This document shows positions 1 to 64,000 of a stretch of DNA of 64,000 nt, in pieces (position 1 is the stretch's first letter; every line of letters starts with the position of its first letter). The notes beneath the pieces were generated by a model. It was not told where the DNA came from and made no database searches. It saw only the letters and a program-made list of their open reading frames with translations. The translations under genes were made by a program, and so were the position numbers. The stretch covers positions 186,001-250,000 of the forward strand of contig CANLII010000001.1 in NCBI GenBank assembly GCA_947491315.1, in the 5' to 3' direction. Origin of the DNA: Ignavibacteria bacterium. GTDB lineage: Bacteria; Bacteroidota; Ignavibacteria; Kapaibacteriales; UBA961.

Positions 1-105
1 CGGCTCAAATCTACTATTCATGCGGTAAGTGAAAGATTAAAAAATGCAATTATTTCAAAAAGTATTTGGGATTTATACTATCTATATGCTAAATTGCAAA
101 TGTAA
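1..105 (+). CDS. 3' end of an unidentified upstream gene
   Basis: Frame 1 is open from the window edge to a TAA at 103-105 and encodes 34 residues rich in Lys, Ile and Tyr. It is too short to assign a family. It could be the true C-terminus of a gene lying mostly outside the window or just a chance open frame. The HU-family gene follows 35 bp later on the same strand. Confidence 0.35.
   Translation, partial: RLKSTIHAVSERLKNAIISKSIWDLYYLYAKLQM
65..97 (+). promoter_or_regulatory. possible Bacteroidota-type promoter for the HU gene
   Basis: TTTG at 65-68 is followed after 21 bp by TAAATTGC at 90-97, one base off the Bacteroidota -7 consensus TAnnTTTG. The site lies 43 bp upstream of the HU start codon and overlaps the end of the upstream open frame. 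The match is weak. Confidence 0.3.
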
Positions 106-140
106 TTCGTTATCACATAATGTCTTTATGGAGTAGTTCA

Positions 141-443
141 ATGAATAAACAAGAACTCATTGCTGCAGTTGCCGAAGACACTGGCATGTCAAAAGTTGCT
201 GCTGAAAGAGCAGTAAACAGTGTTTTTGAAAATGTCACTGCACAACTAGGTGTTGGTGAGTCTGTTGCTCTTCTAGGGTTTGGTACTTTTGGTGCAAGTC
301 ATCGCAAGGCACGTGAAGGCGTGAATCCTCGCACTGGCGAACCTTTAAAGATTCCTGCACGTAATGTTCCGAAGTTTTCACCCGGAAAAGCATTGAAAGA
401 GATCGTAAATTCTCCAAAAGCTAAAAAAGCAATGAAGAAATGA
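141..443 (+). CDS. HU/IHF-family DNA-binding protein
   Basis: A 100-residue histone-like nucleoid protein that bends and compacts DNA as a dimer. The N-terminus MNKQELIAAVAEDTGMSK is the classic HU helix. The beta-arm region shows the GFGTF turn followed by RKAREGVNPRTGEPLKIPA, which carries the conserved R-x-G-x-NP-x-T-G-E signature. The C-terminus is a short Lys-rich tail. I chose the start at 141 because a GGAG sits seven bases upstream and because the family begins exactly there; an in-frame ATG at 120 would add seven unconserved residues. A terminator hairpin follows directly, so the gene is probably monocistronic. Whether it is HU or one IHF subunit cannot be told from the sequence alone. 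Confidence 0.93.
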   Translation: MNKQELIAAVAEDTGMSKVAAERAVNSVFENVTAQLGVGESVALLGFGTFGASHRKAREGVNPRTGEPLKIPARNVPKFSPGKALKEIVNSPKAKKAMKK

Positions 444-463
444 TGATCTGTTTTGCAAGTCAT

Positions 464-498
464 AAGCCGTTTCCTTTATGGGGAAGCGGTTTTTTTTT
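464..498 (+). terminator. rho-independent terminator after the HU gene
   Basis: An 11-bp stem (AAGCCGTTTCC pairing with GGGAAGCGGTT, with G-U wobbles) closes a short loop and runs into a run of eight or more T. It lies 20 bp after the HU stop and just before the pyrB start. Confidence 0.8.
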
Positions 499-512
499 AT
501 ACGGATTTTACC

Positions 513-1440
513 ATGAAATCATTACTTGATATTGGATCTTTATCTAAAAAAGAAGTTTCAGACATTTTTAGTGTTACATCGAGTTATCTTATTGATAAAA
601 GAGATGATCTATTGCTAGGAAAACAGATAGTCATTGGATTTTTTGAGTCTTCAACACGCACAAGAATTTCATTCGATCTTGCTGTTCAGCGAATGGGTGG
701 TAAGACAATACAATTCTTGGCACAAGGAAGTAGTATATCAAAAGGAGAATCTTTTGTTGATACAATACATACATTGAATCAGTTTGGCATTGATGGCTGG
801 ATCATTCGACATAATCATGCTCTTGCTCCAGGTCTTGTCGCTACTGAAACTCAATTACCTGTGATCAATGCAGGGGATGGATCTCATCAACATCCAACAC
901 AAGAAATGCTCGATGCATATACGATATCAAGGCATTTAGGTGATTTGGCAGGTAAGAATATACTGATAGTGGGCGATATTCTTCACAGCAGTGTAGCTCG
1001 CTCAGAAAGTGATATATTATCACGATATTCTTCACAGCAGGGTAGCTCGCTCAGAAATGGATATATTATCATTATTGGGAGCCACGGTTGGAATATGTGC
1101 GCCTGGCACATTATTACCAAAAGGATTGAATTTACATACCTATTTCCCGACTTTGCATCATGGTATGCAATGGGCTGATGCAGTGATTATGTTACGCATT
1201 CAAAAGGAGAGAATGGTATCTGGGATAATCCCATCCGAGGATGAATACCAAAAGTATTTTGGAATGAATGAAGCTATTGTAAAAAAATATTCAAATGTAT
1301 TGGTACTGCATCCCGGACCCGCAAATTATGGAGTGGAATTTTCAATGGAATGCATGAATTACAAAAATGTATTGGTACGAGAGCAAGTAAAGAATGGACT
1401 TGCATTAAGAATGGCAGTACTTAAACATTGTTTCGTTTGA
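513..1440 (+). CDS. pyrB: aspartate carbamoyltransferase catalytic subunit, frameshifted by a 49-bp tandem duplication
   Basis: Aspartate carbamoyltransferase condenses carbamoyl phosphate and aspartate in the second step of pyrimidine synthesis. The 5' part (513 to about 1020) holds the carbamoyl-phosphate loop FESSTRTRISFD, the HNH segment RHNHALAPG and the GDGSHQHPTQEMLDA segment. The 3' part, in another frame from about 1023, holds HSRVARSEMDILSLLGA and ends with the HPGPANYGVEFS segment, where canonical enzymes have HPGPxNRGVE. The two parts are separated by a direct repeat with a 49-bp offset (974-1022 and 1023-1071). Removing one unit restores a single frame of about 292 residues, near the usual 300-310. 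As written the gene yields a truncated protein. I start at ATG 513, after the HU terminator. No regulatory pyrI is adjacent. Confidence 0.88.
974..1071. repeat. 49-bp imperfect tandem duplication inside pyrB
   Basis: Two adjacent 49-bp units (974-1022 and 1023-1071) begin CGATATTCTTCACAGCAG and differ at three positions. Unit 2 encodes the conserved HSRVARSEMD, while unit 1 changes the Arg and Met to Ser. 49 is not divisible by three, so the duplication shifts the frame. Confidence 0.9.
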
Positions 1441-3354
1441 TTACCAATCATTTTCTGCAAGAACTATGATTTTATCTTCTTCGAAAAATGTAAAGTTCTT
1501 GGTCTTATCGGGATTAACAATAACACCTTGATCGAGAGCATCTTCATCATATTTTGAAAGCAATCTACAACCAATTGCTATTTCATTCTTTCTTCTTGCA
1601 GATTCAACAACGGTAAAAAAGTTTATTGGTTTACGTAATTCAACATAATCAGAAGCAGGCTTGAGATATACCTCAGAGCCTTCTGATCTAAATAAATCCT
1701 CAAACACCAATGCCAATGCTTTTTCTTCAGATACTTGGGACAGCATCAAAGAATTCAACTTATCACTAACAACAAAATCATCAGCTCTGGTTACTTTGAC
1801 CAACTCACGATTTCTGATGTCTAACATTTGAGAAACAATTGAAAACGGATGACCTGATTTTTCTGCGATATCACGCAAATGCAAGAGAGTGAAAATAGTT
1901 CTCGCATCTGATTCTTGAATATTATTGGTAATTGAATGACTCAGAATGATGATATGATCATAGGTCTCGCAGTCAAGTGAATCGAGAACTCTACGATTAC
2001 TTGTATCACCAATGATATGATGCATTTTGAGATGAGTCAATTCTTTGCCTGTCAATGCAATTTCATGTTCAATATGTTGAGAATCAGATACTATTGTTAC
2101 AATAGAATCTTTAATGACATAATTATCAAGCTCTGTTATGATTGTATACGCTTGCCTATTCCAACCTAAGATTAAAGTCTTCTCGGGTTTTCTATTTTTA
2201 TCTTCTGTTTGTCTGATACTTGTAGCGTCAATATTTAATTCAGGATTATTGACCGGATTGATTTTGGAACCATCTTCTGCCACGACAATTATTTTATCCC
2301 CTCGTTCAATCAATTTATGAGAAGGTGGATTAAGTTGTATCAAACCATTGGAATAACTAATACCAATGGGAGTGCCTCTATTGTAAGAAAAGAGAGCTTT
2401 TGAAAATTGTTTGCCGATAAGTGATTGTTCTTCTAAAAAGTTGATTTTATTTCTTTTGAAATCCAATAGTTCATTGAAAACAACTGAAAGTCCGGATTGT
2501 CTACAAGTTTGTGCAATGATCTTGGAAAGTACATCTTCCATTAGAATAAATGATACTTCATTCTTTCCAACGAGTCTTGCAACTTCAATATTTTTGGGGT
2601 CTCTGATCTCTGCTACGATATGATAACTTTCGGGTCTTCTTTGTGGATTGTTAGTAATGGCAAGAATCATTTTGATCATCAGTGAGTCGGGATCTTCCAT
2701 TCCTTCCGGGGAGAGAATGATGATAGATTTTGCGGTATGTGGATTGATGATTTCAAGATCTGTTAAATCAATGGGATTACCAGTTCTACAAACAACTTTG
2801 GTATTCTTGAAATCAATAACCTTCATATTGATTTCATCTTCCATCTCTACTTTGTCTTTTTCAGCCAAAATGGAGATACATGACCTTTTTTTTCCTTCAT
2901 TTGCAGTTATCAATTCATTGACGATATAAAAGATTTGCGGTGACCATCCTAAAATCACTGTATGGTCATTTTCAATAACAAGAGATCTTCCTTTACGCAA
3001 TTCATCGAGTTGTTTTGCTATTCCACTATTCAAGACACCAATTAAAATGGAAATCAAAACCATACCACCGAGTGTAGCAATGAGCATCAAGATAATATAA
3101 GCTGTACTATTTGTTTCCAAAGATGCCAAAACACCGCCATCCAATGAATGTAAAACGGTATCCCACATCAATTTTCCAAAATCTGCAAATTGTTGATCAG
3201 TTGTTGCAATGCCAACTAAAGCACCAATGATGGAGATAACTATAACAAATAAAACAGAAAGTATGAATAGACCGGCAATTAATGATATAATCCCTTTTGA
3301 CATGAAGCTGTCAAAGTTATACTTTACCAGATTGTTGATTTTGCGAAAAGGCAT
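1441..3354 (-). CDS. CASTOR/POLLUX-like ion channel with RCK/TrkA-N domains
   Basis: A 637-residue membrane protein. The N-terminal 110 residues contain two strong hydrophobic segments (about 22-48 and 85-108) flanking a pore-like loop around WDTVLHSLDGG. Two cytosolic Rossmann-type RCK modules follow: one opens with HTVILGWSPQIFYIVNEL at about 131, the second with KTLILGWNRQAYTIITEL at about 392. Each has the GW-x-x-x short nucleotide-binding turn seen in CASTOR/POLLUX and related bacterial NAD-binding channel proteins. A TrkA-C-like stretch lies between them. The likely role is a ligand-gated cation channel of the inner membrane, but ion selectivity cannot be read here. Its stop codon abuts the pyrB stop (convergent). 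Confidence 0.8.
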   Translation of the reverse strand: MPFRKINNLVKYNFDSFMSKGIISLIAGLFILSVLFVIVISIIGALVGIATTDQQFADFGKLMWDTVLHSLDGGVLASLETNSTAYIILMLIATLGGMVLISILIGVLNSGIAKQLDELRKGRSLVIENDHTVILGWSPQIFYIVNELITANEGKKRSCISILAEKDKVEMEDEINMKVIDFKNTKVVCRTGNPIDLTDLEIINPHTAKSIIILSPEGMEDPDSLMIKMILAITNNPQRRPESYHIVAEIRDPKNIEVARLVGKNEVSFILMEDVLSKIIAQTCRQSGLSVVFNELLDFKRNKINFLEEQSLIGKQFSKALFSYNRGTPIGISYSNGLIQLNPPSHKLIERGDKIIVVAEDGSKINPVNNPELNIDATSIRQTEDKNRKPEKTLILGWNRQAYTIITELDNYVIKDSIVTIVSDSQHIEHEIALTGKELTHLKMHHIIGDTSNRRVLDSLDCETYDHIIILSHSITNNIQESDARTIFTLLHLRDIAEKSGHPFSIVSQMLDIRNRELVKVTRADDFVVSDKLNSLMLSQVSEEKALALVFEDLFRSEGSEVYLKPASDYVELRKPINFFTVVESARRKNEIAIGCRLLSKYDEDALDQGVIVNPDKTKNFTFFEEDKIIVLAENDW

Positions 3355-3423
3355 GTGGATTTGGCAGATATTTTAAAATTTGACATTAAATTAGGAAAAA
3401 ATATCATCTAGTGAAAAAAGGAT

Positions 3424-3453
3424 AAAAAAAAACCGCATCAAATGATACGGTTT
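3424..3453 (-). terminator. terminator after the sigma/anti-sigma operon
   Basis: On the minus strand, AAACCGTATC and GATGCGGTTT pair with one mismatch around an ATTT loop and run into a long T tract. It lies just downstream of the anti-sigma stop codon. Confidence 0.8.
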
Positions 3454-3461
3454 ATAATTAC

Positions 3462-4076
3462 TTATTCTTGATTTTTCGGTCTGTACTTCGCAGATGAATG
3501 TTCCAAACGAATTTTCAATGGTTTCTCAGGTAATAATTGTAATTGTGGAGTCTCTTGAGAAACAGTCTTTTGTATAACATTATCAGGCTTTTTCCTTTGA
3601 ACTAATTTGATTTCCTGTTTATCATCGATTCTAGCAGGAATTGTCATTGTTAAAGTTACGGGTTCTTCATTGAGTACATTACTGATTGGAATCATATTTC
3701 GATCGATTGCAGAGGTTTTCTCAGTTGTATTGATATACAAATAAGCTCCTGCGCATATTGATACTGAAAGTATTGTTGATGCAGTTACCGTCATCCATGA
3801 CATACCTGCTTCTTTTGCATAAGTAGCAGTATGGAGACCCGTGGATGCCTTTGCACTTGTTGCTGCAAGTCCTGCGACAAATACTCCTGCCACACCGGAT
3901 AGATCATGATTCATGAGTTTTGATCTTTCTTTCCCGATGGCAGTATTGATGATTCGATCAGATTCAAGTAAGGCTTGAAGATCCGTATCGGTCTCGACTT
4001 TTTCAAGGAATACAGTCATCTCACCCGGGCTGAGAGTTCCATTCAGGAATTTGTCGATGGTATCATGTGAATTCAT
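3462..4076 (-). CDS. putative membrane anti-sigma factor
   Basis: A 204-residue protein encoded 27 bp downstream of an ECF sigma gene. It starts with a short segment resembling the N-terminal dimer of small anti-sigma proteins (MNSHDTIDKFLNGTLSPGE, then a helical stretch to about residue 55). It has one clear membrane segment at about 95-115 (VTASTILSVSICAGAYLYI). The C-terminal ~80 residues are polar, Lys/Pro/Gln-rich and probably periplasmic. No zinc-binding HxxxCxxC is present. The assignment rests on position and topology more than on sequence, so the function is inferred. A terminator follows it. Confidence 0.6.
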   Translation of the reverse strand: MNSHDTIDKFLNGTLSPGEMTVFLEKVETDTDLQALLESDRIINTAIGKERSKLMNHDLSGVAGVFVAGLAATSAKASTGLHTATYAKEAGMSWMTVTASTILSVSICAGAYLYINTTEKTSAIDRNMIPISNVLNEEPVTLTMTIPARIDDKQEIKLVQRKKPDNVIQKTVSQETPQLQLLPEKPLKIRLEHSSAKYRPKNQE

Positions 4077-4103
4077 AACATTATATTGAGATTGTGGTGG
4101 TGA

Positions 4104-4718
4104 TCAAGTATGATTATCTCTTTTTAACATGGATTTGACACGATCTCGAAGTTGAGCTCTTGCTCTTGAGGCGCGAGTCCATATAGCATTTGGAGACATT
4201 CCCATCATGTTTGCAATTTCATCGAAACGATAACCACAATACATATTGAGAACTAATAATTCTTTGTCTTCAAATTTCAATGTATCAAGAGAAGAATTTA
4301 CGAGTTCTTCCACTTCAGTGCTTCCTGGTTGATATTCATGAGGAATTTCCATTTCAGAAATTGCATCTAGTGGAATAGTATGCTTCTTCAATTTTATATG
4401 ATTAAGACAAAGATTTCGAGCAATTGTAAACATGAAACCACCAGGATTTGAGATTTCTGGTTGAGTTTGACTACGAAGCTTGATGATTCTCTCCCAAACT
4501 TCTTGGGTGATGTCTTCAGCAGCATGCATATTGTTTACCAATTTTGCACAATACAGAAAGAGTTTACGATTATATGCTCGGAAAAAATACATCGCAGCAT
4601 TATCGTCACCGGATAAAAATTTGGCAAAACATTGTGCTTCCTCAATATTGATTACTCGAGGTTGTTCAATAGATACCGCATTAGTTTTCAATACTGTAGA
4701 TTTTTGCTTCTTTTCCAT
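4104..4718 (-). CDS. ECF-type RNA polymerase sigma factor
   Basis: A 204-residue sigma-70-family protein. Region 2 spans about residues 35-110, with YNRKLFLYCAKLVNN, then HAAEDITQEVWERI (the conserved D-x-x-Q-E-x-F/W -10 recognition helix) and GGFMFTIARNLCLNHIK. Region 4 spans about 140-195 and contains the helix-turn-helix YRFDEIANMMGMSPNAIWTR. An N-terminal extension of about 25 residues precedes region 2. The downstream membrane protein is the likely cognate anti-sigma, suggesting envelope-stress-type control. The target promoters are not visible. Confidence 0.9.
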   Translation of the reverse strand: MEKKQKSTVLKTNAVSIEQPRVINIEEAQCFAKFLSGDDNAAMYFFRAYNRKLFLYCAKLVNNMHAAEDITQEVWERIIKLRSQTQPEISNPGGFMFTIARNLCLNHIKLKKHTIPLDAISEMEIPHEYQPGSTEVEELVNSSLDTLKFEDKELLVLNMYCGYRFDEIANMMGMSPNAIWTRASRARAQLRDRVKSMLKRDNHT

Positions 4719-4778
4719 GTTGAAATCCGCAAGTGCTTATTAATATGAGACAAATTCACTGCCAAAACCTTACAATAA

Positions 4779-6260
4779 TCAGTAATTATCTATTTGAGCT
4801 CTTTGCAAACTACCAGAATAGTCAACATAAACTGTCTTCCATTCAGTAAAGATTTCAAATGCAGTCCAACCACCTTCACGGTGACCATTACCTGTTCCTT
4901 TTATTCCACCAAAAGGCATATGTGCTTCGGCGCCAATAGTTGGAGCATTTATATATGTTATGCCTGCTTCAATATCTCTTATAGCCCTAAAAGCCGCATC
5001 CACATTACCGGTGAAGATAGAAGAAGAAAGCCCATACTCGCAATTATTAGCCAATTCAATGGCATGTTCCAATGATGTAGCTTTACTTACTGACAATACA
5101 GGACCAAAAATTTCTTCTTTGAAGATGGTCATGTCTTCCGTAACATCAATGAAGATAGTTGGTTTGTAAAAATTACCCTTTGCACATTCACCGGAAATTT
5201 CTTCGTCTCCTCCCAAAACGCAGATTCCTCCTTCTTCTCGAGCGATTTTGACATAACCTTTAATCTTATCAAGCTGTTTGGTGTTTATGACCGGACCCAT
5301 TTGAGTGGATTCATTGAGGCCATTTCCCAGTTTGATATTGGTAGCTTTGGTTATGAGATCATTAATGAATTGATCATAAATATCGGCCTGGAGTATTAAT
5401 CGGGAAGTAGCAGTACATCTTTGACCTGCAGTACCAAAAGCCCCCCAAAGAACACCATCGAGAGCCAAATCAAGGTTTGCGTCAGCCATTACGATCTGGG
5501 CATTTTTTCCACCCATCTCTAATGAGCATCTCTTGTTCATGGCTCCACATCTTTCCGCTATTTTTTTACCTGTAATTGTTGAACCTGTAAATCCGATGAG
5601 TTTGACATCAGGATGTTCCACCAATGCCGAACCGGCTAGACCATCACCATAAATCACATTGAAAACACCCTTTGGAATTCCCGCTTCTTCTAAAATCTCG
5701 GCGAATATTTGAGCAGAATGGGGAGAATCTTCAGATGGTTTAAATACAACGGTATTACCACAAGCCAAAGCTGGTAAAATTTTCCATGAAGGCACAGCAA
5801 TTGGAAAATTCCATGCCGTAATGATTCCACAGACACCAATCGGAGTGCGAAATGACAAATTCATCTTATTTTCCATCTCACTTGGTGCGGTATATCCAAA
5901 TAACCTTCTGGTTTCAGTAGCGGCATAGTAGGCCGTATCAATTGCTTCTTGGATATCACCTAATGTTTCGAATACAGGTTTTCCCATTTCTCGGGTCATG
6001 ATCCGGGCTAGTTCATCTTTTCTTCTGGTGAAAATATCACCTGCCTTGCGTAAAATATCTCCTCTTTTGGGAGCAGGCATTTTGGACCATGTTACATAAG
6101 CCTGTTTGGCAGATGAAACGGCAAGATTCACATCATCTATTGAAGAAAGTGGAAAAGTACCTATGATATCATCTCGATCGGCTGGATTGATATTCTCAAA
6201 TGTAAGCTCATGACTAGTCGGCATGTACATGCCATTGATGTAATTATGGAAATTATGCAT
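4779..6260 (-). CDS. NAD(P)-dependent aldehyde dehydrogenase
   Basis: A 493-residue member of the ALDH superfamily, which oxidises an aldehyde to a carboxylate. Counting from the chosen start, the catalytic Asn is at about 151 (ITAWNFP), the general-base Glu at about 248 (LEMGGKN) and the nucleophilic Cys at about 282 ([12 protein letters not shown]). The cofactor turn FTGSTITG and the C-terminal EIFGPVL and [16 protein letters not shown] segments are intact. I start at the ATG at 6260, because a further 17 upstream hydrophobic residues are outside the family. The C-terminal signature resembles the semialdehyde branch (aminoadipate/piperideine-6-carboxylate type), but the substrate is not certain. 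It is divergent from the LOG gene. Confidence 0.92.
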
Positions 6261-6398
6261 GATAAAATAAATATGGTGAATAATTGTAAATTTCTTCGTA
6301 AACAAGGACAAAACAGTTAGTACTGTACATAATGATTTTAGGTCATTTCTTTAGAGTATTCTTCGTAATTTACACATTGTGAATAATTGAGAAAGCCA

Positions 6399-7172
6399 AT
6401 GTTTAAAGATATAGATAAAAATTCGAGAATTATCATTTCTGAGACTGGAGAGGAATTCTTTTATCTTGAAGGACCTAAGTCAAGATGGAAAGAATTTGTT
6501 TTTACACTTAAAGTTATGAAGGAATTCATTTCTGCTTTTAGAAGATTGCACTTTGTTGGTCCTTGTATCACTGTTTTTGGTAGTGCTAGATATACTTCAG
6601 ATCATGAATATTTTAAACTAGCTGAAGAAGTTGGAAAGGAATTGACAAATATTGGGTTCGCAGTAATGACTGGTGGAGGCCCTGGAATAATGGAAGGTGC
6701 AAATAGGGGAGGATTCAATGCAGGAGGTATATCAGTTGGTGCAGAAATTGTTTTGCCACATGAGCAAAAACCCAATCCATTTCTCCATGCTACAGCCAAA
6801 TTCAATTACTTTTTTGTGAGGAAATTCCTTCTTTTCAAGTATTCATATGGCTTTATTGTTTTACCAGGTGGTTTTGGAACCATGGACGAACTTTTTGAAG
6901 CTTTGACCCTCATACAGACAAAAAAAATCAAGGATTTCCCCATTGTTGTTATGGGCACAAAGTATTTTACGCCATTAATGCTATTGGTTGAGCATATGGC
7001 CAAAGAAAAAACTATTGACCCTGAAGATTTGGATCTATTGCTCTTTACGGATTCAATGGAAGATGCAATGCAACACATTAAGAAATATTCTATTGAGCGA
7101 TTTAAACTATTGAAGAAAACCGAGGCTAAATCCTATTTGGGTGAGTCTTCTTATTCCACAAAACGATCCTAA
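6399..7172 (+). CDS. LOG-family protein (TIGR00730-type, lysine-decarboxylase-like fold)
   Basis: About 257 residues. It carries the LOG-family signature GGGPGIMEGANRGG and the second conserved motif PGGFGTMDELFE. These residues form the nucleotide-monophosphate phosphoribohydrolase site in characterised members, which release free bases from nucleoside 5'-monophosphates. It is longer than the ~190-residue plant LOG proteins, matching the longer bacterial branch with extra N-terminal helices. An ATG start at 6399 with GAGAAAG upstream is preferred over the in-frame TTG at 6387. The permease gene begins five bases after the stop. Confidence 0.85.
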   Translation: MFKDIDKNSRIIISETGEEFFYLEGPKSRWKEFVFTLKVMKEFISAFRRLHFVGPCITVFGSARYTSDHEYFKLAEEVGKELTNIGFAVMTGGGPGIMEGANRGGFNAGGISVGAEIVLPHEQKPNPFLHATAKFNYFFVRKFLLFKYSYGFIVLPGGFGTMDELFEALTLIQTKKIKDFPIVVMGTKYFTPLMLLVEHMAKEKTIDPEDLDLLLFTDSMEDAMQHIKKYSIERFKLLKKTEAKSYLGESSYSTKRS

Positions 7173-7176
7173 AATT

Positions 7177-9153
7177 ATGTCCAAATTATTTGATTCGCTA
7201 AAAAGAACGTTGATTGGAGAAAGGAAAACGGTTACTGATAGATCGGTATTCCATAATCTTACATTGGTTGCTTTTTTCGCATGGGTAGGATTGGGTGCCG
7301 ATGGATTGTCTTCATCTTGTTATGGACCCGAAGAAGCCTTCAATGCATTGGGTAAATACCCATTATTATCGATATTCATAGCACTGGGAACTGCCATCAC
7401 AATCTTTGTGATCAGCGCTAGTTATTCTCAAATCATCGAACTTTTTCCTTCTGGTGGGGGAGGCTATCTGGTGGCAAGTAAATTACTGTCCCCAACAGTT
7501 GGTATGGTGGCAGGTTCAAGTTTGGTGATTGACTATATCCTAACAATATCAATATCAATTGTAAGTGGAGTAGAAGCAATATTCAGTTTCTTTCCTACAG
7601 ATACGCATTATCTCAAGATCCCTCTTACAATGCTTGCTTTGCTTGTGATGATCATACTGAATTTACGAGGTGTGAAGGAATCAGTATCCGTTCTATTGCC
7701 AATATTTATGATTTTTGTGATAACGCATGTTGCTGCCATTTTGTATATAATTGGATCTCACTCCTTTGAATTCCCTGCAGTTGCCCAAGCCACCATGGAT
7801 CAGTGGGATGGAGCAACTAGTGAATTGGGATATATGGGTGCTATCATGCTGATTCTACGAGCATATAGCATGGGAGCTGGAACTTATACAGGTATTGAAG
7901 CAGTAAGTAATGCAATGCCTATTCTTCGTGAGCCACGAGTTGAAACTGCAAAAAAGACCATGAAGTATATGGCATTTTCTCTTGCATTTGTTGCAGTTGG
8001 TTTGATGCTTTCCTATGCATTGATGCATGTGCAGGATCAACCGGGAAAAACACTCAATGCTGTATTATTTGAAAAACTAACAATGGATTGGGGGACGGAA
8101 ATATCAACTGTCACTTTGTTTGTTGTACTTATTAGTGAAGCAGTTCTATTATTTGTTGCTGCCCAAGCAGGATTCCTTGGTGGTCCACAGATCCTATCAA
8201 ATATGGCATTGGATAGATGGTTTCCCACTAGATTTGCTATGCTCAGTGATAGATTTGTGTCGCAAAATGGAATTCTTCTGGTTGGAATTGCAGCAGGAAT
8301 AACAGTTCTAGCTACCGGTGGTTCTATCCATTTATTGATTGTGTTATATTCCATAAATGTATTTATAACATTTACCCTTTCTCAATTGGGAATGGTTAAG
8401 CATTGGATACAAGTTCGAAAAACATTTGCAAAGTGGAAATCTAAAATCTTTATAAATGGTCTTGGTTTGGTGCTTTCATCCTTCATTCTGGTTGCGGTTG
8501 TCATCATCAAGTTTTCGGAAGGTGGCTGGGCAACGATGCTCTTAACAGGTAGCTTGGTTGTACTAGTACTTTCTTTTAAGAGACATTATAATCAAACATC
8601 ACAACAATTGAAGAAATTGGATGAACTTGTTTTGTCAGCAATTGATGACAAAATGCTGGAAACTGCAAAAGCGGATTCATATCCTGAATGTGACACAAAA
8701 GCTAAAACTGCTGTCTTTCTTGTCTCGGGTTTTTCCGGATTAGGACTTCATACACTTTTTACTGTAATGAGAACATTTGAAGGAACATTCAAGAACTTTG
8801 TCTTCGTGCAGGTAGGAATTTTAGATGCCGGAAACTTCAAAGGCTCCGAAGAGGTTGATAACCTCGAAATACATATATCGACTGAAGCAGATAAGTATGT
8901 GAACTTCATGCGTAATAATGGATTTTATGCTGAATCATATACAGACATCGGTACAGATGTGGTTTCTGTTGTAGCCGATTTGTCGAAACAAATTGTTGAA
9001 CGTTATCCTCATACTGTAGTATTTGGTGGACAAATTGTATTTCCAGAAGAATCAATGTTCTCAAAATGGCTGCATAATTATACTGTTTTTGCGGTACAGA
9101 GAAGGTTGTATTTGGAAAGCATTCCTGTAGTTATTTTACCCGTACGAATTTAA
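7177..9153 (+). CDS. APC-superfamily permease, KimA-like
   Basis: A 658-residue inner-membrane transporter of the amino acid-polyamine-cation superfamily. About 12 hydrophobic segments occupy residues 30-480, beginning with a segment containing GLGADGLSSSCYGPEEA, the conserved small-residue helix-1 break. A soluble C-terminal domain of about 150 residues follows. Length and layout resemble the KimA/YdaO potassium-proton symporters rather than short amino-acid permeases, though I cannot exclude an amino-acid substrate. I chose ATG 7177; a GTG at 7141 overlapping the upstream gene would add 12 residues. It is likely co-transcribed with the LOG gene. Confidence 0.8.
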   Translation: MSKLFDSLKRTLIGERKTVTDRSVFHNLTLVAFFAWVGLGADGLSSSCYGPEEAFNALGKYPLLSIFIALGTAITIFVISASYSQIIELFPSGGGGYLVASKLLSPTVGMVAGSSLVIDYILTISISIVSGVEAIFSFFPTDTHYLKIPLTMLALLVMIILNLRGVKESVSVLLPIFMIFVITHVAAILYIIGSHSFEFPAVAQATMDQWDGATSELGYMGAIMLILRAYSMGAGTYTGIEAVSNAMPILREPRVETAKKTMKYMAFSLAFVAVGLMLSYALMHVQDQPGKTLNAVLFEKLTMDWGTEISTVTLFVVLISEAVLLFVAAQAGFLGGPQILSNMALDRWFPTRFAMLSDRFVSQNGILLVGIAAGITVLATGGSIHLLIVLYSINVFITFTLSQLGMVKHWIQVRKTFAKWKSKIFINGLGLVLSSFILVAVVIIKFSEGGWATMLLTGSLVVLVLSFKRHYNQTSQQLKKLDELVLSAIDDKMLETAKADSYPECDTKAKTAVFLVSGFSGLGLHTLFTVMRTFEGTFKNFVFVQVGILDAGNFKGSEEVDNLEIHISTEADKYVNFMRNNGFYAESYTDIGTDVVSVVADLSKQIVERYPHTVVFGGQIVFPEESMFSKWLHNYTVFAVQRRLYLESIPVVILPVRI

Positions 9154-9187
9154 ACATCCTTTATATTCACTTTGATATAACCCAACC

Positions 9188-12100
9188 ATGAAAAGAATTC
9201 ATACATTCTTCCTGATTACTCTGATGTTCATTTTTCAGAGTGTATCCCTCTATTCACAAATAGAGAGAATCATTGGTATAAGTGATCCGAAATTCTCAGT
9301 GATGAGAGATCACTTTTACAAGCAATTTCCAAAGTATTCTGAACAGAATTATTCAGATGATAAGTCCGGATATCTGAGAAGAGAACATACAGACAAGAAT
9401 TATACTCATTTCAAAAGATGGGAAGACTTCTGGTCAACTCGATTGATGCCTGATGGTACTTTTCCACCTTCTAATGTACTTATCGATGCGATAGTAGAGA
9501 AAAATGCTCAGAAGGCAAAGAGTAAATTTGAACAAAAATTATCTGCTAAACCGGAATGGTCAATCATTGGTCCAGTTGAAATTCCAATAGGTGGTGGAAA
9601 TGGACGAATTAATTGCATCCAAATGCATCCTAATTTACCAAACCTCATTTGGGCTGGAAGTGCTGCCGGTGGTGCATGGAAAAGCACGGATTATGGTCAA
9701 ACATGGAAGACTACATGTGATGATCTTTTCTCAATGGGCGTTTCAGATATTGCAATGCCTTGGAATAACCCGAATATTGTCTATCTCGCAACAGGTGATC
9801 ATGATGGCGGCCACACATATACAATTGGTGTAATGAAATCTACAGATGGTGGTTCAACATGGAATTCAACTGGTCTTACTTTGATTACTTCTCAAACTCA
9901 ACAGATTTACCGCCTTTTGGCTGATCCTAAAGCAGCTGGTAAATTATATGCTGCTACCAGTCAAGGTTTGCAAGTGACAACGGATGCTGGTGTGACATGG
10001 TCGAAGAAGTCAACTATCAATTTTAGAGATCTTGAAATACGAACCGATAATCCACTGATATTGATAGGATGTACGGGTAGTGAAATTCATAGAAGTACAG
10101 ATGGTGGAAATACATGGGCAAAAATCATAACCACTATCCCAACTACTATTGGCAGAATTTCATTGGCGATAAGTCCTGCAAATCAAGAATATATGTATGC
10201 ATTATGTTCGGATAATTCCAAGGGCTCTGGATTTGGTGGATTATACAGATCTATTGATGGTGGTAAAACATGGGTGAGAAGATCAAATACTCCAAATATT
10301 CTTTCTCATTCAGTTGATGGATCCGGTGCCGGTGGACAGGGTTTTTATGATCTAACTATTGCTTGTTCGTATAAACAACCAAATCATGTGATCATTGGTG
10401 GAATAAATGTATGGAGATCAACCGATGGTGGGACAACTTGGGATATTAGTGCACATTGGTATGGAGCTGATGGTAATCCCTATGTTCATGCAGATGTCCT
10501 ATGGTAATCCCTATGTTCATGCAGATGTCCATGATTTGGATTATTTACCTAATTCAGATAAAACGATCATAGCCGGAACGGACGGTGGAGTTTTTTCATC
10601 ATCCAATAATGGTTTGTCTTGGACAGATAATAGTGATGGACTTTCTATCACTCAATACTATCATGTTGCAACTTCACAGGCTTTGAATCCATCATATTTA
10701 GGTGGAGCACAAGATAATGGAACTACCCGGTTTGCTTCAAATTCTTGGTCACAAATTCAGGGTGGCGATGGTATGAAATGTTTGATTAATCCCACTAATT
10801 CTGCAATTGTATATGGTGCTATGCAAAATGGGTACTTGAATAGATCCACCAATTCCGGTAAAGACTTCGCCGGTACTCTCAATCCTGATGTTACCAAAGA
10901 AAGTGGTCGTTGGGTAACTCCTTATGTATTTAATCCAAAGAATCCTACAGTCATGTATGCTGGATTTAGGAATATTTGGAAGTCAACAAATGGCGGCGCA
11001 CCGGGTTCCTGGGAGAAAGTTTCAACATTTGCCAATACCGCATCTACTTTGAAGCTGATTGCAGTTTCGCCGGCAAACCCCAATATAGTGATTGCCATGA
11101 ATGATCAAGTAGCATATGAATCTACTGATGCCGGAGAGACATGGAATGCAAAATCTTTGACGGGAATCAATATCGGAGCCATAACATCATTTGAATATAG
11201 TCATGATGATGAGAAGATCGCTTGGTTGACGATTGGTGGATTTGGAAATACAAGAGTTTTCAAAACAATCAATTCAGGAGCAACTTGGACAGATATCTCA
11301 GGAAATCTGCCCAAAATCCCAACGAATATTATTATTCATGAAAAAGGATCTCCGGAAAGAGTATATGTCGGTACTGATATAGGAATCTATTATAGAGATA
11401 CAACAACGAATGGTTGGATTGATTATAGCGATGGTCTTCCAAATACGATTGTTCGTGATTTGCAGATCAATTATCCGGCGAAAACTCTCATGGCCGGTAC
11501 ATTTGGCAGAGGATTGTGGAAAGGCAATGTAGTTGGATGTTCAGGTATCTCAGCGACTGCTACTGCAATAGGAGATATAACATTCTGTGCAGGTGACAGT
11601 GTTGAACTCAAAGTAAATGAATCATATCCTTCATATCGCTGGTCTAATGGACAAACAGCAAAATCAATAATTGTGAAGCAATCAGGAATATATACTGCTA
11701 CTGTCACTGATACTGAAGGGTGCACTGGCACGACAAATCAAATAATTGTCACTGTAAATCCTGCACCAATAGCTAGGATCACAACTTCTAAGACTCTACT
11801 TTGTGATGGTGATAGTATTACATTGGATGCGGGTGTAAATCAGTCCTATCTTTGGTCTACAGGTGATACCACGAGAAGAATTGTTGTCAAAGATGGAGGA
11901 AAGTATACTGTTACTGTATCATCATCCAATGGATGTGTGGCAACATCATCTGTACTAGATTTAGTTAAAAATCAAGCTCCTGAAAAACCAATTATTTCTC
12001 GTCAGGAAAATGTACTGCAAAGTTCTGTGATTGGCCAATCATATCAATGGTTTGAAGATGGTTCTGCGAAGTTGAATGCCAAACAAAGAACATATGCACC

Positions 12101-12461
12101 CGGTGAGAATAGTTATGGGAAGAAGATAACAGTCCGAGTTACATTAGACAACAATTGCAGCAGATTTTCAGATGAATTTTTGTATTCTCCATTGTCTGTT
12201 GATGATGATGTAAAGGAAGGTTTCAAAGTGTATCCTAATCCTGTTCAGAATATGCTGTATTTCGAATTTCCGTCAATTTCACATTCAGCATTGATCACTA
12301 TCATTGACCTGGAAGGTAAGACAGTCTATTCCACGAAAATAGACTGTCACCCCGGATTGATCTCAGAAAAAATTAGGATTGCAGATCTTTACTCTGGCTC
12401 CTATACTATTAGAATAGATCAAAGCATGCGTACATTGACCATGAAATTTGTAAAACAATAA
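9188..12461 (+). CDS. T9SS-exported Asp-box beta-propeller protein, frameshifted by a 31-bp tandem duplication
   Basis: A secreted sortilin/BNR-type protein interrupted by a frameshift. A signal peptide (MKRIHTFFLITLMFIFQSVSLYSQ in two hydrophobic steps) is followed by many Asp-box repeats (KSTDYGQTW, KSTDGGSTW, RSTDGGNTW, RSIDGGKTW, RSTDGGTTW, ESTDAGETW). Two Cys-containing Ig/PKD-like modules follow (CAGDSVELKVNE, CDGDSITLDAG), then a T9SS type-A sorting domain starting VYPNPVQNMLYFEF near 12230. The frame is lost at 10500, where a 30-bp segment is repeated with one extra T. Removing 31 bp restores about 1080 residues, against 1086 in the neighbouring paralogue. The reading then continues GNPYVHADVHDLDYL, matching the paralogue's KPYVHADIHDLTF. 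The role is probably cell-surface or extracellular binding or hydrolysis; the substrate is unknown. Confidence 0.85.
10470..10530. repeat. 31-bp tandem duplication breaking the first propeller gene
   Basis: Copies at 10470-10499 and 10501-10530 are identical over 30 bases (ATGGTAATCCCTATGTTCAT onward) and separated by a single T. The 31-bp offset causes the frameshift in the surrounding gene. Confidence 0.93.
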
Positions 12462-12473
12462 ATTCGATTAAAT

Positions 12474-15400
12474 ATGCCATTTCTTATTATAGTCTTTTTC
12501 TTGGTGTGTAACCACTCGGTTTATGCTGAAAAAGATCCTGCATTCCGTTTTGAAGGAAATGCTACACCTAATTTTTTTGACATACAGAAAGAATTCTACA
12601 AGCAATATGGAAATGAAAAGGAAGTATTCAATTCCACACTGGAGAATGATTCTTACAAAGAAGGAATGCTGTATCAATTCCGCAAATGGGAATGGTTCTG
12701 GAAACAAAGAGTATTGCCTGATGGTGAATTTCCTCAGCCAATGATTCTTCAGGATATATATCAGAAGGAGTTGAGAAGAAGCGCTCATTCTAAGTCAGAA
12801 AAAACACTGCAATTGAAGCCCAATTGGAAAAATCTTGGCCCTACAAATATCCCAAGAGGTGGTGGTGCAGGTAGAGTTAATGGTGTGTATATTCCTCCCG
12901 GACAAAATCAAATCATGTGGGCTGCCACTGCTGGCGGCGGAGCTTGGAAATCCACAAATGGTGGTAAAACATGGATCACAACAACAGATAAATTAGGTAC
13001 ACTTGGTGTTACTGATATAACAACAGATCCAACCAATCCTAATATTGTGTATCTAGCAACTGGTGATGCATTTGGAATAGATACATATTTCGGAGTTGCT
13101 CCATTTAGCGTAGGATTAATCAAGAGCATCGATGGTGGAATGACTTGGACTCAAACAGGACTAAACTATCAGCAGAGAGACACAAGAGCATTGTCAAGAG
13201 TAATCGTTCATTCAACTAATCCTTCAATCATCATAGTAGGTGGAAATAATGGAATTCATCGTTCAACAGATGGTGGCATAACATTTACCACTCGCTTTAC
13301 AGGTGATGTAAAGGATATGGAAATCAAACCAGAAGAACCTTCAGTTCTTTATGCAACAAGTGGGTCTAAAATCTATATTTCAAAGGATGCTGGCGACAAA
13401 TGGGCTGAATTGAAATCAAATATTCCTCCAACTATTGGAAGAATTGCCATTGCCGTCACTCCTGCAGATCCCGAAGCAATTTATGCAGTTACAGCAAGAA
13501 GAGGAACTTGGGATTTTGGTGGATTCTACCGTTCTTATGATGGCGGTGAAAATTGGGAAGCCGGAGCAGAGAGTCCAAATATCATTGGTAGAAATATGCA
13601 AGGCACTGATACTGATAATCAACAAGGTTTTTATGATCTGTGTATTGCAGTTTCACCAGATAATCCGGATCTGATTTTTGTTGGTGGAATCAATATATGG
13701 CGATCTACGAATGGTGGAAATAATTGGTCAATCAATGCATATTGGGTGCCTAATCAGGGTAAACCTTATGTTCATGCAGATATCCATGATTTAACATTTA
13801 TCAATGGTACTATTGTTGTTGCAGGAACTGATGGCGGAGTTTTTCAAAGTACGAATCGTGGAGCCGCTTGGTCTGATGTAAGTGATGGTTTGGAGATAAC
13901 TCAATTTTATAAAATGAGTATCTCGCAACAAAGACCTGAATATATTCTAGGTGGTGCTCAGGATAATGGTACAAGTATGAAGTCGGGTCCTGATGCATGG
14001 GAACAGGTATGGGGCGGCGATGGCATGGCAAATGCGATTGATCCGGTGAATGATAAATATATGTTTGTTTCTTTTCAGAATGGAAATTTCGGTCGCTCCA
14101 CAAATGGAGGGTCATCCTTTAGTTCTAGTATTAATGAGGCTATTACCTCAGAAGAGGGTGAGTGGGTTACTCCAATTGAATTCGCACCGAATACAAAAGC
14201 AGGTTCCTCATCCATTGCTTATGCTGGGTATAGAGATATCTGGCGCACAGATTCTCTTGGCTTTTGGGCAAAGACTTCCAATTTTCCAAATCGACAATCC
14301 CGCATCATGATGATTGCACATTCTCCATCAAGACCCGGAACATTGATTGCATCAAATTATAATGCCTCTTATATCACTTATGATGAAGGGAAAACTTGGA
14401 GAGGAATAGCATTTCCAAATGGAGTGGGACCATCAGGTATTACTTCTTTTGAATTCCATCCGGAGAAGGATAGTATTTTCTGGATTTCAATATCAGGATA
14501 TGGTACTCGCAAAGTATTTCAAACAAATGATGCCGGAAAAAGTGCATCGACTTGGTTGGATATATCAGGAGGAATGCCTGCTATACCTGTGAATTGTTTG
14601 AAGTATCAGCCCAACTCTCCTGATAGACTCTATGCAGGAACAGATCTTGGAGTGTATTACAGAGACAAAGGAACCAAGGTTTGGATTCCGTATAATGATG
14701 GACTACCTAATGTTGTTGTCAGTGATATTGATATATTGAATTCAAATCAAAAGCTTCGGATTTCCACCTATGGAAGGGGAATTTGGGAAGCGGATATGGT
14801 CACTTGTCCTGAATTGAGTTGCTCAGTTGATATCAAAGGACAACTCACATTTTGTGAAGGCGATAGCGTAACTCTCACAGCCCAAGATGGTTTTGCATCA
14901 TATGTTTGGAATAATGGAAATACAGCTAGATCAATTACAGTGAATAGTACAGGAAGTTTCAGTGTTACCGTAATTGATCAAAATGGGTGTCCATCCGGCT
15001 TCGGCCCAATTGCTGTGACAGTAAATCAAAGACGCATTCCTAATATTATTTCCAACAAAAACATATTTACAATTTGTAATGATAATCCAATCAGTTTGGA
15101 TGCAGGTTCAAATTTTGACAAGTATAATTGGTCGACAGGCGATACCACAAGAACATTGACTGTTACCACACCTGGTATTTATATTATCGCAGCAACTAAT
15201 AGATTGGGTTGCATAGATTATGATACTGTTACAGTATTAACCGGTACAAACCCTGAAAAACCAATAATTACCATGAGTAATGATACTTTGTATGCAAGTC
15301 CTGCATTTGCATATCAATGGGTCTTAAAGGAAACTGATGTTCAAGGCGCTACATCACAATTTTTCGTATTGCCAAGATTTACAAGTACAAGAGATTATTC

Positions 15401-15734
15401 AGTAAAAGCAATTTCTGAACAAGGTTGTTTTACAAGATCTGATATCATGACAATTTCATCAATAGGTGAATCGAGTGATTCTGATCAGTTCATTGTTTAC
15501 CCAAATCCTGCATCCAATGAGGTCTTGATTCAAGTTCCTCATACCATTTCAGATATTGAATTGGATTGTGCCATAGTTGATTTGAAAGGTAGTAAACTCT
15601 ATTCTAAGAGAATTTTCAGAATAGATGAATATACTTTTCAGATGGCATTACCAGACTTACCAGGCGGAACATATTGGCTTCAATTACATCCGAAGAATAA
15701 AAATCCCATCAGTTTATCTATCATTATTAAGTAG
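12474..15734 (+). CDS. T9SS-exported Asp-box beta-propeller protein (intact paralogue)
   Basis: A 1086-residue paralogue of the preceding gene, 12 bp downstream. The signal peptide ends near VYAEKD. At least eight Asp-box motifs are visible (KSTNGGKTW, KSIDGGMTW, RSTDGGITF, RSYDGGENW, RSTNGGNNW, RSTNGGSSF, ITYDEGKTW), as in sortilin/VPS10 and sialidase-like propellers, spread over about residues 115-780. Two Ig/PKD-like modules follow (CEGDSVTLTAQDG; ICNDNPISLDAG), then a T9SS sorting domain from VYPNPASNEVLIQV with the usual GTYWLQL ending. The same modular order and conserved GGGxGRxN segment show a tandem gene duplication. I see no catalytic signature, so the enzymatic or adhesive role is open. 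A strong terminator follows. Confidence 0.85.
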   Translation: MPFLIIVFFLVCNHSVYAEKDPAFRFEGNATPNFFDIQKEFYKQYGNEKEVFNSTLENDSYKEGMLYQFRKWEWFWKQRVLPDGEFPQPMILQDIYQKELRRSAHSKSEKTLQLKPNWKNLGPTNIPRGGGAGRVNGVYIPPGQNQIMWAATAGGGAWKSTNGGKTWITTTDKLGTLGVTDITTDPTNPNIVYLATGDAFGIDTYFGVAPFSVGLIKSIDGGMTWTQTGLNYQQRDTRALSRVIVHSTNPSIIIVGGNNGIHRSTDGGITFTTRFTGDVKDMEIKPEEPSVLYATSGSKIYISKDAGDKWAELKSNIPPTIGRIAIAVTPADPEAIYAVTARRGTWDFGGFYRSYDGGENWEAGAESPNIIGRNMQGTDTDNQQGFYDLCIAVSPDNPDLIFVGGINIWRSTNGGNNWSINAYWVPNQGKPYVHADIHDLTFINGTIVVAGTDGGVFQSTNRGAAWSDVSDGLEITQFYKMSISQQRPEYILGGAQDNGTSMKSGPDAWEQVWGGDGMANAIDPVNDKYMFVSFQNGNFGRSTNGGSSFSSSINEAITSEEGEWVTPIEFAPNTKAGSSSIAYAGYRDIWRTDSLGFWAKTSNFPNRQSRIMMIAHSPSRPGTLIASNYNASYITYDEGKTWRGIAFPNGVGPSGITSFEFHPEKDSIFWISISGYGTRKVFQTNDAGKSASTWLDISGGMPAIPVNCLKYQPNSPDRLYAGTDLGVYYRDKGTKVWIPYNDGLPNVVVSDIDILNSNQKLRISTYGRGIWEADMVTCPELSCSVDIKGQLTFCEGDSVTLTAQDGFASYVWNNGNTARSITVNSTGSFSVTVIDQNGCPSGFGPIAVTVNQRRIPNIISNKNIFTICNDNPISLDAGSNFDKYNWSTGDTTRTLTVTTPGIYIIAATNRLGCIDYDTVTVLTGTNPEKPIITMSNDTLYASPAFAYQWVLKETDVQGATSQFFVLPRFTSTRDYSVKAISEQGCFTRSDIMTISSIGESSDSDQFIVYPNPASNEVLIQVPHTISDIELDCAIVDLKGSKLYSKRIFRIDEYTFQMALPDLPGGTYWLQLHPKNKNPISLSIIIK

Positions 15735-15750
15735 ACTGTTCACATAAGTA

Positions 15751-15790
15751 AGGGCTCTGTTTTCCACATAAAGAAAACAGAGCCTTTTTT
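15751..15790 (+). terminator. strong rho-independent terminator after the propeller pair
   Basis: A perfect 12-bp stem (GGCTCTGTTTTC / GAAAACAGAGCC) with an eight-base loop is followed by six T. It ends the propeller operon. Confidence 0.92.
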
Positions 15791-15873
15791 ATTGAAGATA
15801 TAGTGTCATTTCTGTATTTTATGTACTTCAAATACGCATAATTACCCCATTTCACCATTTTTAATAGACATCC

Positions 15874-17538
15874 ATGTCAAAGCAGATCGGTACTCAACTC
15901 ATTCATTCTGCTCAGTCCGATGCAAATCAAGCTTTTCATCAGTCAAAACTGAATGAATTGCATGAAAAGATCGAGAAAGTCCATCAAGGGGGAGGACTCA
16001 AAGCACTTCAAAAACATAAGTCAAAAAATAAACTAACAGCTAGAGAGAGAATCGAATACTTGATTGATGATTCATCAATGTTTCATGAGATTGCTACATT
16101 TGCTGCCCTAGACATGTATCAAGAACAAGGTGGATGTCCATCTGCAGGTGTAATTACAGGCATTGGTGTTATTCAAGGCCGAGAATGCATGATTGTTGCA
16201 AATGATGCGACTGTGAAAGCTGGCGCGTGGTTTCCGATGACCGCAAAGAAAAATATGCGTGCTCAGGAAATAGCCATAGAAAATCATCTTCCTATTATAT
16301 ATCTCGTTGATAGTGCAGGGGTTTTCCTGCCTATGCAAGATCAGATATTTCCTGATAAAGAACATTTCGGAAGACAATTCAGGAATAATGCGATTTTAAG
16401 TGCAAAAGGAATTCCACAAATTGCGGCAATTATGGGTCCATGTGTGGCAGGCGGTGCATATCTTCCAATCATGTGCGATGAAGCAATCATTGTGGAAGGT
16501 ACTGGTAGCTTATTTCTTGCAGGTCCGGCATTAGTAGAAGCAGCTATAGGCGAAAAGATTGAGATTGATGCCTTGGGGGGTGCCACAATGCACTCGGCTA
16601 TAAGTGGTAATACAGATTATCGAGTGAAAACCGATGAAGAAGCACTTGATTTGATTCGTGAGCTCATGTCCTCAATTTCCCCTTTAAAAGGAAAAAAACA
16701 TATTTTCGATAGAATCGAAAGTAAGCCACCTAGGTATGATTCAGATGAAATCTATTCCATTCTACCAGCAGATAGAACCAAACCATATTCAACCCATGAA
16801 TTTCTTGCAAGACTATTGGATGATTCTTCATTTGAAGAATATAAACAGGATTATGGTAAGACCATTATTTGTGGTTATGGAAGAATTGATGGTTGGGCTG
16901 TTGGTATTGTCATCAACAACAGAGCAGTTTCCAAATCTGGAAAAGGCGAGATGCAAGTAGGTGGAGTGATTTATTCAGACAGTGCTGATAAAGCGGCGCG
17001 TTTCATCATGAATTGTAATCAAAAATTGATTCCACTCATTTTCTTTCAAGATGTAACAGGATTCATGGTAGGTAGCAGGGCAGAGCAAGGTGGGATCATC
17101 AAGGATGGTGCAAAACTTGTGAATGCCGTTTCAAATTCTATTGTACCGAAGATTACCTTCATCATTGGCAATAGTTATGGAGCAGGGAATTATGCCATGT
17201 GTGGGAAAGCATATGATCCACGATTCATATTTGCATATCCAACAGCACAAATTGCTGTCATGGGTGGAGCCCAGGCTTCAAAGACTTTATTGACAATTAA
17301 GGTCGCTTCTTTGGAGAAGGAAGGGAAACAACTTACCGAAGAAGAAAAGCAGACAATGCTAAAAGAAATACAGTCAAGATATGATGCACAAACAACGCCT
17401 TATTATGCAGCTTCTCACTTATGGGTGGATGAAATCATCTTGCCCGATAAGACAAGAGAAAAAGTATCGATGGCATTAACATGTGCATCACATAATGCCG
17501 AGATTCCCATATGGAAATCCGGCGTATTACAAGTTTGA
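15874..17538 (+). CDS. acyl-CoA carboxylase carboxyltransferase (beta) subunit, methylcrotonyl-CoA carboxylase-like
   Basis: A 554-residue carboxyltransferase of the biotin-dependent acyl-CoA carboxylases, which moves CO2 from carboxybiotin to an acyl-CoA. It shows the crotonase-fold signatures of this family: LTARERIEYLIDD, CPSAGVITGIG, VANDATVKAG, YLVDSAGVFLPMQDQIFPD, then MGPCVAGGAYLPIMCDEAI, and in the C-terminal half FQDVTGFMVGS and GNSYGAGNYAMCGKAYDPR. The PMQDQIFPD segment (PQQDEVFPD in relatives) favours methylcrotonyl- or geranyl-CoA carboxylase over propionyl-CoA carboxylase, which fits leucine breakdown. The biotin-carboxylase alpha subunit is not in this window. The peptide transporter operon begins 38 bp downstream. 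Confidence 0.9.
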   Translation: MSKQIGTQLIHSAQSDANQAFHQSKLNELHEKIEKVHQGGGLKALQKHKSKNKLTARERIEYLIDDSSMFHEIATFAALDMYQEQGGCPSAGVITGIGVIQGRECMIVANDATVKAGAWFPMTAKKNMRAQEIAIENHLPIIYLVDSAGVFLPMQDQIFPDKEHFGRQFRNNAILSAKGIPQIAAIMGPCVAGGAYLPIMCDEAIIVEGTGSLFLAGPALVEAAIGEKIEIDALGGATMHSAISGNTDYRVKTDEEALDLIRELMSSISPLKGKKHIFDRIESKPPRYDSDEIYSILPADRTKPYSTHEFLARLLDDSSFEEYKQDYGKTIICGYGRIDGWAVGIVINNRAVSKSGKGEMQVGGVIYSDSADKAARFIMNCNQKLIPLIFFQDVTGFMVGSRAEQGGIIKDGAKLVNAVSNSIVPKITFIIGNSYGAGNYAMCGKAYDPRFIFAYPTAQIAVMGGAQASKTLLTIKVASLEKEGKQLTEEEKQTMLKEIQSRYDAQTTPYYAASHLWVDEIILPDKTREKVSMALTCASHNAEIPIWKSGVLQV

Positions 17539-17576
17539 TCTATTACCCATTCTCTATTTTCATGGAGTTTACCATT

Positions 17577-19541
17577 ATGTTCAATCGTTCCGGATTAATG
17601 TCTACTGCATTTATTCTTGCAGTGCTGTTCGTATCTGGTTGCGGCAGTAAAAAAAGTGCCGAACAAGGCGATAAGTCGGGTCCAAGTTATAAAACATCAC
17701 TTTGGAAAAAAATTGATACTCCCCCGGGAGCTGATCCATCTGTCCCCGATAGCTTGGGTGGATCTGGTTTTGAAAAAGTTGCAAATACACTTGGTTTCAC
17801 AACATATGAATTCAATGAATTTGACATCAAGCATTCCGGTGATCCAAGAGCGGTGGTAGGTGGACAAATCAGATTTACCATTTCTAGATTTCCATTGAGT
17901 TTCCGTCCTTTCTTTTATGGACAAGGTGCTAATTTCTCTGAAAATCTTCAAATGTCATCATTGACATATGAAACTTTGTGTAATCTTGGTTTTGATGATC
18001 AACCAGTACCATCATTGGCAACACATTGGAAGATTTCCGAAGATAATATGACATTTACATTCAGAATCGAACCAAATGCCCGTTTTTCTTCTGGAGCTCC
18101 CGTAACATCCGATGATATCGTTGCCACATTTAAGCTTATCATGGATGAAACTATTTTGTCACCATCAATGCAACAGATATTCAGCAAATATGAAACACCT
18201 GTTGCAGTTTCAAAATATATCGTTCAAGTTAAAGCCAAAGAATTTGATTGTAGAGCATTTAAGACATTTGCTAATAGTTTGCTTGTACTTTCCGCTAAGG
18301 AAATCGGTGCATTGAGTGGTAAGGAATTTTTGGATAAGTTTCAATTCACCCAGCCTGTTGGATCTGGAGAATATATAGTCCTTGCAGATGATATAGTGAA
18401 ACAACAAAGTTATTCCATCACAAGACGCGATGATTACTGGGCAAAAGAATATCCTATAAATAAATTTTCAGGTAATTTCGATCAAATCACCTTCGAAGTT
18501 ATCAAAGACAACCCAACTCTTGAATACGAAAAATTCAAAAAGGGTGAAGTTGATAAGTTTTGGTTTACAGGAAATACAACAGACAAATGGTTAGGAGATA
18601 CAACATATTCAGCGATCAAAAATCATTGGGTGAAAAGAGATCGTGTTTTTACAGATGGTGCTGTAGGTACATCGGGTCTGTTTCTTAATATGCGTAAACC
18701 ACCATTCGATGATATTCGTGTTCGCCTTGCATTCTATCATTTGTTCGACAGAGAATCAATTATTTCAAAATTGCTTTTCAATGAATATGAAAGGATTCAC
18801 TCTTTCTATGCAAATACCAAGTATGAGAATACAGGCAATCCCCAAATTGGATATGATCCTGCAAAAGCTGCTCCATTATTAGCTGAGGCAGGATATAGTT
18901 CAAAGAATCAAGATGGTATTTTGATGAAAAATGGGAAGCCATTCCGTTTGGAATTAGGCATTCCGAAGCCACTCGAAAAATTCCTTACTCCCTATCAACA
19001 AACATTGCGCCAGGCTGGTATAGATTTACAAATCAAATTCCAAGATGGTAATGCAATCACTAAAAACATTGCAGAAAGAAATTTCAATATTTCTTGGGCA
19101 AATTATGGTGGATTAGACGATCCATATCCTAAGACAAGCATAGCCTCTGAACTTGCAGATAAGAATGACAATAATAATATCACTGGTTTCAAAAATCCTT
19201 TTGCTGATGAGTTATTGAAGCAATATGATGTACAATGTGATCCAAAGAACAAAGTTGGAATCATTCGTCAGATTGATAGTATTGAAGCAGTGTCTTATCA
19301 TTGTCTTTTAGCTTGGACTCCTCGTGGTATTCGCATTGCTTATTGGGACAAATTCGGTGTTCCTGAATGGGTTCTTGCAAAAACATCATCACTTGGCATG
19401 CATGATCTTGCTATTATGACTGGTTGGTGGTATGATGCTGAAAAGGCAAAAGCTTTAGAAAATGCCAAGAAAAACAACAAACAATTGACAGGTAATTCCG
19501 CAATCAGAGAAGTCTCTTATTGGAAGAATCTCAAACGATAA
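17577..19541 (+). CDS. peptide ABC transporter substrate-binding lipoprotein (family 5, YejA/OppA-like)
   Basis: A 654-residue extracellular solute-binding protein. The N-terminal lipobox is LFVSGC (Cys at about 21), so it should be anchored as a lipoprotein. The family-5 pattern follows: YETLCNLGFDDQPVPSLA, then WKISEDNMTFTFRIEPNARF and SGAPVTSDDIVATF, and a second lobe with DDIRVRLAFYHLFDRESI. I chose ATG 17577 because TGGAG sits eight bases upstream. It is the first gene of a substrate-binding/permease/permease/ATPase/ATPase cluster. Length and permease type favour an oligopeptide or YejA-like ligand. Confidence 0.9.
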   Translation: MFNRSGLMSTAFILAVLFVSGCGSKKSAEQGDKSGPSYKTSLWKKIDTPPGADPSVPDSLGGSGFEKVANTLGFTTYEFNEFDIKHSGDPRAVVGGQIRFTISRFPLSFRPFFYGQGANFSENLQMSSLTYETLCNLGFDDQPVPSLATHWKISEDNMTFTFRIEPNARFSSGAPVTSDDIVATFKLIMDETILSPSMQQIFSKYETPVAVSKYIVQVKAKEFDCRAFKTFANSLLVLSAKEIGALSGKEFLDKFQFTQPVGSGEYIVLADDIVKQQSYSITRRDDYWAKEYPINKFSGNFDQITFEVIKDNPTLEYEKFKKGEVDKFWFTGNTTDKWLGDTTYSAIKNHWVKRDRVFTDGAVGTSGLFLNMRKPPFDDIRVRLAFYHLFDRESIISKLLFNEYERIHSFYANTKYENTGNPQIGYDPAKAAPLLAEAGYSSKNQDGILMKNGKPFRLELGIPKPLEKFLTPYQQTLRQAGIDLQIKFQDGNAITKNIAERNFNISWANYGGLDDPYPKTSIASELADKNDNNNITGFKNPFADELLKQYDVQCDPKNKVGIIRQIDSIEAVSYHCLLAWTPRGIRIAYWDKFGVPEWVLAKTSSLGMHDLAIMTGWWYDAEKAKALENAKKNNKQLTGNSAIREVSYWKNLKR

Positions 19542-19576
19542 GCAATAGTGAATAGCATTTACGATCAGGATATTAC

Positions 19577-20833
19577 ATGCTTCAATATTTCATAAGAAGA
19601 TTATTATTTGCAGTTCCAACCTTTTTTGGTTGTACCATCATTGTGTTTTTCATAGTTAATCTTGCTCCGGGCGGACCATATGAACAACAGGTACAGGCAT
19701 TAAAGGCCGGATCGGGTTTCGGTATTGGTTCTGAAGCATCCGGCACCGCTAAAGATGGAGCTGCAACAATTCCGCCTACGGCATTGGCAGAACTCAAACG
19801 GTATTATGGTTTCGATAAACCTGTTTATGTCCGTTATCTAATTTGGCTTGGTTTATGGCAAAGAGAAACAGATAGTTACAATGTGAAATTGGGTGAACCA
19901 AGAAATGTTGGCAATGGAAATTTTGTGATTGTCAGTAAACAAAGTGACGGCACATATTCCATCGTTGACAAAGAAACAAATGAATCGCGTTCTCATGTAT
20001 GGACTGCTGAAAATGCTGTTCTTGACTCAACGGGATTCCGACAATTGAGAGTGTTTAAAACTGAATATGCAGGAATTCTAACCGGTCATTTTGGTAATTC
20101 TTATGAATACCGTGAACCTGTCATTGATTTGATTGCTTCCAGAATTCCGATTTCATTACAATTCGGCGTTATTGGTTTAGTGTTGAGCTATGTGATATGT
20201 GTTTATTTAGGTATACAAAAAGCATTAAGACATGGTTCGACTTTTGATTTGGTGTCAAGTTCAACAATCTTGATTAGTTATTCAATTCCGGGTTGGGCAT
20301 TAGGTTTGCTATTGCTTGTTCTTCTTGGCGGTGGTTCATTCTTTGATGTCTTTCCTTTGGGCGGATTACAATCCAGAGATTATGAGTCTTTGAGTCTTGG
20401 TGAAAAGATTTTGGACAGAGCTCATCATTTTGTATTGCCTGTGATTGCATCAACCATTCAATCTTTTGCAACATTGACATTGCTTATGAAGAATTCTTTA
20501 CTCGAGAATTTATCACAGGATTATATCCGTACAGCATTTGCAAAAGGGTTGAAAGAAAAGCGTATCATTTGGTTACATGCAATGCGTAATTCCGTGATTC
20601 CAATTGCTGCAAATATTGGTCATATCATTGGTATTGCTTTTGTTGGTTCCTTCTTTATTGAGACTACTTTCAATATAGAAGGCATCGGTAAATTATCCTA
20701 TTATGCTATTTTATCTCGTGATTATACTGTTGTTTTTGCATTCACCGTTATAGGTGTCATGGTTAATCTCTTCGGCGCAATCATTTCAGATTTTGTTCTT
20801 GCATTGATTGATCCACGAATTCGATTTAGGTAA
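19577..20833 (+). CDS. peptide ABC transporter permease, YejB/OppB type
   Basis: A 418-residue inner-membrane permease with AGGA four bases before the codon ATG region as ribosome site. TM1 is at residues 9-30 and ends in NLAPGGPYEQQV, the conserved OppB/YejB start. A periplasmic insert of about 150 residues follows (including RYYGFDKPVYVRYL and GHFGNSYEYREPV), longer than in E. coli DppB. The remaining five membrane segments include the EAA loop around DYIRTAFAKGLKEKRIIWLHAMRN. It forms the channel with the next gene. Confidence 0.92.
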   Translation: MLQYFIRRLLFAVPTFFGCTIIVFFIVNLAPGGPYEQQVQALKAGSGFGIGSEASGTAKDGAATIPPTALAELKRYYGFDKPVYVRYLIWLGLWQRETDSYNVKLGEPRNVGNGNFVIVSKQSDGTYSIVDKETNESRSHVWTAENAVLDSTGFRQLRVFKTEYAGILTGHFGNSYEYREPVIDLIASRIPISLQFGVIGLVLSYVICVYLGIQKALRHGSTFDLVSSSTILISYSIPGWALGLLLLVLLGGGSFFDVFPLGGLQSRDYESLSLGEKILDRAHHFVLPVIASTIQSFATLTLLMKNSLLENLSQDYIRTAFAKGLKEKRIIWLHAMRNSVIPIAANIGHIIGIAFVGSFFIETTFNIEGIGKLSYYAILSRDYTVVFAFTVIGVMVNLFGAIISDFVLALIDPRIRFR

Positions 20834-20836
20834 AAC

Positions 20837-21958
20837 ATGTCTCAAATAATTCAGAAATCAGTTTCTCGTTCAATCGGACAAAGAAGATGGAAAAAGTTCA
20901 AAACCATCAAGCGTGGATATTACTCCTTGGTGATTTTGACAACTCTATATATTCTGTCTTTTTTGTTACCAATCCTTGTCAATGACAAAGCTTTAATTGT
21001 ACGATACAATGGAGAATATCATTTTCCAGCTTTTTCATCTTTGGTTGCTTCCATTCCTGTGATTGATCAATTCGTGAGTGTTTTCCAGAGTGGCGAATCA
21101 CTTGGCCAAATAGATAATCCTGGTCAAGTTCGCTATCGAGCTCTTCAGCAACAATATGAAAATGAGAATGGAGACAATTATGTTGTCATGCCAATCTATC
21201 CATATGGACCAATTGAAGATATCACAACAGATGGCAACTCTGCATTTATGAAACCAATGGTAGCAGAAGAAGGACAAACAGCTAGAATCATGGGCACTGA
21301 TGAAAATGGAAGAGATGTATTTGCTCGTATGGCATATGGTTTTAAGGTGTCCATCTCATTTGCATTGATATTGGTTTTTCTTGAATACTTGATTGGAATA
21401 CCAATTGGTGGACTTCTCGGATTTAAGGGAGGATATTATGATATGATTGGTCAAAGAATATTAGAAATGTGGGCAACGCTTCCTACACTATTTCTCATCA
21501 TTATAGTTGTATCATTCATTCAACCAAGTTTCATATTGCTTGTTCTATTGCTATCACTCACTGCATGGATACCAATAACTACCTATATCCGTGCTGAGTT
21601 TTATAGAGAAAAGTCAAAGGATTATGTTGCTGCGGCTATTTCCATTGGTGTTCCAACATGGAAAATTATGTTTAAGCATATTCTTCCCAATTCATTGGTT
21701 CCAGTTATAACAAATTTTCCATTTGCAGTCGTAGCAGGAATCACAGCCTTAGTTGCTCTCGACTTCTTGGGTTTTGGATTACCACCCCCAACTCCAAGCT
21801 GGGGACAGATGCTTAGTACTGGATTACAAAATCTTACAAAATGGTGGTTGGTCTTTTCACCAATGGTAGCTTTGTTTACAACTCTCATTATGATTGTGTT
21901 CATTGGAGAAGCAATTAGAGAAGCATTCGATCCAAAAACATTTTCTAGATTACGTTAA
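20837..21958 (+). CDS. peptide ABC transporter permease, YejE/OppC type
   Basis: A 373-residue permease three bases after its partner. After TM1 (about 28-50), a long periplasmic segment carries NDKALIVRYNGEYHFPAF and later MGTDENGRDVFARMAYG, the hallmark OppC/YejE GTDxxGRDV motif. The NDKPL-like start of that segment is typical of YejE rather than DppC. The EAA loop is at SKDYVAAAISIGVPTWKIMF. The C-terminus ends REAFDPKTFSRLR, as in the family. Confidence 0.92.
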   Translation: MSQIIQKSVSRSIGQRRWKKFKTIKRGYYSLVILTTLYILSFLLPILVNDKALIVRYNGEYHFPAFSSLVASIPVIDQFVSVFQSGESLGQIDNPGQVRYRALQQQYENENGDNYVVMPIYPYGPIEDITTDGNSAFMKPMVAEEGQTARIMGTDENGRDVFARMAYGFKVSISFALILVFLEYLIGIPIGGLLGFKGGYYDMIGQRILEMWATLPTLFLIIIVVSFIQPSFILLVLLLSLTAWIPITTYIRAEFYREKSKDYVAAAISIGVPTWKIMFKHILPNSLVPVITNFPFAVVAGITALVALDFLGFGLPPPTPSWGQMLSTGLQNLTKWWLVFSPMVALFTTLIMIVFIGEAIREAFDPKTFSRLR

Positions 21959-21976
21959 TCACTCAAGGTTATTCTT

Positions 21977-22990
21977 GTGAATAATGAATTACTCTTCTCA
22001 ATTGAGAATCTCAAAACATATTTCACGGTAGAAGGCAAGGATGCCAAAGCTGTGGATGGTGTAACATTTGATATCTATCAAGGTGAGACCCTTGGTTTGG
22101 TAGGCGAATCAGGTTCCGGGAAATCCGTTACCGCATTATCACTCATGAAGCTCATTCCAAGTCCACCCGGAAGAATAGTAGATGGGAAGATAATGTATAA
22201 AGGGCAGGACATTGCTCAGTTTACATATGAAGAAATGTATGCTATTCGTGGTAAAGAAATAGCAATGATATTTCAAGAACCAATGACTTCTCTTAATCCT
22301 GTTTTCCCGATTGGAATGCAGATAGAAGAAGTGATTATGGTTCATGAAGGCTTACATAAAATCGAAGCTAGACAAAGAGTCATAGAAATATTAACACTTG
22401 TTGGCATTCCCGCACCCGAAAAGCGTATTGATGATTATCCTCATCAATTTTCCGGTGGTATGAGACAAAGAGTGATGATAGCAATCGCGCTTGCATGTAA
22501 TCCTGCTTTGCTCATTGCTGATGAACCAACTACTGCATTGGATGTTACTATTCAAGCGCAAATTCTAGAACTCATGCTCACTTTAAAAGAGAAGAGAAAG
22601 GAAGCTGCTATATTGCTTATTACTCATGATCTTGCTGTAGTGGCTGAATTGTGCAATAGAGTAATTGTAATGTATGGTGGGAAAATTCAAGAGATTGCCA
22701 CAACTGATGATCTCTTTGCGCAACCATTACATCCTTATACTCGCGGATTGATGAATTCTATTCCACATGCTGATCATGCTGGAGAAAAAGGACAAAGATT
22801 GAAGGCTATACCTGGGAATGTTCCAAGTATTTTAAATTTTCCTCAAGGATGTAAATTCTGCACTCGATGCACTGAGAAACAAGATATTTGCGACACGATA
22901 GAACCACCCTTGGTTGAGATTGAACTCGGTCATTTTGTTCGTTGTCATAATGTTAACACAAAGATTGAAAACGGGAAGCGCTATGAATAA
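21977..22990 (+). CDS. peptide ABC transporter ATP-binding protein, OppD-like
   Basis: A 337-residue ATPase starting at GTG 21977, with AAGG nine bases upstream. Walker A is GESGSGKSVTA, the signature is FSGGMRQRVMIAIAL, and Walker B is LLIADEPTTALD, followed by the H-loop ITHDLAVV. The C-terminal oligopeptide-transporter extension has the Cys cluster CKFCTRCTEKQDIC, the conserved cluster seen in this OppD/F subfamily. It overlaps the OppF-like gene by eight bases. Confidence 0.93.
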   Translation: MNNELLFSIENLKTYFTVEGKDAKAVDGVTFDIYQGETLGLVGESGSGKSVTALSLMKLIPSPPGRIVDGKIMYKGQDIAQFTYEEMYAIRGKEIAMIFQEPMTSLNPVFPIGMQIEEVIMVHEGLHKIEARQRVIEILTLVGIPAPEKRIDDYPHQFSGGMRQRVMIAIALACNPALLIADEPTTALDVTIQAQILELMLTLKEKRKEAAILLITHDLAVVAELCNRVIVMYGGKIQEIATTDDLFAQPLHPYTRGLMNSIPHADHAGEKGQRLKAIPGNVPSILNFPQGCKFCTRCTEKQDICDTIEPPLVEIELGHFVRCHNVNTKIENGKRYE

Positions 22991-23993
22991 TTCATTATTA
23001 CTCGAAGTAAAAAATCTTCAAGTGTTTTTTCCTGTGTTTGGCGGTGTTTTTCAAAAGAAGATTGCTGAAGTCAAAGCAGTTGATGGTGTGTCCTTCACAA
23101 TCAATCGAGGTGAAACATTCGGTCTAGTTGGTGAATCCGGATGTGGAAAAACCACTGTTGGTAGAGCCATCATCAATGTCTTGACACATGTATCACCGGA
23201 TGTACACATTGGTGGTGAGATTTTATATCATGATAAAGATGGTAAGGTTCATGATATCACGAATCTTTCTTCATCCGATATGAAGAAATTCCGTTCCAAG
23301 ATTCAGATGATCTTTCAAGATCCATATTCTTCACTGAATTCCAGATTATCTGTTAAACAGATTGTATCAGAGCCACTTGAGATTCATGAAACTCATCTTT
23401 CTGCAAAACAAGTTGAAGAGAAAGTCTTATGGCTTTTGGAAAAAGTTGGTCTTCAACCAGAATATGCCAATAGATTCCCACATGAGTTTTCCGGTGGACA
23501 AAGACAAAGAATTGGAATTGCCAGAGCACTTGCTACAAATCCTGAGTTGATTATCTGTGATGAACCAGTTTCTGCATTGGATGTATCTGTCCAAGCACAA
23601 GTAATTAATCTCATGGAAGATTTAAGAGATGAATTTGGTGTCTCATATTTATTTATAGCTCATGACTTGTCTGTAGTTCATCATATCAGTGATAGAATTG
23701 GTGTGATGTATCTTGGTAATATGGTGGAAATAGGTACATCTTCCGAAGTGTATTTTGAACCAAAACATCCATATAGCAAAGCTTTGCTCTCAGCTGTACC
23801 TATTCCTGATCCAAAATTAAAAGGAAAGAAAAGGATTTTGCTTCAAGGTGATATTCCCAATCCACTCAATAAGCCATCCGGTTGTAGTTTTAGAACACGC
23901 TGCCCGATTGCATCGCCATCATGCGCTGAAACAATTCCCACTCTTATTTCTGTAAATCCTACGCATACGGTAGCTTGTCCTTATTCCATTTGA
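22983..23993 (+). CDS. peptide ABC transporter ATP-binding protein, OppF-like
   Basis: A 336-residue ATPase partner of the preceding gene. Walker A is [11 protein letters not shown], the signature [15 protein letters not shown] and Walker [13 protein letters not shown], with [10 protein letters not shown] as the H-loop and [14 protein letters not shown] as the C-terminal Cys cluster. I place the start at 22983, since upstream extensions lie inside the OppD-like gene. The two ATPases are separate genes here, whereas E. coli YejF is a single fused protein. Confidence 0.93.
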
Positions 23994-24010
23994 ACAAATA
24001 GGAATATCTC

Positions 24011-24847
24011 ATGATAAAATCAATCATTTATTCTGCGGTAGGAATACTCTCTGCGGCCTTTGGGCTTAAAGGATTTCTTCTCCCAAATGATTTTATCGAT
24101 GGGGGAGCAAAGGGCATAGCACTACTTCTTACTACTATATTTGAGATTCCACTTCCACTTTTAATCATATTGGTGAATATACCTTTCATCATAATGGCAA
24201 GCAAAGTCATTGGTAAGCAGTTTGTAATAAGAACAAGTCTTGCCATCTTAACGCTTGCATTTGTTCTAGTTTTTGTAGAATTTCCAATCATCACTAATGA
24301 TAAATTACTTGTGGCAATATTTGGTGGTTTCTTTTTAGGAGCAGGCATTGGACTTAATGTTCGTGGTCAAGCTGTCATTGATGGGACTGAAGTTATGGCC
24401 ATTTTGTTTTCAAGAAAATTTAAAACGACAATTGGCGATATTATTCTTCTTACAAATGTTATCATCTTTGGTGTATGCGCCTATGTACTTTCCGTTGAAA
24501 CTGCCTTGTATTCAATGGTAACATATATGGTTGCATCTCGTAGTTTAGACTATATTACTGTAGGAATAGATGAGTACCTGGGTGTTACCATCATCTCAGA
24601 TAAATGTATGATTATCAAAGACATGATAACTGATACATTGGGAAGAGGTGTAACAATATATAAAGGAAAAGGTGGCTATGGTAAGAGAGGTCATATCGAG
24701 AATAAAGATATCTTATACTCTGTCATCACTCGTTTTGAAGTAAGTAATAACTCTCAGGAGATAGAAAACATTTATTCAAATGCCTTCATTGTTATGTCAT
24801 CAGTGAAATATGCAATTAGTGGGATGATTAGAAAACGACACCTATAA
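24011..24847 (+). CDS. YitT-family membrane protein (DUF161/DUF2179)
   Basis: A 278-residue integral membrane protein with AGGA upstream of the start. The first ~200 residues hold five to six hydrophobic segments with the family motif GLKGFLLPNDFIDGGAKGIA near the N-terminus. The C-terminal soluble DUF2179 domain contains GRGVTIYKGKGGYGKRG followed by SVITRFEV. The role is unknown; homologues are conserved inner-membrane proteins, some linked to solute export by proposal only. It may be the last gene of the transporter transcript. Confidence 0.88.
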   Translation: MIKSIIYSAVGILSAAFGLKGFLLPNDFIDGGAKGIALLLTTIFEIPLPLLIILVNIPFIIMASKVIGKQFVIRTSLAILTLAFVLVFVEFPIITNDKLLVAIFGGFFLGAGIGLNVRGQAVIDGTEVMAILFSRKFKTTIGDIILLTNVIIFGVCAYVLSVETALYSMVTYMVASRSLDYITVGIDEYLGVTIISDKCMIIKDMITDTLGRGVTIYKGKGGYGKRGHIENKDILYSVITRFEVSNNSQEIENIYSNAFIVMSSVKYAISGMIRKRHL

Positions 24848-24849
24848 AT

Positions 24850-24876
24850 AAAAAAAGCCCCAAATAGGGGCTTTTG
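24850..24876. terminator. bidirectional terminator between the YitT gene and tRNA-Lys
   Basis: An 8-bp stem (AAAGCCCC / GGGGCTTT) with an AAATA loop is flanked by A-runs on the left and four T on the right. The longer T run on the minus strand makes it strongest for the tRNA transcript, while it can also end the + strand operon. Confidence 0.85.
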
Positions 24877-24948
24877 TGATCCCGGTAGGTCTCGAACCTA
24901 CGGCCCTCTGATTAAAAGTCAGATGCTCTACCACTGAGCTACGAGATC
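24877..24948 (-). tRNA. tRNA-Lys (anticodon UUU)
   Basis: A 72-nt cloverleaf on the minus strand. The acceptor is GATCTCG pairing with CGGGATC, with discriminator A. The D arm is GCTC-AGTGGTA-GAGC. The anticodon arm TCTGA-CTTTTAA-TCAGA reads TTT. The variable loop is followed by the T arm GTAGG-TTCGAGA-CCTAC. The 3' CCA is not encoded. Confidence 0.97.
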
Positions 24949-24959
24949 AACCATGAACA

Positions 24960-24990
24960 CAAAATTAGGTATATTTTGAAAATTACGCAA
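24960..24990 (-). promoter_or_regulatory. Bacteroidota-type promoter of tRNA-Lys
   Basis: On the minus strand TTG (24988-24990) is followed after exactly 20 bp by TAATTTTG (24960-24967), matching the Bacteroidota -33/-7 consensus TTG/TAnnTTTG. The -7 box ends 11 bp before the mature tRNA 5' end. Confidence 0.7.
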
Positions 24991-25042
24991 GACAGAATTG
25001 TAATTACTTGACTACTTTCTACAATAATTTGGAAACATAGTT

Positions 25043-25735
25043 ATGAATAATATTCATAAAATAATCGTAAGTGCCATAATTCTCATTCCTTTGTGTATTT
25101 CAGGGACTAATGCTCAAAGTTCATTTGGAATATTCGCTGGTCTTGCAACTCCATCGGATTTGGTCAATCAAGTATATAATACTGATTTAATTAAGTCAAA
25201 TAATGTAACCGGTATACTCATGAGAGAAGCAGCAACTTCCGGATATACAATTGGTGCTCGAATTAGGCAAAATATTGATGGTCAGTTTTGGTTTACCGGC
25301 GGTGTTTCGCTTGCACGGTTTCCACAAAGTGTTATTCCGATCATAAATCAAGTGAACCCAATTGATACGCTCGCTATCATGACAACCGTTCAAAATGTAG
25401 TACCGATACATGCAGGAATGATGTATCAATTCAATAAGGGATTGGTATCACTTTATGTTCTTGGTGATGTTACGTATAATTATCTGATGAATTCAGTTGA
25501 TGTTGACTACAATAATCAATCATTTCCACTTCCACCCGAAGATGAAACAAAAGAAAGAATTGGATTTGGTTTTGGTTTAGGAATGGATGTTCATTTAAAA
25601 ATAATTACTGCTTCACTGGAAGCAAAAATGAATACAATCAATTTTATTGGACGATCACCTAGCGAGGCGGAAAAAAGATTCTTTTCTTTGACTTTGGGTA
25701 TACACTTTGGTCAAACTCAATCTGATAAACCATAA
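25043..25735 (+). CDS. putative outer-membrane beta-barrel protein
   Basis: A 230-residue exported protein. The signal peptide covers about residues 1-24 (ending GTNAQS). The rest alternates hydrophobic and polar residues, with glycine-rich turns such as FGIFAGLATPSDL, FWFTGGVSLARFP and GFGFGLGMDVHLK. The C-terminus ends in an aromatic/alternating strand SLTLGIHFG. This is the pattern of small Bacteroidota porin-like or OmpW/PorT-like barrels, but no specific family is recognised. An ECF sigma gene follows six bases later. Confidence 0.6.
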   Translation: MNNIHKIIVSAIILIPLCISGTNAQSSFGIFAGLATPSDLVNQVYNTDLIKSNNVTGILMREAATSGYTIGARIRQNIDGQFWFTGGVSLARFPQSVIPIINQVNPIDTLAIMTTVQNVVPIHAGMMYQFNKGLVSLYVLGDVTYNYLMNSVDVDYNNQSFPLPPEDETKERIGFGFGLGMDVHLKIITASLEAKMNTINFIGRSPSEAEKRFFSLTLGIHFGQTQSDKP

Positions 25736-25741
25736 ATATAC

Positions 25742-26335
25742 ATGGATAAATATACAGCAAAACAGAAGCACGAAGATGATCTCATCATCATTAAATCTGT
25801 ATTGTCCGGAGATAGTTCGCAATTTGCTTTGCTTTGGAATAAATATAATAAACAGATATTTGCTAATGTGCTAAAACTTGTTCGAAGCATTGATGATGCT
25901 GATGATATAGTGCAAGACACATTTCTAAAAGCATTTAATGCATTACATTCATATAATCACACTTTTCCTTTTCCTGCCTGGCTTTACAAGATAGCGTCAA
26001 ATACTTGTATCGATTATTTTCGAAGAAAAAGAATACGGCCAATTTCAATAGAGAATATCAATCGAGAGGGTGGAGATATTTATGATATTATACCTGATAA
26101 ATCCACTCCTATTGATGTTCACATCATAAATAATGAAATGAAGGAAGCATTATTGAAAGCAGTTGAACTATTACCATTGCGATATAAGCAATGTATTCAA
26201 CTAAGACATTTTGAAGAATTGTCATATGAAGAGATATCACTTACAATGAATCTTCCTTTGGGAACTATAAAAATCACATTGTTTAGAGCACGAAAGATGC
26301 TGTTGACTATGCTTTCTAATAAAGATTTGAAGTAA
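25742..26335 (+). CDS. ECF-type RNA polymerase sigma factor
   Basis: A 197-residue sigma factor. Region 2 (about 25-100) contains YNKQIFANVLKLVRS, DADDIVQDTFLKAF and FPAWLYKIASNTCIDYFRR. Region 4 (about 130-185) contains RYKQCIQLRHFEELSYEEI and the helix-turn-helix LPLGTIKITLFRARKML. It resembles the SigW/RpoE-like ECF groups. It is followed within five bases by a membrane protein with an extracytoplasmic domain, which might regulate it, although that protein looks like LytR_C rather than a canonical anti-sigma. Confidence 0.92.
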   Translation: MDKYTAKQKHEDDLIIIKSVLSGDSSQFALLWNKYNKQIFANVLKLVRSIDDADDIVQDTFLKAFNALHSYNHTFPFPAWLYKIASNTCIDYFRRKRIRPISIENINREGGDIYDIIPDKSTPIDVHIINNEMKEALLKAVELLPLRYKQCIQLRHFEELSYEEISLTMNLPLGTIKITLFRARKMLLTMLSNKDLK

Positions 26336-26340
26336 ATGCA

Positions 26341-26814
26341 ATGCGATTGAAGTTAAAAGACATTAATATTCCATTAGGCATTACGCTAAAGATCCTTTTG
26401 CTCTCAATTATGGGCATAGTTACCTTATATCTACTGTATATACTCATCGACAAAGTCTTTTTACACCCACCTGTCACAGCAATAGTTCCAATTGATAAGA
26501 GAAGAACAGTATCAGATGTGTACATACAATTGAATGTGATTAATGCATCAGGTCAGCAAGGTATTGCAAAGAAGACAATGAATTATTATCGTGAGCGAGG
26601 ATTTGATGTTGTTGAAATCTCTACTGCCGATACTTTGTCAGATATATCATATGTGATTGATCATCTTTCTGATACAGTTTCAGCAAGAAATGTTGCTTAT
26701 GCTATCGGACTTTCTGATTCTACCATTAAACATGATTATGATACAACTCTATATCTTCGTGCTTCAGTAGTAATCGGAACCGACTATTTTAAACTTAAAC
26801 CTTTTCAAGAATAA
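26341..26814 (+). CDS. LytR C-terminal-domain membrane protein
   Basis: A 157-residue protein with one N-terminal membrane anchor (about 13-36, ITLKILLLSIMGIVTLYLLYI) and a C-terminal domain starting at about 58. That domain has the LytR_C pattern: VYIQLNVINASGQQGIAKK, then ERGFDVVEI and, near the end, LRASVVIGTDY. LytR_C domains are found free-standing or attached to LCP ligases. No LCP catalytic domain is present here, so its function is not defined. It is co-directional with the sigma gene and abuts the EVE gene. Confidence 0.75.
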   Translation: MRLKLKDINIPLGITLKILLLSIMGIVTLYLLYILIDKVFLHPPVTAIVPIDKRRTVSDVYIQLNVINASGQQGIAKKTMNYYRERGFDVVEISTADTLSDISYVIDHLSDTVSARNVAYAIGLSDSTIKHDYDTTLYLRASVVIGTDYFKLKPFQE

Positions 26815-26815
26815 T

Positions 26816-27229
26816 ATGCAGTACTTCCTCGTTAAATCTGAACCATTTACATATCCATGGTCACAATTTGAACAAGATACAAGTACATTTTGGGATGGAG
26901 TAAGAAATTATCAAGCCCGAAATACTTTGATGTCCATGAAAAAAGGGGACTTGGTTTTATTTTACCATTCTAATGAAGGGATGGAAATTGTTGGAATTGC
27001 TACAGTGTTAAAAGAATTTTATCAAGATCCAACAACGGAAGATATACGATGGTGTGTAGTTGATTTGAAAGCACATAAGAAATTGAACAATCCTGTTTCT
27101 CTATCAGTAATCAAACAGGATGCTATACTTCAAATGATGCCTTTGGTTAAGCAGTCGAGATTAAGTGTAATGGCTATTACAGAAGATCAATTCTATAGAG
27201 TGATGGATTTATCCGGAACGATTGGTTAA
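26816..27229 (+). CDS. EVE-domain protein
   Basis: A 137-residue single-domain protein of the EVE/PUA-like family (thymocyte nuclear protein 1-like). Signatures are YFLVKSEPFTYPWSQFEQD at the start, WDGVRNYQARN, MKKGDLVLFYHSN and the later WCVVDLKAHKKLNNPVSL. EVE domains bind modified bases such as methyl- or hydroxymethyl-cytosine. This one has no fused nuclease or restriction domain, so a housekeeping RNA- or DNA-modification-reading role is as likely as defence. It is convergent with recX, overlapping by four bases. Confidence 0.92.
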   Translation: MQYFLVKSEPFTYPWSQFEQDTSTFWDGVRNYQARNTLMSMKKGDLVLFYHSNEGMEIVGIATVLKEFYQDPTTEDIRWCVVDLKAHKKLNNPVSLSVIKQDAILQMMPLVKQSRLSVMAITEDQFYRVMDLSGTIG

Positions 27230-27882
27230 AATAATTCTTTCAGTATTACTTGAATCATTTCCATTGAGAATCCCTGTCTAAATAAATGATCTCTGACTTG
27301 GACTTTCTTTTTTTTCTCTTCTCTAAAAGAAATGGAACGGAGTTTTCTCTCAGCTGATTTTCTTGCAGTTTCGAGGGCAATGTCTTTTGTGTATAATTGG
27401 GAGAGATAAGAATTAATGATTTGGTCATTGATACCTTTTTCAGACAATTCTCTTTTTAATCTTAAATAGCCATAATATTTACGATTGATTTTAGCTTTTA
27501 TGAAATTCTCGGTAAATACTTCATCAGATAGATAATTGAAATCTTTCAAGAATTCGATCACGTTTTGAATTATCAAATCCCCAAACCCTAGATCTTTCAG
27601 TTTAAGACAGACCTGTTTTTCTGTTCTCAGGGCATATGTAGCAAAGGTTAATCCCGCTTTCTTTGCATTGACCAATTCCTCTCTAAACAGAATATCTTGT
27701 AGAAAAGTCTGCGAGATAATCATGTTTTTGGAAAGTTCAAATTCGAATATTAAATCTCTTTCAATGAGTATAGAACTATCATCATTGAAACAAAGAAAAC
27801 ATTTACCTCTCTTTCTAGCAGCAATGATTTTTGTAATTCTTCTATCAATATTCTTGTCGTATGATTGTGCGATTTGATCCAT
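27226..27882 (-). CDS. recX: RecX-family regulatory protein
   Basis: A 218-residue helical protein of the RecX family, which binds RecA filaments and limits recombination. Three-helix repeats are visible: ALRTEKQVCLKLKDLGFGD, then the FLKDFNYLSDEVFTENFIKA segment and YYGYLRLKRELSEKGINDQI, the most conserved RecX signature. The N-terminal ~60 residues are less conserved and the C-terminus ends MIQVILKELF. No recA is nearby. Its start codon lies 38 bases inside the 3' end of the upstream lipoprotein gene, which is a long overlap; no nearer in-frame ATG was found. Confidence 0.87.
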   Translation of the reverse strand: MDQIAQSYDKNIDRRITKIIAARKRGKCFLCFNDDSSILIERDLIFEFELSKNMIISQTFLQDILFREELVNAKKAGLTFATYALRTEKQVCLKLKDLGFGDLIIQNVIEFLKDFNYLSDEVFTENFIKAKINRKYYGYLRLKRELSEKGINDQIINSYLSQLYTKDIALETARKSAERKLRSISFREEKKKKVQVRDHLFRQGFSMEMIQVILKELF

Positions 27883-29848
27883 CAGTTTCAGGAACCAATA
27901 AAATACTGTAATTCTTTCCGAGTGAAATCAATAGATTATTGAGGGCAGAATAGATAAGAGGAGGATTCTGCCATTTAATGAGAGAAAATGATAGTCTTCG
28001 CTCTCTATCTATTGTGATATAATCAGATGATTGTTTGTACACAATCCCACGAATTTGTGAATTGAAATCTCTAGATTTATCTCGATTCAATGTATCATCG
28101 AATAATCTTATGTCATAATCCAAGTATAAGTCGACTTCTGCTCCAGGACTTAGGTTAATTACGCGAAGTTTTGTCAATGTACGATCCAATTGATTGCGAC
28201 TATATGAATAATCCAAGATATTCTTATTCTCATCTATTATATAACTATACCGTTGATTGGAGTCAGTGGCAGTAATATTTGCAGTATTAGCAACGGTTGA
28301 AATAAGTGTGGTTCGATTGAGTGGAATAACTGTGGTAAATACACCATTCGTCTGTAAGCTTGCATTCTTCAAAATTGAACCAACTGTAACATCATGAGTG
28401 GTTTGTTTTGATGCAGCGTGAATGAGCTGTAAAATAGCACCTGACTCAAAACGAATAATCTCTCCTGATTCCTCTTGTAAAGCACAAATAATATCTGGTG
28501 CAATCACAAGTAAATAATTATTTCCACCTATGACCTCACCAATATTTTGGGATAAGATAGTTTGAGGAGTTGAACTTGTTTGAACAAGAAGTGGAATAGT
28601 TCCTGCTTGAACTTCAATCCTGTTTGAAAGATCTTTGTTGATTAAATTCGAATATAAAATACTACCTGCTTCAAATTTCTTTTCAATAGATCTTGCGGCA
28701 GAATTCAATGCTAATGGTTCAGGAGATTTTATGTTTATTGCTCTTAGACCTATCATTGATGTAGTTGGCTTTTCCCTCAAACTTTCTGTTATGATTAATG
28801 AGTATCCATTTGGAGAAAGAATATCTCTCGATACAATACATGAATAGGATCTATATGGAGAAAGAATAATGGATTCTGATGCAAGTACATTCCCATTAGG
28901 ACCTTCAATAATGATAGAGTCTTTAGAACTCGTTGAACAAGTCGAAAATACTATTGATTGAGAAGTATAAGAGAACTGATTGTCAGAGACTATATTTGAT
29001 GAATTACCTCTTTTCAATATGACATCAACATTCAAAGAGATGAGATTGTACAATGTCATTGAAGCAGTAAGATTTCCTGCATTTTGAAATTCTTCTAATG
29101 CCTGCATCACTCGTGAAAACTCGTTCAAAATAAATACTCTGATATTTGAGTTTGTTGGATCTCTACCAATTATGATAGTATAGATGCTATCACCTGAAAA
29201 CGAAAACCCGGATTTATCGAATGTTCCAATATGAGTATTATTAATAGCATTGACTAGGGAAATGGCATTGGAACCTGGCAATATTTCTGTTTCATTAGAG
29301 ACTTGTCCTCTTGGTAAAAATGAAGCAATCATTTCTCCTTGTTCACAACCGAGATGTACATTCAAAGGAAGGGAGTCCGGAAGGGTGTTTACTATTCGGA
29401 TCTTTGCCTTAGATCTTATTGCATCTGATCTAAATGTCGATAATTGTAATACATAGGCTGAATCCTGATTCTGAATTCCTGCACTTATGAAAGTTTGTAT
29501 TGTATTCCTGAAAAATGACATTTTTTGTCTTTGCAATGCAAGGGTTGAAAAGATCACTTGACCATCTTTAGAAATACTATAATGTGCACTATCGATTGTA
29601 TTCACCCGTAGATCAGAACTATTTCCATATCCAATATTTGAAAATGTCGGACAACCATCTATGGTGAAGGAACGTGATATATTGTCTCCCGACATATTGA
29701 TAAAACGAACACTAACACTGCTATCTCGTAAACTTGCATCATAGAGAAGCGGGTTTTCTTGAGCGCATCCACCGAGGAGGACAAACAGCATTGAAATTCC
29801 CAGGAAGAGAGACTTGTAGCTGAGTATATGTGATTTCGTTATAATCAT
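27845..29848 (-). CDS. lipoprotein with DUF4397-like repeats
   Basis: A 667-residue exported protein with a lipobox, LFVLLGGC, near residue 28. Beta-rich repeats resembling DUF4397 follow: VRFINMSGDNISRS, KIRIVNTLPDSLPLNVHLG, LRAINIKSPEP, LIHAASKQTTHDV and LRVINLSPGAEVDLYLD, each opening with a V/L-R-x-(I/V)-N-x-S type strand. Such proteins are common on the surface of Bacteroidota and relatives, without a known activity. I start at ATG 29848; a TTG at 29875 would add nine residues. It is divergent from prfA. Confidence 0.75.
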   Translation of the reverse strand: MIITKSHILSYKSLFLGISMLFVLLGGCAQENPLLYDASLRDSSVSVRFINMSGDNISRSFTIDGCPTFSNIGYGNSSDLRVNTIDSAHYSISKDGQVIFSTLALQRQKMSFFRNTIQTFISAGIQNQDSAYVLQLSTFRSDAIRSKAKIRIVNTLPDSLPLNVHLGCEQGEMIASFLPRGQVSNETEILPGSNAISLVNAINNTHIGTFDKSGFSFSGDSIYTIIIGRDPTNSNIRVFILNEFSRVMQALEEFQNAGNLTASMTLYNLISLNVDVILKRGNSSNIVSDNQFSYTSQSIVFSTCSTSSKDSIIIEGPNGNVLASESIILSPYRSYSCIVSRDILSPNGYSLIITESLREKPTTSMIGLRAINIKSPEPLALNSAARSIEKKFEAGSILYSNLINKDLSNRIEVQAGTIPLLVQTSSTPQTILSQNIGEVIGGNNYLLVIAPDIICALQEESGEIIRFESGAILQLIHAASKQTTHDVTVGSILKNASLQTNGVFTTVIPLNRTTLISTVANTANITATDSNQRYSYIIDENKNILDYSYSRNQLDRTLTKLRVINLSPGAEVDLYLDYDIRLFDDTLNRDKSRDFNSQIRGIVYKQSSDYITIDRERRLSFSLIKWQNPPLIYSALNNLLISLGKNYSILLVPETDGSNRTIIRQEY

Positions 29849-29850
29849 TG

Positions 29851-29858
29851 TAGTTTTG
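29851..29858 (+). promoter_or_regulatory. possible -7 element for prfA
   Basis: TAGTTTTG matches TAnnTTTG 40 bp upstream of the prfA start. No TTG lies at the expected -33 spacing, so this is tentative. A minus-strand TAACTTTG (29881-29888) lies 33 bp upstream of the divergent lipoprotein gene and may serve it. Confidence 0.3.
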
Positions 29859-29898
29859 AACTTATAATTAGACAAAAATACAAAGTTAATGGCTAAAG

Positions 29899-30972
29899 AT
29901 GGAAGAGAAGATACTTGCTATAAAAGAAAGATATGATACTGTTTTACAGCAGTTAAATGATCCTGAAATCATCGCAAACAATGAAGTTTTTAGAGAATTA
30001 TCCAAAGAATTGACTCAATTAGAACCAATTGTTCAGGTGGGTGACTCGTATATTCACACTTTACAATCTTTGGAAGCGAATAGGGAATTACTCGATCAAT
30101 CAATAGATTCTGAATTTAAGTCGCTGGCTTATGAAGAAAAACAAGAACTTCAATTACAATTACAAAATCATCTGGAAGTACTTACAATTCTTTTATTACC
30201 CAAAGATCCAAATGATCGACGAAATTGTATTGTAGAAGTAAGGGCAGGTACAGGAGGTGATGAGGCAGGTTTATTTGTTGGAGATTTACTCAAAATGTAT
30301 TCCAGATATGCTGAACAGAAAGGCCTTCATATTCAATTATTGGATTTACACGATAGTGAAGTTGGGGGATATAAAGAAGTTACTTTTGAACTCAATGGCG
30401 ATGATGTTTTTGGCATGATGAAATATGAAAGTGGAGTCCATAGGGTTCAGAGAGTACCTGCAACAGAATCTTCTGGAAGAGTTCATACATCTGCCGCTAC
30501 AGTTGCTGTATTACCACAGGCTGAAGATATTGATATCGACATCGTAGATTCTGACCTTGAGTTAAACTTCTCAAGAGCCGGAGGCAAAGGGGGACAGAAT
30601 GTAAATAAAGTTGAAACTGCTGTGCGAATTACACATAAACCTTCCGGAATTGTTGTGCAATGTAGGGAGGAAAGATCACAATTGGCAAACAGATTAAAAG
30701 CCATGAAACTTCTTCGAACAAAATTGTACGAATTAGAATTAGAAAAACAATCTGAAGCACTATCAAAAGACAGAAAAGAACAGATTAAAACCGGGGATAG
30801 ATCAGAAAAAATACGAACATATAATTATCCTCAGAATAGAGTCACAGACCATAGATTGGAAGGAGAAGCCAAGAATAATCCATTGCGTGAAATTATGGAT
30901 GGTGGTCTTGGAACAATTATTGAACAATTAATGGTTCAGGCTAAGTCAAAACAATTAGCAGAAGGTCAATGA
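29899..30972 (+). CDS. prfA: peptide chain release factor 1
   Basis: A 357-residue class I release factor. The catalytic GGQ loop is in [20 protein letters not shown]. The codon-recognition PxT motif is PAT within [15 protein letters not shown], which marks RF1 (UAA/UAG) rather than RF2 (SPF). The N-terminal helical domain, the [15 protein letters not shown] segment and the C-terminal [12 protein letters not shown] segment are all intact, and the length is typical. The next gene's ATG overlaps its stop (ATGA). Confidence 0.97.
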
Positions 30973-32753
30973 ATGTTATAACATATATCATACTCCTCCT
31001 CTTTTTTTCCGGATACATACAAGCTTCAGAAAATACAATAAAAGATATTCAAAGAGTTTCGTATGGCCTATCCATCTTGCCTTCATTATCTTTTCATAGG
31101 GCCAAGATGCTGCCACCTAAGCCCATGTCAATTTGTTGTCCTGAATTTACAAAGGGCGATGGACTAGGTTATGATATATCGTTCTTTGCTACATATGTCA
31201 TTGATTATAATCATTTGATCGGGGCCACTTTCGGGTATAGAGATATAGGTGGAACACTTTCAACTGATACGTATGGTATTGTGAATTCTAAGAATGAACA
31301 AGGTTTAATACGATCAAGATTAGAAGTTGAGTTATCTTTAATCAATTTCCAGTTTTTATATAGTTTTACTCCTTTTCAGAGATTTGATATCACTTTGGGT
31401 ATGATGGCTGGAATCAATGCTTCAAAGAACTATACTTACAGGGAAAATATCGTTGATGGCCCACTGCTTTTTGATAATGGAGCTCAACAAAGAAATACCT
31501 CAATTGGAGCATTGGCAGGCATCAATCCAAGATATTTTGGCATTGTTCTAGGGACGTCATATAAAATACCAGTTATCAAGGATGAGTTTTTTTTAAAGCC
31601 TCTTCTTCAGTATACATATGCATTGCGTCCTACTCAATTCGGTACTAATTGGTATGTAGATGCTCTAACATTTGGATTAGGAATTGAATTACATCCTTTT
31701 GGCGAAATACAAAAACCGAAGAATATAATGAGTGATAATGAAGACTTGATTATTACAATTCAATCTCCAATAACTTATGCTATAAATATTAATCAAGTAC
31801 AAACAGGTAAAATACATATAAATCAAAAAGTGTATTTCATGCCTGTTTTACATGATTTGTATACAGATATTCTTAATCCAAATGAGATGTATTCAAACTC
31901 TTTTTTGAATTGTATAGATGATCATGGCTCTTGTAATTATCCGTGGATCATTGATACCATTTCACAAAGAATGCAACTATATCCAGAGAAGCAATTAGAG
32001 ATAGAGCTCAATGATGGATATGATTCTGAGTTATTTAGTAAACATATCAAGGGAGTTTCTTCATCCAGGAATATTGATAGTTCAAGATTCATCTTTACAT
32101 TTATTAAAGAGCAAACAAATCAAAAAATAGGGAAGATTATCAATGATGATCTGATTGCCCCATATGAAATGCTAAGTAATGATACATCGTATGAATACCC
32201 AAATATTCAGTTTGAAGTACAGTCAGAGAGCGAACATACATTCGATTGGGGATTATATGATATTGATGCAAAACACATCATCAAAAAAGGGAAAGCAACT
32301 TGTAATAAACCTATACTTATTGACAGTATTCCCGATAACTTCGTGAGGGGATCACTCCGGGCAATAATCTTTGAACAAGCGGAGAAGAAACTCATTCAAA
32401 GTGAGATTTTAATTGATAGACCTAAACTTGTAGTTTCAGATCCAATTCAAATCGAAACTGCAGCATTGTTTGATTTCAACAGCGATAAACTTCGAAATAT
32501 TGATATTGTATCATTGAAACAATTCTTGAAAAGTCTCAAAAAAGAAGATAGCATCATCATTGAAGCATTCACGGATTTAAGCGGAGATATAGCTTTGAAC
32601 ACAGATTTAGCCAAAAGAAGAGCTGAATCAGTATCTGTTTTATGTACAGAAACCCCTAAAGAAATCATACTTTCTCCATTGAAACCAAGAAATACAGGGA
32701 AAAAGGAGTTTCAAAAAGCCTATAATCGAATTGTCACTATCAAAAGGAAATAG
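30969..32753 (+). CDS. OmpA-family outer-membrane protein
   Basis: A 594-residue exported protein with a signal peptide at residues 1-19 (ending YIQAS). Residues ~30-255 look like a beta-barrel with repeated alternating strands ([24 protein letters not shown]). A central region of unclear fold follows. The C-terminal domain from about 495 has the OmpA peptidoglycan-binding pattern [15 protein letters not shown], then [27 protein letters not shown]. It should link the outer membrane to the cell wall. Translation is likely coupled to prfA by the ATGA overlap. Confidence 0.78.
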
Positions 32754-32797
32754 CCATAACAAGGGAAAAATCAGGATGATTTTATAGCAGAATATTG

Positions 32798-32805
32798 TAT
32801 CTTTG
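32798..32805 (+). promoter_or_regulatory. possible -7 element for secG
   Basis: TATCTTTG fits TAnnTTTG and lies 35 bp upstream of the secG start. The -33 region only has a T-run at an imperfect distance. Confidence 0.35.
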
Positions 32806-32840
32806 CATCTTATTGCCAACATATTATTGACGGTTTCACT

Positions 32841-33212
32841 ATGTTTACTCTCGCTATCATTTTGATGATTATTCTTGGCTTATTGCTTATTGTGGCAGTT
32901 TTGATTCAGCCGGGCAAAGGCGATATGACGACATCCATGTCTGGTTTCGGAAATCAGCTTGGTACCATGTTCGGTTCACGCAGAGCATCAGATTTATTGA
33001 CTAAAATCACAATTATCATTGGTGCAACCATCATGGTGATAGCATTATTGGCCAATAAATTTTTATTGAATCCCGGTGATATCACCAGAGATCCTGCAAC
33101 CGTGAATGCAGCTAAGCCAATTATTCCACCATCTACTCCTGTTCAAAAGCCTGCGACTCCACAGCCGGCACCTGCACAGCAGCAACCGGCATCGGAACAA
33201 CCTAAACCATAA
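32841..33212 (+). CDS. secG: preprotein translocase subunit SecG
   Basis: A 123-residue SecYEG accessory subunit. Two hydrophobic segments (about 2-21 and 52-70) flank the conserved cytoplasmic loop LIQPGKGDMTTSMSGFG, then FGSRRASDLLTKIT, the SecG signature. The C-terminal tail (from about 92) is Pro/Gln/Ala-rich and unconserved. A terminator follows five bases later. Confidence 0.93.
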   Translation: MFTLAIILMIILGLLLIVAVLIQPGKGDMTTSMSGFGNQLGTMFGSRRASDLLTKITIIIGATIMVIALLANKFLLNPGDITRDPATVNAAKPIIPPSTPVQKPATPQPAPAQQQPASEQPKP

Positions 33213-33217
33213 CTGTA

Positions 33218-33244
33218 AAGCCGATCATTGATCGGCTTTTTTTT
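33218..33244 (+). terminator. terminator after secG
   Basis: An 8-bp stem (AAGCCGAT / ATCGGCTT) with a five-base loop is followed by eight T. The T run touches the stop of the convergent permease gene. Confidence 0.88.
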
Positions 33245-34406
33245 ATTCATGTCTTAATTGTTCAGATATATTGGTTCGAGTTGCCAAAATTGATGGATAT
33301 ATACCGGCAATGGATGAAACGCTAATTCCAAGAATGATGCTCATCAAAACTATATCATAAGAAAGAGATACAGGCATGGTTGAAACAATGCTATTTGGCA
33401 ATGAAACCCACCCATAACTTTCCTGGCCATAACAAAGAAGAACACCCAATCCAGCACCTAATATTGAACCCATAGAGCCAATTACCAATCCTTGCAGCAT
33501 GAATGTCCATTTAATATCTTGTTGACTAGCTCCCATGGAAAGAAGCATTGCAATATCCTTTGATTTAGACTTCACCATCATCCACATAGCGATTAATATA
33601 TTAAATGCGGAGACAAAAGAAATAATCCCAAGTATTATAAAACTCATATTTCTTTCAAATTCCATTGTCGAATACAGTTCATGATGAAGATCTTTCCACG
33701 ATTCAATCTGTAATGTACCAATGGTTTTATCTGCCTTTAGAGACTTCATGAGCTCATAGACATTATCTGGATTCTCAATTCTTAAGTCTGCAAATTGCTT
33801 ACCCACCAATCCATTATCTCGTAAAAAGCCCAAATCAGCCATGATAAATGAATTATCATATTGAACACCTGAACTTATTTGAAAGATACTATCAATTACT
33901 ACTTGTATCCCGGTAGGTAAAGCCATGCCAGAAATTGCCATATCAATCATTTCAGGAGTGGAAAGTGAAATCGTATCACCTTTCTTCACTCCTAATTTAT
34001 CTGCTAGGCCAATACCTATAGCCACTTTGTTGTCAGTCTTTTTAATATATGTATGGAATGTTTCTATGCCAAGTATCATTCCGGCTTGTGTTACTTCTCT
34101 ATGACCAATGATAATCTTTGATGAGGAACTTTCATTGAATTCATACTTAGTAACATACTTACTTACTCTCTCTTCAAGAGCTTTACAATCAATATCTTCA
34201 TTCAAAGTTATTCGTATATGCGGATCTATGGTTAAAAGCATATCTCTAACCAATAATCTAAATCCATTAAATATTGAAGTCACACAAATAAGAGACGCAA
34301 TACCAATCAATAAGCCCAAAAATGCCAATACATTGATGAAAGAGATGAAAGAGCGTTGTTTAATTGAAAAGAGATATGTACGGGATAATAATAAGGGAAT
34401 GCGCAT
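33243..34406 (-). CDS. FtsX-like ABC permease (LolC/LolE type)
   Basis: A 387-residue inner-membrane permease of the lipoprotein-release type. TM1 (about 20-45) lies in a segment starting FISFINVLAFLGLLIGIAS. A periplasmic domain spans about 50-250, and three C-terminal segments contain the FtsX pattern SFVSAFNILIAMWMMVKSK, DIAMLLSMGASQ and the terminal GIYPSILATR. It probably works with an unseen LolD-like ATPase to transfer lipoproteins. Its start codon is adjacent to the ppk1 stop, so the two genes are one transcript. Confidence 0.87.
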   Translation of the reverse strand: MRIPLLLSRTYLFSIKQRSFISFINVLAFLGLLIGIASLICVTSIFNGFRLLVRDMLLTIDPHIRITLNEDIDCKALEERVSKYVTKYEFNESSSSKIIIGHREVTQAGMILGIETFHTYIKKTDNKVAIGIGLADKLGVKKGDTISLSTPEMIDMAISGMALPTGIQVVIDSIFQISSGVQYDNSFIMADLGFLRDNGLVGKQFADLRIENPDNVYELMKSLKADKTIGTLQIESWKDLHHELYSTMEFERNMSFIILGIISFVSAFNILIAMWMMVKSKSKDIAMLLSMGASQQDIKWTFMLQGLVIGSMGSILGAGLGVLLCYGQESYGWVSLPNSIVSTMPVSLSYDIVLMSIILGISVSSIAGIYPSILATRTNISEQLRHE

Positions 34407-36482
34407 TTATAGTGTTTTAAGTTTAGCAGGAATTGATTTGAATGTGGACAATTCTTTAAGAAAATAATGTTGTGAGTTAAATCCATCTTCTCTTTGTAGG
34501 GGCCTTACATATTGACCATTCTCATTGAGTTTCCAAGAAGCAGAACTGTCCTCCAAATATATTGAAAGGATATGTTCCAATAATGAAAATGATTGTTTAT
34601 CTAAAATAGGGAACATGATTTCAACTCTATTATTGAAATTCCTTGGCATCCAATCAGCTGATGATACATAGATCTCGGATTTTCCATTATTTGAGAAATA
34701 GAATATTCTGCTATGTTCAAGGAATCTACCAATAACACTTTTCACGGTGATATTTTCACTCAATCCAGGAATATTGGGAATAAGCGAGCAAACACCTCTA
34801 ATGATGAGTTCAATTTTTACACCTTTTTGTGAAGCTTTATACAGTGCATCAATGACTTGTCTATCAACCAGGGCATTCATTTTTATGACAATTCTACCCG
34901 GTTTTTCATGAGTTGAATACTCAGCTTCTCGAGAAATCAAATCCAATACATCATTGCGTAGATGATCGGGGGCAACAGAAAAACGATCCCAATGTTCATG
35001 ATGAGAATACCCTGTCAACATATTGAACAAATGTATTGCATCATTAACAAAATCTTCACGACATGTGAAATATCCAATATCTGTGTAAACTCGTGAAGTT
35101 GACACATTATAATTACCGGTACTTAAGTGTAAATATGTGCGGATTTTATGTTCTTTCCTTACCACCATTGCAATCTTACTATGAATCTTTAAACCTAGAA
35201 CTCCATACACAACATGTACGCCCACATTCTCTAATTCTTTTGCCCAGTTGATATTATTTTCTTCATCAAATCTGGCTCTTAACTCGACAAAAGCGGTGAC
35301 TTGTTTACCATTTTCAGCTGCTATTTTAAGAGCTTCAATTACAGGAGATGAACCACCTGCGCGATAGAGCGTGATTTTGATTGCTAAAACTAGATCATCT
35401 GTAGAAGCTGCCTGTAGAAAACGAACCACACTTGAAGTAAAGGAGTCAAATGGATGATGAACAAGTATATCTTTCTTTTTTATGTGATCAAATATTTCTG
35501 ATGATAAACCTAGGAATTCAGGACATTGTCTTGATAATAAAGGAGTATCTTTTAATTGAGGTTTATCCACTTTATACAGCGTATAAAAATCACTCAAATT
35601 GAGTGGAATGTCTGAAAAGTATATATCCTCATTATTGATATTCATTGATTTGCAAAGCATTTGAACTACATCTTTAGAAGTTGAAGATTCAACCTCAAGA
35701 CGAACTGCATCAGTACCCCAACGCCTGTGCCGTACTTGCTCTGCAATTTCAGACATCAAATCTTCAGCTTCATCATAGGCTATATCCAAATCAGCATCTC
35801 TTGTTACTCTGAAACAATGCGACTCAGAAATGGTAAAACCTGGAAAGAGTATATCAGCATTCTCTTGTATGATTTTTTCCAAGAGTATAAATGTTTGATG
35901 AATTGGGTGGACATTAATACTGATCAAACGATCCAGTATTGGTGGAACTTGCAGCACTGCTACTTTAGAACCTACTTTCTTTTCATCTTTCAATAGAAAA
36001 ACAATATTCAAAGATCGATTGAGAAGTCTGGGAAAAGGATGTCCGGGATCAATAGCCAAAGGTGTTAAAACAGGTAATATATCTGTTACGAAAAGTCCTT
36101 TCACATAGGCCAGATGAGACTCATTAAGGTCGGATAACTCTAGCAATTTAATGCCTTGCTTTGATAATGCAGGCATGATATCATTTTTGTAATAATTCTC
36201 ATGTGCTGAATGCAAAGGCATTAACATCGTTCGCAATCTCTGTAATTGCTCTGCAGGTGTTAAGCCATCCACAGATAACTCAATAGCATGCTGTAATAAT
36301 TGCTCTTTTAAACCACTCACGCGAATCATAAAAAATTCATCAAGATTCGTGGTGAATATTATCAGGAATTTGAGTCTTTCAAGTAATGGATGGGACTGAT
36401 TATTTGCTTCATGAAGTACTCTTTCATTAAATCGAACCCAAGCGACTTCTCGATTGATATATTTGGGGATTAACTTGTCCAT
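34407..36482 (-). CDS. ppk1: polyphosphate kinase 1
   Basis: About 691 residues. PPK1 polymerises the ATP gamma-phosphate into polyphosphate. The N-domain is visible from YINREVAWVRFNERVLHEA. Helical CHAD-like parts follow, then two phospholipase-D-like halves. The first conserved His is in KIHSKIAMVV, the phosphohistidine site in characterised PPK1. The second is in FLEHSRIFYFSN. Arg/ATP-binding segments ITLYRAGGSSPV and FVELRARFDEENNI are intact. The ATG at 36482 matches the family start. A Ppx/GppA homologue occurs about 7 kb away. Confidence 0.95.
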   Translation of the reverse strand: MDKLIPKYINREVAWVRFNERVLHEANNQSHPLLERLKFLIIFTTNLDEFFMIRVSGLKEQLLQHAIELSVDGLTPAEQLQRLRTMLMPLHSAHENYYKNDIMPALSKQGIKLLELSDLNESHLAYVKGLFVTDILPVLTPLAIDPGHPFPRLLNRSLNIVFLLKDEKKVGSKVAVLQVPPILDRLISINVHPIHQTFILLEKIIQENADILFPGFTISESHCFRVTRDADLDIAYDEAEDLMSEIAEQVRHRRWGTDAVRLEVESSTSKDVVQMLCKSMNINNEDIYFSDIPLNLSDFYTLYKVDKPQLKDTPLLSRQCPEFLGLSSEIFDHIKKKDILVHHPFDSFTSSVVRFLQAASTDDLVLAIKITLYRAGGSSPVIEALKIAAENGKQVTAFVELRARFDEENNINWAKELENVGVHVVYGVLGLKIHSKIAMVVRKEHKIRTYLHLSTGNYNVSTSRVYTDIGYFTCREDFVNDAIHLFNMLTGYSHHEHWDRFSVAPDHLRNDVLDLISREAEYSTHEKPGRIVIKMNALVDRQVIDALYKASQKGVKIELIIRGVCSLIPNIPGLSENITVKSVIGRFLEHSRIFYFSNNGKSEIYVSSADWMPRNFNNRVEIMFPILDKQSFSLLEHILSIYLEDSSASWKLNENGQYVRPLQREDGFNSQHYFLKELSTFKSIPAKLKTL

Positions 36483-36554
36483 GTTTTCCAATGTTCTAGC
36501 TCGAATAAAATTGAATCAATGGTGAATATAGGATTTACGAGCCTTCTTAACAAG

Positions 36555-38090
36555 TCAATTTCGCTTAATGAATGGCGTTATTGTACTCACTGATTCAAAT
36601 CCTTGATAATCTTTAACACTATGAACCAAGATATAGACAGATGACGGTAAGTCAATTGTATACATAAAGGGAAATACTGTTTCAGTTGGTATTAACTTAT
36701 CTACAAAGATTGATGATATAAAGAAACCATCAAGAGTATACACATCACATGAATATATTCCAATGGTAAATGGTTGTGTAATGCGTATTTGCTGACAATT
36801 CAAGTATGCCCCTGTACATCCCACAAAATCTATAGTCATATCCTTTGCATTTGGTGACTGAATTTGACTATTCATATTACCGGGTGTTCCGCCTTGTTCA
36901 TTCATTGAAATGAACCAATCTCCTCCATTGAGAGAATCACTGTATTCAAATGAAGAGAATGGCCAGTATGAAGTGTATTTTGAAATGAGGTAATCATAAT
37001 TGATGGAATCGATTATGACACCATTTGGGTCTATAATTTGAATTCTTATGCCCTCATTCGACAATGTAAGGCCATTATCATGAATACATACATGATCTGA
37101 AAGTCTTTGATCCGGTTCTTTTGTTATAAGTACATATTCTGATGAATTCTCCAAAGACAAATCAATTGTATCTTTTCCTATGATACAAGTATATCCATCT
37201 TGAAGATTGATCTTTTTTTCTAGTATTCTGAGTTCAATAAATTCAGGAAATTTATTATCATGAACATTTATCTCATTGATGATGATGCTTCTACTGGGAA
37301 ATGAATGATAGTATTCGAAGATTCCATTATTATTATACAATCGAGGATCTTCCAAAAGATGAGAAGATAGTATAGAAATCTGATTCATTCCTTCCGAAAT
37401 ATCTAATTCAGATACTGATATACCTATTTCAGACATTTGATTCATCATAAGTTTGTCTAGGTAAGAGCTAACTTGTGATGTTCCCGTTGAAACAATGACT
37501 TGAATATCTAGAATTGGGATATTTCCATTATTGTATAACATAAAGTACACGGAATCATCATGTACATATATTGATTTGAGTTGGAGATCATGATCAATCG
37601 GATGTATTGAATTGATAAATCCACATGTATGTCCATTTGGATTTATGGAAGTAGTGAGTACTTTACTTACAAATGTATCTTTCATGCGTTCTAGACTCTT
37701 TCCTTTTTGCTCCTTGCTTATAGTATATGCAATTGAATCAATGACTGTACTATCCTGATTCCGAAGTATTATTTTATCTTTTGAATTATTCAGTGTTGGC
37801 AAAACAGCTTGTCTCACTGGACATTGAATTGGATTTACTGTATTCTTTAAAGTATTCGTATCTCTTGTGATTATGAGATATTCTTTTGGAGGAATAACAA
37901 TGTGTTCAATCTTTGTGCGAGTTGTCGCGTCTTCGATCCATAATACAGGTACGGAAAAAGTCTTGGTTGAATCAGTATTATACAATTCTATCCACTCCGG
38001 ATTACGGGATAATGGATAAGGCATGAATTCATTGATTATGATTTGTGAATTCGCTATGAACGGTATAAAGAACAGGAAGATTATTATCAT
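36555..38090 (-). CDS. secreted protein with two lamin-tail domains
   Basis: About 511 residues. The signal peptide is MIIIFLFFIPFIANSQ. Two lamin-tail-like (LTD) modules are visible: the first starts IIINEFMPYPLSRNPEWIEL at about 17, the second at about 270 (IIINEINVHDNKFPEFIELR). Both have the N-E-F/I-x-P and W/F-IEL pattern. The last ~80 residues (CDVYTLDGFFISSI, then the PSSVYILVHSV strand) resemble a T9SS sorting domain without its usual N-P-N opening. The start at 38090 is chosen because the longer option at 38114 would place the codon in the terminator hairpin of the upstream gene. Confidence 0.7.
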   Translation of the reverse strand: MIIIFLFFIPFIANSQIIINEFMPYPLSRNPEWIELYNTDSTKTFSVPVLWIEDATTRTKIEHIVIPPKEYLIITRDTNTLKNTVNPIQCPVRQAVLPTLNNSKDKIILRNQDSTVIDSIAYTISKEQKGKSLERMKDTFVSKVLTTSINPNGHTCGFINSIHPIDHDLQLKSIYVHDDSVYFMLYNNGNIPILDIQVIVSTGTSQVSSYLDKLMMNQMSEIGISVSELDISEGMNQISILSSHLLEDPRLYNNNGIFEYYHSFPSRSIIINEINVHDNKFPEFIELRILEKKINLQDGYTCIIGKDTIDLSLENSSEYVLITKEPDQRLSDHVCIHDNGLTLSNEGIRIQIIDPNGVIIDSINYDYLISKYTSYWPFSSFEYSDSLNGGDWFISMNEQGGTPGNMNSQIQSPNAKDMTIDFVGCTGAYLNCQQIRITQPFTIGIYSCDVYTLDGFFISSIFVDKLIPTETVFPFMYTIDLPSSVYILVHSVKDYQGFESVSTITPFIKRN

Positions 38091-38125
38091 AAAAAAAGCT
38101 ACCTCATAAAACATGGGGTAGCTTT
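38091..38125 (-). terminator. terminator after the acyl-CoA dehydrogenase gene
   Basis: On the minus strand a 13-bp stem (AAAGCTACCCCAT / ATGAGGTAGCTTT, with one G-U pair) and a five-base loop are followed by a long T run. It lies 20 bp after the dehydrogenase stop. Confidence 0.88.
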
Positions 38126-38144
38126 AAGAAAAGGGAAGAATCTA

Positions 38145-39308
38145 CTATTTAAAGGCTTGTATACCCGTTATGTCAGCCCCAAGTATCAATGTATGAATAT
38201 CATGAGTGCCTTCATATGTTCTTACGGATTCAAGATTTGCAGAATGTCGCATGATTGGATATTCATCGAGAATACCATTGGCTCCATGAATATCTCTAGC
38301 AATTCGGGCACATTGAATAGCAATATCAACATTATTTCTTTTTGCAAGAGACACTTGATTTGGGTTCATTCTTCCAGATTCTTTCAATTGACCCAATTGC
38401 ATGCAAATAAGTTGTCCTTTCGTAATTTCATTCAGCATCCAAACCAATTTTTCTTGAACCAATTGAAAACTGGCAATCGGTTTGTCAAATTGAATTCTAC
38501 TTTTAGCATAATCAAGAGATGATTGATATGTACCAATAGCACTACCAATTGCACCCCAAGCAATTCCATATCGTGCTTGATTCAAACAACTAAGTGGACC
38601 TTTCAATCCTTTGATATCTAACTTATTTTCTTTTGGAATTTCAACATCTTGAAAAATAAGCTCGCTTGTAACAGAAGCTCTCAGTGAAAGTTTTCCTTTC
38701 ATTTCAGGAGCAGAGAAGCCTTTCATTCCTTTTTCAACAAGAAAACCATGAATTTCGCCTTCATATTTTGCCCATACCACAGCAATATCTGCAAGTGAAC
38801 CGTTTGTGATCCACATCTTTGCACCATTGAGCAAATATCCACCATCAATTTCTTTTGCATTTGTTATCATGCCTGATGGATTTGATCCAAAATCAGGTTC
38901 TGTAAGACCAAAACATCCTATTGCACTGCCGGATGCAAGTCTTGGTAGCCATTTCTTTTTAATCTCTTCTGTTCCGTATGTATAAATCGGATACATGACA
39001 AGGGAACTTTGCACGGAAGCAAATGAGCGCACTCCGGAATCACCTCGTTCAAGTTCTTGCATAGCCAATCCATAGCTGATATAATTGGCACCTGCACATC
39101 CATATTCCTGAGGGAGAGTTATGCCAAAAAGACCAAGATCAGCCATTTTGCCAACCAAATCCATCGGAAATGTGCCGGCTTGATAATGTTTTTCAATGAT
39201 CGGCAAAACCTCATTGTCAACAAAGTCGGCAACGGATTCTCTGACCATTTTTTCATCCTCAGACAATTGGTCATAAATATTATAATAATCAACAGGTTGG
39301 AAAGCCAT
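38145..39308 (-). CDS. acyl-CoA dehydrogenase, glutaryl-CoA dehydrogenase-like
   Basis: A 387-residue flavoprotein that oxidises an acyl-CoA at the alpha,beta position. The FAD-binding CFGLTEPDFGSNPSGM segment, the MWITNGSLADIAVVWAK strand and the catalytic base Glu (about 366) in RTYEGTHDIH are intact. The ARYGIAWGAIGSA segment and the TYEGTHDIHTLILG ending are characteristic of glutaryl-CoA dehydrogenases, which also decarboxylate to crotonyl-CoA in lysine/tryptophan breakdown. I place the start at 39308, dropping ten upstream residues. It is monocistronic with its own terminator and divergent from the glycosyltransferase gene. Confidence 0.9.
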   Translation of the reverse strand: MAFQPVDYYNIYDQLSEDEKMVRESVADFVDNEVLPIIEKHYQAGTFPMDLVGKMADLGLFGITLPQEYGCAGANYISYGLAMQELERGDSGVRSFASVQSSLVMYPIYTYGTEEIKKKWLPRLASGSAIGCFGLTEPDFGSNPSGMITNAKEIDGGYLLNGAKMWITNGSLADIAVVWAKYEGEIHGFLVEKGMKGFSAPEMKGKLSLRASVTSELIFQDVEIPKENKLDIKGLKGPLSCLNQARYGIAWGAIGSAIGTYQSSLDYAKSRIQFDKPIASFQLVQEKLVWMLNEITKGQLICMQLGQLKESGRMNPNQVSLAKRNNVDIAIQCARIARDIHGANGILDEYPIMRHSANLESVRTYEGTHDIHTLILGADITGIQAFK

Positions 39309-39357
39309 GTTAAAACCTTGGTAAATGTATAATGGCAATGATTAACTTAATTAGGTG

Positions 39358-39365
39358 CAAAATTA
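39358..39365 (-). promoter_or_regulatory. possible -7 element for the acyl-CoA dehydrogenase
   Basis: TAATTTTG on the minus strand matches TAnnTTTG, 49 bp before the start codon. The expected -33 position has only a T-run. Confidence 0.4.
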
Positions 39366-39411
39366 CGAATTTACACATGCTCTTAAAAACTGTAAATACC
39401 CCAAAAGTTCC

Positions 39412-40062
39412 ATGATATCAGTCAAAAACAAACATATTCCTTTCTTTTCGGTTATTGTGACCTGTCATAATCGTGCTCATATCCTCGAAAGAGCTCTTAA
39501 ATCTCTGCTTCTACAAGATTTACAAGATTGGGAATGTTTGATTGTGAATGATGGATCTACTGATGCTACTGATGCCATCGTGCAATCTTGGTTAGACTCA
39601 GATAATAGATTTCGTTACTTGAAGCATGGTCATCGTGGTCAAGCTTTAACAAAAAATGCTGGAATTCTTGCCTCATCCGGTCTTTTTATCACATTTCTTG
39701 ATTCAGATGATGAGTATAAGCCCGATCATTTATCAATAAGAAAAGCCATGCTCGAAGAATATACTCATTTGGATTTATTGCATGGTGGAGTTTCAATTAT
39801 AGGCGATCCTTATGTTCCAGACATGAATAATCCCAATCAATTGATACATTTGAGTGAATGCATAATCGGAGGTACATTTGTGTTTTTAGCATCGGCAATT
39901 CATGGATTGAATGGTTTTGACAATGTATCATACGGAGATGATACGAAACTCTTTGAGAAAGCTGAACATGCAGGTTTATCCATAGCTAAAACTGATTATC
40001 CAAGTTATGTCTATCACAGAGATATGCCTGATTCACTGTGCAATATCAGGAAAGAACTATAA
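39412..40062 (+). CDS. family 2 glycosyltransferase
   Basis: A 216-residue GT-A glycosyltransferase. The nucleotide-sugar site begins FSVIVTCHNRAHILERAL, then CLIVNDGSTDATDAI, and the metal-binding DxD region is FLDSDDEYKPDH. The C-terminal part is short, lacking membrane segments, so it likely acts in the cytoplasm on surface-glycan precursors. I take ATG 39412; a GTG at 39355 would add 19 residues of poor character. It overlaps nth by one base (TAATG). Confidence 0.88.
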   Translation: MISVKNKHIPFFSVIVTCHNRAHILERALKSLLLQDLQDWECLIVNDGSTDATDAIVQSWLDSDNRFRYLKHGHRGQALTKNAGILASSGLFITFLDSDDEYKPDHLSIRKAMLEEYTHLDLLHGGVSIIGDPYVPDMNNPNQLIHLSECIIGGTFVFLASAIHGLNGFDNVSYGDDTKLFEKAEHAGLSIAKTDYPSYVYHRDMPDSLCNIRKEL

Positions 40063-40718
40063 TGAGAGAATCAAAGAAAAAGAAGATAGAACGGATGAAT
40101 GCTATTCTGTCAGTATTGCAAAAGCAATATCCTGATGCAATTTGTGCATTACTGTATTCCACTCCATTTCAATTGTTGATAGCAACAATATTGTCGGCAC
40201 AATGTACTGATGCTAGAGTGAACATTGTCACGCCTCATCTCTTTGCAGAATATCCCGATGCCGAAAGCTTGCAACATGCAGATATCAATCATTTAGAAGA
40301 AATTATTCACTCCACTGGATTCTATAAAGCAAAAGCAAAGAATATACTTGCTTGCTCAAAGATGATCATGAATGTGTACAATGGGGAATTACCGCTGGAT
40401 ATAGATGCTTTAATACTATTGCCGGGAGTTGGAAGAAAAACAGCAAATGTTTTATTGGGGAATGCATTTGGAATCAATGCAGGTATTACCGTGGATACAC
40501 ATGTAACTCGCATAATGAATGCTCTGAAATTTGTGAAGACCACAGATGCAGTCAAGATTGAGCAAGAACTATTGCCACTTATTCCTCAACATGATTGGAC
40601 AGTATTTACCCACCGTATCATCGAACATGGAAGAGCAGTATGCATCGCAAGAAGACCCAAATGCAATGATTGTGTGATATCCGAATATTGTCCATCAGCT
40701 TCAATATTATTGAAGTGA
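40062..40718 (+). CDS. nth: endonuclease III
   Basis: A 218-residue DNA glycosylase/AP lyase for oxidised pyrimidines. The helix-hairpin-helix LPGVGRKTANV carries the catalytic Lys at about 126, and the catalytic Asp is at about 145 in TVDTHV. The C-terminal [4Fe-4S] cluster motif CIARRPKCNDCVISEYC has the family spacing C-x6-C-x2-C-x5-C. The gene is complete and of normal length. Confidence 0.96.
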   Translation: MRESKKKKIERMNAILSVLQKQYPDAICALLYSTPFQLLIATILSAQCTDARVNIVTPHLFAEYPDAESLQHADINHLEEIIHSTGFYKAKAKNILACSKMIMNVYNGELPLDIDALILLPGVGRKTANVLLGNAFGINAGITVDTHVTRIMNALKFVKTTDAVKIEQELLPLIPQHDWTVFTHRIIEHGRAVCIARRPKCNDCVISEYCPSASILLK

Positions 40719-42617
40719 TTCCCATTCGACTAAAAAGGTATCCAATTTCTGTTGAACATCATTTCTAGACTGAGTTTGCGATTTCATTTTTTCAGTATCG
40801 GAATATGTTTCTTCAAGAGATAGTAGTTGATCAACTGATGATAGCTCTTTTTCTAATTGAGCTATCAATTGTTCTAGTTCTTCAATTCTTCTACTCTTTT
40901 TCTTCTCTTCTTTTTCTCGGTTTTTTTTTTCTTCTCTACTTAACTGCGTATTAGTGTTGACTTTTCCATTATTGTTATGATCAACTTTTGTTTTTATTTC
41001 ATCTAGTGAATTTATTGCATGTTTCGCCAAATACTCTTCCAATGTCAGAGGATGATGTTTCACCGATCCTTGAGAAAAGTGAAATATATTATCAATCAGT
41101 CCGGAGAGAAAATCACGATCATGAGAAACAATGATTAATGCACCATTATAATCTAACAGAGCTGATTTCAATATGTCTTTGGCAGACATATCTAAGTGAT
41201 TGGTTGGTTCGTCGAGAATCAAGACATGAGATTCAGATAAAAGTAGCATTGCAAGTGCAAGACGAGCTCTTTCACCACCTGACAATACACGAACTTTCTT
41301 CTCAACAGAATCACCGCTAAAAAGAAATGCGCCAAGAATAGCTCTGATTTTTGTCCGGATATCTCCGACTGCTACTTGTTCGAGTGTTTCAAAAACAGTT
41401 TTTGTGGGATCGAGTGAATCAGCATGTTGCTGTGCGAAATATCCGATTTTTAGGCCTTCACCGGTATTGAGTAGACCGTCATAGGATTCTATTCCGGCTA
41501 GAATTCGCGAAAGCGTACTTTTTCCTTCGCCATTTTTGCCAACGAAAGCACAACGCATTTCTCTTTCAATATCAAATGAAATATGGTTTAAAATGACTTT
41601 ATCATCATACTTTTTCGATAAATCATCAGAATGAAACAAAACTCTTGGTGCTCTTGGTGCAGGAGGAAAAGAAAATGAAATTGTTTTGTCAGTGGAATCA
41701 TCATAAGTGATTCTTTCTTTGGCTTCTAATTGTTTCACTCTTGATTGAACTCTAGATGCAAGATTTGCTTTTGAACGAAATCTATCGATGAATTCTTGTG
41801 TTTTTGCTATCTCTTTTTGTTGGGCCAAGTATGCTTTTTTTCGATGTTCCTCTCTTTCGAGTCTTTCGATAACATATTTTGAATAAGAACATGGATAATC
41901 CTCAATTCCACCATTACGGATTTCAATTGTTCTATTCGTGATTGTATCTAGGAATACTCTATCATGAGAAACCAATATGACAGCGCCATCATATTGTGCA
42001 AGATATGTTTCCAGCCAACGAATGGAGTCAATATCAAGGTGATTGGTCGGTTCATCTAATAGTAATGTATGTGGCTTACGAAGTAGTAATTTGGCTAGCT
42101 CAAGTCGCATTTGCCAGCCACCAGATAATTCCTTTGCAGGTTTAAGCATGGATTCATGGGTAAAACCTAATCCTAGAAGAATCTTTTCTATGCTTGCCTC
42201 GATTGTATTTCCACCCAATATTTCGAGTTGGGCATACAAATCAGACATTCTTTCGCATAATTCACTGTACTCAGGATTATCATAATCAGTGTATTCTGTA
42301 ATTGTGATTTGTAAGGATTCCAGTTCAATTTCGATGTTTAATACTGCATCAAAAGCTGATCTACACTCTTCTTTCACTGTCCCGGTATAATCTGCGTGCA
42401 ACTGTTGTTTTAAAAAACCAATTGTATGCTGCTTGGATGTTGTTATAACTCCGGATTCAGGTTTTATATCTCCATACAATACATTGAGTAATGTGGATTT
42501 GCCGGCTCCATTTTTACCAACCAGACCGATTTTGTCTTGATCACCCACAGTAAATGTAATTCCATCAAAAAGTGAAATTCCATTAAATTGCATGGTGCAT
42601 TGTGAAACTGCTATCAT
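40707..42617 (-). CDS. ABC-F family ATP-binding protein
   Basis: A 636-residue soluble protein with two ABC cassettes and no membrane segments. Walker A sites are GKNGAGKSTLLN and GKNGEGKSTLS. Signatures are LSGGWQMRLELAKLL and LSGGERARLALAML. Each Walker B is followed by DEPTNHLD, typical of ABC-F. The inter-domain linker lies around 240-300, and a charged C-terminal coiled coil (about 545-636) is like the Uup/YheS or EF-P-like group. It probably acts on ribosomes. It is convergent with nth, overlapping by 12 bases. Confidence 0.93.
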   Translation of the reverse strand: MIAVSQCTMQFNGISLFDGITFTVGDQDKIGLVGKNGAGKSTLLNVLYGDIKPESGVITTSKQHTIGFLKQQLHADYTGTVKEECRSAFDAVLNIEIELESLQITITEYTDYDNPEYSELCERMSDLYAQLEILGGNTIEASIEKILLGLGFTHESMLKPAKELSGGWQMRLELAKLLLRKPHTLLLDEPTNHLDIDSIRWLETYLAQYDGAVILVSHDRVFLDTITNRTIEIRNGGIEDYPCSYSKYVIERLEREEHRKKAYLAQQKEIAKTQEFIDRFRSKANLASRVQSRVKQLEAKERITYDDSTDKTISFSFPPAPRAPRVLFHSDDLSKKYDDKVILNHISFDIEREMRCAFVGKNGEGKSTLSRILAGIESYDGLLNTGEGLKIGYFAQQHADSLDPTKTVFETLEQVAVGDIRTKIRAILGAFLFSGDSVEKKVRVLSGGERARLALAMLLLSESHVLILDEPTNHLDMSAKDILKSALLDYNGALIIVSHDRDFLSGLIDNIFHFSQGSVKHHPLTLEEYLAKHAINSLDEIKTKVDHNNNGKVNTNTQLSREEKKNREKEEKKKSRRIEELEQLIAQLEKELSSVDQLLSLEETYSDTEKMKSQTQSRNDVQQKLDTFLVEWESLQ

Positions 42618-42630
42618 TTAGATTAACCGT

Positions 42631-43500
42631 GTGAAATTTATGGCTCAATATCATTATTACATCAATAGTCAAGGCATCATCACTCATGAAGGAATCATCA
42701 TTGAGGATACAATACTCATTGAATTGATTTACAAAAATATGGACTATAATCGTACGGGGAGTTTTCCTGAAGCAAGTTTTTACGCTCATATTGGAAATGA
42801 AGATATCTTTCTTCACAAAGAAGACACTCCGATTGTTTGGAAATATATCGACGGTGACCGTATATATATGACAAATAAGATATCTCATCCATTTTCAATG
42901 AAAGATCTGAGATATTCCAAAGATGGAAATCTGTATCATCGTTCTTCAATGGCTGAGTGGGGAAGAATATCAGCAAGATTGTTGCTTGAATTACGAGATA
43001 ATATTCGACCTTGGGGACCACATTATATGTATTCAGGTGATGTTCATTCCAGGGTGATTGAACCACTTGAAAAAACTGATAAGGTCTTTTTACATCCAAA
43101 ATCAGACAATCAATGTTTCGGCTGTGGAGAGCTTAATAATCAAGGCTTGCACATGACTTTTATTTATGATCCTATTGCTCAATCGGCTGAATCATGGTTT
43201 ACACCTCCCAAACATCTTATGGGTTCACTTGATATCATGCATGGAGGCATGGTGAGCCTTCTATTGGATGAGACAATGGGAAAAGTACTTACTGGTATGA
43301 ATGTTAAAGCACCCACCGGTCAATTGAATGTGAGATTCAAGAAACCAACGTTTATTGAACAAGAGTTGCATCTCAAGGGTCGCATATTATCTGAACAGGG
43401 ACGGAAATTTACCTTGATGGCTGAATTGATTGATAAAGAGGGGAATGTCACAGCACTAGGAGAAGGACTATTCATCAAAAGGAAAGAGAATCATTCATGA
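42631..43500 (+). CDS. DUF4505 (UPF0598-like) domain fused to a hotdog thioesterase
   Basis: A 289-residue two-domain protein. Residues ~6-145 match the DUF4505/C8orf82 pattern: YHYYINSQGIITHEG, the Y-x-N-x-x-x-N-R-TGSFPEA segment, EDIFLHKEDTPIVW and the GNLYHRSSM segment. Residues ~155-285 are a PaaI/YbgC-like hotdog fold, with Cys-rich entry NQCFGCGELNNQGLHM and the active-site helix MHGGMVSLLLDETMG (HGG at 204-206). The latter hydrolyses or binds acyl-CoA in relatives. The first domain has no known activity. ATG 42640 is an alternative start. It is divergent from the ABC-F gene by only 13 bp. Confidence 0.8.
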   Translation: MKFMAQYHYYINSQGIITHEGIIIEDTILIELIYKNMDYNRTGSFPEASFYAHIGNEDIFLHKEDTPIVWKYIDGDRIYMTNKISHPFSMKDLRYSKDGNLYHRSSMAEWGRISARLLLELRDNIRPWGPHYMYSGDVHSRVIEPLEKTDKVFLHPKSDNQCFGCGELNNQGLHMTFIYDPIAQSAESWFTPPKHLMGSLDIMHGGMVSLLLDETMGKVLTGMNVKAPTGQLNVRFKKPTFIEQELHLKGRILSEQGRKFTLMAELIDKEGNVTALGEGLFIKRKENHS

Positions 43501-44383
43501 TTGATTGGACAATTCCATAGCGGAGTCCTTTTTTACTCACAACACAAGATTTAGCTTGAATATGTTCAAGAATCATTGACAAAATGAGCGCACCTGCAGG
43601 TAAAATATCTGCTCTTTGCGGATGAACGCCAGGAATAGAGAGTATAAACTCTAACTCTGCATGCAGTAATGTAGTACATATACTGGAAATCTTCTCAATT
43701 GACAATACATGACCATGAATCAAAAGAGAGGAAAGATCATGTATTTCAAGGTCGATTGCTGCTAATGTAGTTGGTGTGCCAGCAGTTGCAATGATTGTTG
43801 AATTGACCGGTATTGAAATGTCCTTTAATACACTCATGATATATTGTTTGGCTTGTTCAAGTGCAGTATCAGTAATGGGTAATTGCTTCATGAATATATC
43901 AGTGAGGCGTACAGCACCTATATCAATACTTATGCAATGCTCTTTATTGTCAATCAGTTGAATAATCTCAGTGCTGCCTCCACCTATGTCAATTATTACC
44001 GGTTTATCATGATCTTCTCGGCTTCCAAGAAAAGTAAGCGAAGCTTCTTCTATGCCTGAGATGATTTCAATTGGATATCCCAAAGTTAGTTCGAGCATTG
44101 TTTGTACATCGACTTTGTTTTGAGCATCTCTCATTGCACTCGTCGCAATTGCCCTCACGGAAATATCAGTGAATTGCGATATACATCTGGCATATTCTTC
44201 AAGGATGGCAATTGCTCTTTGTATTGCTATATCTGAGATGATTCTGTTTGTATTGAGTCCTTCGCCAAGTCTTGCTATTCTGTGTTCATCTTTTATGATG
44301 CTGATATTGCCTTCTTGATCTTTTGAAACAATGAGTAGTAAAAGGGTATTTGTTCCTATATCTATTCCGGCAAAATATTTCAT
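43475..44383 (-). CDS. Ppx/GppA phosphatase-family protein
   Basis: A 302-residue single-domain member of the exopolyphosphatase/pppGpp phosphatase family (ASKHA fold). The N-terminal phosphate loop is FAGIDIGTNTLLLLI, the second nucleotide segment is IIDIGGGSTEIIQL, and SGIEEASLTFLG carries the conserved catalytic E-E. The length matches short Ppx/GppA proteins lacking the C-terminal HD module. It overlaps the end of the thioesterase fusion gene by 26 bases (convergent) and sits one base after prmA. Confidence 0.92.
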   Translation of the reverse strand: MKYFAGIDIGTNTLLLLIVSKDQEGNISIIKDEHRIARLGEGLNTNRIISDIAIQRAIAILEEYARCISQFTDISVRAIATSAMRDAQNKVDVQTMLELTLGYPIEIISGIEEASLTFLGSREDHDKPVIIDIGGGSTEIIQLIDNKEHCISIDIGAVRLTDIFMKQLPITDTALEQAKQYIMSVLKDISIPVNSTIIATAGTPTTLAAIDLEIHDLSSLLIHGHVLSIEKISSICTTLLHAELEFILSIPGVHPQRADILPAGALILSMILEHIQAKSCVVSKKGLRYGIVQSIMNDSLSF

Positions 44384-45225
44384 TACAAAGCTCTAAAAGT
44401 AATAGCAACCCAATCTTGCTCTTTGAGGGTTTTGAGATATTCGAATTCATGTTTGACAGCAGATTGGACAATTTCATCTTCATCAATTGCAAGAATACCT
44501 GAGACAATCATAATGCCTTTGCTTTTATGCAATGCTTCATGGAATTTATTCATATTTGGGAGTATGATATTACGATACATATTTGCTGCAATACCATCAA
44601 CAGGTGATAGATTCAATGTAAAAATATCGGCTTGTTCAACATGCATATTATCAATTGAATTGAGCATTGCATTGTCTTTCGCATTCTCAACGCTCCATTC
44701 ATCATTGTCGAATGCAAAAATGTCTTTTGCGCCTAATTTGGAAGCAAGTATGCCGAGAACACCTGAACCACAACCTGCATCCACCCAAGAGGAATTTGGT
44801 TGAACCCATTCTTGTAATTCCCTGCAAACCATTCTGGTAGTGGGATGATATCCTGTACCGAAGGCCATTTGAGGATTAATAATAATAGTTAATGGATGAT
44901 GAACTTCATCTTTTTTCCATTCAGGTGTTATAGCAATGGTTTCATTCACAATGATCGGTTCAAGTGAATCTTCCCATTCTTTATTCCAATTTTGATCTTG
45001 AATGATTTCTTTATTGAGTATTGTACATTCAATATCATGATTCTTTGCTGTTTCTAAGATGAATCTATCGAAGTCCTCATGATAATTAAATGTATTGAAT
45101 ATAATCGTCATCATATCCTGTGATTGTTCAATCCCGGAAAAATCCATATTGAAAAGAAGTCCGATGAGAATATCTTGAAATTCTTCTAGAACGAAAATAT
45201 GTATAGCAATAAATTCTGATTTCAT
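44383..45225 (-). CDS. prmA: ribosomal protein L11 methyltransferase
   Basis: A 280-residue SAM-dependent enzyme that methylates L11. The N-terminal L11-binding domain (about 1-90) is short and divergent. The methyltransferase core has FGTGYHPTTRMV and motif I WVDAGCGSGVLGILASKLGA, then FAFDNDEWSVENA and the NMYRNIIL segment (usually N-[IL] at the active site). I start at ATG 45225 because it is one base from the upstream stop and matches the family. Overlaps Ppx/GppA by one base. Confidence 0.9.
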   Translation of the reverse strand: MKSEFIAIHIFVLEEFQDILIGLLFNMDFSGIEQSQDMMTIIFNTFNYHEDFDRFILETAKNHDIECTILNKEIIQDQNWNKEWEDSLEPIIVNETIAITPEWKKDEVHHPLTIIINPQMAFGTGYHPTTRMVCRELQEWVQPNSSWVDAGCGSGVLGILASKLGAKDIFAFDNDEWSVENAKDNAMLNSIDNMHVEQADIFTLNLSPVDGIAANMYRNIILPNMNKFHEALHKSKGIMIVSGILAIDEDEIVQSAVKHEFEYLKTLKEQDWVAITFRAL

Positions 45226-45226
45226 G

Positions 45227-46213
45227 TTAAAATATATCTTGAGAAGTCGTGAAGATAAAGTCCAATAGCACATTACCAATATCGGCAAGGGTATGAGATG
45301 ATATATTTTCAATTGTGTCTTGAGAAGTATGCCAATATTGTCTGCGTGGATTGGGATCTGTATTTCCCACAAGATTCACATCAATGATATTGATAGTTTT
45401 GATGCCTTGTTGATTTAACATTACATGATCATCGGAAACTGCATTACCAGTTTCATGAATGAAATACGGAGATCGTCTTTTCTTTGCGATATTCCATATT
45501 CCATCTAAGAGAACTGAATGCGCTTCTCGAGAAATTGGTTCATATCGAAATTCAGCCTGTTTGTCACCAACTAAATCGAGTAAGATGCCATATCGTGGTT
45601 TTGGAAGAGGATAATGTACTGCCAAATATCTTGAGCCTTGGAAAAACCCATCATTATCTCCTGAAACTCCTAAGTCTTCGCCATCAAATAGAATGATATC
45701 AATGCCAATTTCAGGCTTTTGTTTAGATAATATATGTGCAATCTCCATGAGAACGGCAACACCACTGGCCCCATCATTTGCCCCTAGTATAGGATGTGTT
45801 CTCTTTACTTCATTCTTATCTTGATCTGCAAATGGACGGGTATCCCAATGAGCACAAAGCAGAATACGATCACTCTTTTCAGGCGAGAAGGAAGCAATGA
45901 TATTTGCCATATCATATGTTTTTCCATATACAGTGCTTGAAAATCGTTGTAAAAAAGCTGTATCTGCTGTATTGGAGAAATAATTGAGTAAAAAGTTCAT
46001 GGTTTCGGCATGACCCTTTGAACCTGGATTTCTTGGTCCAAATGATACCTGAGATTCAATATGCCTGAACACTGAATCAGGAGCTATCAAGATACCTTCA
46101 TATTGCTTGGGTGATTCATCTGGAGCTTGTTCTTGAGTCTCTTTCGTGCAACCCATACCTAAGAAAAATGTCATGATAAAAATCAAGATTATGTAAGCTG
46201 TGGTATTCTTCAT
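45227..46213 (-). CDS. M28-family lipoprotein, glutaminyl-peptide cyclotransferase-like
   Basis: A 328-residue exported zinc enzyme. The signal peptide ends in the lipobox FLGMGC. The zinc/catalytic residues are visible in LCAHWDTRPFAD, GANDGASGVAVL and ILFDGEDLGVSG, with a late His in VSDDHVMLNQQG. These, and the FNDVQVSFGPR-like VSFGPRNPGSKGHAE segment, fit bacterial glutaminyl cyclases better than aminopeptidases. Such enzymes cyclise N-terminal Gln of exported proteins. The operon partners are prmA and Ppx/GppA. Confidence 0.9.
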   Translation of the reverse strand: MKNTTAYIILIFIMTFFLGMGCTKETQEQAPDESPKQYEGILIAPDSVFRHIESQVSFGPRNPGSKGHAETMNFLLNYFSNTADTAFLQRFSSTVYGKTYDMANIIASFSPEKSDRILLCAHWDTRPFADQDKNEVKRTHPILGANDGASGVAVLMEIAHILSKQKPEIGIDIILFDGEDLGVSGDNDGFFQGSRYLAVHYPLPKPRYGILLDLVGDKQAEFRYEPISREAHSVLLDGIWNIAKKRRSPYFIHETGNAVSDDHVMLNQQGIKTINIIDVNLVGNTDPNPRRQYWHTSQDTIENISSHTLADIGNVLLDFIFTTSQDIF

Positions 46214-46270
46214 TGTTATTGTGTAATTTTAATCATAATTGTTATCAATTTATTGAATTTCTTTCGGCTT

Positions 46271-46789
46271 ATGACTTCTATCATGGAAAATCTACGCCAA
46301 ATTGAGTTAGTTGTATTTGATGTTGATGGTACAATGACAGATGGTGGCATGTATTACACCGAACAGGGTATTTCATTCAAACGATTTGATGTTAGAGATG
46401 GCATGGGAATTGTACTTCTTCACAAAGCAGGTGTAAAGACTGCAATCATCACAAGCGAAGACACAAAAATAGTACAAGAGAGAGCAATTACACTAAAGAT
46501 TGATAGTATTATTCAAGGTTCTCGCAACAAAATGGCCTCACTATCGTTACTGTGCGAGCAATATTCATTGAATTTGGATAACATAGCATATATCGGTGAT
46601 GATGTGAATGATCTTTCATGTTTACAGTCTGTTGGATTTTCTATGTCGCCTTCAGATGCACATGACATTATAAAAGAACATGTCCATTATATTAGTGCTT
46701 ATCCGGGTGGACATGGAGCTGTGAGAGAATGTTGTGACATGATTTTAAAAGCCAAAGGCATGTCAATAATCTTACCTGAACAATGGTAA
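46271..46789 (+). CDS. kdsC: KdsC-like HAD phosphatase (KDO-8-phosphate phosphatase)
   Basis: A 172-residue HAD-superfamily C0 phosphatase. Motif I is FDVDGTMTDGGMYY, followed by FKRFDVRDGMGIVLLHKAG and the motif II T/S in IITSEDTK. Motif IV is YIGDDVNDLSCL, and the conserved tail YPGGHGAVREC closes the active site. These are the KdsC signatures, although N-acylneuraminate phosphatases are close relatives. kdsB lies 4.3 kb downstream on the same strand. An ATG at 46283 is an alternative start. Confidence 0.87.
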   Translation: MTSIMENLRQIELVVFDVDGTMTDGGMYYTEQGISFKRFDVRDGMGIVLLHKAGVKTAIITSEDTKIVQERAITLKIDSIIQGSRNKMASLSLLCEQYSLNLDNIAYIGDDVNDLSCLQSVGFSMSPSDAHDIIKEHVHYISAYPGGHGAVRECCDMILKAKGMSIILPEQW

Positions 46790-46807
46790 TTAATACGGAG
46801 AAGAGAT

Positions 46808-47245
46808 ATGAAAGAAGACAGTGAAGTAGTTAATTCCTATGCCAAAGGATTTCTTCTTGGTGCATTGGTGGGTGGCGCAGTTGGTGCAATCACAGCCTTA
46901 TTATTTGCACCAAAGCCCGGAAGAGAATTTCGTGATGAATTATCGTATCGTTCAAAGGATTTGCTCGAAAAAGGACAAAATATCTTTGGTGGTCAAGACA
47001 ACGATTCTTCTCATATTCCCAATGATGGAAAATTGCAAGCAGATGCCGTAGTACGCAATGCACGTGAAAAAGCTGATGATTTATTGCATAATGCCGAGCA
47101 AATGCTTCGTGATGCAAAAAGTAAGGCACATAATGCATCAGGTAGTGTAACAGATGGACTGCATAAGATCAAAGATGCCGCTGCAGCCGGAGTAGAAGCA
47201 TTTAAACAAGAGATAAGCAATGTACAATCACGCTCAAATGGTTGA
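46808..47245 (+). CDS. YtxH-domain protein
   Basis: A 145-residue protein with GGAGAAGAG as a ribosome site upstream. The N-terminal hydrophobic stretch (about 12-32) has the YtxH signature GFLLGALVGGAVGAITALLF followed by APKPGREFRDEL. The rest is a long amphipathic helix rich in Ala, Lys, Asp and Gln. The family is small, stress-associated membrane-anchored proteins of unknown mechanism. Confidence 0.9.
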   Translation: MKEDSEVVNSYAKGFLLGALVGGAVGAITALLFAPKPGREFRDELSYRSKDLLEKGQNIFGGQDNDSSHIPNDGKLQADAVVRNAREKADDLLHNAEQMLRDAKSKAHNASGSVTDGLHKIKDAAAAGVEAFKQEISNVQSRSNG

Positions 47246-47251
47246 TAAATA

Positions 47252-47659
47252 ATGGAACAGATCACAAATATCCTGATTGTCTTTGCCCTATTGAGTGTGA
47301 CCATACTTGCCATTTTTGGTGTGATGTTTATCCTAAAAGCTCAAAAAGCATTACAGGATAGCATAAAAATATTTGTTAAGCTTTCAAATACAGTACAGAG
47401 AATTGAGGAAGATTCAAAACCAATATTCACTCAATTGGAAGTAACATTGCAGGATACATCCACTTCGATGAAATCTCTTCAAAAGCAAATGACAACTGTT
47501 GAGGGAACCTTAGATTCCATCAAACAAATTGCTGATAGAGTAAATGATTTGGAAGCCAAATTGCAAGCAAAGATTGAAAAACCTGTAATGCAAGCTGCCG
47601 GGTTTGTATCCGGTATAACCAGTGCAATAGAAACGTTCATGTCTGAATTCAAAAAATAA
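47252..47659 (+). CDS. DUF948-like membrane-anchored coiled-coil protein
   Basis: A 135-residue protein with one N-terminal membrane helix (about 8-30) and an extended helical region to about 115, with heptad-like hydrophobics. DUF948 proteins share this layout and often accompany YtxH genes, as here. The function is unknown. Confidence 0.72.
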   Translation: MEQITNILIVFALLSVTILAIFGVMFILKAQKALQDSIKIFVKLSNTVQRIEEDSKPIFTQLEVTLQDTSTSMKSLQKQMTTVEGTLDSIKQIADRVNDLEAKLQAKIEKPVMQAAGFVSGITSAIETFMSEFKK

Positions 47660-47722
47660 ATTTAATAAGACTTCGCATCACCCCCTCCATGAATAATGTT
47701 GGGGGTATGTCTATTATAGAGC

Positions 47723-50700
47723 ATGAAAAAACACCCACTCCTGAATTATCTTACAAAGAAAAAACCAATTCAACAATTGATAGCAGATGTTGAGTCCCAT
47801 GGTGTTTCACATTCTTTCTTATTGACCGAGACAAGTTCAGCATTTAAACATGTACTCATATCTTTGCTCAGGGGACAATTACAGGATAAATTCATTTGTT
47901 TCACTTCCACTGCAGAAAAAGCATCAGAGTTGTATTTTGATTTATCTGCAATGATAGATGAAGATACATTGCACTTATTGGCATTGCCTGAACATCGCCT
48001 TCACCTTCTTCACGAAGACGTCGATCCCGAAGTATTGAGAACAGTTGACACATTACTCGCATTCAATAAAAGTGAATCAGGGATTTTGATTCTTCCCATA
48101 CATTTACTCGAATTGCAATATCCTGCTCCAAAAACATTGGAAGAGCATAGTATTTCAATTCAGAGAGGGAAGTCCGTACCATTTAAGCAGTTCACGAATT
48201 CATTGATGTTTCAAGGATTTGAAAGAAAAGATTATGTATCACAACAAGGAGAAATATCTATTCGAGGTGGAATAGTTGATATATTTCCTTTGGGACATGA
48301 TGTACCAATTCGTATTGAATTTTGGGGTGATGAGATTGAATCACTCAGGGAATATGAACCACAATCGCAAAGAAGTATCAAAGAACTTGAATCATATGAT
48401 TTCATTGGTGTTTTATATCACGAGAAAGATGAACAATTCACTTCAAACATTTTTGATCATATAGAAGATCAGTCAGTGCTGATGTTTTTTGAAGATGAAG
48501 TAAGTCTGCAATCAATTTCAAGTGAACATGCAACACAGATTCAGAAATATAAAAGAGTTGTCTTTTCCGATAAAAATGGAAAGTATTCTGAGCTATCATC
48601 CAAAGAACAACCAAATTACTCTGCATCTGTTCAAATGTGTGCGAAATCAGTTATTACATCCATTGCTGATGGTTATACAGTATTTCTCTGCGCCGATGGT
48701 CAAGCACATATTCAGCGATTCAAAGACTTATTTTTATCATCCCTCGAACAAGATGAGGTAGTAGAGGGCTTAATACCTGAAAGGATTTCAGAAGAAAAAG
48801 TACTACGAAACATCAAATGGATTGATTCAACATTGTCAACCGGATTCATATGTCATGAATTGCAATTTGCAGTCATCACCGAGCATCAATTATTTGAGAG
48901 AAAACATTTCCAAAAAACAGCTAATGTCAAACGTTTTTCCGGAATTTCTCTCAAAGACTTGCAACAAATGCATATTGGAGATTATGTTGTTCATGTTGAC
49001 AAAGGGATTGGACAATATGATGGACTTGTTACGATTACAATCAATCAACAACAACAAGAATGTGCGCGTTTGCTTTATCATGGTAGTGATGTGCTTTTTG
49101 TTCACCTGAACAATATTCACAAAATTCAAAAATATTCTGCTCAAGAAGCCTCAAAACCAACACTCAGTAGATTGGGTTCGAATGAATGGGAGAAGAAGAA
49201 GCAGAAAACTAAAAAGCACATAAGAGATATAGCTCGAGAACTGATAAAACTCTATGCTATGCGTAAATCTGAGCCAGGTTTTCAGTTTCCGATTGATACG
49301 CATTGGCAAAAAGAATTTGAAGCATCTTTCATGTATGAAGATACAGTTGATCAAGCAAAAGCAACTGAAGATGTTAAAAGAGATATGGAAAGTACAATAC
49401 CAATGGACCGTCTTGTTTGCGGAGATGTTGGATTCGGAAAAACTGAAGTAGCAATCAGAGCGGCCTTCAAAGCAGTTCAAGCAGGTAAGCAAGTTGCAGT
49501 ACTTGTACCCACAACAATTCTTGCGCATCAGCATTTTCATACTTTCTCTGATCGTTTGAGACATTATCCTGTAAAAGTGGAAGTGATAAGCAGATTCCGT
49601 CAACAATCCGATCAGAAGAGTATTGTAGAAGATATCAATTCTGCGAAAATTGATATTTTAATAGGTACGCATAGAATATTGAGTAAAGACATACAATTCA
49701 AGGATTTGGGGTTGCTGATCATTGATGAAGAGCAGCGTTTTGGTGTAGGAGCAAAAGAAAAGCTTAGAAATCTTAGAGTTACTGTTGATACTCTTACTTT
49801 GACCGCCACTCCAATCCCGAGAACGCTCAATTTTTCATTGATGGGAGCCAGAGATTTAAGTGTTATTGAAACCCCTCCAAGAAATCGACTTCCAGTCATA
49901 ACTGTCATTCATGAATGGGATGATACACTTTTGCATGAATCAATTTCCAGAGAAATCGAACGAGAAGGACAAATTTATGTGGTGAATGATAATATCAAGG
50001 ATTTGGATACTATTCATCATAAAATCCTCAGTATTTTTCCATCCATTCGATGTGCAAAAGCTCATGGTCAAATGGAATCTGATCAACTCGAAAAAGTCAT
50101 GGAAGCTTTTTTGGAGAGAAAGATAGATTGTCTTCTCAGCACAAAAATCATTGAATCCGGCCTTGATATTCCAAATGCAAATACTATTATCATCAATCAT
50201 GCAGATAATTTCGGTTTGGCTGAGTTATATCAGTTGCGTGGTAGAGTTGGTAGATCAAATACACAAGCATATTGTCATTTGATTATACCACCGATTCAGA
50301 CAATTACTCCTCAGGCGGTTAGAAGACTGCAAGCATTGGAAGAATTTACCGAACTTGGCAGTGGTTTTCATCTGGCAATGCGTGATCTTGAAATCAGAGG
50401 CGCAGGGAATTTACTTGGTGCTGAACAAAGCGGTTTTATTGCAGATATGGGACTTGAGTTATATCAAATAATTCTTGAGGAAGCAGTTTCTGAATTGAAA
50501 GAAGAGGAATTCTCAGACCTCTTCAAGGATTATGTAAGCGATAAAAAAGTCAAAAAAACGAATATGGATATTGCTATTGATATTGAAAGCGATGCCTTGA
50601 TACCTGCTGGATATATCTCTCATGATGGAGAAAGATTCGAATATTATAGGAGATTATATAATGTTCGAAGCGAATCTGAATTATTGAATATCATTTCTGA

Positions 50701-51019
50701 GATCATTGATAGATATGGTCCATTACCCGAAGTGGCAGAAAACCTTATGTTTGCAATACGATTACGCGTCATCGCTTTGTCATTTGGTTTTAATAGACTT
50801 GTCTTCAAAAACAATGTTCTGGCAATTGAATTTCCGCCTGATAATAACTCGGCTTTTTATCATACGATATTTCCGGGTGTTCTTGACGCAGTGGCAACAG
50901 GTGAATATGGATCTTTGATCAATAAGGACAATAAAGTGTTCTTGCATATTCCTTGCGATTCAAGAGATACATCCTTGCATATACTTTCTACTTTACAACG
51001 ATTCATGATTCCCGGATAA
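47723..51019 (+). CDS. mfd: transcription-repair coupling factor
   Basis: A 1098-residue DNA translocase that removes stalled RNA polymerase and recruits UvrA. The UvrB-like N-terminal module has VSQQGEISIRGGIVDIFPLG. The RNA-polymerase-interaction CarD-like domain lies at about 415-480 (IGDYVVHVDKGIGQYDGL). The helicase motor has Walker A CGDVGFGKTEVAIRAAF, the segment LIIDEEQRFGVGAKEKLR and the TRG motif near RGRVGRSNTQAYCHLI. The C-terminal domain closes the protein. It has normal length and no frameshift. No clear ribosome site precedes it. Confidence 0.97.
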   Translation: MKKHPLLNYLTKKKPIQQLIADVESHGVSHSFLLTETSSAFKHVLISLLRGQLQDKFICFTSTAEKASELYFDLSAMIDEDTLHLLALPEHRLHLLHEDVDPEVLRTVDTLLAFNKSESGILILPIHLLELQYPAPKTLEEHSISIQRGKSVPFKQFTNSLMFQGFERKDYVSQQGEISIRGGIVDIFPLGHDVPIRIEFWGDEIESLREYEPQSQRSIKELESYDFIGVLYHEKDEQFTSNIFDHIEDQSVLMFFEDEVSLQSISSEHATQIQKYKRVVFSDKNGKYSELSSKEQPNYSASVQMCAKSVITSIADGYTVFLCADGQAHIQRFKDLFLSSLEQDEVVEGLIPERISEEKVLRNIKWIDSTLSTGFICHELQFAVITEHQLFERKHFQKTANVKRFSGISLKDLQQMHIGDYVVHVDKGIGQYDGLVTITINQQQQECARLLYHGSDVLFVHLNNIHKIQKYSAQEASKPTLSRLGSNEWEKKKQKTKKHIRDIARELIKLYAMRKSEPGFQFPIDTHWQKEFEASFMYEDTVDQAKATEDVKRDMESTIPMDRLVCGDVGFGKTEVAIRAAFKAVQAGKQVAVLVPTTILAHQHFHTFSDRLRHYPVKVEVISRFRQQSDQKSIVEDINSAKIDILIGTHRILSKDIQFKDLGLLIIDEEQRFGVGAKEKLRNLRVTVDTLTLTATPIPRTLNFSLMGARDLSVIETPPRNRLPVITVIHEWDDTLLHESISREIEREGQIYVVNDNIKDLDTIHHKILSIFPSIRCAKAHGQMESDQLEKVMEAFLERKIDCLLSTKIIESGLDIPNANTIIINHADNFGLAELYQLRGRVGRSNTQAYCHLIIPPIQTITPQAVRRLQALEEFTELGSGFHLAMRDLEIRGAGNLLGAEQSGFIADMGLELYQIILEEAVSELKEEEFSDLFKDYVSDKKVKKTNMDIAIDIESDALIPAGYISHDGERFEYYRRLYNVRSESELLNIISEIIDRYGPLPEVAENLMFAIRLRVIALSFGFNRLVFKNNVLAIEFPPDNNSAFYHTIFPGVLDAVATGEYGSLINKDNKVFLHIPCDSRDTSLHILSTLQRFMIPG

Positions 51020-51023
51020 ACAG

Positions 51024-51770
51024 ATGAATGCCATTTGCATCATACCGGCACGATTACAATCAACGAGATTGCCTAGAAAATTACTCATGACCTTGGGTGA
51101 ATGTTCCATTATTGAGCATGTCTATAGAAATTGTGTGAGAGCAAATGTATTCACCACAGTATTGATTGCTGTAGATGATAATCTTATGCTTGAACACTGT
51201 GCTACATTTTGTGATGATGTTATCATGACAAGAAATGATCACCAATCCGGTACGGACAGAATATATGAGGCATATCAACAATCCGGTATAAAAGCAGATT
51301 ATATAGTCAATGTACAAGCTGATGAACCATTCTTGAGTAGTGAACTCATTGCAATATTGGTACAATCTCATACAGTTACAGGATGTGATGTTATGACAGC
51401 CATGACAAAGATTGTTGATATAGATGAACTGTTTTCACCATCATGTGTGAAAGTTGTACTTGGAGAACATAATCGAGCATTATATTTTTCTCGATCACCT
51501 ATCCCATTCATTCGTGATATTCCAAAGGATGAATGGACTCAGCAGCATGATTTCATGAAGCATATCGGAGTTTATTCTTATACTGAAGCTAGTTTGCAGT
51601 CATTTGTCAATACTACTTTTAGTACACTTGAAATGACCGAAAAGTTGGAACAATTGAGATTATTGGAACAAGGCCACTCATATACTTGCATTGAATTAAA
51701 TTATGATGGTTTTGGCATAGATACCCTTGAAGATTATCAAAAAGCCATTGAAAGAATTACTCGTGAATGA
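51024..51770 (+). CDS. kdsB: 3-deoxy-manno-octulosonate cytidylyltransferase
   Basis: A 248-residue enzyme activating KDO with CTP for LPS. The CTP loop is IIPARLQSTRLPRKLLM. The VDDN and NDHQSGTDRI segments, VQADEPFL and the ALYFSRSPIPF segment are the family motifs. The gene is complete and immediately follows mfd; its stop precedes cmk by one base. Confidence 0.95.
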   Translation: MNAICIIPARLQSTRLPRKLLMTLGECSIIEHVYRNCVRANVFTTVLIAVDDNLMLEHCATFCDDVIMTRNDHQSGTDRIYEAYQQSGIKADYIVNVQADEPFLSSELIAILVQSHTVTGCDVMTAMTKIVDIDELFSPSCVKVVLGEHNRALYFSRSPIPFIRDIPKDEWTQQHDFMKHIGVYSYTEASLQSFVNTTFSTLEMTEKLEQLRLLEQGHSYTCIELNYDGFGIDTLEDYQKAIERITRE

Positions 51771-51771
51771 A

Positions 51772-52449
51772 ATGCAATCACATATGATCATTGCAATTGA
51801 CGGACCTGCCGGATCCGGCAAATCAACAACGGCAAGACTAGTCGCAAAGAATCTTGGATTCATCTATGTGGATACAGGTGCCATGTATAGAGCAGTTACA
51901 TTATCTTGGCTTGAGCAAGGAAAACCAAATATTGCAGATTTCATTCAAGATCTTCCTTCCATAACTCTTGGAATCAATGCACACACGAATGAACAGCAGA
52001 CATTCCTCAATGGAATCGATGTATCTAAAGAAATTCGTGGCCGTGAGGTTACAGAACATGTGAGCTATATAAGTTCACTAAAAACTGTTCGAGAAAAAAT
52101 GGTCGAAATGCAAAGGAACATTGGAAATGCTCAAAGTGTTGTTATGGACGGTCGTGATATCGGAACAGCTGTATTTCCAAAAGCTCACTTGAAAGTCTTT
52201 ATGGTGGCAGATATTCGAGAAAGAGCATTGCGTCGATTGCAGGAAATGAAGATTCAGTCAATGTTTCCTCTTCCCAAATTGGAAGATTTGATGATTACGA
52301 TGAAACAAAGAGATGAATATGATTCAAGCCGAGAAATTGATCCTTTGAGACAAGCTGATGATGCCATACTCTTGGATACATCAAATCTCACGATTGAAGA
52401 TCAAGCACTGAAAATCATTGAATTAGCCAATAGTATTCACAATTTTTGA
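51772..52449 (+). CDS. cmk: cytidylate kinase
   Basis: A 225-residue (d)CMP kinase. The P-loop is IAIDGPAGSGKSTTARLV, followed by FIYVDTGAMYRAVTL. The CMP/lid region includes VVMDGRDIGTAVFPKAHLKVF and the RDEYDSSREIDPL segment. I start at ATG 51772, after the kdsB TGA; ATG 51784 is an alternative. It is translated with its neighbours in one run. Confidence 0.95.
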   Translation: MQSHMIIAIDGPAGSGKSTTARLVAKNLGFIYVDTGAMYRAVTLSWLEQGKPNIADFIQDLPSITLGINAHTNEQQTFLNGIDVSKEIRGREVTEHVSYISSLKTVREKMVEMQRNIGNAQSVVMDGRDIGTAVFPKAHLKVFMVADIRERALRRLQEMKIQSMFPLPKLEDLMITMKQRDEYDSSREIDPLRQADDAILLDTSNLTIEDQALKIIELANSIHNF

Positions 52450-52461
52450 ATTGGTATCGAA

Positions 52462-53382
52462 ATGAATATTACAATAGATAGTCACTCGGGATTTTGTTGG
52501 GGTGTGGTAAGAACTGTTGTCATTGCCGAAGAATCTCTGAAGCAATTTGAGAAAGTCTATGTATTGGGACATATCATTCATAATCCCAAAGAGATACAAA
52601 GACTTGAAGATAAAGGGTTAGAGACTATATCCGCTGAAGATTTTCCAAGAATTGCCGATGAAGCAAGAATATTGGGAATATTACCCAAAGTATTGATTCG
52701 TGCACATGGAGAACCGCCGGAAACATATAGAAAAGCTCTTGAATTGGGTATTGAGATCATTGATGCCACTTGTCCGGTTGTTACCAAACTTCAGGAAAGA
52801 GTTCGAAAATTCCATGATCAAGGATATCAGATAGTAATTTTCGGAAAGAAAGATCATGCAGAAGTGCTTGGCGTTCGAGGTGTTTGCAATGATCAATGTA
52901 TTGTAGTTTTGACCGTAGAAGATGCTTTATCTAGCGTAAATCTTGATTCAAAGACAGTACTTTTCTCTCAGACAACTATGGATCGTCCAACTTTCGTCTT
53001 GATAAAAGAAGTACTCCAAGCCCGAATCAAAGATCTCATTGTAGATACCATGGAAGGAATAGCCACTGAATTTCATGCAAAAGACACCATTTGCGGTCAG
53101 GTATCGGGTCGGGAGGATATGTTACGAAAATACGCTTCCGATCATGATTGTATCTTGTTTGTAGCTGGCAAAGCGAGTTCCAATGGAAAAGTCCTTTATG
53201 ATGTTTGCAAAGAAGTAAATTCCAGAACATATTTCATTGAAGATATATCAGAAATACAATCCGATTGGTTTAATGGGTTGAATTCTATTGGAATTACAGG
53301 TGCCACTTCAACTCCGCAGTGGTATATGAATCATGTTAAGGAACATCTTAGTAAATTCGCAGGTCATATTTCTTCCAATTAA
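52462..53382 (+). CDS. ispH: 4-hydroxy-3-methylbut-2-enyl diphosphate reductase
   Basis: A 306-residue iron-sulfur enzyme, the last step of the MEP isoprenoid pathway. The cluster Cys residues are in SHSGFCWGVVRTV, DATCPVVTKL and TICGQVSGREDML. The IRAHGEPPETYRKA and ITGATSTPQWYM segments are also conserved. Length is normal for the LytB family. Confidence 0.95.
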   Translation: MNITIDSHSGFCWGVVRTVVIAEESLKQFEKVYVLGHIIHNPKEIQRLEDKGLETISAEDFPRIADEARILGILPKVLIRAHGEPPETYRKALELGIEIIDATCPVVTKLQERVRKFHDQGYQIVIFGKKDHAEVLGVRGVCNDQCIVVLTVEDALSSVNLDSKTVLFSQTTMDRPTFVLIKEVLQARIKDLIVDTMEGIATEFHAKDTICGQVSGREDMLRKYASDHDCILFVAGKASSNGKVLYDVCKEVNSRTYFIEDISEIQSDWFNGLNSIGITGATSTPQWYMNHVKEHLSKFAGHISSN

Positions 53383-53393
53383 TCCACATTGAC

Positions 53394-53609
53394 ATGACAA
53401 TCATTTATTTGCTTTTAACCGCAGTGGTAGTATTCTTATACACAATCTCAGCCATTGTAATCAGTCAAGAGGCCTCTTTGTTTATTGCCGAATCAACAGG
53501 CAGTACAATGATGGGAACTCTCACATCCTTGTTTACGGGAATCGTTCTCATTGTTGGTGTGGGATTTCTTGCCGTTCGTTTTGTTCTTGCTCGTTTTACC
53601 AAACTGTGA
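53394..53609 (+). CDS. small two-helix membrane protein
   Basis: A 71-residue protein with hydrophobic segments at about 2-25 and 42-66, separated by a short turn containing STGSTMMGTLT. Its C-terminus is basic. I recognise no family. It sits in the ispH-bshB1 gap with consistent spacing (11 bp after ispH, and its stop overlaps the GTG alternative of bshB1), which supports it being real. Confidence 0.6.
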   Translation: MTIIYLLLTAVVVFLYTISAIVISQEASLFIAESTGSTMMGTLTSLFTGIVLIVGVGFLAVRFVLARFTKL

Positions 53610-53611
53610 TC

Positions 53612-54343
53612 ATGCATATTCTTCAAGCAGACATCATTGTTTTTACTGCTCATCCCGATGATGCCGAACTGGGTTGTGGCGGAACTATCAAAGATTTGAC
53701 TCTTAAAGGATTTTCAGTGACAATCATTGATGCCACGAAAGGTGAATTGGGTTCTCGTGGAGATATCGAACAAAGAAAAAAAGAAGCAGATGCTGCAGAT
53801 AAAGTTCTCGGTAATCAGCAAAGAATTAATCTAGGATTTGAGGATGGCAATCTTCATCCAAATAAAGAATATTGCGATATCGTTGCCACATATATTCGTT
53901 TGATCAAACCTAAAATGATCATTTTCCCTCCAAAGTTCGAGAGACATCCAGATCATGAGGGCATGCATGAGATTGTAAGAAATGCCTATTTCATGGCTGG
54001 TTTACATAAGAAGGCATTGTTTCATGAGGGTGCTTCAACTAATCCGTGGCGACCAAATACCATATTTTCTTATATCCAGGCCTATCATCAAGAGCCTGAT
54101 TTTATCATTGATGTATCGCATACTTTTCAGGCAAAGATTCAGGCCATTCAATGTTATGAAAGTCAGGTATTTGTCCCAGGTACACACATAGAAGGTCCGG
54201 AAACATATATATCAGGTTCCGGCTTCATGGATGCAGTTCATGCCAGAGCGCGTTATTTTGGTTCCATGATTCAATCTGAATATGGAGAAGGATTTCTAGC
54301 CATTGAGCCATTAGGTTTATCCTCAATCAGTGCATTTTTGTGA
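53612..54343 (+). CDS. bshB1: bacillithiol biosynthesis deacetylase BshB1
   Basis: A 243-residue zinc-dependent deacetylase of the PIG-L/LmbE fold. The zinc site is TAHPDDAELGCGGTIKDL (H-x-D-D) and HPDHEGMHEIV. KGELGSRGDIEQRKKEA and the late FMDAVHARARYFGSMI segment are typical of BshB1, which removes the acetyl group from GlcNAc-malate. ATG 53612 is preferred; GTG 53606 is an alternative. bshA and bshC are not in this window. Confidence 0.93.
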   Translation: MHILQADIIVFTAHPDDAELGCGGTIKDLTLKGFSVTIIDATKGELGSRGDIEQRKKEADAADKVLGNQQRINLGFEDGNLHPNKEYCDIVATYIRLIKPKMIIFPPKFERHPDHEGMHEIVRNAYFMAGLHKKALFHEGASTNPWRPNTIFSYIQAYHQEPDFIIDVSHTFQAKIQAIQCYESQVFVPGTHIEGPETYISGSGFMDAVHARARYFGSMIQSEYGEGFLAIEPLGLSSISAFL

Positions 54344-56238
54344 AAACATGTCTTTTCATCTTCTGTTTATTGATTTCCACAGTGCAATCGTATGCACAAA
54401 CAGTTGATTCTATTCGCACAAAGGATTCAATTCAACATTCGATGTATGAGCATTTACATGCTCCTATTCTATCAAGTCCTCATGATTCCATAACGAAATA
54501 TCAATTCCATCATCATAATTATCAAGGTCTTGGAGAATTGGTTGGAACATTGCGAGGTAGCGTCTTGCAACAATTGGGGGATCCAATCACGTATTCATCT
54601 ATTAGTGTTTTTAACTCATTTGCGCATCATCTCAATGTATCTTTGAATGGTATTTCTTTGAATGATCATCTAACAAATGCAGGAAATTTATATTCACTAC
54701 ATCCTGAAGCTGTGCATAAAGCTCAAATGTATGTGGGTTCAGATGCAGCAATTATTGGCGGGAGTGTAGGTCCTTATATGTACCTTCAAGAAAACATGTA
54801 TTCGGCATCAAAGCCATTCTCAAAGCTATGGTATATTCAAGGCGGGTATGATCTGATTGGTACAGAAGGTTTGCTTACGCAGAATATCGACACCAATGTG
54901 AATATTCATGGAAGTTTCAGAAGACTTTCTTCAGGTGGAATGCTTCAACATGCCGGAAGTGATCTTTGGAATACACGATTGGGTATTCGTTATGCTCCAT
55001 CGAGTAAAGTTCATTATTCAATGCAATGGTTATTTGGAAATCATGGTTCATATCATAATGGAGGAGTGATTGGTGAATATCAAAATCCAATAAATGCTAC
55101 TGTTATGTATGAAAATTATTTTCAACGAAGATATTCACATCATTTACAGTTCAATATGACAACTCATGCTGTGGTAAAAACAAATGATGTGTTACTGATC
55201 AATGCCTTCTACCAAGATGAGCTTCTTGAGACTCGGGGTCTAAACCCATATATCTTTGCTGATAGTTCACGATTGGAATTCTCACCATCAAATCGATTTG
55301 GTATGCATATCAGGCATGAAATCCCTGATGTGCTTCCAGGATTATCATTCATGAATGAAATTGGATTGAATTATGGAACATATACATTATTCAATCGCTT
55401 TAAAGACAGTGAGCATATGCTCCATGCATATTCATATGGAAAGTATGTTTTGACACCTGAAAATATATTGAGATTTGGCATTCGAATGGTAAATTCCACC
55501 GGTGGGAATTATATACTTCCAGGCATTTCATTTACCACTCAACTAGCACCATCTGTTTCAATGAAATTTGATATTTCTCAGACTTCTATTGCACCTTCAA
55601 TCATGCAAAGAGCATTGTTTATGGTTGGTACATTGGAACAACATCAATTGATGTTTGCATCTCTTGATTATGCTGTGGATTCATATTCATTGAGCATTCA
55701 ACCATTTTACCGCATGATTCAGAATCCACATCTGCAGTCAATTATATATGATACATCGCAAGGAATACCCCGATTTTCTGCATTGCAATCGATGTCTGAA
55801 CCACGTTTATCTTCTTTTGGAGTATATGTTCAGAATCGCTGGGTGAGTGGACCATTTATCCTTAATGCGAGTTTTAATTATGCTCAGAACAGTGCTTCAA
55901 TTAGATCGGCTCCAAGAATCCAAGCCAATATTCAAGCGGAGTATTCAGTATTCTTTGGTGCAAGTACTGTAACATTTGGTTGTTCTGCCAGAATGATTGA
56001 ACAATCCACTACAATGAGATTTATTCCATATATCAGTACTTTTGTACATGATTCGATGCAATCAATGAATGATGTTTCATGGAATGGATTAGATGTGAAT
56101 GTATCTGCAATACTTGGAAATGCTCGCATTCGAGTATCGATTATGAATCTTTTTTCGGCAAAGTTGATGGATGTGTCTGGTTATCCAATACAAGACAATA
56201 TCATCAGATTATCACTCAATTGGTCATTTTTCGATTAA
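54340..56238 (+). CDS. TonB-dependent-receptor-like outer-membrane protein
   Basis: A 632-residue protein starting at a GTG that overlaps the bshB1 stop by four bases. A signal peptide (ending QSYAQ) is followed at about 60-150 by a plug-like domain: LGELVGTLRGSVLQQLG, LNVSLNGISLND and the QMYVGSDAAIIGGSVGPYMY segment. The remainder is a beta-barrel with many alternating strands and a terminal LSLNWSFF strand ending in Phe-Asp. No carboxypeptidase-like domain is visible, and a TonB box is not obvious. The ligand is unknown. Confidence 0.72.
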   Translation: MKTCLFIFCLLISTVQSYAQTVDSIRTKDSIQHSMYEHLHAPILSSPHDSITKYQFHHHNYQGLGELVGTLRGSVLQQLGDPITYSSISVFNSFAHHLNVSLNGISLNDHLTNAGNLYSLHPEAVHKAQMYVGSDAAIIGGSVGPYMYLQENMYSASKPFSKLWYIQGGYDLIGTEGLLTQNIDTNVNIHGSFRRLSSGGMLQHAGSDLWNTRLGIRYAPSSKVHYSMQWLFGNHGSYHNGGVIGEYQNPINATVMYENYFQRRYSHHLQFNMTTHAVVKTNDVLLINAFYQDELLETRGLNPYIFADSSRLEFSPSNRFGMHIRHEIPDVLPGLSFMNEIGLNYGTYTLFNRFKDSEHMLHAYSYGKYVLTPENILRFGIRMVNSTGGNYILPGISFTTQLAPSVSMKFDISQTSIAPSIMQRALFMVGTLEQHQLMFASLDYAVDSYSLSIQPFYRMIQNPHLQSIIYDTSQGIPRFSALQSMSEPRLSSFGVYVQNRWVSGPFILNASFNYAQNSASIRSAPRIQANIQAEYSVFFGASTVTFGCSARMIEQSTTMRFIPYISTFVHDSMQSMNDVSWNGLDVNVSAILGNARIRVSIMNLFSAKLMDVSGYPIQDNIIRLSLNWSFFD

Positions 56239-56244
56239 TATATT

Positions 56245-56934
56245 ATGAGCATACAAGTTCAACAAATGTTCGCATCAATAGCCCCGGCTTATGATCGAAC
56301 TAACTCAATATTATCACTTGGCATTCATCATATTTGGCGCAAAAAGACAGTACAAGTATCGGGTGCACAATTAGGAATGTCGGTGTTGGACTGCGCAACA
56401 GGAACAGGCGATCTTGCTCTTCAGTTTAAAAAAATAGTTGGTCCTAATGGACAAGTGATTGGTACAGACTTTTGTCCTGAAATGATGGAAACGGCACCAA
56501 CTAAATCGGAAGCACAACAACTACATGTGGAATTTGAAGTTGCAGATGCAATGAATCTTCCATATCCGGATCATACATTTGACATATCGAGTATTTCTTT
56601 CGGTATCAGAAATGTTGATGACCCTTCGATTGCATTAAAAGAAATGGCAAGAGTTGTAAAACCAGGAGGGAAGGTTGTCATTCTGGAATTTGGTCAGCCA
56701 AAAGGTATCATGGGTCTCATATATGATTGGTATTCCCGATATATCATTCCATTTATTGGTGGCTTGATTACAGGAAATAAAGAAGCATATCAATATCTGC
56801 CAAGAACTGCTTCACAGTTTCCTTGTCGTGAAGAGTTTCTTACTCTCATGAAAAACACAGAGATGTATAGTGAAGCATCATTTCAAGAATTGACTTTCGG
56901 CATTGCATTCTTGTACAAAGGAGTTGTGCGATGA
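56245..56934 (+). CDS. menG: UbiE/MenG methyltransferase
   Basis: A 229-residue SAM-dependent methyltransferase of the ubiquinone/menaquinone pathway. It shows the MFASIAPAYDRTNSILS start, motif I VLDCATGTGDLALQF, then FDISSISFGIRNVDD and a C-terminal QFPCREEFLTLM segment. In this kind of bacterium, demethylmenaquinone is the likely substrate. The next gene overlaps by four bases. Confidence 0.93.
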   Translation: MSIQVQQMFASIAPAYDRTNSILSLGIHHIWRKKTVQVSGAQLGMSVLDCATGTGDLALQFKKIVGPNGQVIGTDFCPEMMETAPTKSEAQQLHVEFEVADAMNLPYPDHTFDISSISFGIRNVDDPSIALKEMARVVKPGGKVVILEFGQPKGIMGLIYDWYSRYIIPFIGGLITGNKEAYQYLPRTASQFPCREEFLTLMKNTEMYSEASFQELTFGIAFLYKGVVR

Positions 56935-57365
56935 AATTCATCATGCTTATCATCTTGGCATTTGGAATATATTCATGTTCAGAAGAAAAGACTTATCTCG
57001 GAAAAGAACCGGTGTATATGGGTGAGCCATTAACTGTAAAGGAATTACTTGAAAAAAAACTGTTGAACTCAACTGTTCAAATTTCAGGCAAGATATATAA
57101 TGTATGCAAGACAGAGGGATGTTGGTTTGTGATAAAGCAGGATCAAACATCTTTACGATGTACATTCGATAGTCCTGCAATATTCATGGATACCTTGAAT
57201 CTTCATACAATAATGAAGGTAGAAGGAAAACTCACAGAAGAAATCATTGATGGGGAAACATCGGTGATGTATGCAGAACAAGCAGGCGAAGACAAGCCAA
57301 TCATGGAAGGAAGTAAAAAAAGAGTCCCTGTGTTTGTGGTATCTACAATATTACTCAAGCAATGA
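56931..57365 (+). CDS. small lipoprotein, DUF4920-like
   Basis: A 144-residue exported protein with a lipobox IYSC near residue 16. The globular part has an OB-like pattern and a Cys pair in VCKTEGCWFVI, characteristic of DUF4920-type proteins. These Cys could bind metal or form a disulfide. Overlaps menG at its start and the following gene at its end (ATGA-type). Confidence 0.7.
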   Translation: MKFIMLIILAFGIYSCSEEKTYLGKEPVYMGEPLTVKELLEKKLLNSTVQISGKIYNVCKTEGCWFVIKQDQTSLRCTFDSPAIFMDTLNLHTIMKVEGKLTEEIIDGETSVMYAEQAGEDKPIMEGSKKRVPVFVVSTILLKQ

Positions 57366-57553
57366 AGCATAAAAGATTTAATGTCATAGTAATTACCTTG
57401 TTTGCCGTTCTCCTCTTGCAGTCATGTGAAAGACTGAAGAAAAAAATGGAGAATAGAGAAAGAAGGCTCGAATACTTTCAACAAACAATTGATTCTGCAA
57501 GAAAGGAACAAGGGAAGAATCAAGACAGTATCAGAAAGCAATTCAAAAAGTGA
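57362..57553 (+). CDS. small lipoprotein, charged helix
   Basis: A 63-residue protein. A signal peptide with lipobox LLQSC (Cys at about 22) is followed by a very charged Lys/Glu/Arg/Gln helix, as in small surface lipoproteins. Its start overlaps the previous stop by four bases, and its stop lies one base from the convergent ligase gene. No family is recognised. Confidence 0.62.
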   Translation: MKHKRFNVIVITLFAVLLLQSCERLKKKMENRERRLEYFQQTIDSARKEQGKNQDSIRKQFKK

Positions 57554-57554
57554 A

Positions 57555-59210
57555 CTACATTGTTTTATATTCAGAAAACAAATGCCTGACCTTGTTTCTT
57601 TGATATTTCCCGGTGGAAGTTATCGGTAATTCCTCCGTGAAAACTATACATTTCGGTGATTTTGAAAATGGAAGATGTTCACGACAAAAAGACAATATGT
57701 CTTCAGGGTTCACATTTTCGTGTTCTGGAATGACAAGGGCGCCAACTTCTTCACCATAGACATCATGTTCAAATCCAACGCAGATACCAGCTCTAACTCC
57801 CGGTGCTCTACTTAGTACTTCATCGATTTCTAATGGCGCAATATTCACACCACCTCTGATAATCAACTCTTTCAGTCTACCCGTGATAAAGAAGTAGGGT
57901 TGATCATTTGGACCTTTCATCCAGAAACCCTCATCCCCGGATCTGAACCAACCATATTTGAATGTTTCTTCATTTGCTTTTTCATTATGTAGATATTCTT
58001 TCATCACATTTGATCCTCGAATAACAATCTCACCTCTTGATAATTCAGGGAGGGAATTGCCAGACATATCATGAATTGACATTTCATTCGATGGAATCGG
58101 AGTTCCGATGCTGGGAAAGCCATAGGAAACAAGCATGGTCTTATGAAGAGTATCTGAAAGTTCGAATGGGAGGAAACAAGAATAGCAAGTCGTTTCACTC
58201 AAACCATATCCATGAAGAACTTTGATAGAAAAGCGCTCTTCAAATGATTGTACAAGCTCGCAAGTAAGAGGTCCTGCCCCACAGATGATATGAGAGAGGT
58301 TTTTAGGTCTTAAATACTCTTTATCTTGATAATATTTTTCGAGATAGGCCAAAAGGGTTGGTACAACTGAAACAACGGAAACTTTTTCTGTATCAATGAT
58401 TGGAAAGAAATTCTCTGTTGAAAATTTACGATTCAATACCATTGATGCACCCACCATCAATGGTGTGACAAGTGTTACCACTATACCATTTACATGATGC
58501 ATTGGTAATACACACATCATTGTAGTAAAATCTTGAACTCTATTCCATTTTGCAATGCAATCCGCATCAATCATGAGGTTTTGTTGATCTAGAACAACTG
58601 CTTTGGGAATTCCTGTTGTACCACTGGTATACACAATCAATGCTTCATGATCGAGCATAAAATGCTTTGGTGAGAAGGCAAGTGGTTTGAAAGAATCGAT
58701 GATAGATGTATAAAAGTTATGTCCATCAGTATCGGTATCAACTTCTTGAATTAAGACTTGATTGGGATCTACGAGAGGAGCTATTCTAAAGAGATATTCT
58801 GATCGACATAGCAATAATTTGCAACCGGAATCACGAATGATGAATGTTAATCTCTGATCATCTTCACCCATATTAAGTGGGACAACACTCAGTCCAAGAT
58901 ACCATGCAGCACAATATTGAATGATTGTATCAGGATGATTATGTCCTGCAACTGCAATCCTATCACCTTTCTGTAATCCAATTGAAACATAATAAGCAGA
59001 TGTTTTTCTAATAATATCAATGAATTCATGATAAGTGAATATTGCTGTCTTCTCTTGACCGACATAGTAATGTAGAAATGTTTTTTCTCTTGATTGCTTT
59101 GTATAGTGATCCAGAAATAGATCATGAAAAGATTGATATCGAGGAAGAAGAATTCCATTAGATGTGGAACGAGCATGATGAATGCGATCTTCAAGGGTAT
59201 TCATGGACAT
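57555..59210 (-). CDS. acyl-CoA synthetase / AMP-forming ligase
   Basis: A 551-residue adenylate-forming enzyme that activates a carboxylate as an acyl-AMP then a thioester. The P-loop is VYTSGTTGIPKAVVLD. The acyl pocket segment is HGYGLSETTCYSC, and the nucleotide motif WFRSGDEGFWM precedes the hinge GRLKELIIRGGVNIAPLEID. The C-terminal catalytic Lys lies in STGKYQRNKVRHL. The substrate is unknown, with fatty or carnitine-like acids as guesses. Its ATG overlaps the stop of the upstream permease gene (TAATG). Confidence 0.9.
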   Translation of the reverse strand: MSMNTLEDRIHHARSTSNGILLPRYQSFHDLFLDHYTKQSREKTFLHYYVGQEKTAIFTYHEFIDIIRKTSAYYVSIGLQKGDRIAVAGHNHPDTIIQYCAAWYLGLSVVPLNMGEDDQRLTFIIRDSGCKLLLCRSEYLFRIAPLVDPNQVLIQEVDTDTDGHNFYTSIIDSFKPLAFSPKHFMLDHEALIVYTSGTTGIPKAVVLDQQNLMIDADCIAKWNRVQDFTTMMCVLPMHHVNGIVVTLVTPLMVGASMVLNRKFSTENFFPIIDTEKVSVVSVVPTLLAYLEKYYQDKEYLRPKNLSHIICGAGPLTCELVQSFEERFSIKVLHGYGLSETTCYSCFLPFELSDTLHKTMLVSYGFPSIGTPIPSNEMSIHDMSGNSLPELSRGEIVIRGSNVMKEYLHNEKANEETFKYGWFRSGDEGFWMKGPNDQPYFFITGRLKELIIRGGVNIAPLEIDEVLSRAPGVRAGICVGFEHDVYGEEVGALVIPEHENVNPEDILSFCREHLPFSKSPKCIVFTEELPITSTGKYQRNKVRHLFSEYKTM

Positions 59211-60082
59211 TATTCTTTATTTCCTAGTAATTTCATTTGAATGAAAGATAGCAATCCTATGATTGCAAACAGTACATAAGCCAGTGCTGCACCATATCCC
59301 ATTGCATCTGTTTTTTCAAATGCATTTGAGAATATGAGATAAACGACAGTTATTGTAGAATTCAAAGGTCCTCCCTTTGTCATTGTGTACATCTCAACGA
59401 ATATCTGCAATGATTTAATGGTTGAAATTACCATCACAAATAAGAGTGTTGGTTTCATCAATGGAAGGGTAATGCGATAGAACATTTGCCAAGCATTCGC
59501 TCCTTGCAATTGCGCAGATTCATAGATATCTTTTGGAATTGACTGCAGACCTGCCAAGAATAACATCATGAAATATCCTGTAGAAAGCCAAACATCCATG
59601 AGCATGACGGACAGAAGAGCCGTTGAAGTTTCTAAGAGAAATCCTTTTTCACTTTGTGGCAATCCAATCATTCCTGTAAGGGCATTGATATATCCATCTT
59701 TTGCATAAAGATTCGTGAATATGAGTGTTATCACAATAACTGAAGTCACCGATGGAAGAAATAATCCTGCACGATAGAAACCGGGATATTTCGCCAATTT
59801 TGAATGGAGCAAAATGGCTAGAAATAATGCACAAATTGTTGAAAGAGGAACAGCTCCAAATGCATAGATAATTGTATTTGAAAGTGCTTTCCAAAACAAT
59901 GGATCAATGCCTATTGTAGCATAATTATCGAAACCAATGAATTCTGAAGTATTTCCCAATGCTTTATAACGAGTAAAACTCATATACAAAGCATAGAATA
60001 AAGGATATATCCAAAATACTCCGAGTTTAACGATCCACGGAGTGAGAAATCCAAAAGCTATATGTGACTTTTTTGTGTTCAT
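59210..60082 (-). CDS. sugar-type ABC transporter permease (MalF/UgpA-like)
   Basis: A 290-residue permease with six hydrophobic segments. The EAA loop is in KDIYESAQLQGANAWQMFY followed by ITLPLMKP. The opening segment GFLTPWIVKLGVFWIYPLF and the TKGGPLNSTITVVYLIF motif are typical of carbohydrate-uptake (CUT1) permeases. No partner permease, ATPase or solute-binding protein is in the window, so the complex must be completed from elsewhere. Confidence 0.88.
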   Translation of the reverse strand: MNTKKSHIAFGFLTPWIVKLGVFWIYPLFYALYMSFTRYKALGNTSEFIGFDNYATIGIDPLFWKALSNTIIYAFGAVPLSTICALFLAILLHSKLAKYPGFYRAGLFLPSVTSVIVITLIFTNLYAKDGYINALTGMIGLPQSEKGFLLETSTALLSVMLMDVWLSTGYFMMLFLAGLQSIPKDIYESAQLQGANAWQMFYRITLPLMKPTLLFVMVISTIKSLQIFVEMYTMTKGGPLNSTITVVYLIFSNAFEKTDAMGYGAALAYVLFAIIGLLSFIQMKLLGNKE

Positions 60083-60109
60083 AAAAAAAGGGATACCGAA
60101 GTATCCCTT
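60083..60109 (-). terminator. terminator after the T9SS cargo gene
   Basis: A 9-bp stem (AAGGGATAC / GTATCCCTT) with a TTCG tetraloop on the minus strand is followed by a T run that ends at the permease start codon. It separates the cargo gene from the permease-ligase pair. Confidence 0.88.
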
Positions 60110-60117
60110 AGGTTTTA

Positions 60118-62283
60118 TTAGGGTTGAACGATAAATGTACCAGTCTTGATTTCGGCATCACCAATCATTTTGAATATATACATTCCGGCAGGCAAACCTG
60201 ATGGTATGATTGCTGAATGCAATGCACCTTGTAGGGTGAGTGTTTCAATAGTATGCAATTCCTGACCGGAGAGATTCAAGATCTTGAGAATTGGTTGATT
60301 GACAGTAATAATCTCACATTGAATGAGAGCTGTCGTGCGGACTGGATGCGGTGTAATCTCAAACTGTCCTGAAATGACATCTTCTTCAATCGATACTGCA
60401 CCCAATGCAATATCTGCATTTGTTCTAGGAACGAGTTTGTAATTGCCGAATGAGAAATACATAATACCGGTAAGATTTTTTATTCCTGTGCCACGTGCCA
60501 AAACGGTTTTTCCAGATGTTGATGAAGATCCATATGTCGATGATCCATCATCAGTTTCAACGCGCATTTTGGAGAGTGATTCGGTTGCTGAATTATACAA
60601 ACTTGCATTTACGACATTCAATTCACCAAAATTGGAAGCTCCATCAGCATTTGAATCAGTTACAATGACATTCTGCAAAGTGACAAGCATACTTTCCCAT
60701 TGTTCAGCGGAAGTTGTTCCTTGTGATTTTCTGGCAAAGTCTGTGGTTGAAACTAGGACAGGTGCAAATGCATCACCTTCTGTCGAGATAAGTTGTGTTT
60801 CTTGCGCATTAACTGAATCAATAGATGTTACACCAAAATTTTCACGGATGATTCCGGTAACCTTAACTTTGGCTCCTCTTGGAAAAGCACGAACCACACT
60901 TGATGGAGATGTAGTGCGGACAAATAGACCTGAATAAGGAGTAATTGCATCTTGTACATATACTCTTGGTGCATTTACGGCTTCATTTGGAATATCAGAT
61001 GCAGATGCTGTAACTGTTCCGGTGATTGAAATGGAATATCCTTCATACACAGATCCACCATTCGCTTGAAGTTTTTCTCTTATATCCGCAATTTTTGGAG
61101 CGCGGTCAAGAATTCGATAATAAAAGCCAGTAGTATCTCCCAAAGGTGATTTTAGAGAAAGACCAGATTCATCATTGACTCTTACAAACCATTTGGCTAA
61201 AGCAGTTCCGTTTTGAATAGCAGAAAAAACTGGAATTGTAGCTGTCCACAATGTATCATTCACTTTTTGGGCATTTGCTGAATCTAATGCAGATCCATCA
61301 AAAGAATAATAGGCTTTTACGGATGCGACAGGCAAAGCACCTTGTTTAATACCAATTGCAATCGGCACTGTTTCACTAGAGGCCGGAAATGCTTTTGCTC
61401 TCGTAGAACGAATGCTTGTTATAACAGGAGGTGCAGAACCCATATCCAATTCAATATCCTCGGGCATACCAGGTGAAAGCATGAAGGGAACAGGTTGGCC
61501 GGCAATATTATTTGTTGAGATATAGCCACGGATCTTCTTAATCTTCGTGCCTTCAGTCGGTGCTGTATATGTTCCAAGTTGAACTGCATCGGTTCTATAA
61601 TGATTGGACTGATCTCTTAGATAGATCTCATTTCCATCGGCATCGGATAGAATAATGGTACTTCTCTGATTCGTACCTTTTACTAAACTTGATACAATCA
61701 AATTTGAAAATTCTACTTTCATTCCTACATATTTACTGCCGGAAGCAACATTGTAAGTGGCGGCGGTTACCTTTCCAGAATTAAAGTTGGAAACCAAAGC
61801 AGCAGGAGGTGTAGGAAGAGTGATTTCATCATCTATGAATTCAACTATTCCAGTTGATAAAACTTCTCCTTGAGTTGTGCCCAATTTATTGTTAATTGGA
61901 AATGCTGTAACTCTGATGACCACTTCAATTAATTGTCCTTTTTTTAATCGTACAAAATTGGAAGCAACATTTGAAGTATCACATAAAATTGGCATTCCTG
62001 CAAACTCAATAGCATTTTGATCTTGAAGATAGATTGCATAGTTGCGATTGCCCGCAATCATGATCTTTCTTGTATCATCAGGAAAATTTACAACCGGTGG
62101 AATGGAAACCACTCCACGAACAATGACTGTATCACCAACTGTGGGAGCATTCAATGAACCAGCTAAGAGTGAATCAGCAGGTATATTCATGATCTCCATG
62201 ATGGTCTTTTTGGGATAATTCTGCGCTTGTACATTGATTGACATTAAAGCCAGAATTGAACAAACTAGTACAACATGTTTCAT
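60118..62283 (-). CDS. T9SS cargo protein with OB-like domains
   Basis: A 721-residue secreted protein. The signal peptide ends INVQAQ. Beta-rich modules at about 45-150, 160-265 and 400-620 contain V-x-V-x-G-x-V strands (VGDTVIVRGVVSIPP, YSISITGTVTAS), resembling OB-fold/DUF5689-like segments. The last ~80 residues are a T9SS sorting domain: FEITPHPVRTTALIQCE, ILKILNLSGQELHT, then SGLPAGMYIFKMIGD. The enzymatic function is not apparent. It is probably co-transcribed with the next cargo gene 12 bp upstream. Confidence 0.75.
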   Translation of the reverse strand: MKHVVLVCSILALMSINVQAQNYPKKTIMEIMNIPADSLLAGSLNAPTVGDTVIVRGVVSIPPVVNFPDDTRKIMIAGNRNYAIYLQDQNAIEFAGMPILCDTSNVASNFVRLKKGQLIEVVIRVTAFPINNKLGTTQGEVLSTGIVEFIDDEITLPTPPAALVSNFNSGKVTAATYNVASGSKYVGMKVEFSNLIVSSLVKGTNQRSTIILSDADGNEIYLRDQSNHYRTDAVQLGTYTAPTEGTKIKKIRGYISTNNIAGQPVPFMLSPGMPEDIELDMGSAPPVITSIRSTRAKAFPASSETVPIAIGIKQGALPVASVKAYYSFDGSALDSANAQKVNDTLWTATIPVFSAIQNGTALAKWFVRVNDESGLSLKSPLGDTTGFYYRILDRAPKIADIREKLQANGGSVYEGYSISITGTVTASASDIPNEAVNAPRVYVQDAITPYSGLFVRTTSPSSVVRAFPRGAKVKVTGIIRENFGVTSIDSVNAQETQLISTEGDAFAPVLVSTTDFARKSQGTTSAEQWESMLVTLQNVIVTDSNADGASNFGELNVVNASLYNSATESLSKMRVETDDGSSTYGSSSTSGKTVLARGTGIKNLTGIMYFSFGNYKLVPRTNADIALGAVSIEEDVISGQFEITPHPVRTTALIQCEIITVNQPILKILNLSGQELHTIETLTLQGALHSAIIPSGLPAGMYIFKMIGDAEIKTGTFIVQP

Positions 62284-62295
62284 AACTAACCTTTA

Positions 62296-64000
62296 TTATT
62301 TAATGATGAGAAATTTACCTGTTTTAATTGACCCGTTACTTTCATCTTTCACTTGAACTATATACATTCCTGAAGCCAAAGCTTGATCTTTGTCGGATAT
62401 TAGATCCCAAGCATGTATGCCACCGGCGAATTGTATGTCTGATGTATTAACATTGCCGGTCTGCAAAAACCAATCAATGTTTTGTCCATGTGAACTCCCT
62501 TGTTCATGCAATAGAGTTCGCACTTTGTCTCCGGAGAGGGTATAGATTGAAATTATGGCTTTTTGAGGAAGATTATAGAAATACAATTTCCTTCCTCTTT
62601 CCATATTAGCTTTTGCATCCCAAGAAGCTGAAACTGAATATGGATTAGGAAAAATACCAATTTCAGTTGCTGTATCTGCTTGATTGGTTGTTGTTCCAGG
62701 AATGATTGTTATTTCATTTGCCAATAGACTGGATTCCAGAGAAGGCAAACCTGCTTCTGCATCACCATCACTAAATGCTGTCAGAGTAATTGAATATTGC
62801 CATCCATTGAGTAAGTCTTTCATTGGATACATATAATGATATCCTACTGTGTCCCCATCGAAAAATAGAGCTTTAGGATTACCTTGTTCATCCTTGATGC
62901 GAATTTCATCAAAACCATTATCGAAGAACAATGCATTTTGAGGTTTATCATATGAAGCCAGCATTGTCCAATCATTTGTTGATTGTGAAAAATCTTTAGG
63001 ATTGGTCCTATAAATTCTATACCCTTCAAAATTCTTTTTATTGGTCAATAAATCTTTTGCATTCTCTGCATTATCAGACCAATAAAGAATTGCTTGTCTA
63101 TCTTTCACATCAATGCGCATTTTTGGAGATGGAGGAGGGGAGGGAAGTATGTACCGTACAATTGAGCCATCACCTTTGAGGTCGATTTCATTTGTGTCCA
63201 GCATATTATTTCCATTCACATCGGTTCCATTATAAGCTCTTTGAGCCCAACCGGAATTATTGATGAGAATTGACCTTGTCTGATCATCATTTCTTTCAGG
63301 ACTTCCCGGCTTCTTTGCACAAATGACCGCAAATGTGACATTCACGGAATCTCCGGGATATATTCTTGAGAATGGTCCTACCGATAATAATTGTGAGCGA
63401 TTTCCTGCTTTTGAAATCAATTTATCCGCATCAGCCATGGTAACTTGATTCAAAAAGGTTGAAGATAATCGACGATACTTTTCAATATCATTTTGTGGTG
63501 ATTGCAACCATTCATCGCCTCTGGTATCTTGAAATGCCCATACATTATAATGCGTGTTCTTTTGAATGGGATCCGTACCAAGCAGTCGAATTGCGGCATA
63601 ATTATCTGCCAGACCATTGTCACCGGAAATATCCCATTCATACATCATGCGCATGGAATCAATCAATGCATTTCCACCTGCACGATAGAAATCACCACCT
63701 CGAGGCGCTCTGATTGATGTATTTCGTATGACCAGATCTGTCCAAAAACCAATATATGCACTATCAATCGGTGCATTAGAGACATTTCTAATGGAATAGG
63801 TCAGTAGCACAAAATAATCTGCAAAAGGATAATTCCAAGCATATGATTGAAACTTGACTTCAATTCCCAAAGGATAATCATGTCCGGGAATCTTTTGATT
63901 CAATTCAGGCACAAATAGATTGGTATCCGTGAAGACTGTTACATAATCCCTATGACTAATTGCCTTGGGAGTAAAAAACAAATCATTTGGAAGCGAAGAA
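62296..64000 (-). CDS. T9SS cargo protein, 5' end beyond the window
   Basis: The frame is open to the window edge, so the N-terminus is missing. About 568 residues are visible. There is a fibronectin-like region (about 290-420 of the visible part: RQAILYWSDNAENAKDLL, then FEGYRIYRTNPKDFSQS). The end is a T9SS-type sorting domain: IFPNPYSVSASWDAKA, then FYNLPQKAIISIYTLSGDKV and SGMYIVQVKDESNG. The family resembles large secreted FCB surface proteins; its function is unknown. Confidence 0.8.
   Translation of the reverse strand, partial: SSLPNDLFFTPKAISHRDYVTVFTDTNLFVPELNQKIPGHDYPLGIEVKFQSYAWNYPFADYFVLLTYSIRNVSNAPIDSAYIGFWTDLVIRNTSIRAPRGGDFYRAGGNALIDSMRMMYEWDISGDNGLADNYAAIRLLGTDPIQKNTHYNVWAFQDTRGDEWLQSPQNDIEKYRRLSSTFLNQVTMADADKLISKAGNRSQLLSVGPFSRIYPGDSVNVTFAVICAKKPGSPERNDDQTRSILINNSGWAQRAYNGTDVNGNNMLDTNEIDLKGDGSIVRYILPSPPPSPKMRIDVKDRQAILYWSDNAENAKDLLTNKKNFEGYRIYRTNPKDFSQSTNDWTMLASYDKPQNALFFDNGFDEIRIKDEQGNPKALFFDGDTVGYHYMYPMKDLLNGWQYSITLTAFSDGDAEAGLPSLESSLLANEITIIPGTTTNQADTATEIGIFPNPYSVSASWDAKANMERGRKLYFYNLPQKAIISIYTLSGDKVRTLLHEQGSSHGQNIDWFLQTGNVNTSDIQFAGGIHAWDLISDKDQALASGMYIVQVKDESNGSIKTGKFLIIK

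Follow-up and report, generated by a model that had tools for sequence, protein, structure and literature searches.

The pyrB gene of the Ignavibacteria draft genome GCA_947491315.1 (positions 513-1440 of the window, the 64,000-nucleotide stretch of contig C1 analysed here) is split between two reading frames by a tandem duplication of 49 bp, and the second unit is very probably an assembly error that is absent from the chromosome. Misjoining is favoured because three frame-breaking duplications fall within 69 kb of the contig, because the affected genes are whole in congeners, and because contig ends in this assembly share stretches of exactly 127 bp. The duplication in pyrB is thus most likely no living mutation.

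The tandem duplication in pyrB

The two copies of the unit stand head to tail at 974-1022 and 1023-1071, with no spacer. A preliminary description of this DNA placed the repeat correctly and called it exact; since 46 of the 49 bases agree, it is exact in length and not in sequence. The three differences (copy 1/copy 2) are T/G at 992, G/T at 1009 and T/G at 1010, which are positions 19, 36 and 37 of the unit. Chance origin is excluded, with about 1e-15 such repeats to be expected when every site and every offset up to 500 bp is considered. The gene breaks at the repeat, as had been described: the frame from the ATG at 513 passes copy 1, loses register in copy 2 and meets a stop at 1178, and what is left of the gene can be read in a different frame as far as 1440. 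The features are as follows.

513..1178, + strand: pyrB 5' fragment, a frame of 221 aa, PyrB-like to about 1022 and then out of register; N-terminal matches to PF02729 and PRK00856.1/TIGR00670
974..1022, + strand: copy 1 of the 49-bp unit, with T992, G1009 and T1010; reads HSSVARSESD
1023..1071, + strand: copy 2 of the 49-bp unit; reads HSRVARSEMD, as in relatives
1009..1440, + strand: pyrB 3' fragment (open reading frame), with the Asp/Orn-binding domain, resembling PyrB from copy 2 onwards; matches to PF00185 and to the C-terminal part of PRK00856.1

With the unit counted once, pyrB encodes 292 residues, the length previously given for the enzyme restored by deleting one unit. This single-unit reading belongs with the PyrB family (aspartate carbamoyltransferase catalytic subunit), matching both curated models over their full length: NF002032 with 314.2 bits (cut-off 263) and TIGR00670 with 252.3 bits (cut-off 236.95). 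The assembled gene, in contrast, is divided between two frames, and both fragments score below the cut-offs. Beside pyrB, at 1441-3354 on the - strand of the window, is encoded a 637-aa protein with matches to Castor/Pollux-type ion-channel, TrkA-N and RCK domains.

Comparison of the copies confirmed that the HSRVARS sequence lies in copy 2 and that copy 1 carries three substitutions, among them the loss of a conserved Arg. The HSRVARSEMD of copy 2 corresponds to HSRVARSEME in the nearest congener, whose PyrB is 74% identical over the whole protein and which, like copy 2, has the codons AGG and ATG where copy 1 is changed; HSRV is found in 28 of the 29 relatives read at this site, the 29th not being resolved. 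In the HSSVARSESD of copy 1 a Met is lost along with the Arg, and all three differences are G/T exchanges that alter an amino acid. Confusion of G with T is common among short-read miscalls, which is a hint only.

The other 830 bp of pyrB, outside the repeat, show no damage: the frames are intact and PyrB-like over a length in which 25-51 substitutions would be expected at the divergence of copy 1. Against the nearest congener, dN is about 0.19 and dS about 1.5, values that indicate purifying selection and are still compatible with a very recent loss. In congeners pyrB lies in one frame, and a scan of named genomes found no pyrB nearer than 46% identity.

Other duplications on the contig and the assembly signature

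Two more frame-breaking tandem duplications lie on the same contig, one of them within the window.

9188..10507, + strand: secreted BNR/sortilin-like protein, 5' fragment, broken by the period-31 duplication
10407..12461, + strand: secreted BNR/sortilin-like protein, 3' fragment, with a T9SS C-terminal sorting domain
10470..10530, + strand: second of the tandem duplications (period 31), carrying an additional T at 10500

In this second duplication 30 bases match (10470-10499 and 10501-10530); in four congeners the T9SS protein occupies one open frame of 1083-1103 aa, in which the repeated stretch is single. The third, at C1:255,562-255,669 (L132 5562-5669), lies beyond the window, has period 53 with 55 matching bases, and breaks dtd, the gene for D-aminoacyl-tRNA deacylase; four congeners have dtd as a single open frame. 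All three show what a misjoin would leave: near-identical copies set head to tail, where the single version is that of relatives, and recurrence within one assembly irrespective of gene function, the genes being unrelated.

Tandem repeats were surveyed in about 1.245 Mb of the genome (54%), with C1 complete. No comparable frame-breaking duplication occurs in the rest of this ~1.24-Mb sample, and none in 400 kb of two congeners. The other tandem repeats of the sample have periods divisible by three. The exceptions are few and short: a 17-bp one at L145 (between open reading frames), two 25-bp ones at L147 and a 16-bp one at L184. The map of open reading frames is dense in the window and in L132 apart from the breaks at the duplications. 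A genome-wide frameshift problem was considered and rejected: when congener proteins were used to look for split frames in ~171 kb of the genome's own sequence, only about 10 kb of it at the window's contig end, they revealed only pyrB and one weak candidate. That candidate, at L136 12313-12719, is a possible frame break relative to a congener protein and may reflect plain divergence.

Exactly 127 bp are common to each of three contig-end pairs: C4/C14, C12/C16, and C1 (its end) with C8 (its start). Such sharing points to a de Bruijn assembly made from short reads with k = 127, and C8 is probably either the continuation of C1 or a branch leaving that node. We propose that two assembly pieces, either contig ends or graph tips, with a 49-bp overlap were set one after the other when they should have been merged across it, since the left piece had base errors at its end; these would be the three G/T differences seen in copy 1. 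The true pyrB would then encode an ordinary enzyme of 292 residues, read as in copy 2. Both the joining event and the identification of copy 1 as the erroneous end are what we infer from the assembled sequence. Two observations count against a misjoin: no runs of N occur at the junctions, and the arrays, at 61-108 bp, are shorter than k, so that a plain graph walk at k = 127 would need reads containing both units. If a misjoin is the cause, the error would have had to enter at gap closing or scaffolding, by carry-over from a smaller k, or through chimeric reads.

Such reads would be available if a minority of the sampled cells carried a real tandem duplication, produced through slippage or template switching and open to reversal when the copies recombine with each other, and the assembler had taken that path. 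Cells do acquire short tandem duplications, and reads with both units would explain how an assembly at k = 127 kept arrays of less than 127 bp. A fresh duplication should, however, be exact, whereas copy 1 of pyrB has three amino-acid-altering changes. The junctions divide on this question: a 2-bp match is present in the period-53 duplication and a possible 3-bp match in the period-31 duplication, but there is none in pyrB, and the second duplication has the extra T. Exact copies with a short junction match, by which slippage or microhomology would be recognized, are accordingly not seen in pyrB, and the other two cases are less clear. Furthermore, three such alleles in 69 kb with none elsewhere in the sample are hard to obtain by chance (probability about 0.009 under uniform placement, for a span picked after the data were seen). 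In the literature on microhomology-mediated tandem duplication we found nothing on bacteria of use for the pyrB case. A minority variant is therefore an unlikely source of the second unit, though the foremost of the alternatives to misjoining.

Misjoins of this general kind have precedents. Artefactual expansions of 318-1264 bp in Vibrio fischeri ES114 v1.0 were disproved by resequencing and ascribed to contig ends that were imperfect and had been placed in tandem where they should have overlapped (Mandel, Stabb and Ruby 2008, PMC2330054). As in that genome, the extra copy here is a tandem, slightly imperfect copy of neighbouring sequence in a gene that is intact in a relative; unlike those expansions, which belong to another sequencing era, the present units are 31-53 bp long and known from assembled sequence. 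False homotype duplications near contig boundaries in VGP assemblies, where sequencing errors stop sequences from collapsing (PMC8081667), are likewise local and at contig boundaries, but they concern vertebrate long-read assemblies and are about as long as a read. Cooley and Wright (2024, PMC11017572) ascribe many putative bacterial pseudogenes to assembly errors, in relation to assembler, platform and coverage; the likeness is to frameshifted genes that are really intact, and the counts in that work are of frameshifts and internal stops in general.

Pyrimidine synthesis and salvage in the genome

The preliminary description weighed an assembly or contig-join error against a pyrimidine auxotroph or a mixed population. 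The error is the member of that set now favoured, the mixed population corresponds to the minority variant discussed above, and a fixed auxotroph fares poorly, the pathway being otherwise complete with no uracil or uridine salvage detected. If the duplication were fixed, pyrB would be a pseudogene and the organism unable to make pyrimidines, and this agrees with the broken frame as assembled and with the lack of a substitute: in the genome (2.30 Mb in 49 contigs, rated 100% complete and 0.33 contaminated) the carbamoyltransferase N-domain family has a single match, pyrB at 513-1440. The search for another pyrB, proposed earlier as a check, thus found none, and as there is no second carbamoyltransferase there is no argF-like gene either.

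The rest of the genome argues otherwise. The CarB, PyrC, PyrD, PyrE and PyrF families are each matched above cut-off by genes without internal stops, pyrE lying ~1.7 kb upstream of pyrB. The salvage search covered two families: uracil phosphoribosyltransferase (UPRT) has no match in the genome and is matched in 14 of 14 control genomes, and the PRK/uridine-kinase family has no match in the genome and is matched in 11 of 14. For the families searched, neither the pathway decay nor the replacing salvage route that would mark a genuine auxotroph is seen. In the relatives search pyrB is present in all 38 good-quality genomes (the source genome included), and congeners keep the gene. Together with the undamaged remainder of pyrB, and with the like breakage of dtd and the secreted protein nearby, which auxotrophy would leave unexplained, these findings make a fixed loss of pyrB hard to believe and, in our estimate, highly improbable.

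Slightly less credible still is the suggestion that all three duplications are real, either as minority alleles acting as on-off switches for pyrB, dtd and the secreted protein, or as sites where ribosomes bypass one unit. Least plausible of all is that the pyrB duplication is fixed and harmless, ribosomes skipping one unit by translational bypassing between matching take-off and landing codons: tandem copies supply such codons by construction, which is the sole point in its favour, but RNA folding over the repeat is ordinary (z = -0.68), the duplications affect three unrelated genes with periods of 31, 49 and 53, and they are absent from congeners.

Consequences for the annotation of this genome

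The main import is for data quality. Annotations based on GCA_947491315.1 should not list pyrB, dtd or the gene for the secreted protein as pseudogenes, and the organism should not be described as a pyrimidine auxotroph on the strength of this assembly. Intragenic tandem duplications whose period is not a multiple of three would offer an inexpensive flag for misjoins in draft genomes.
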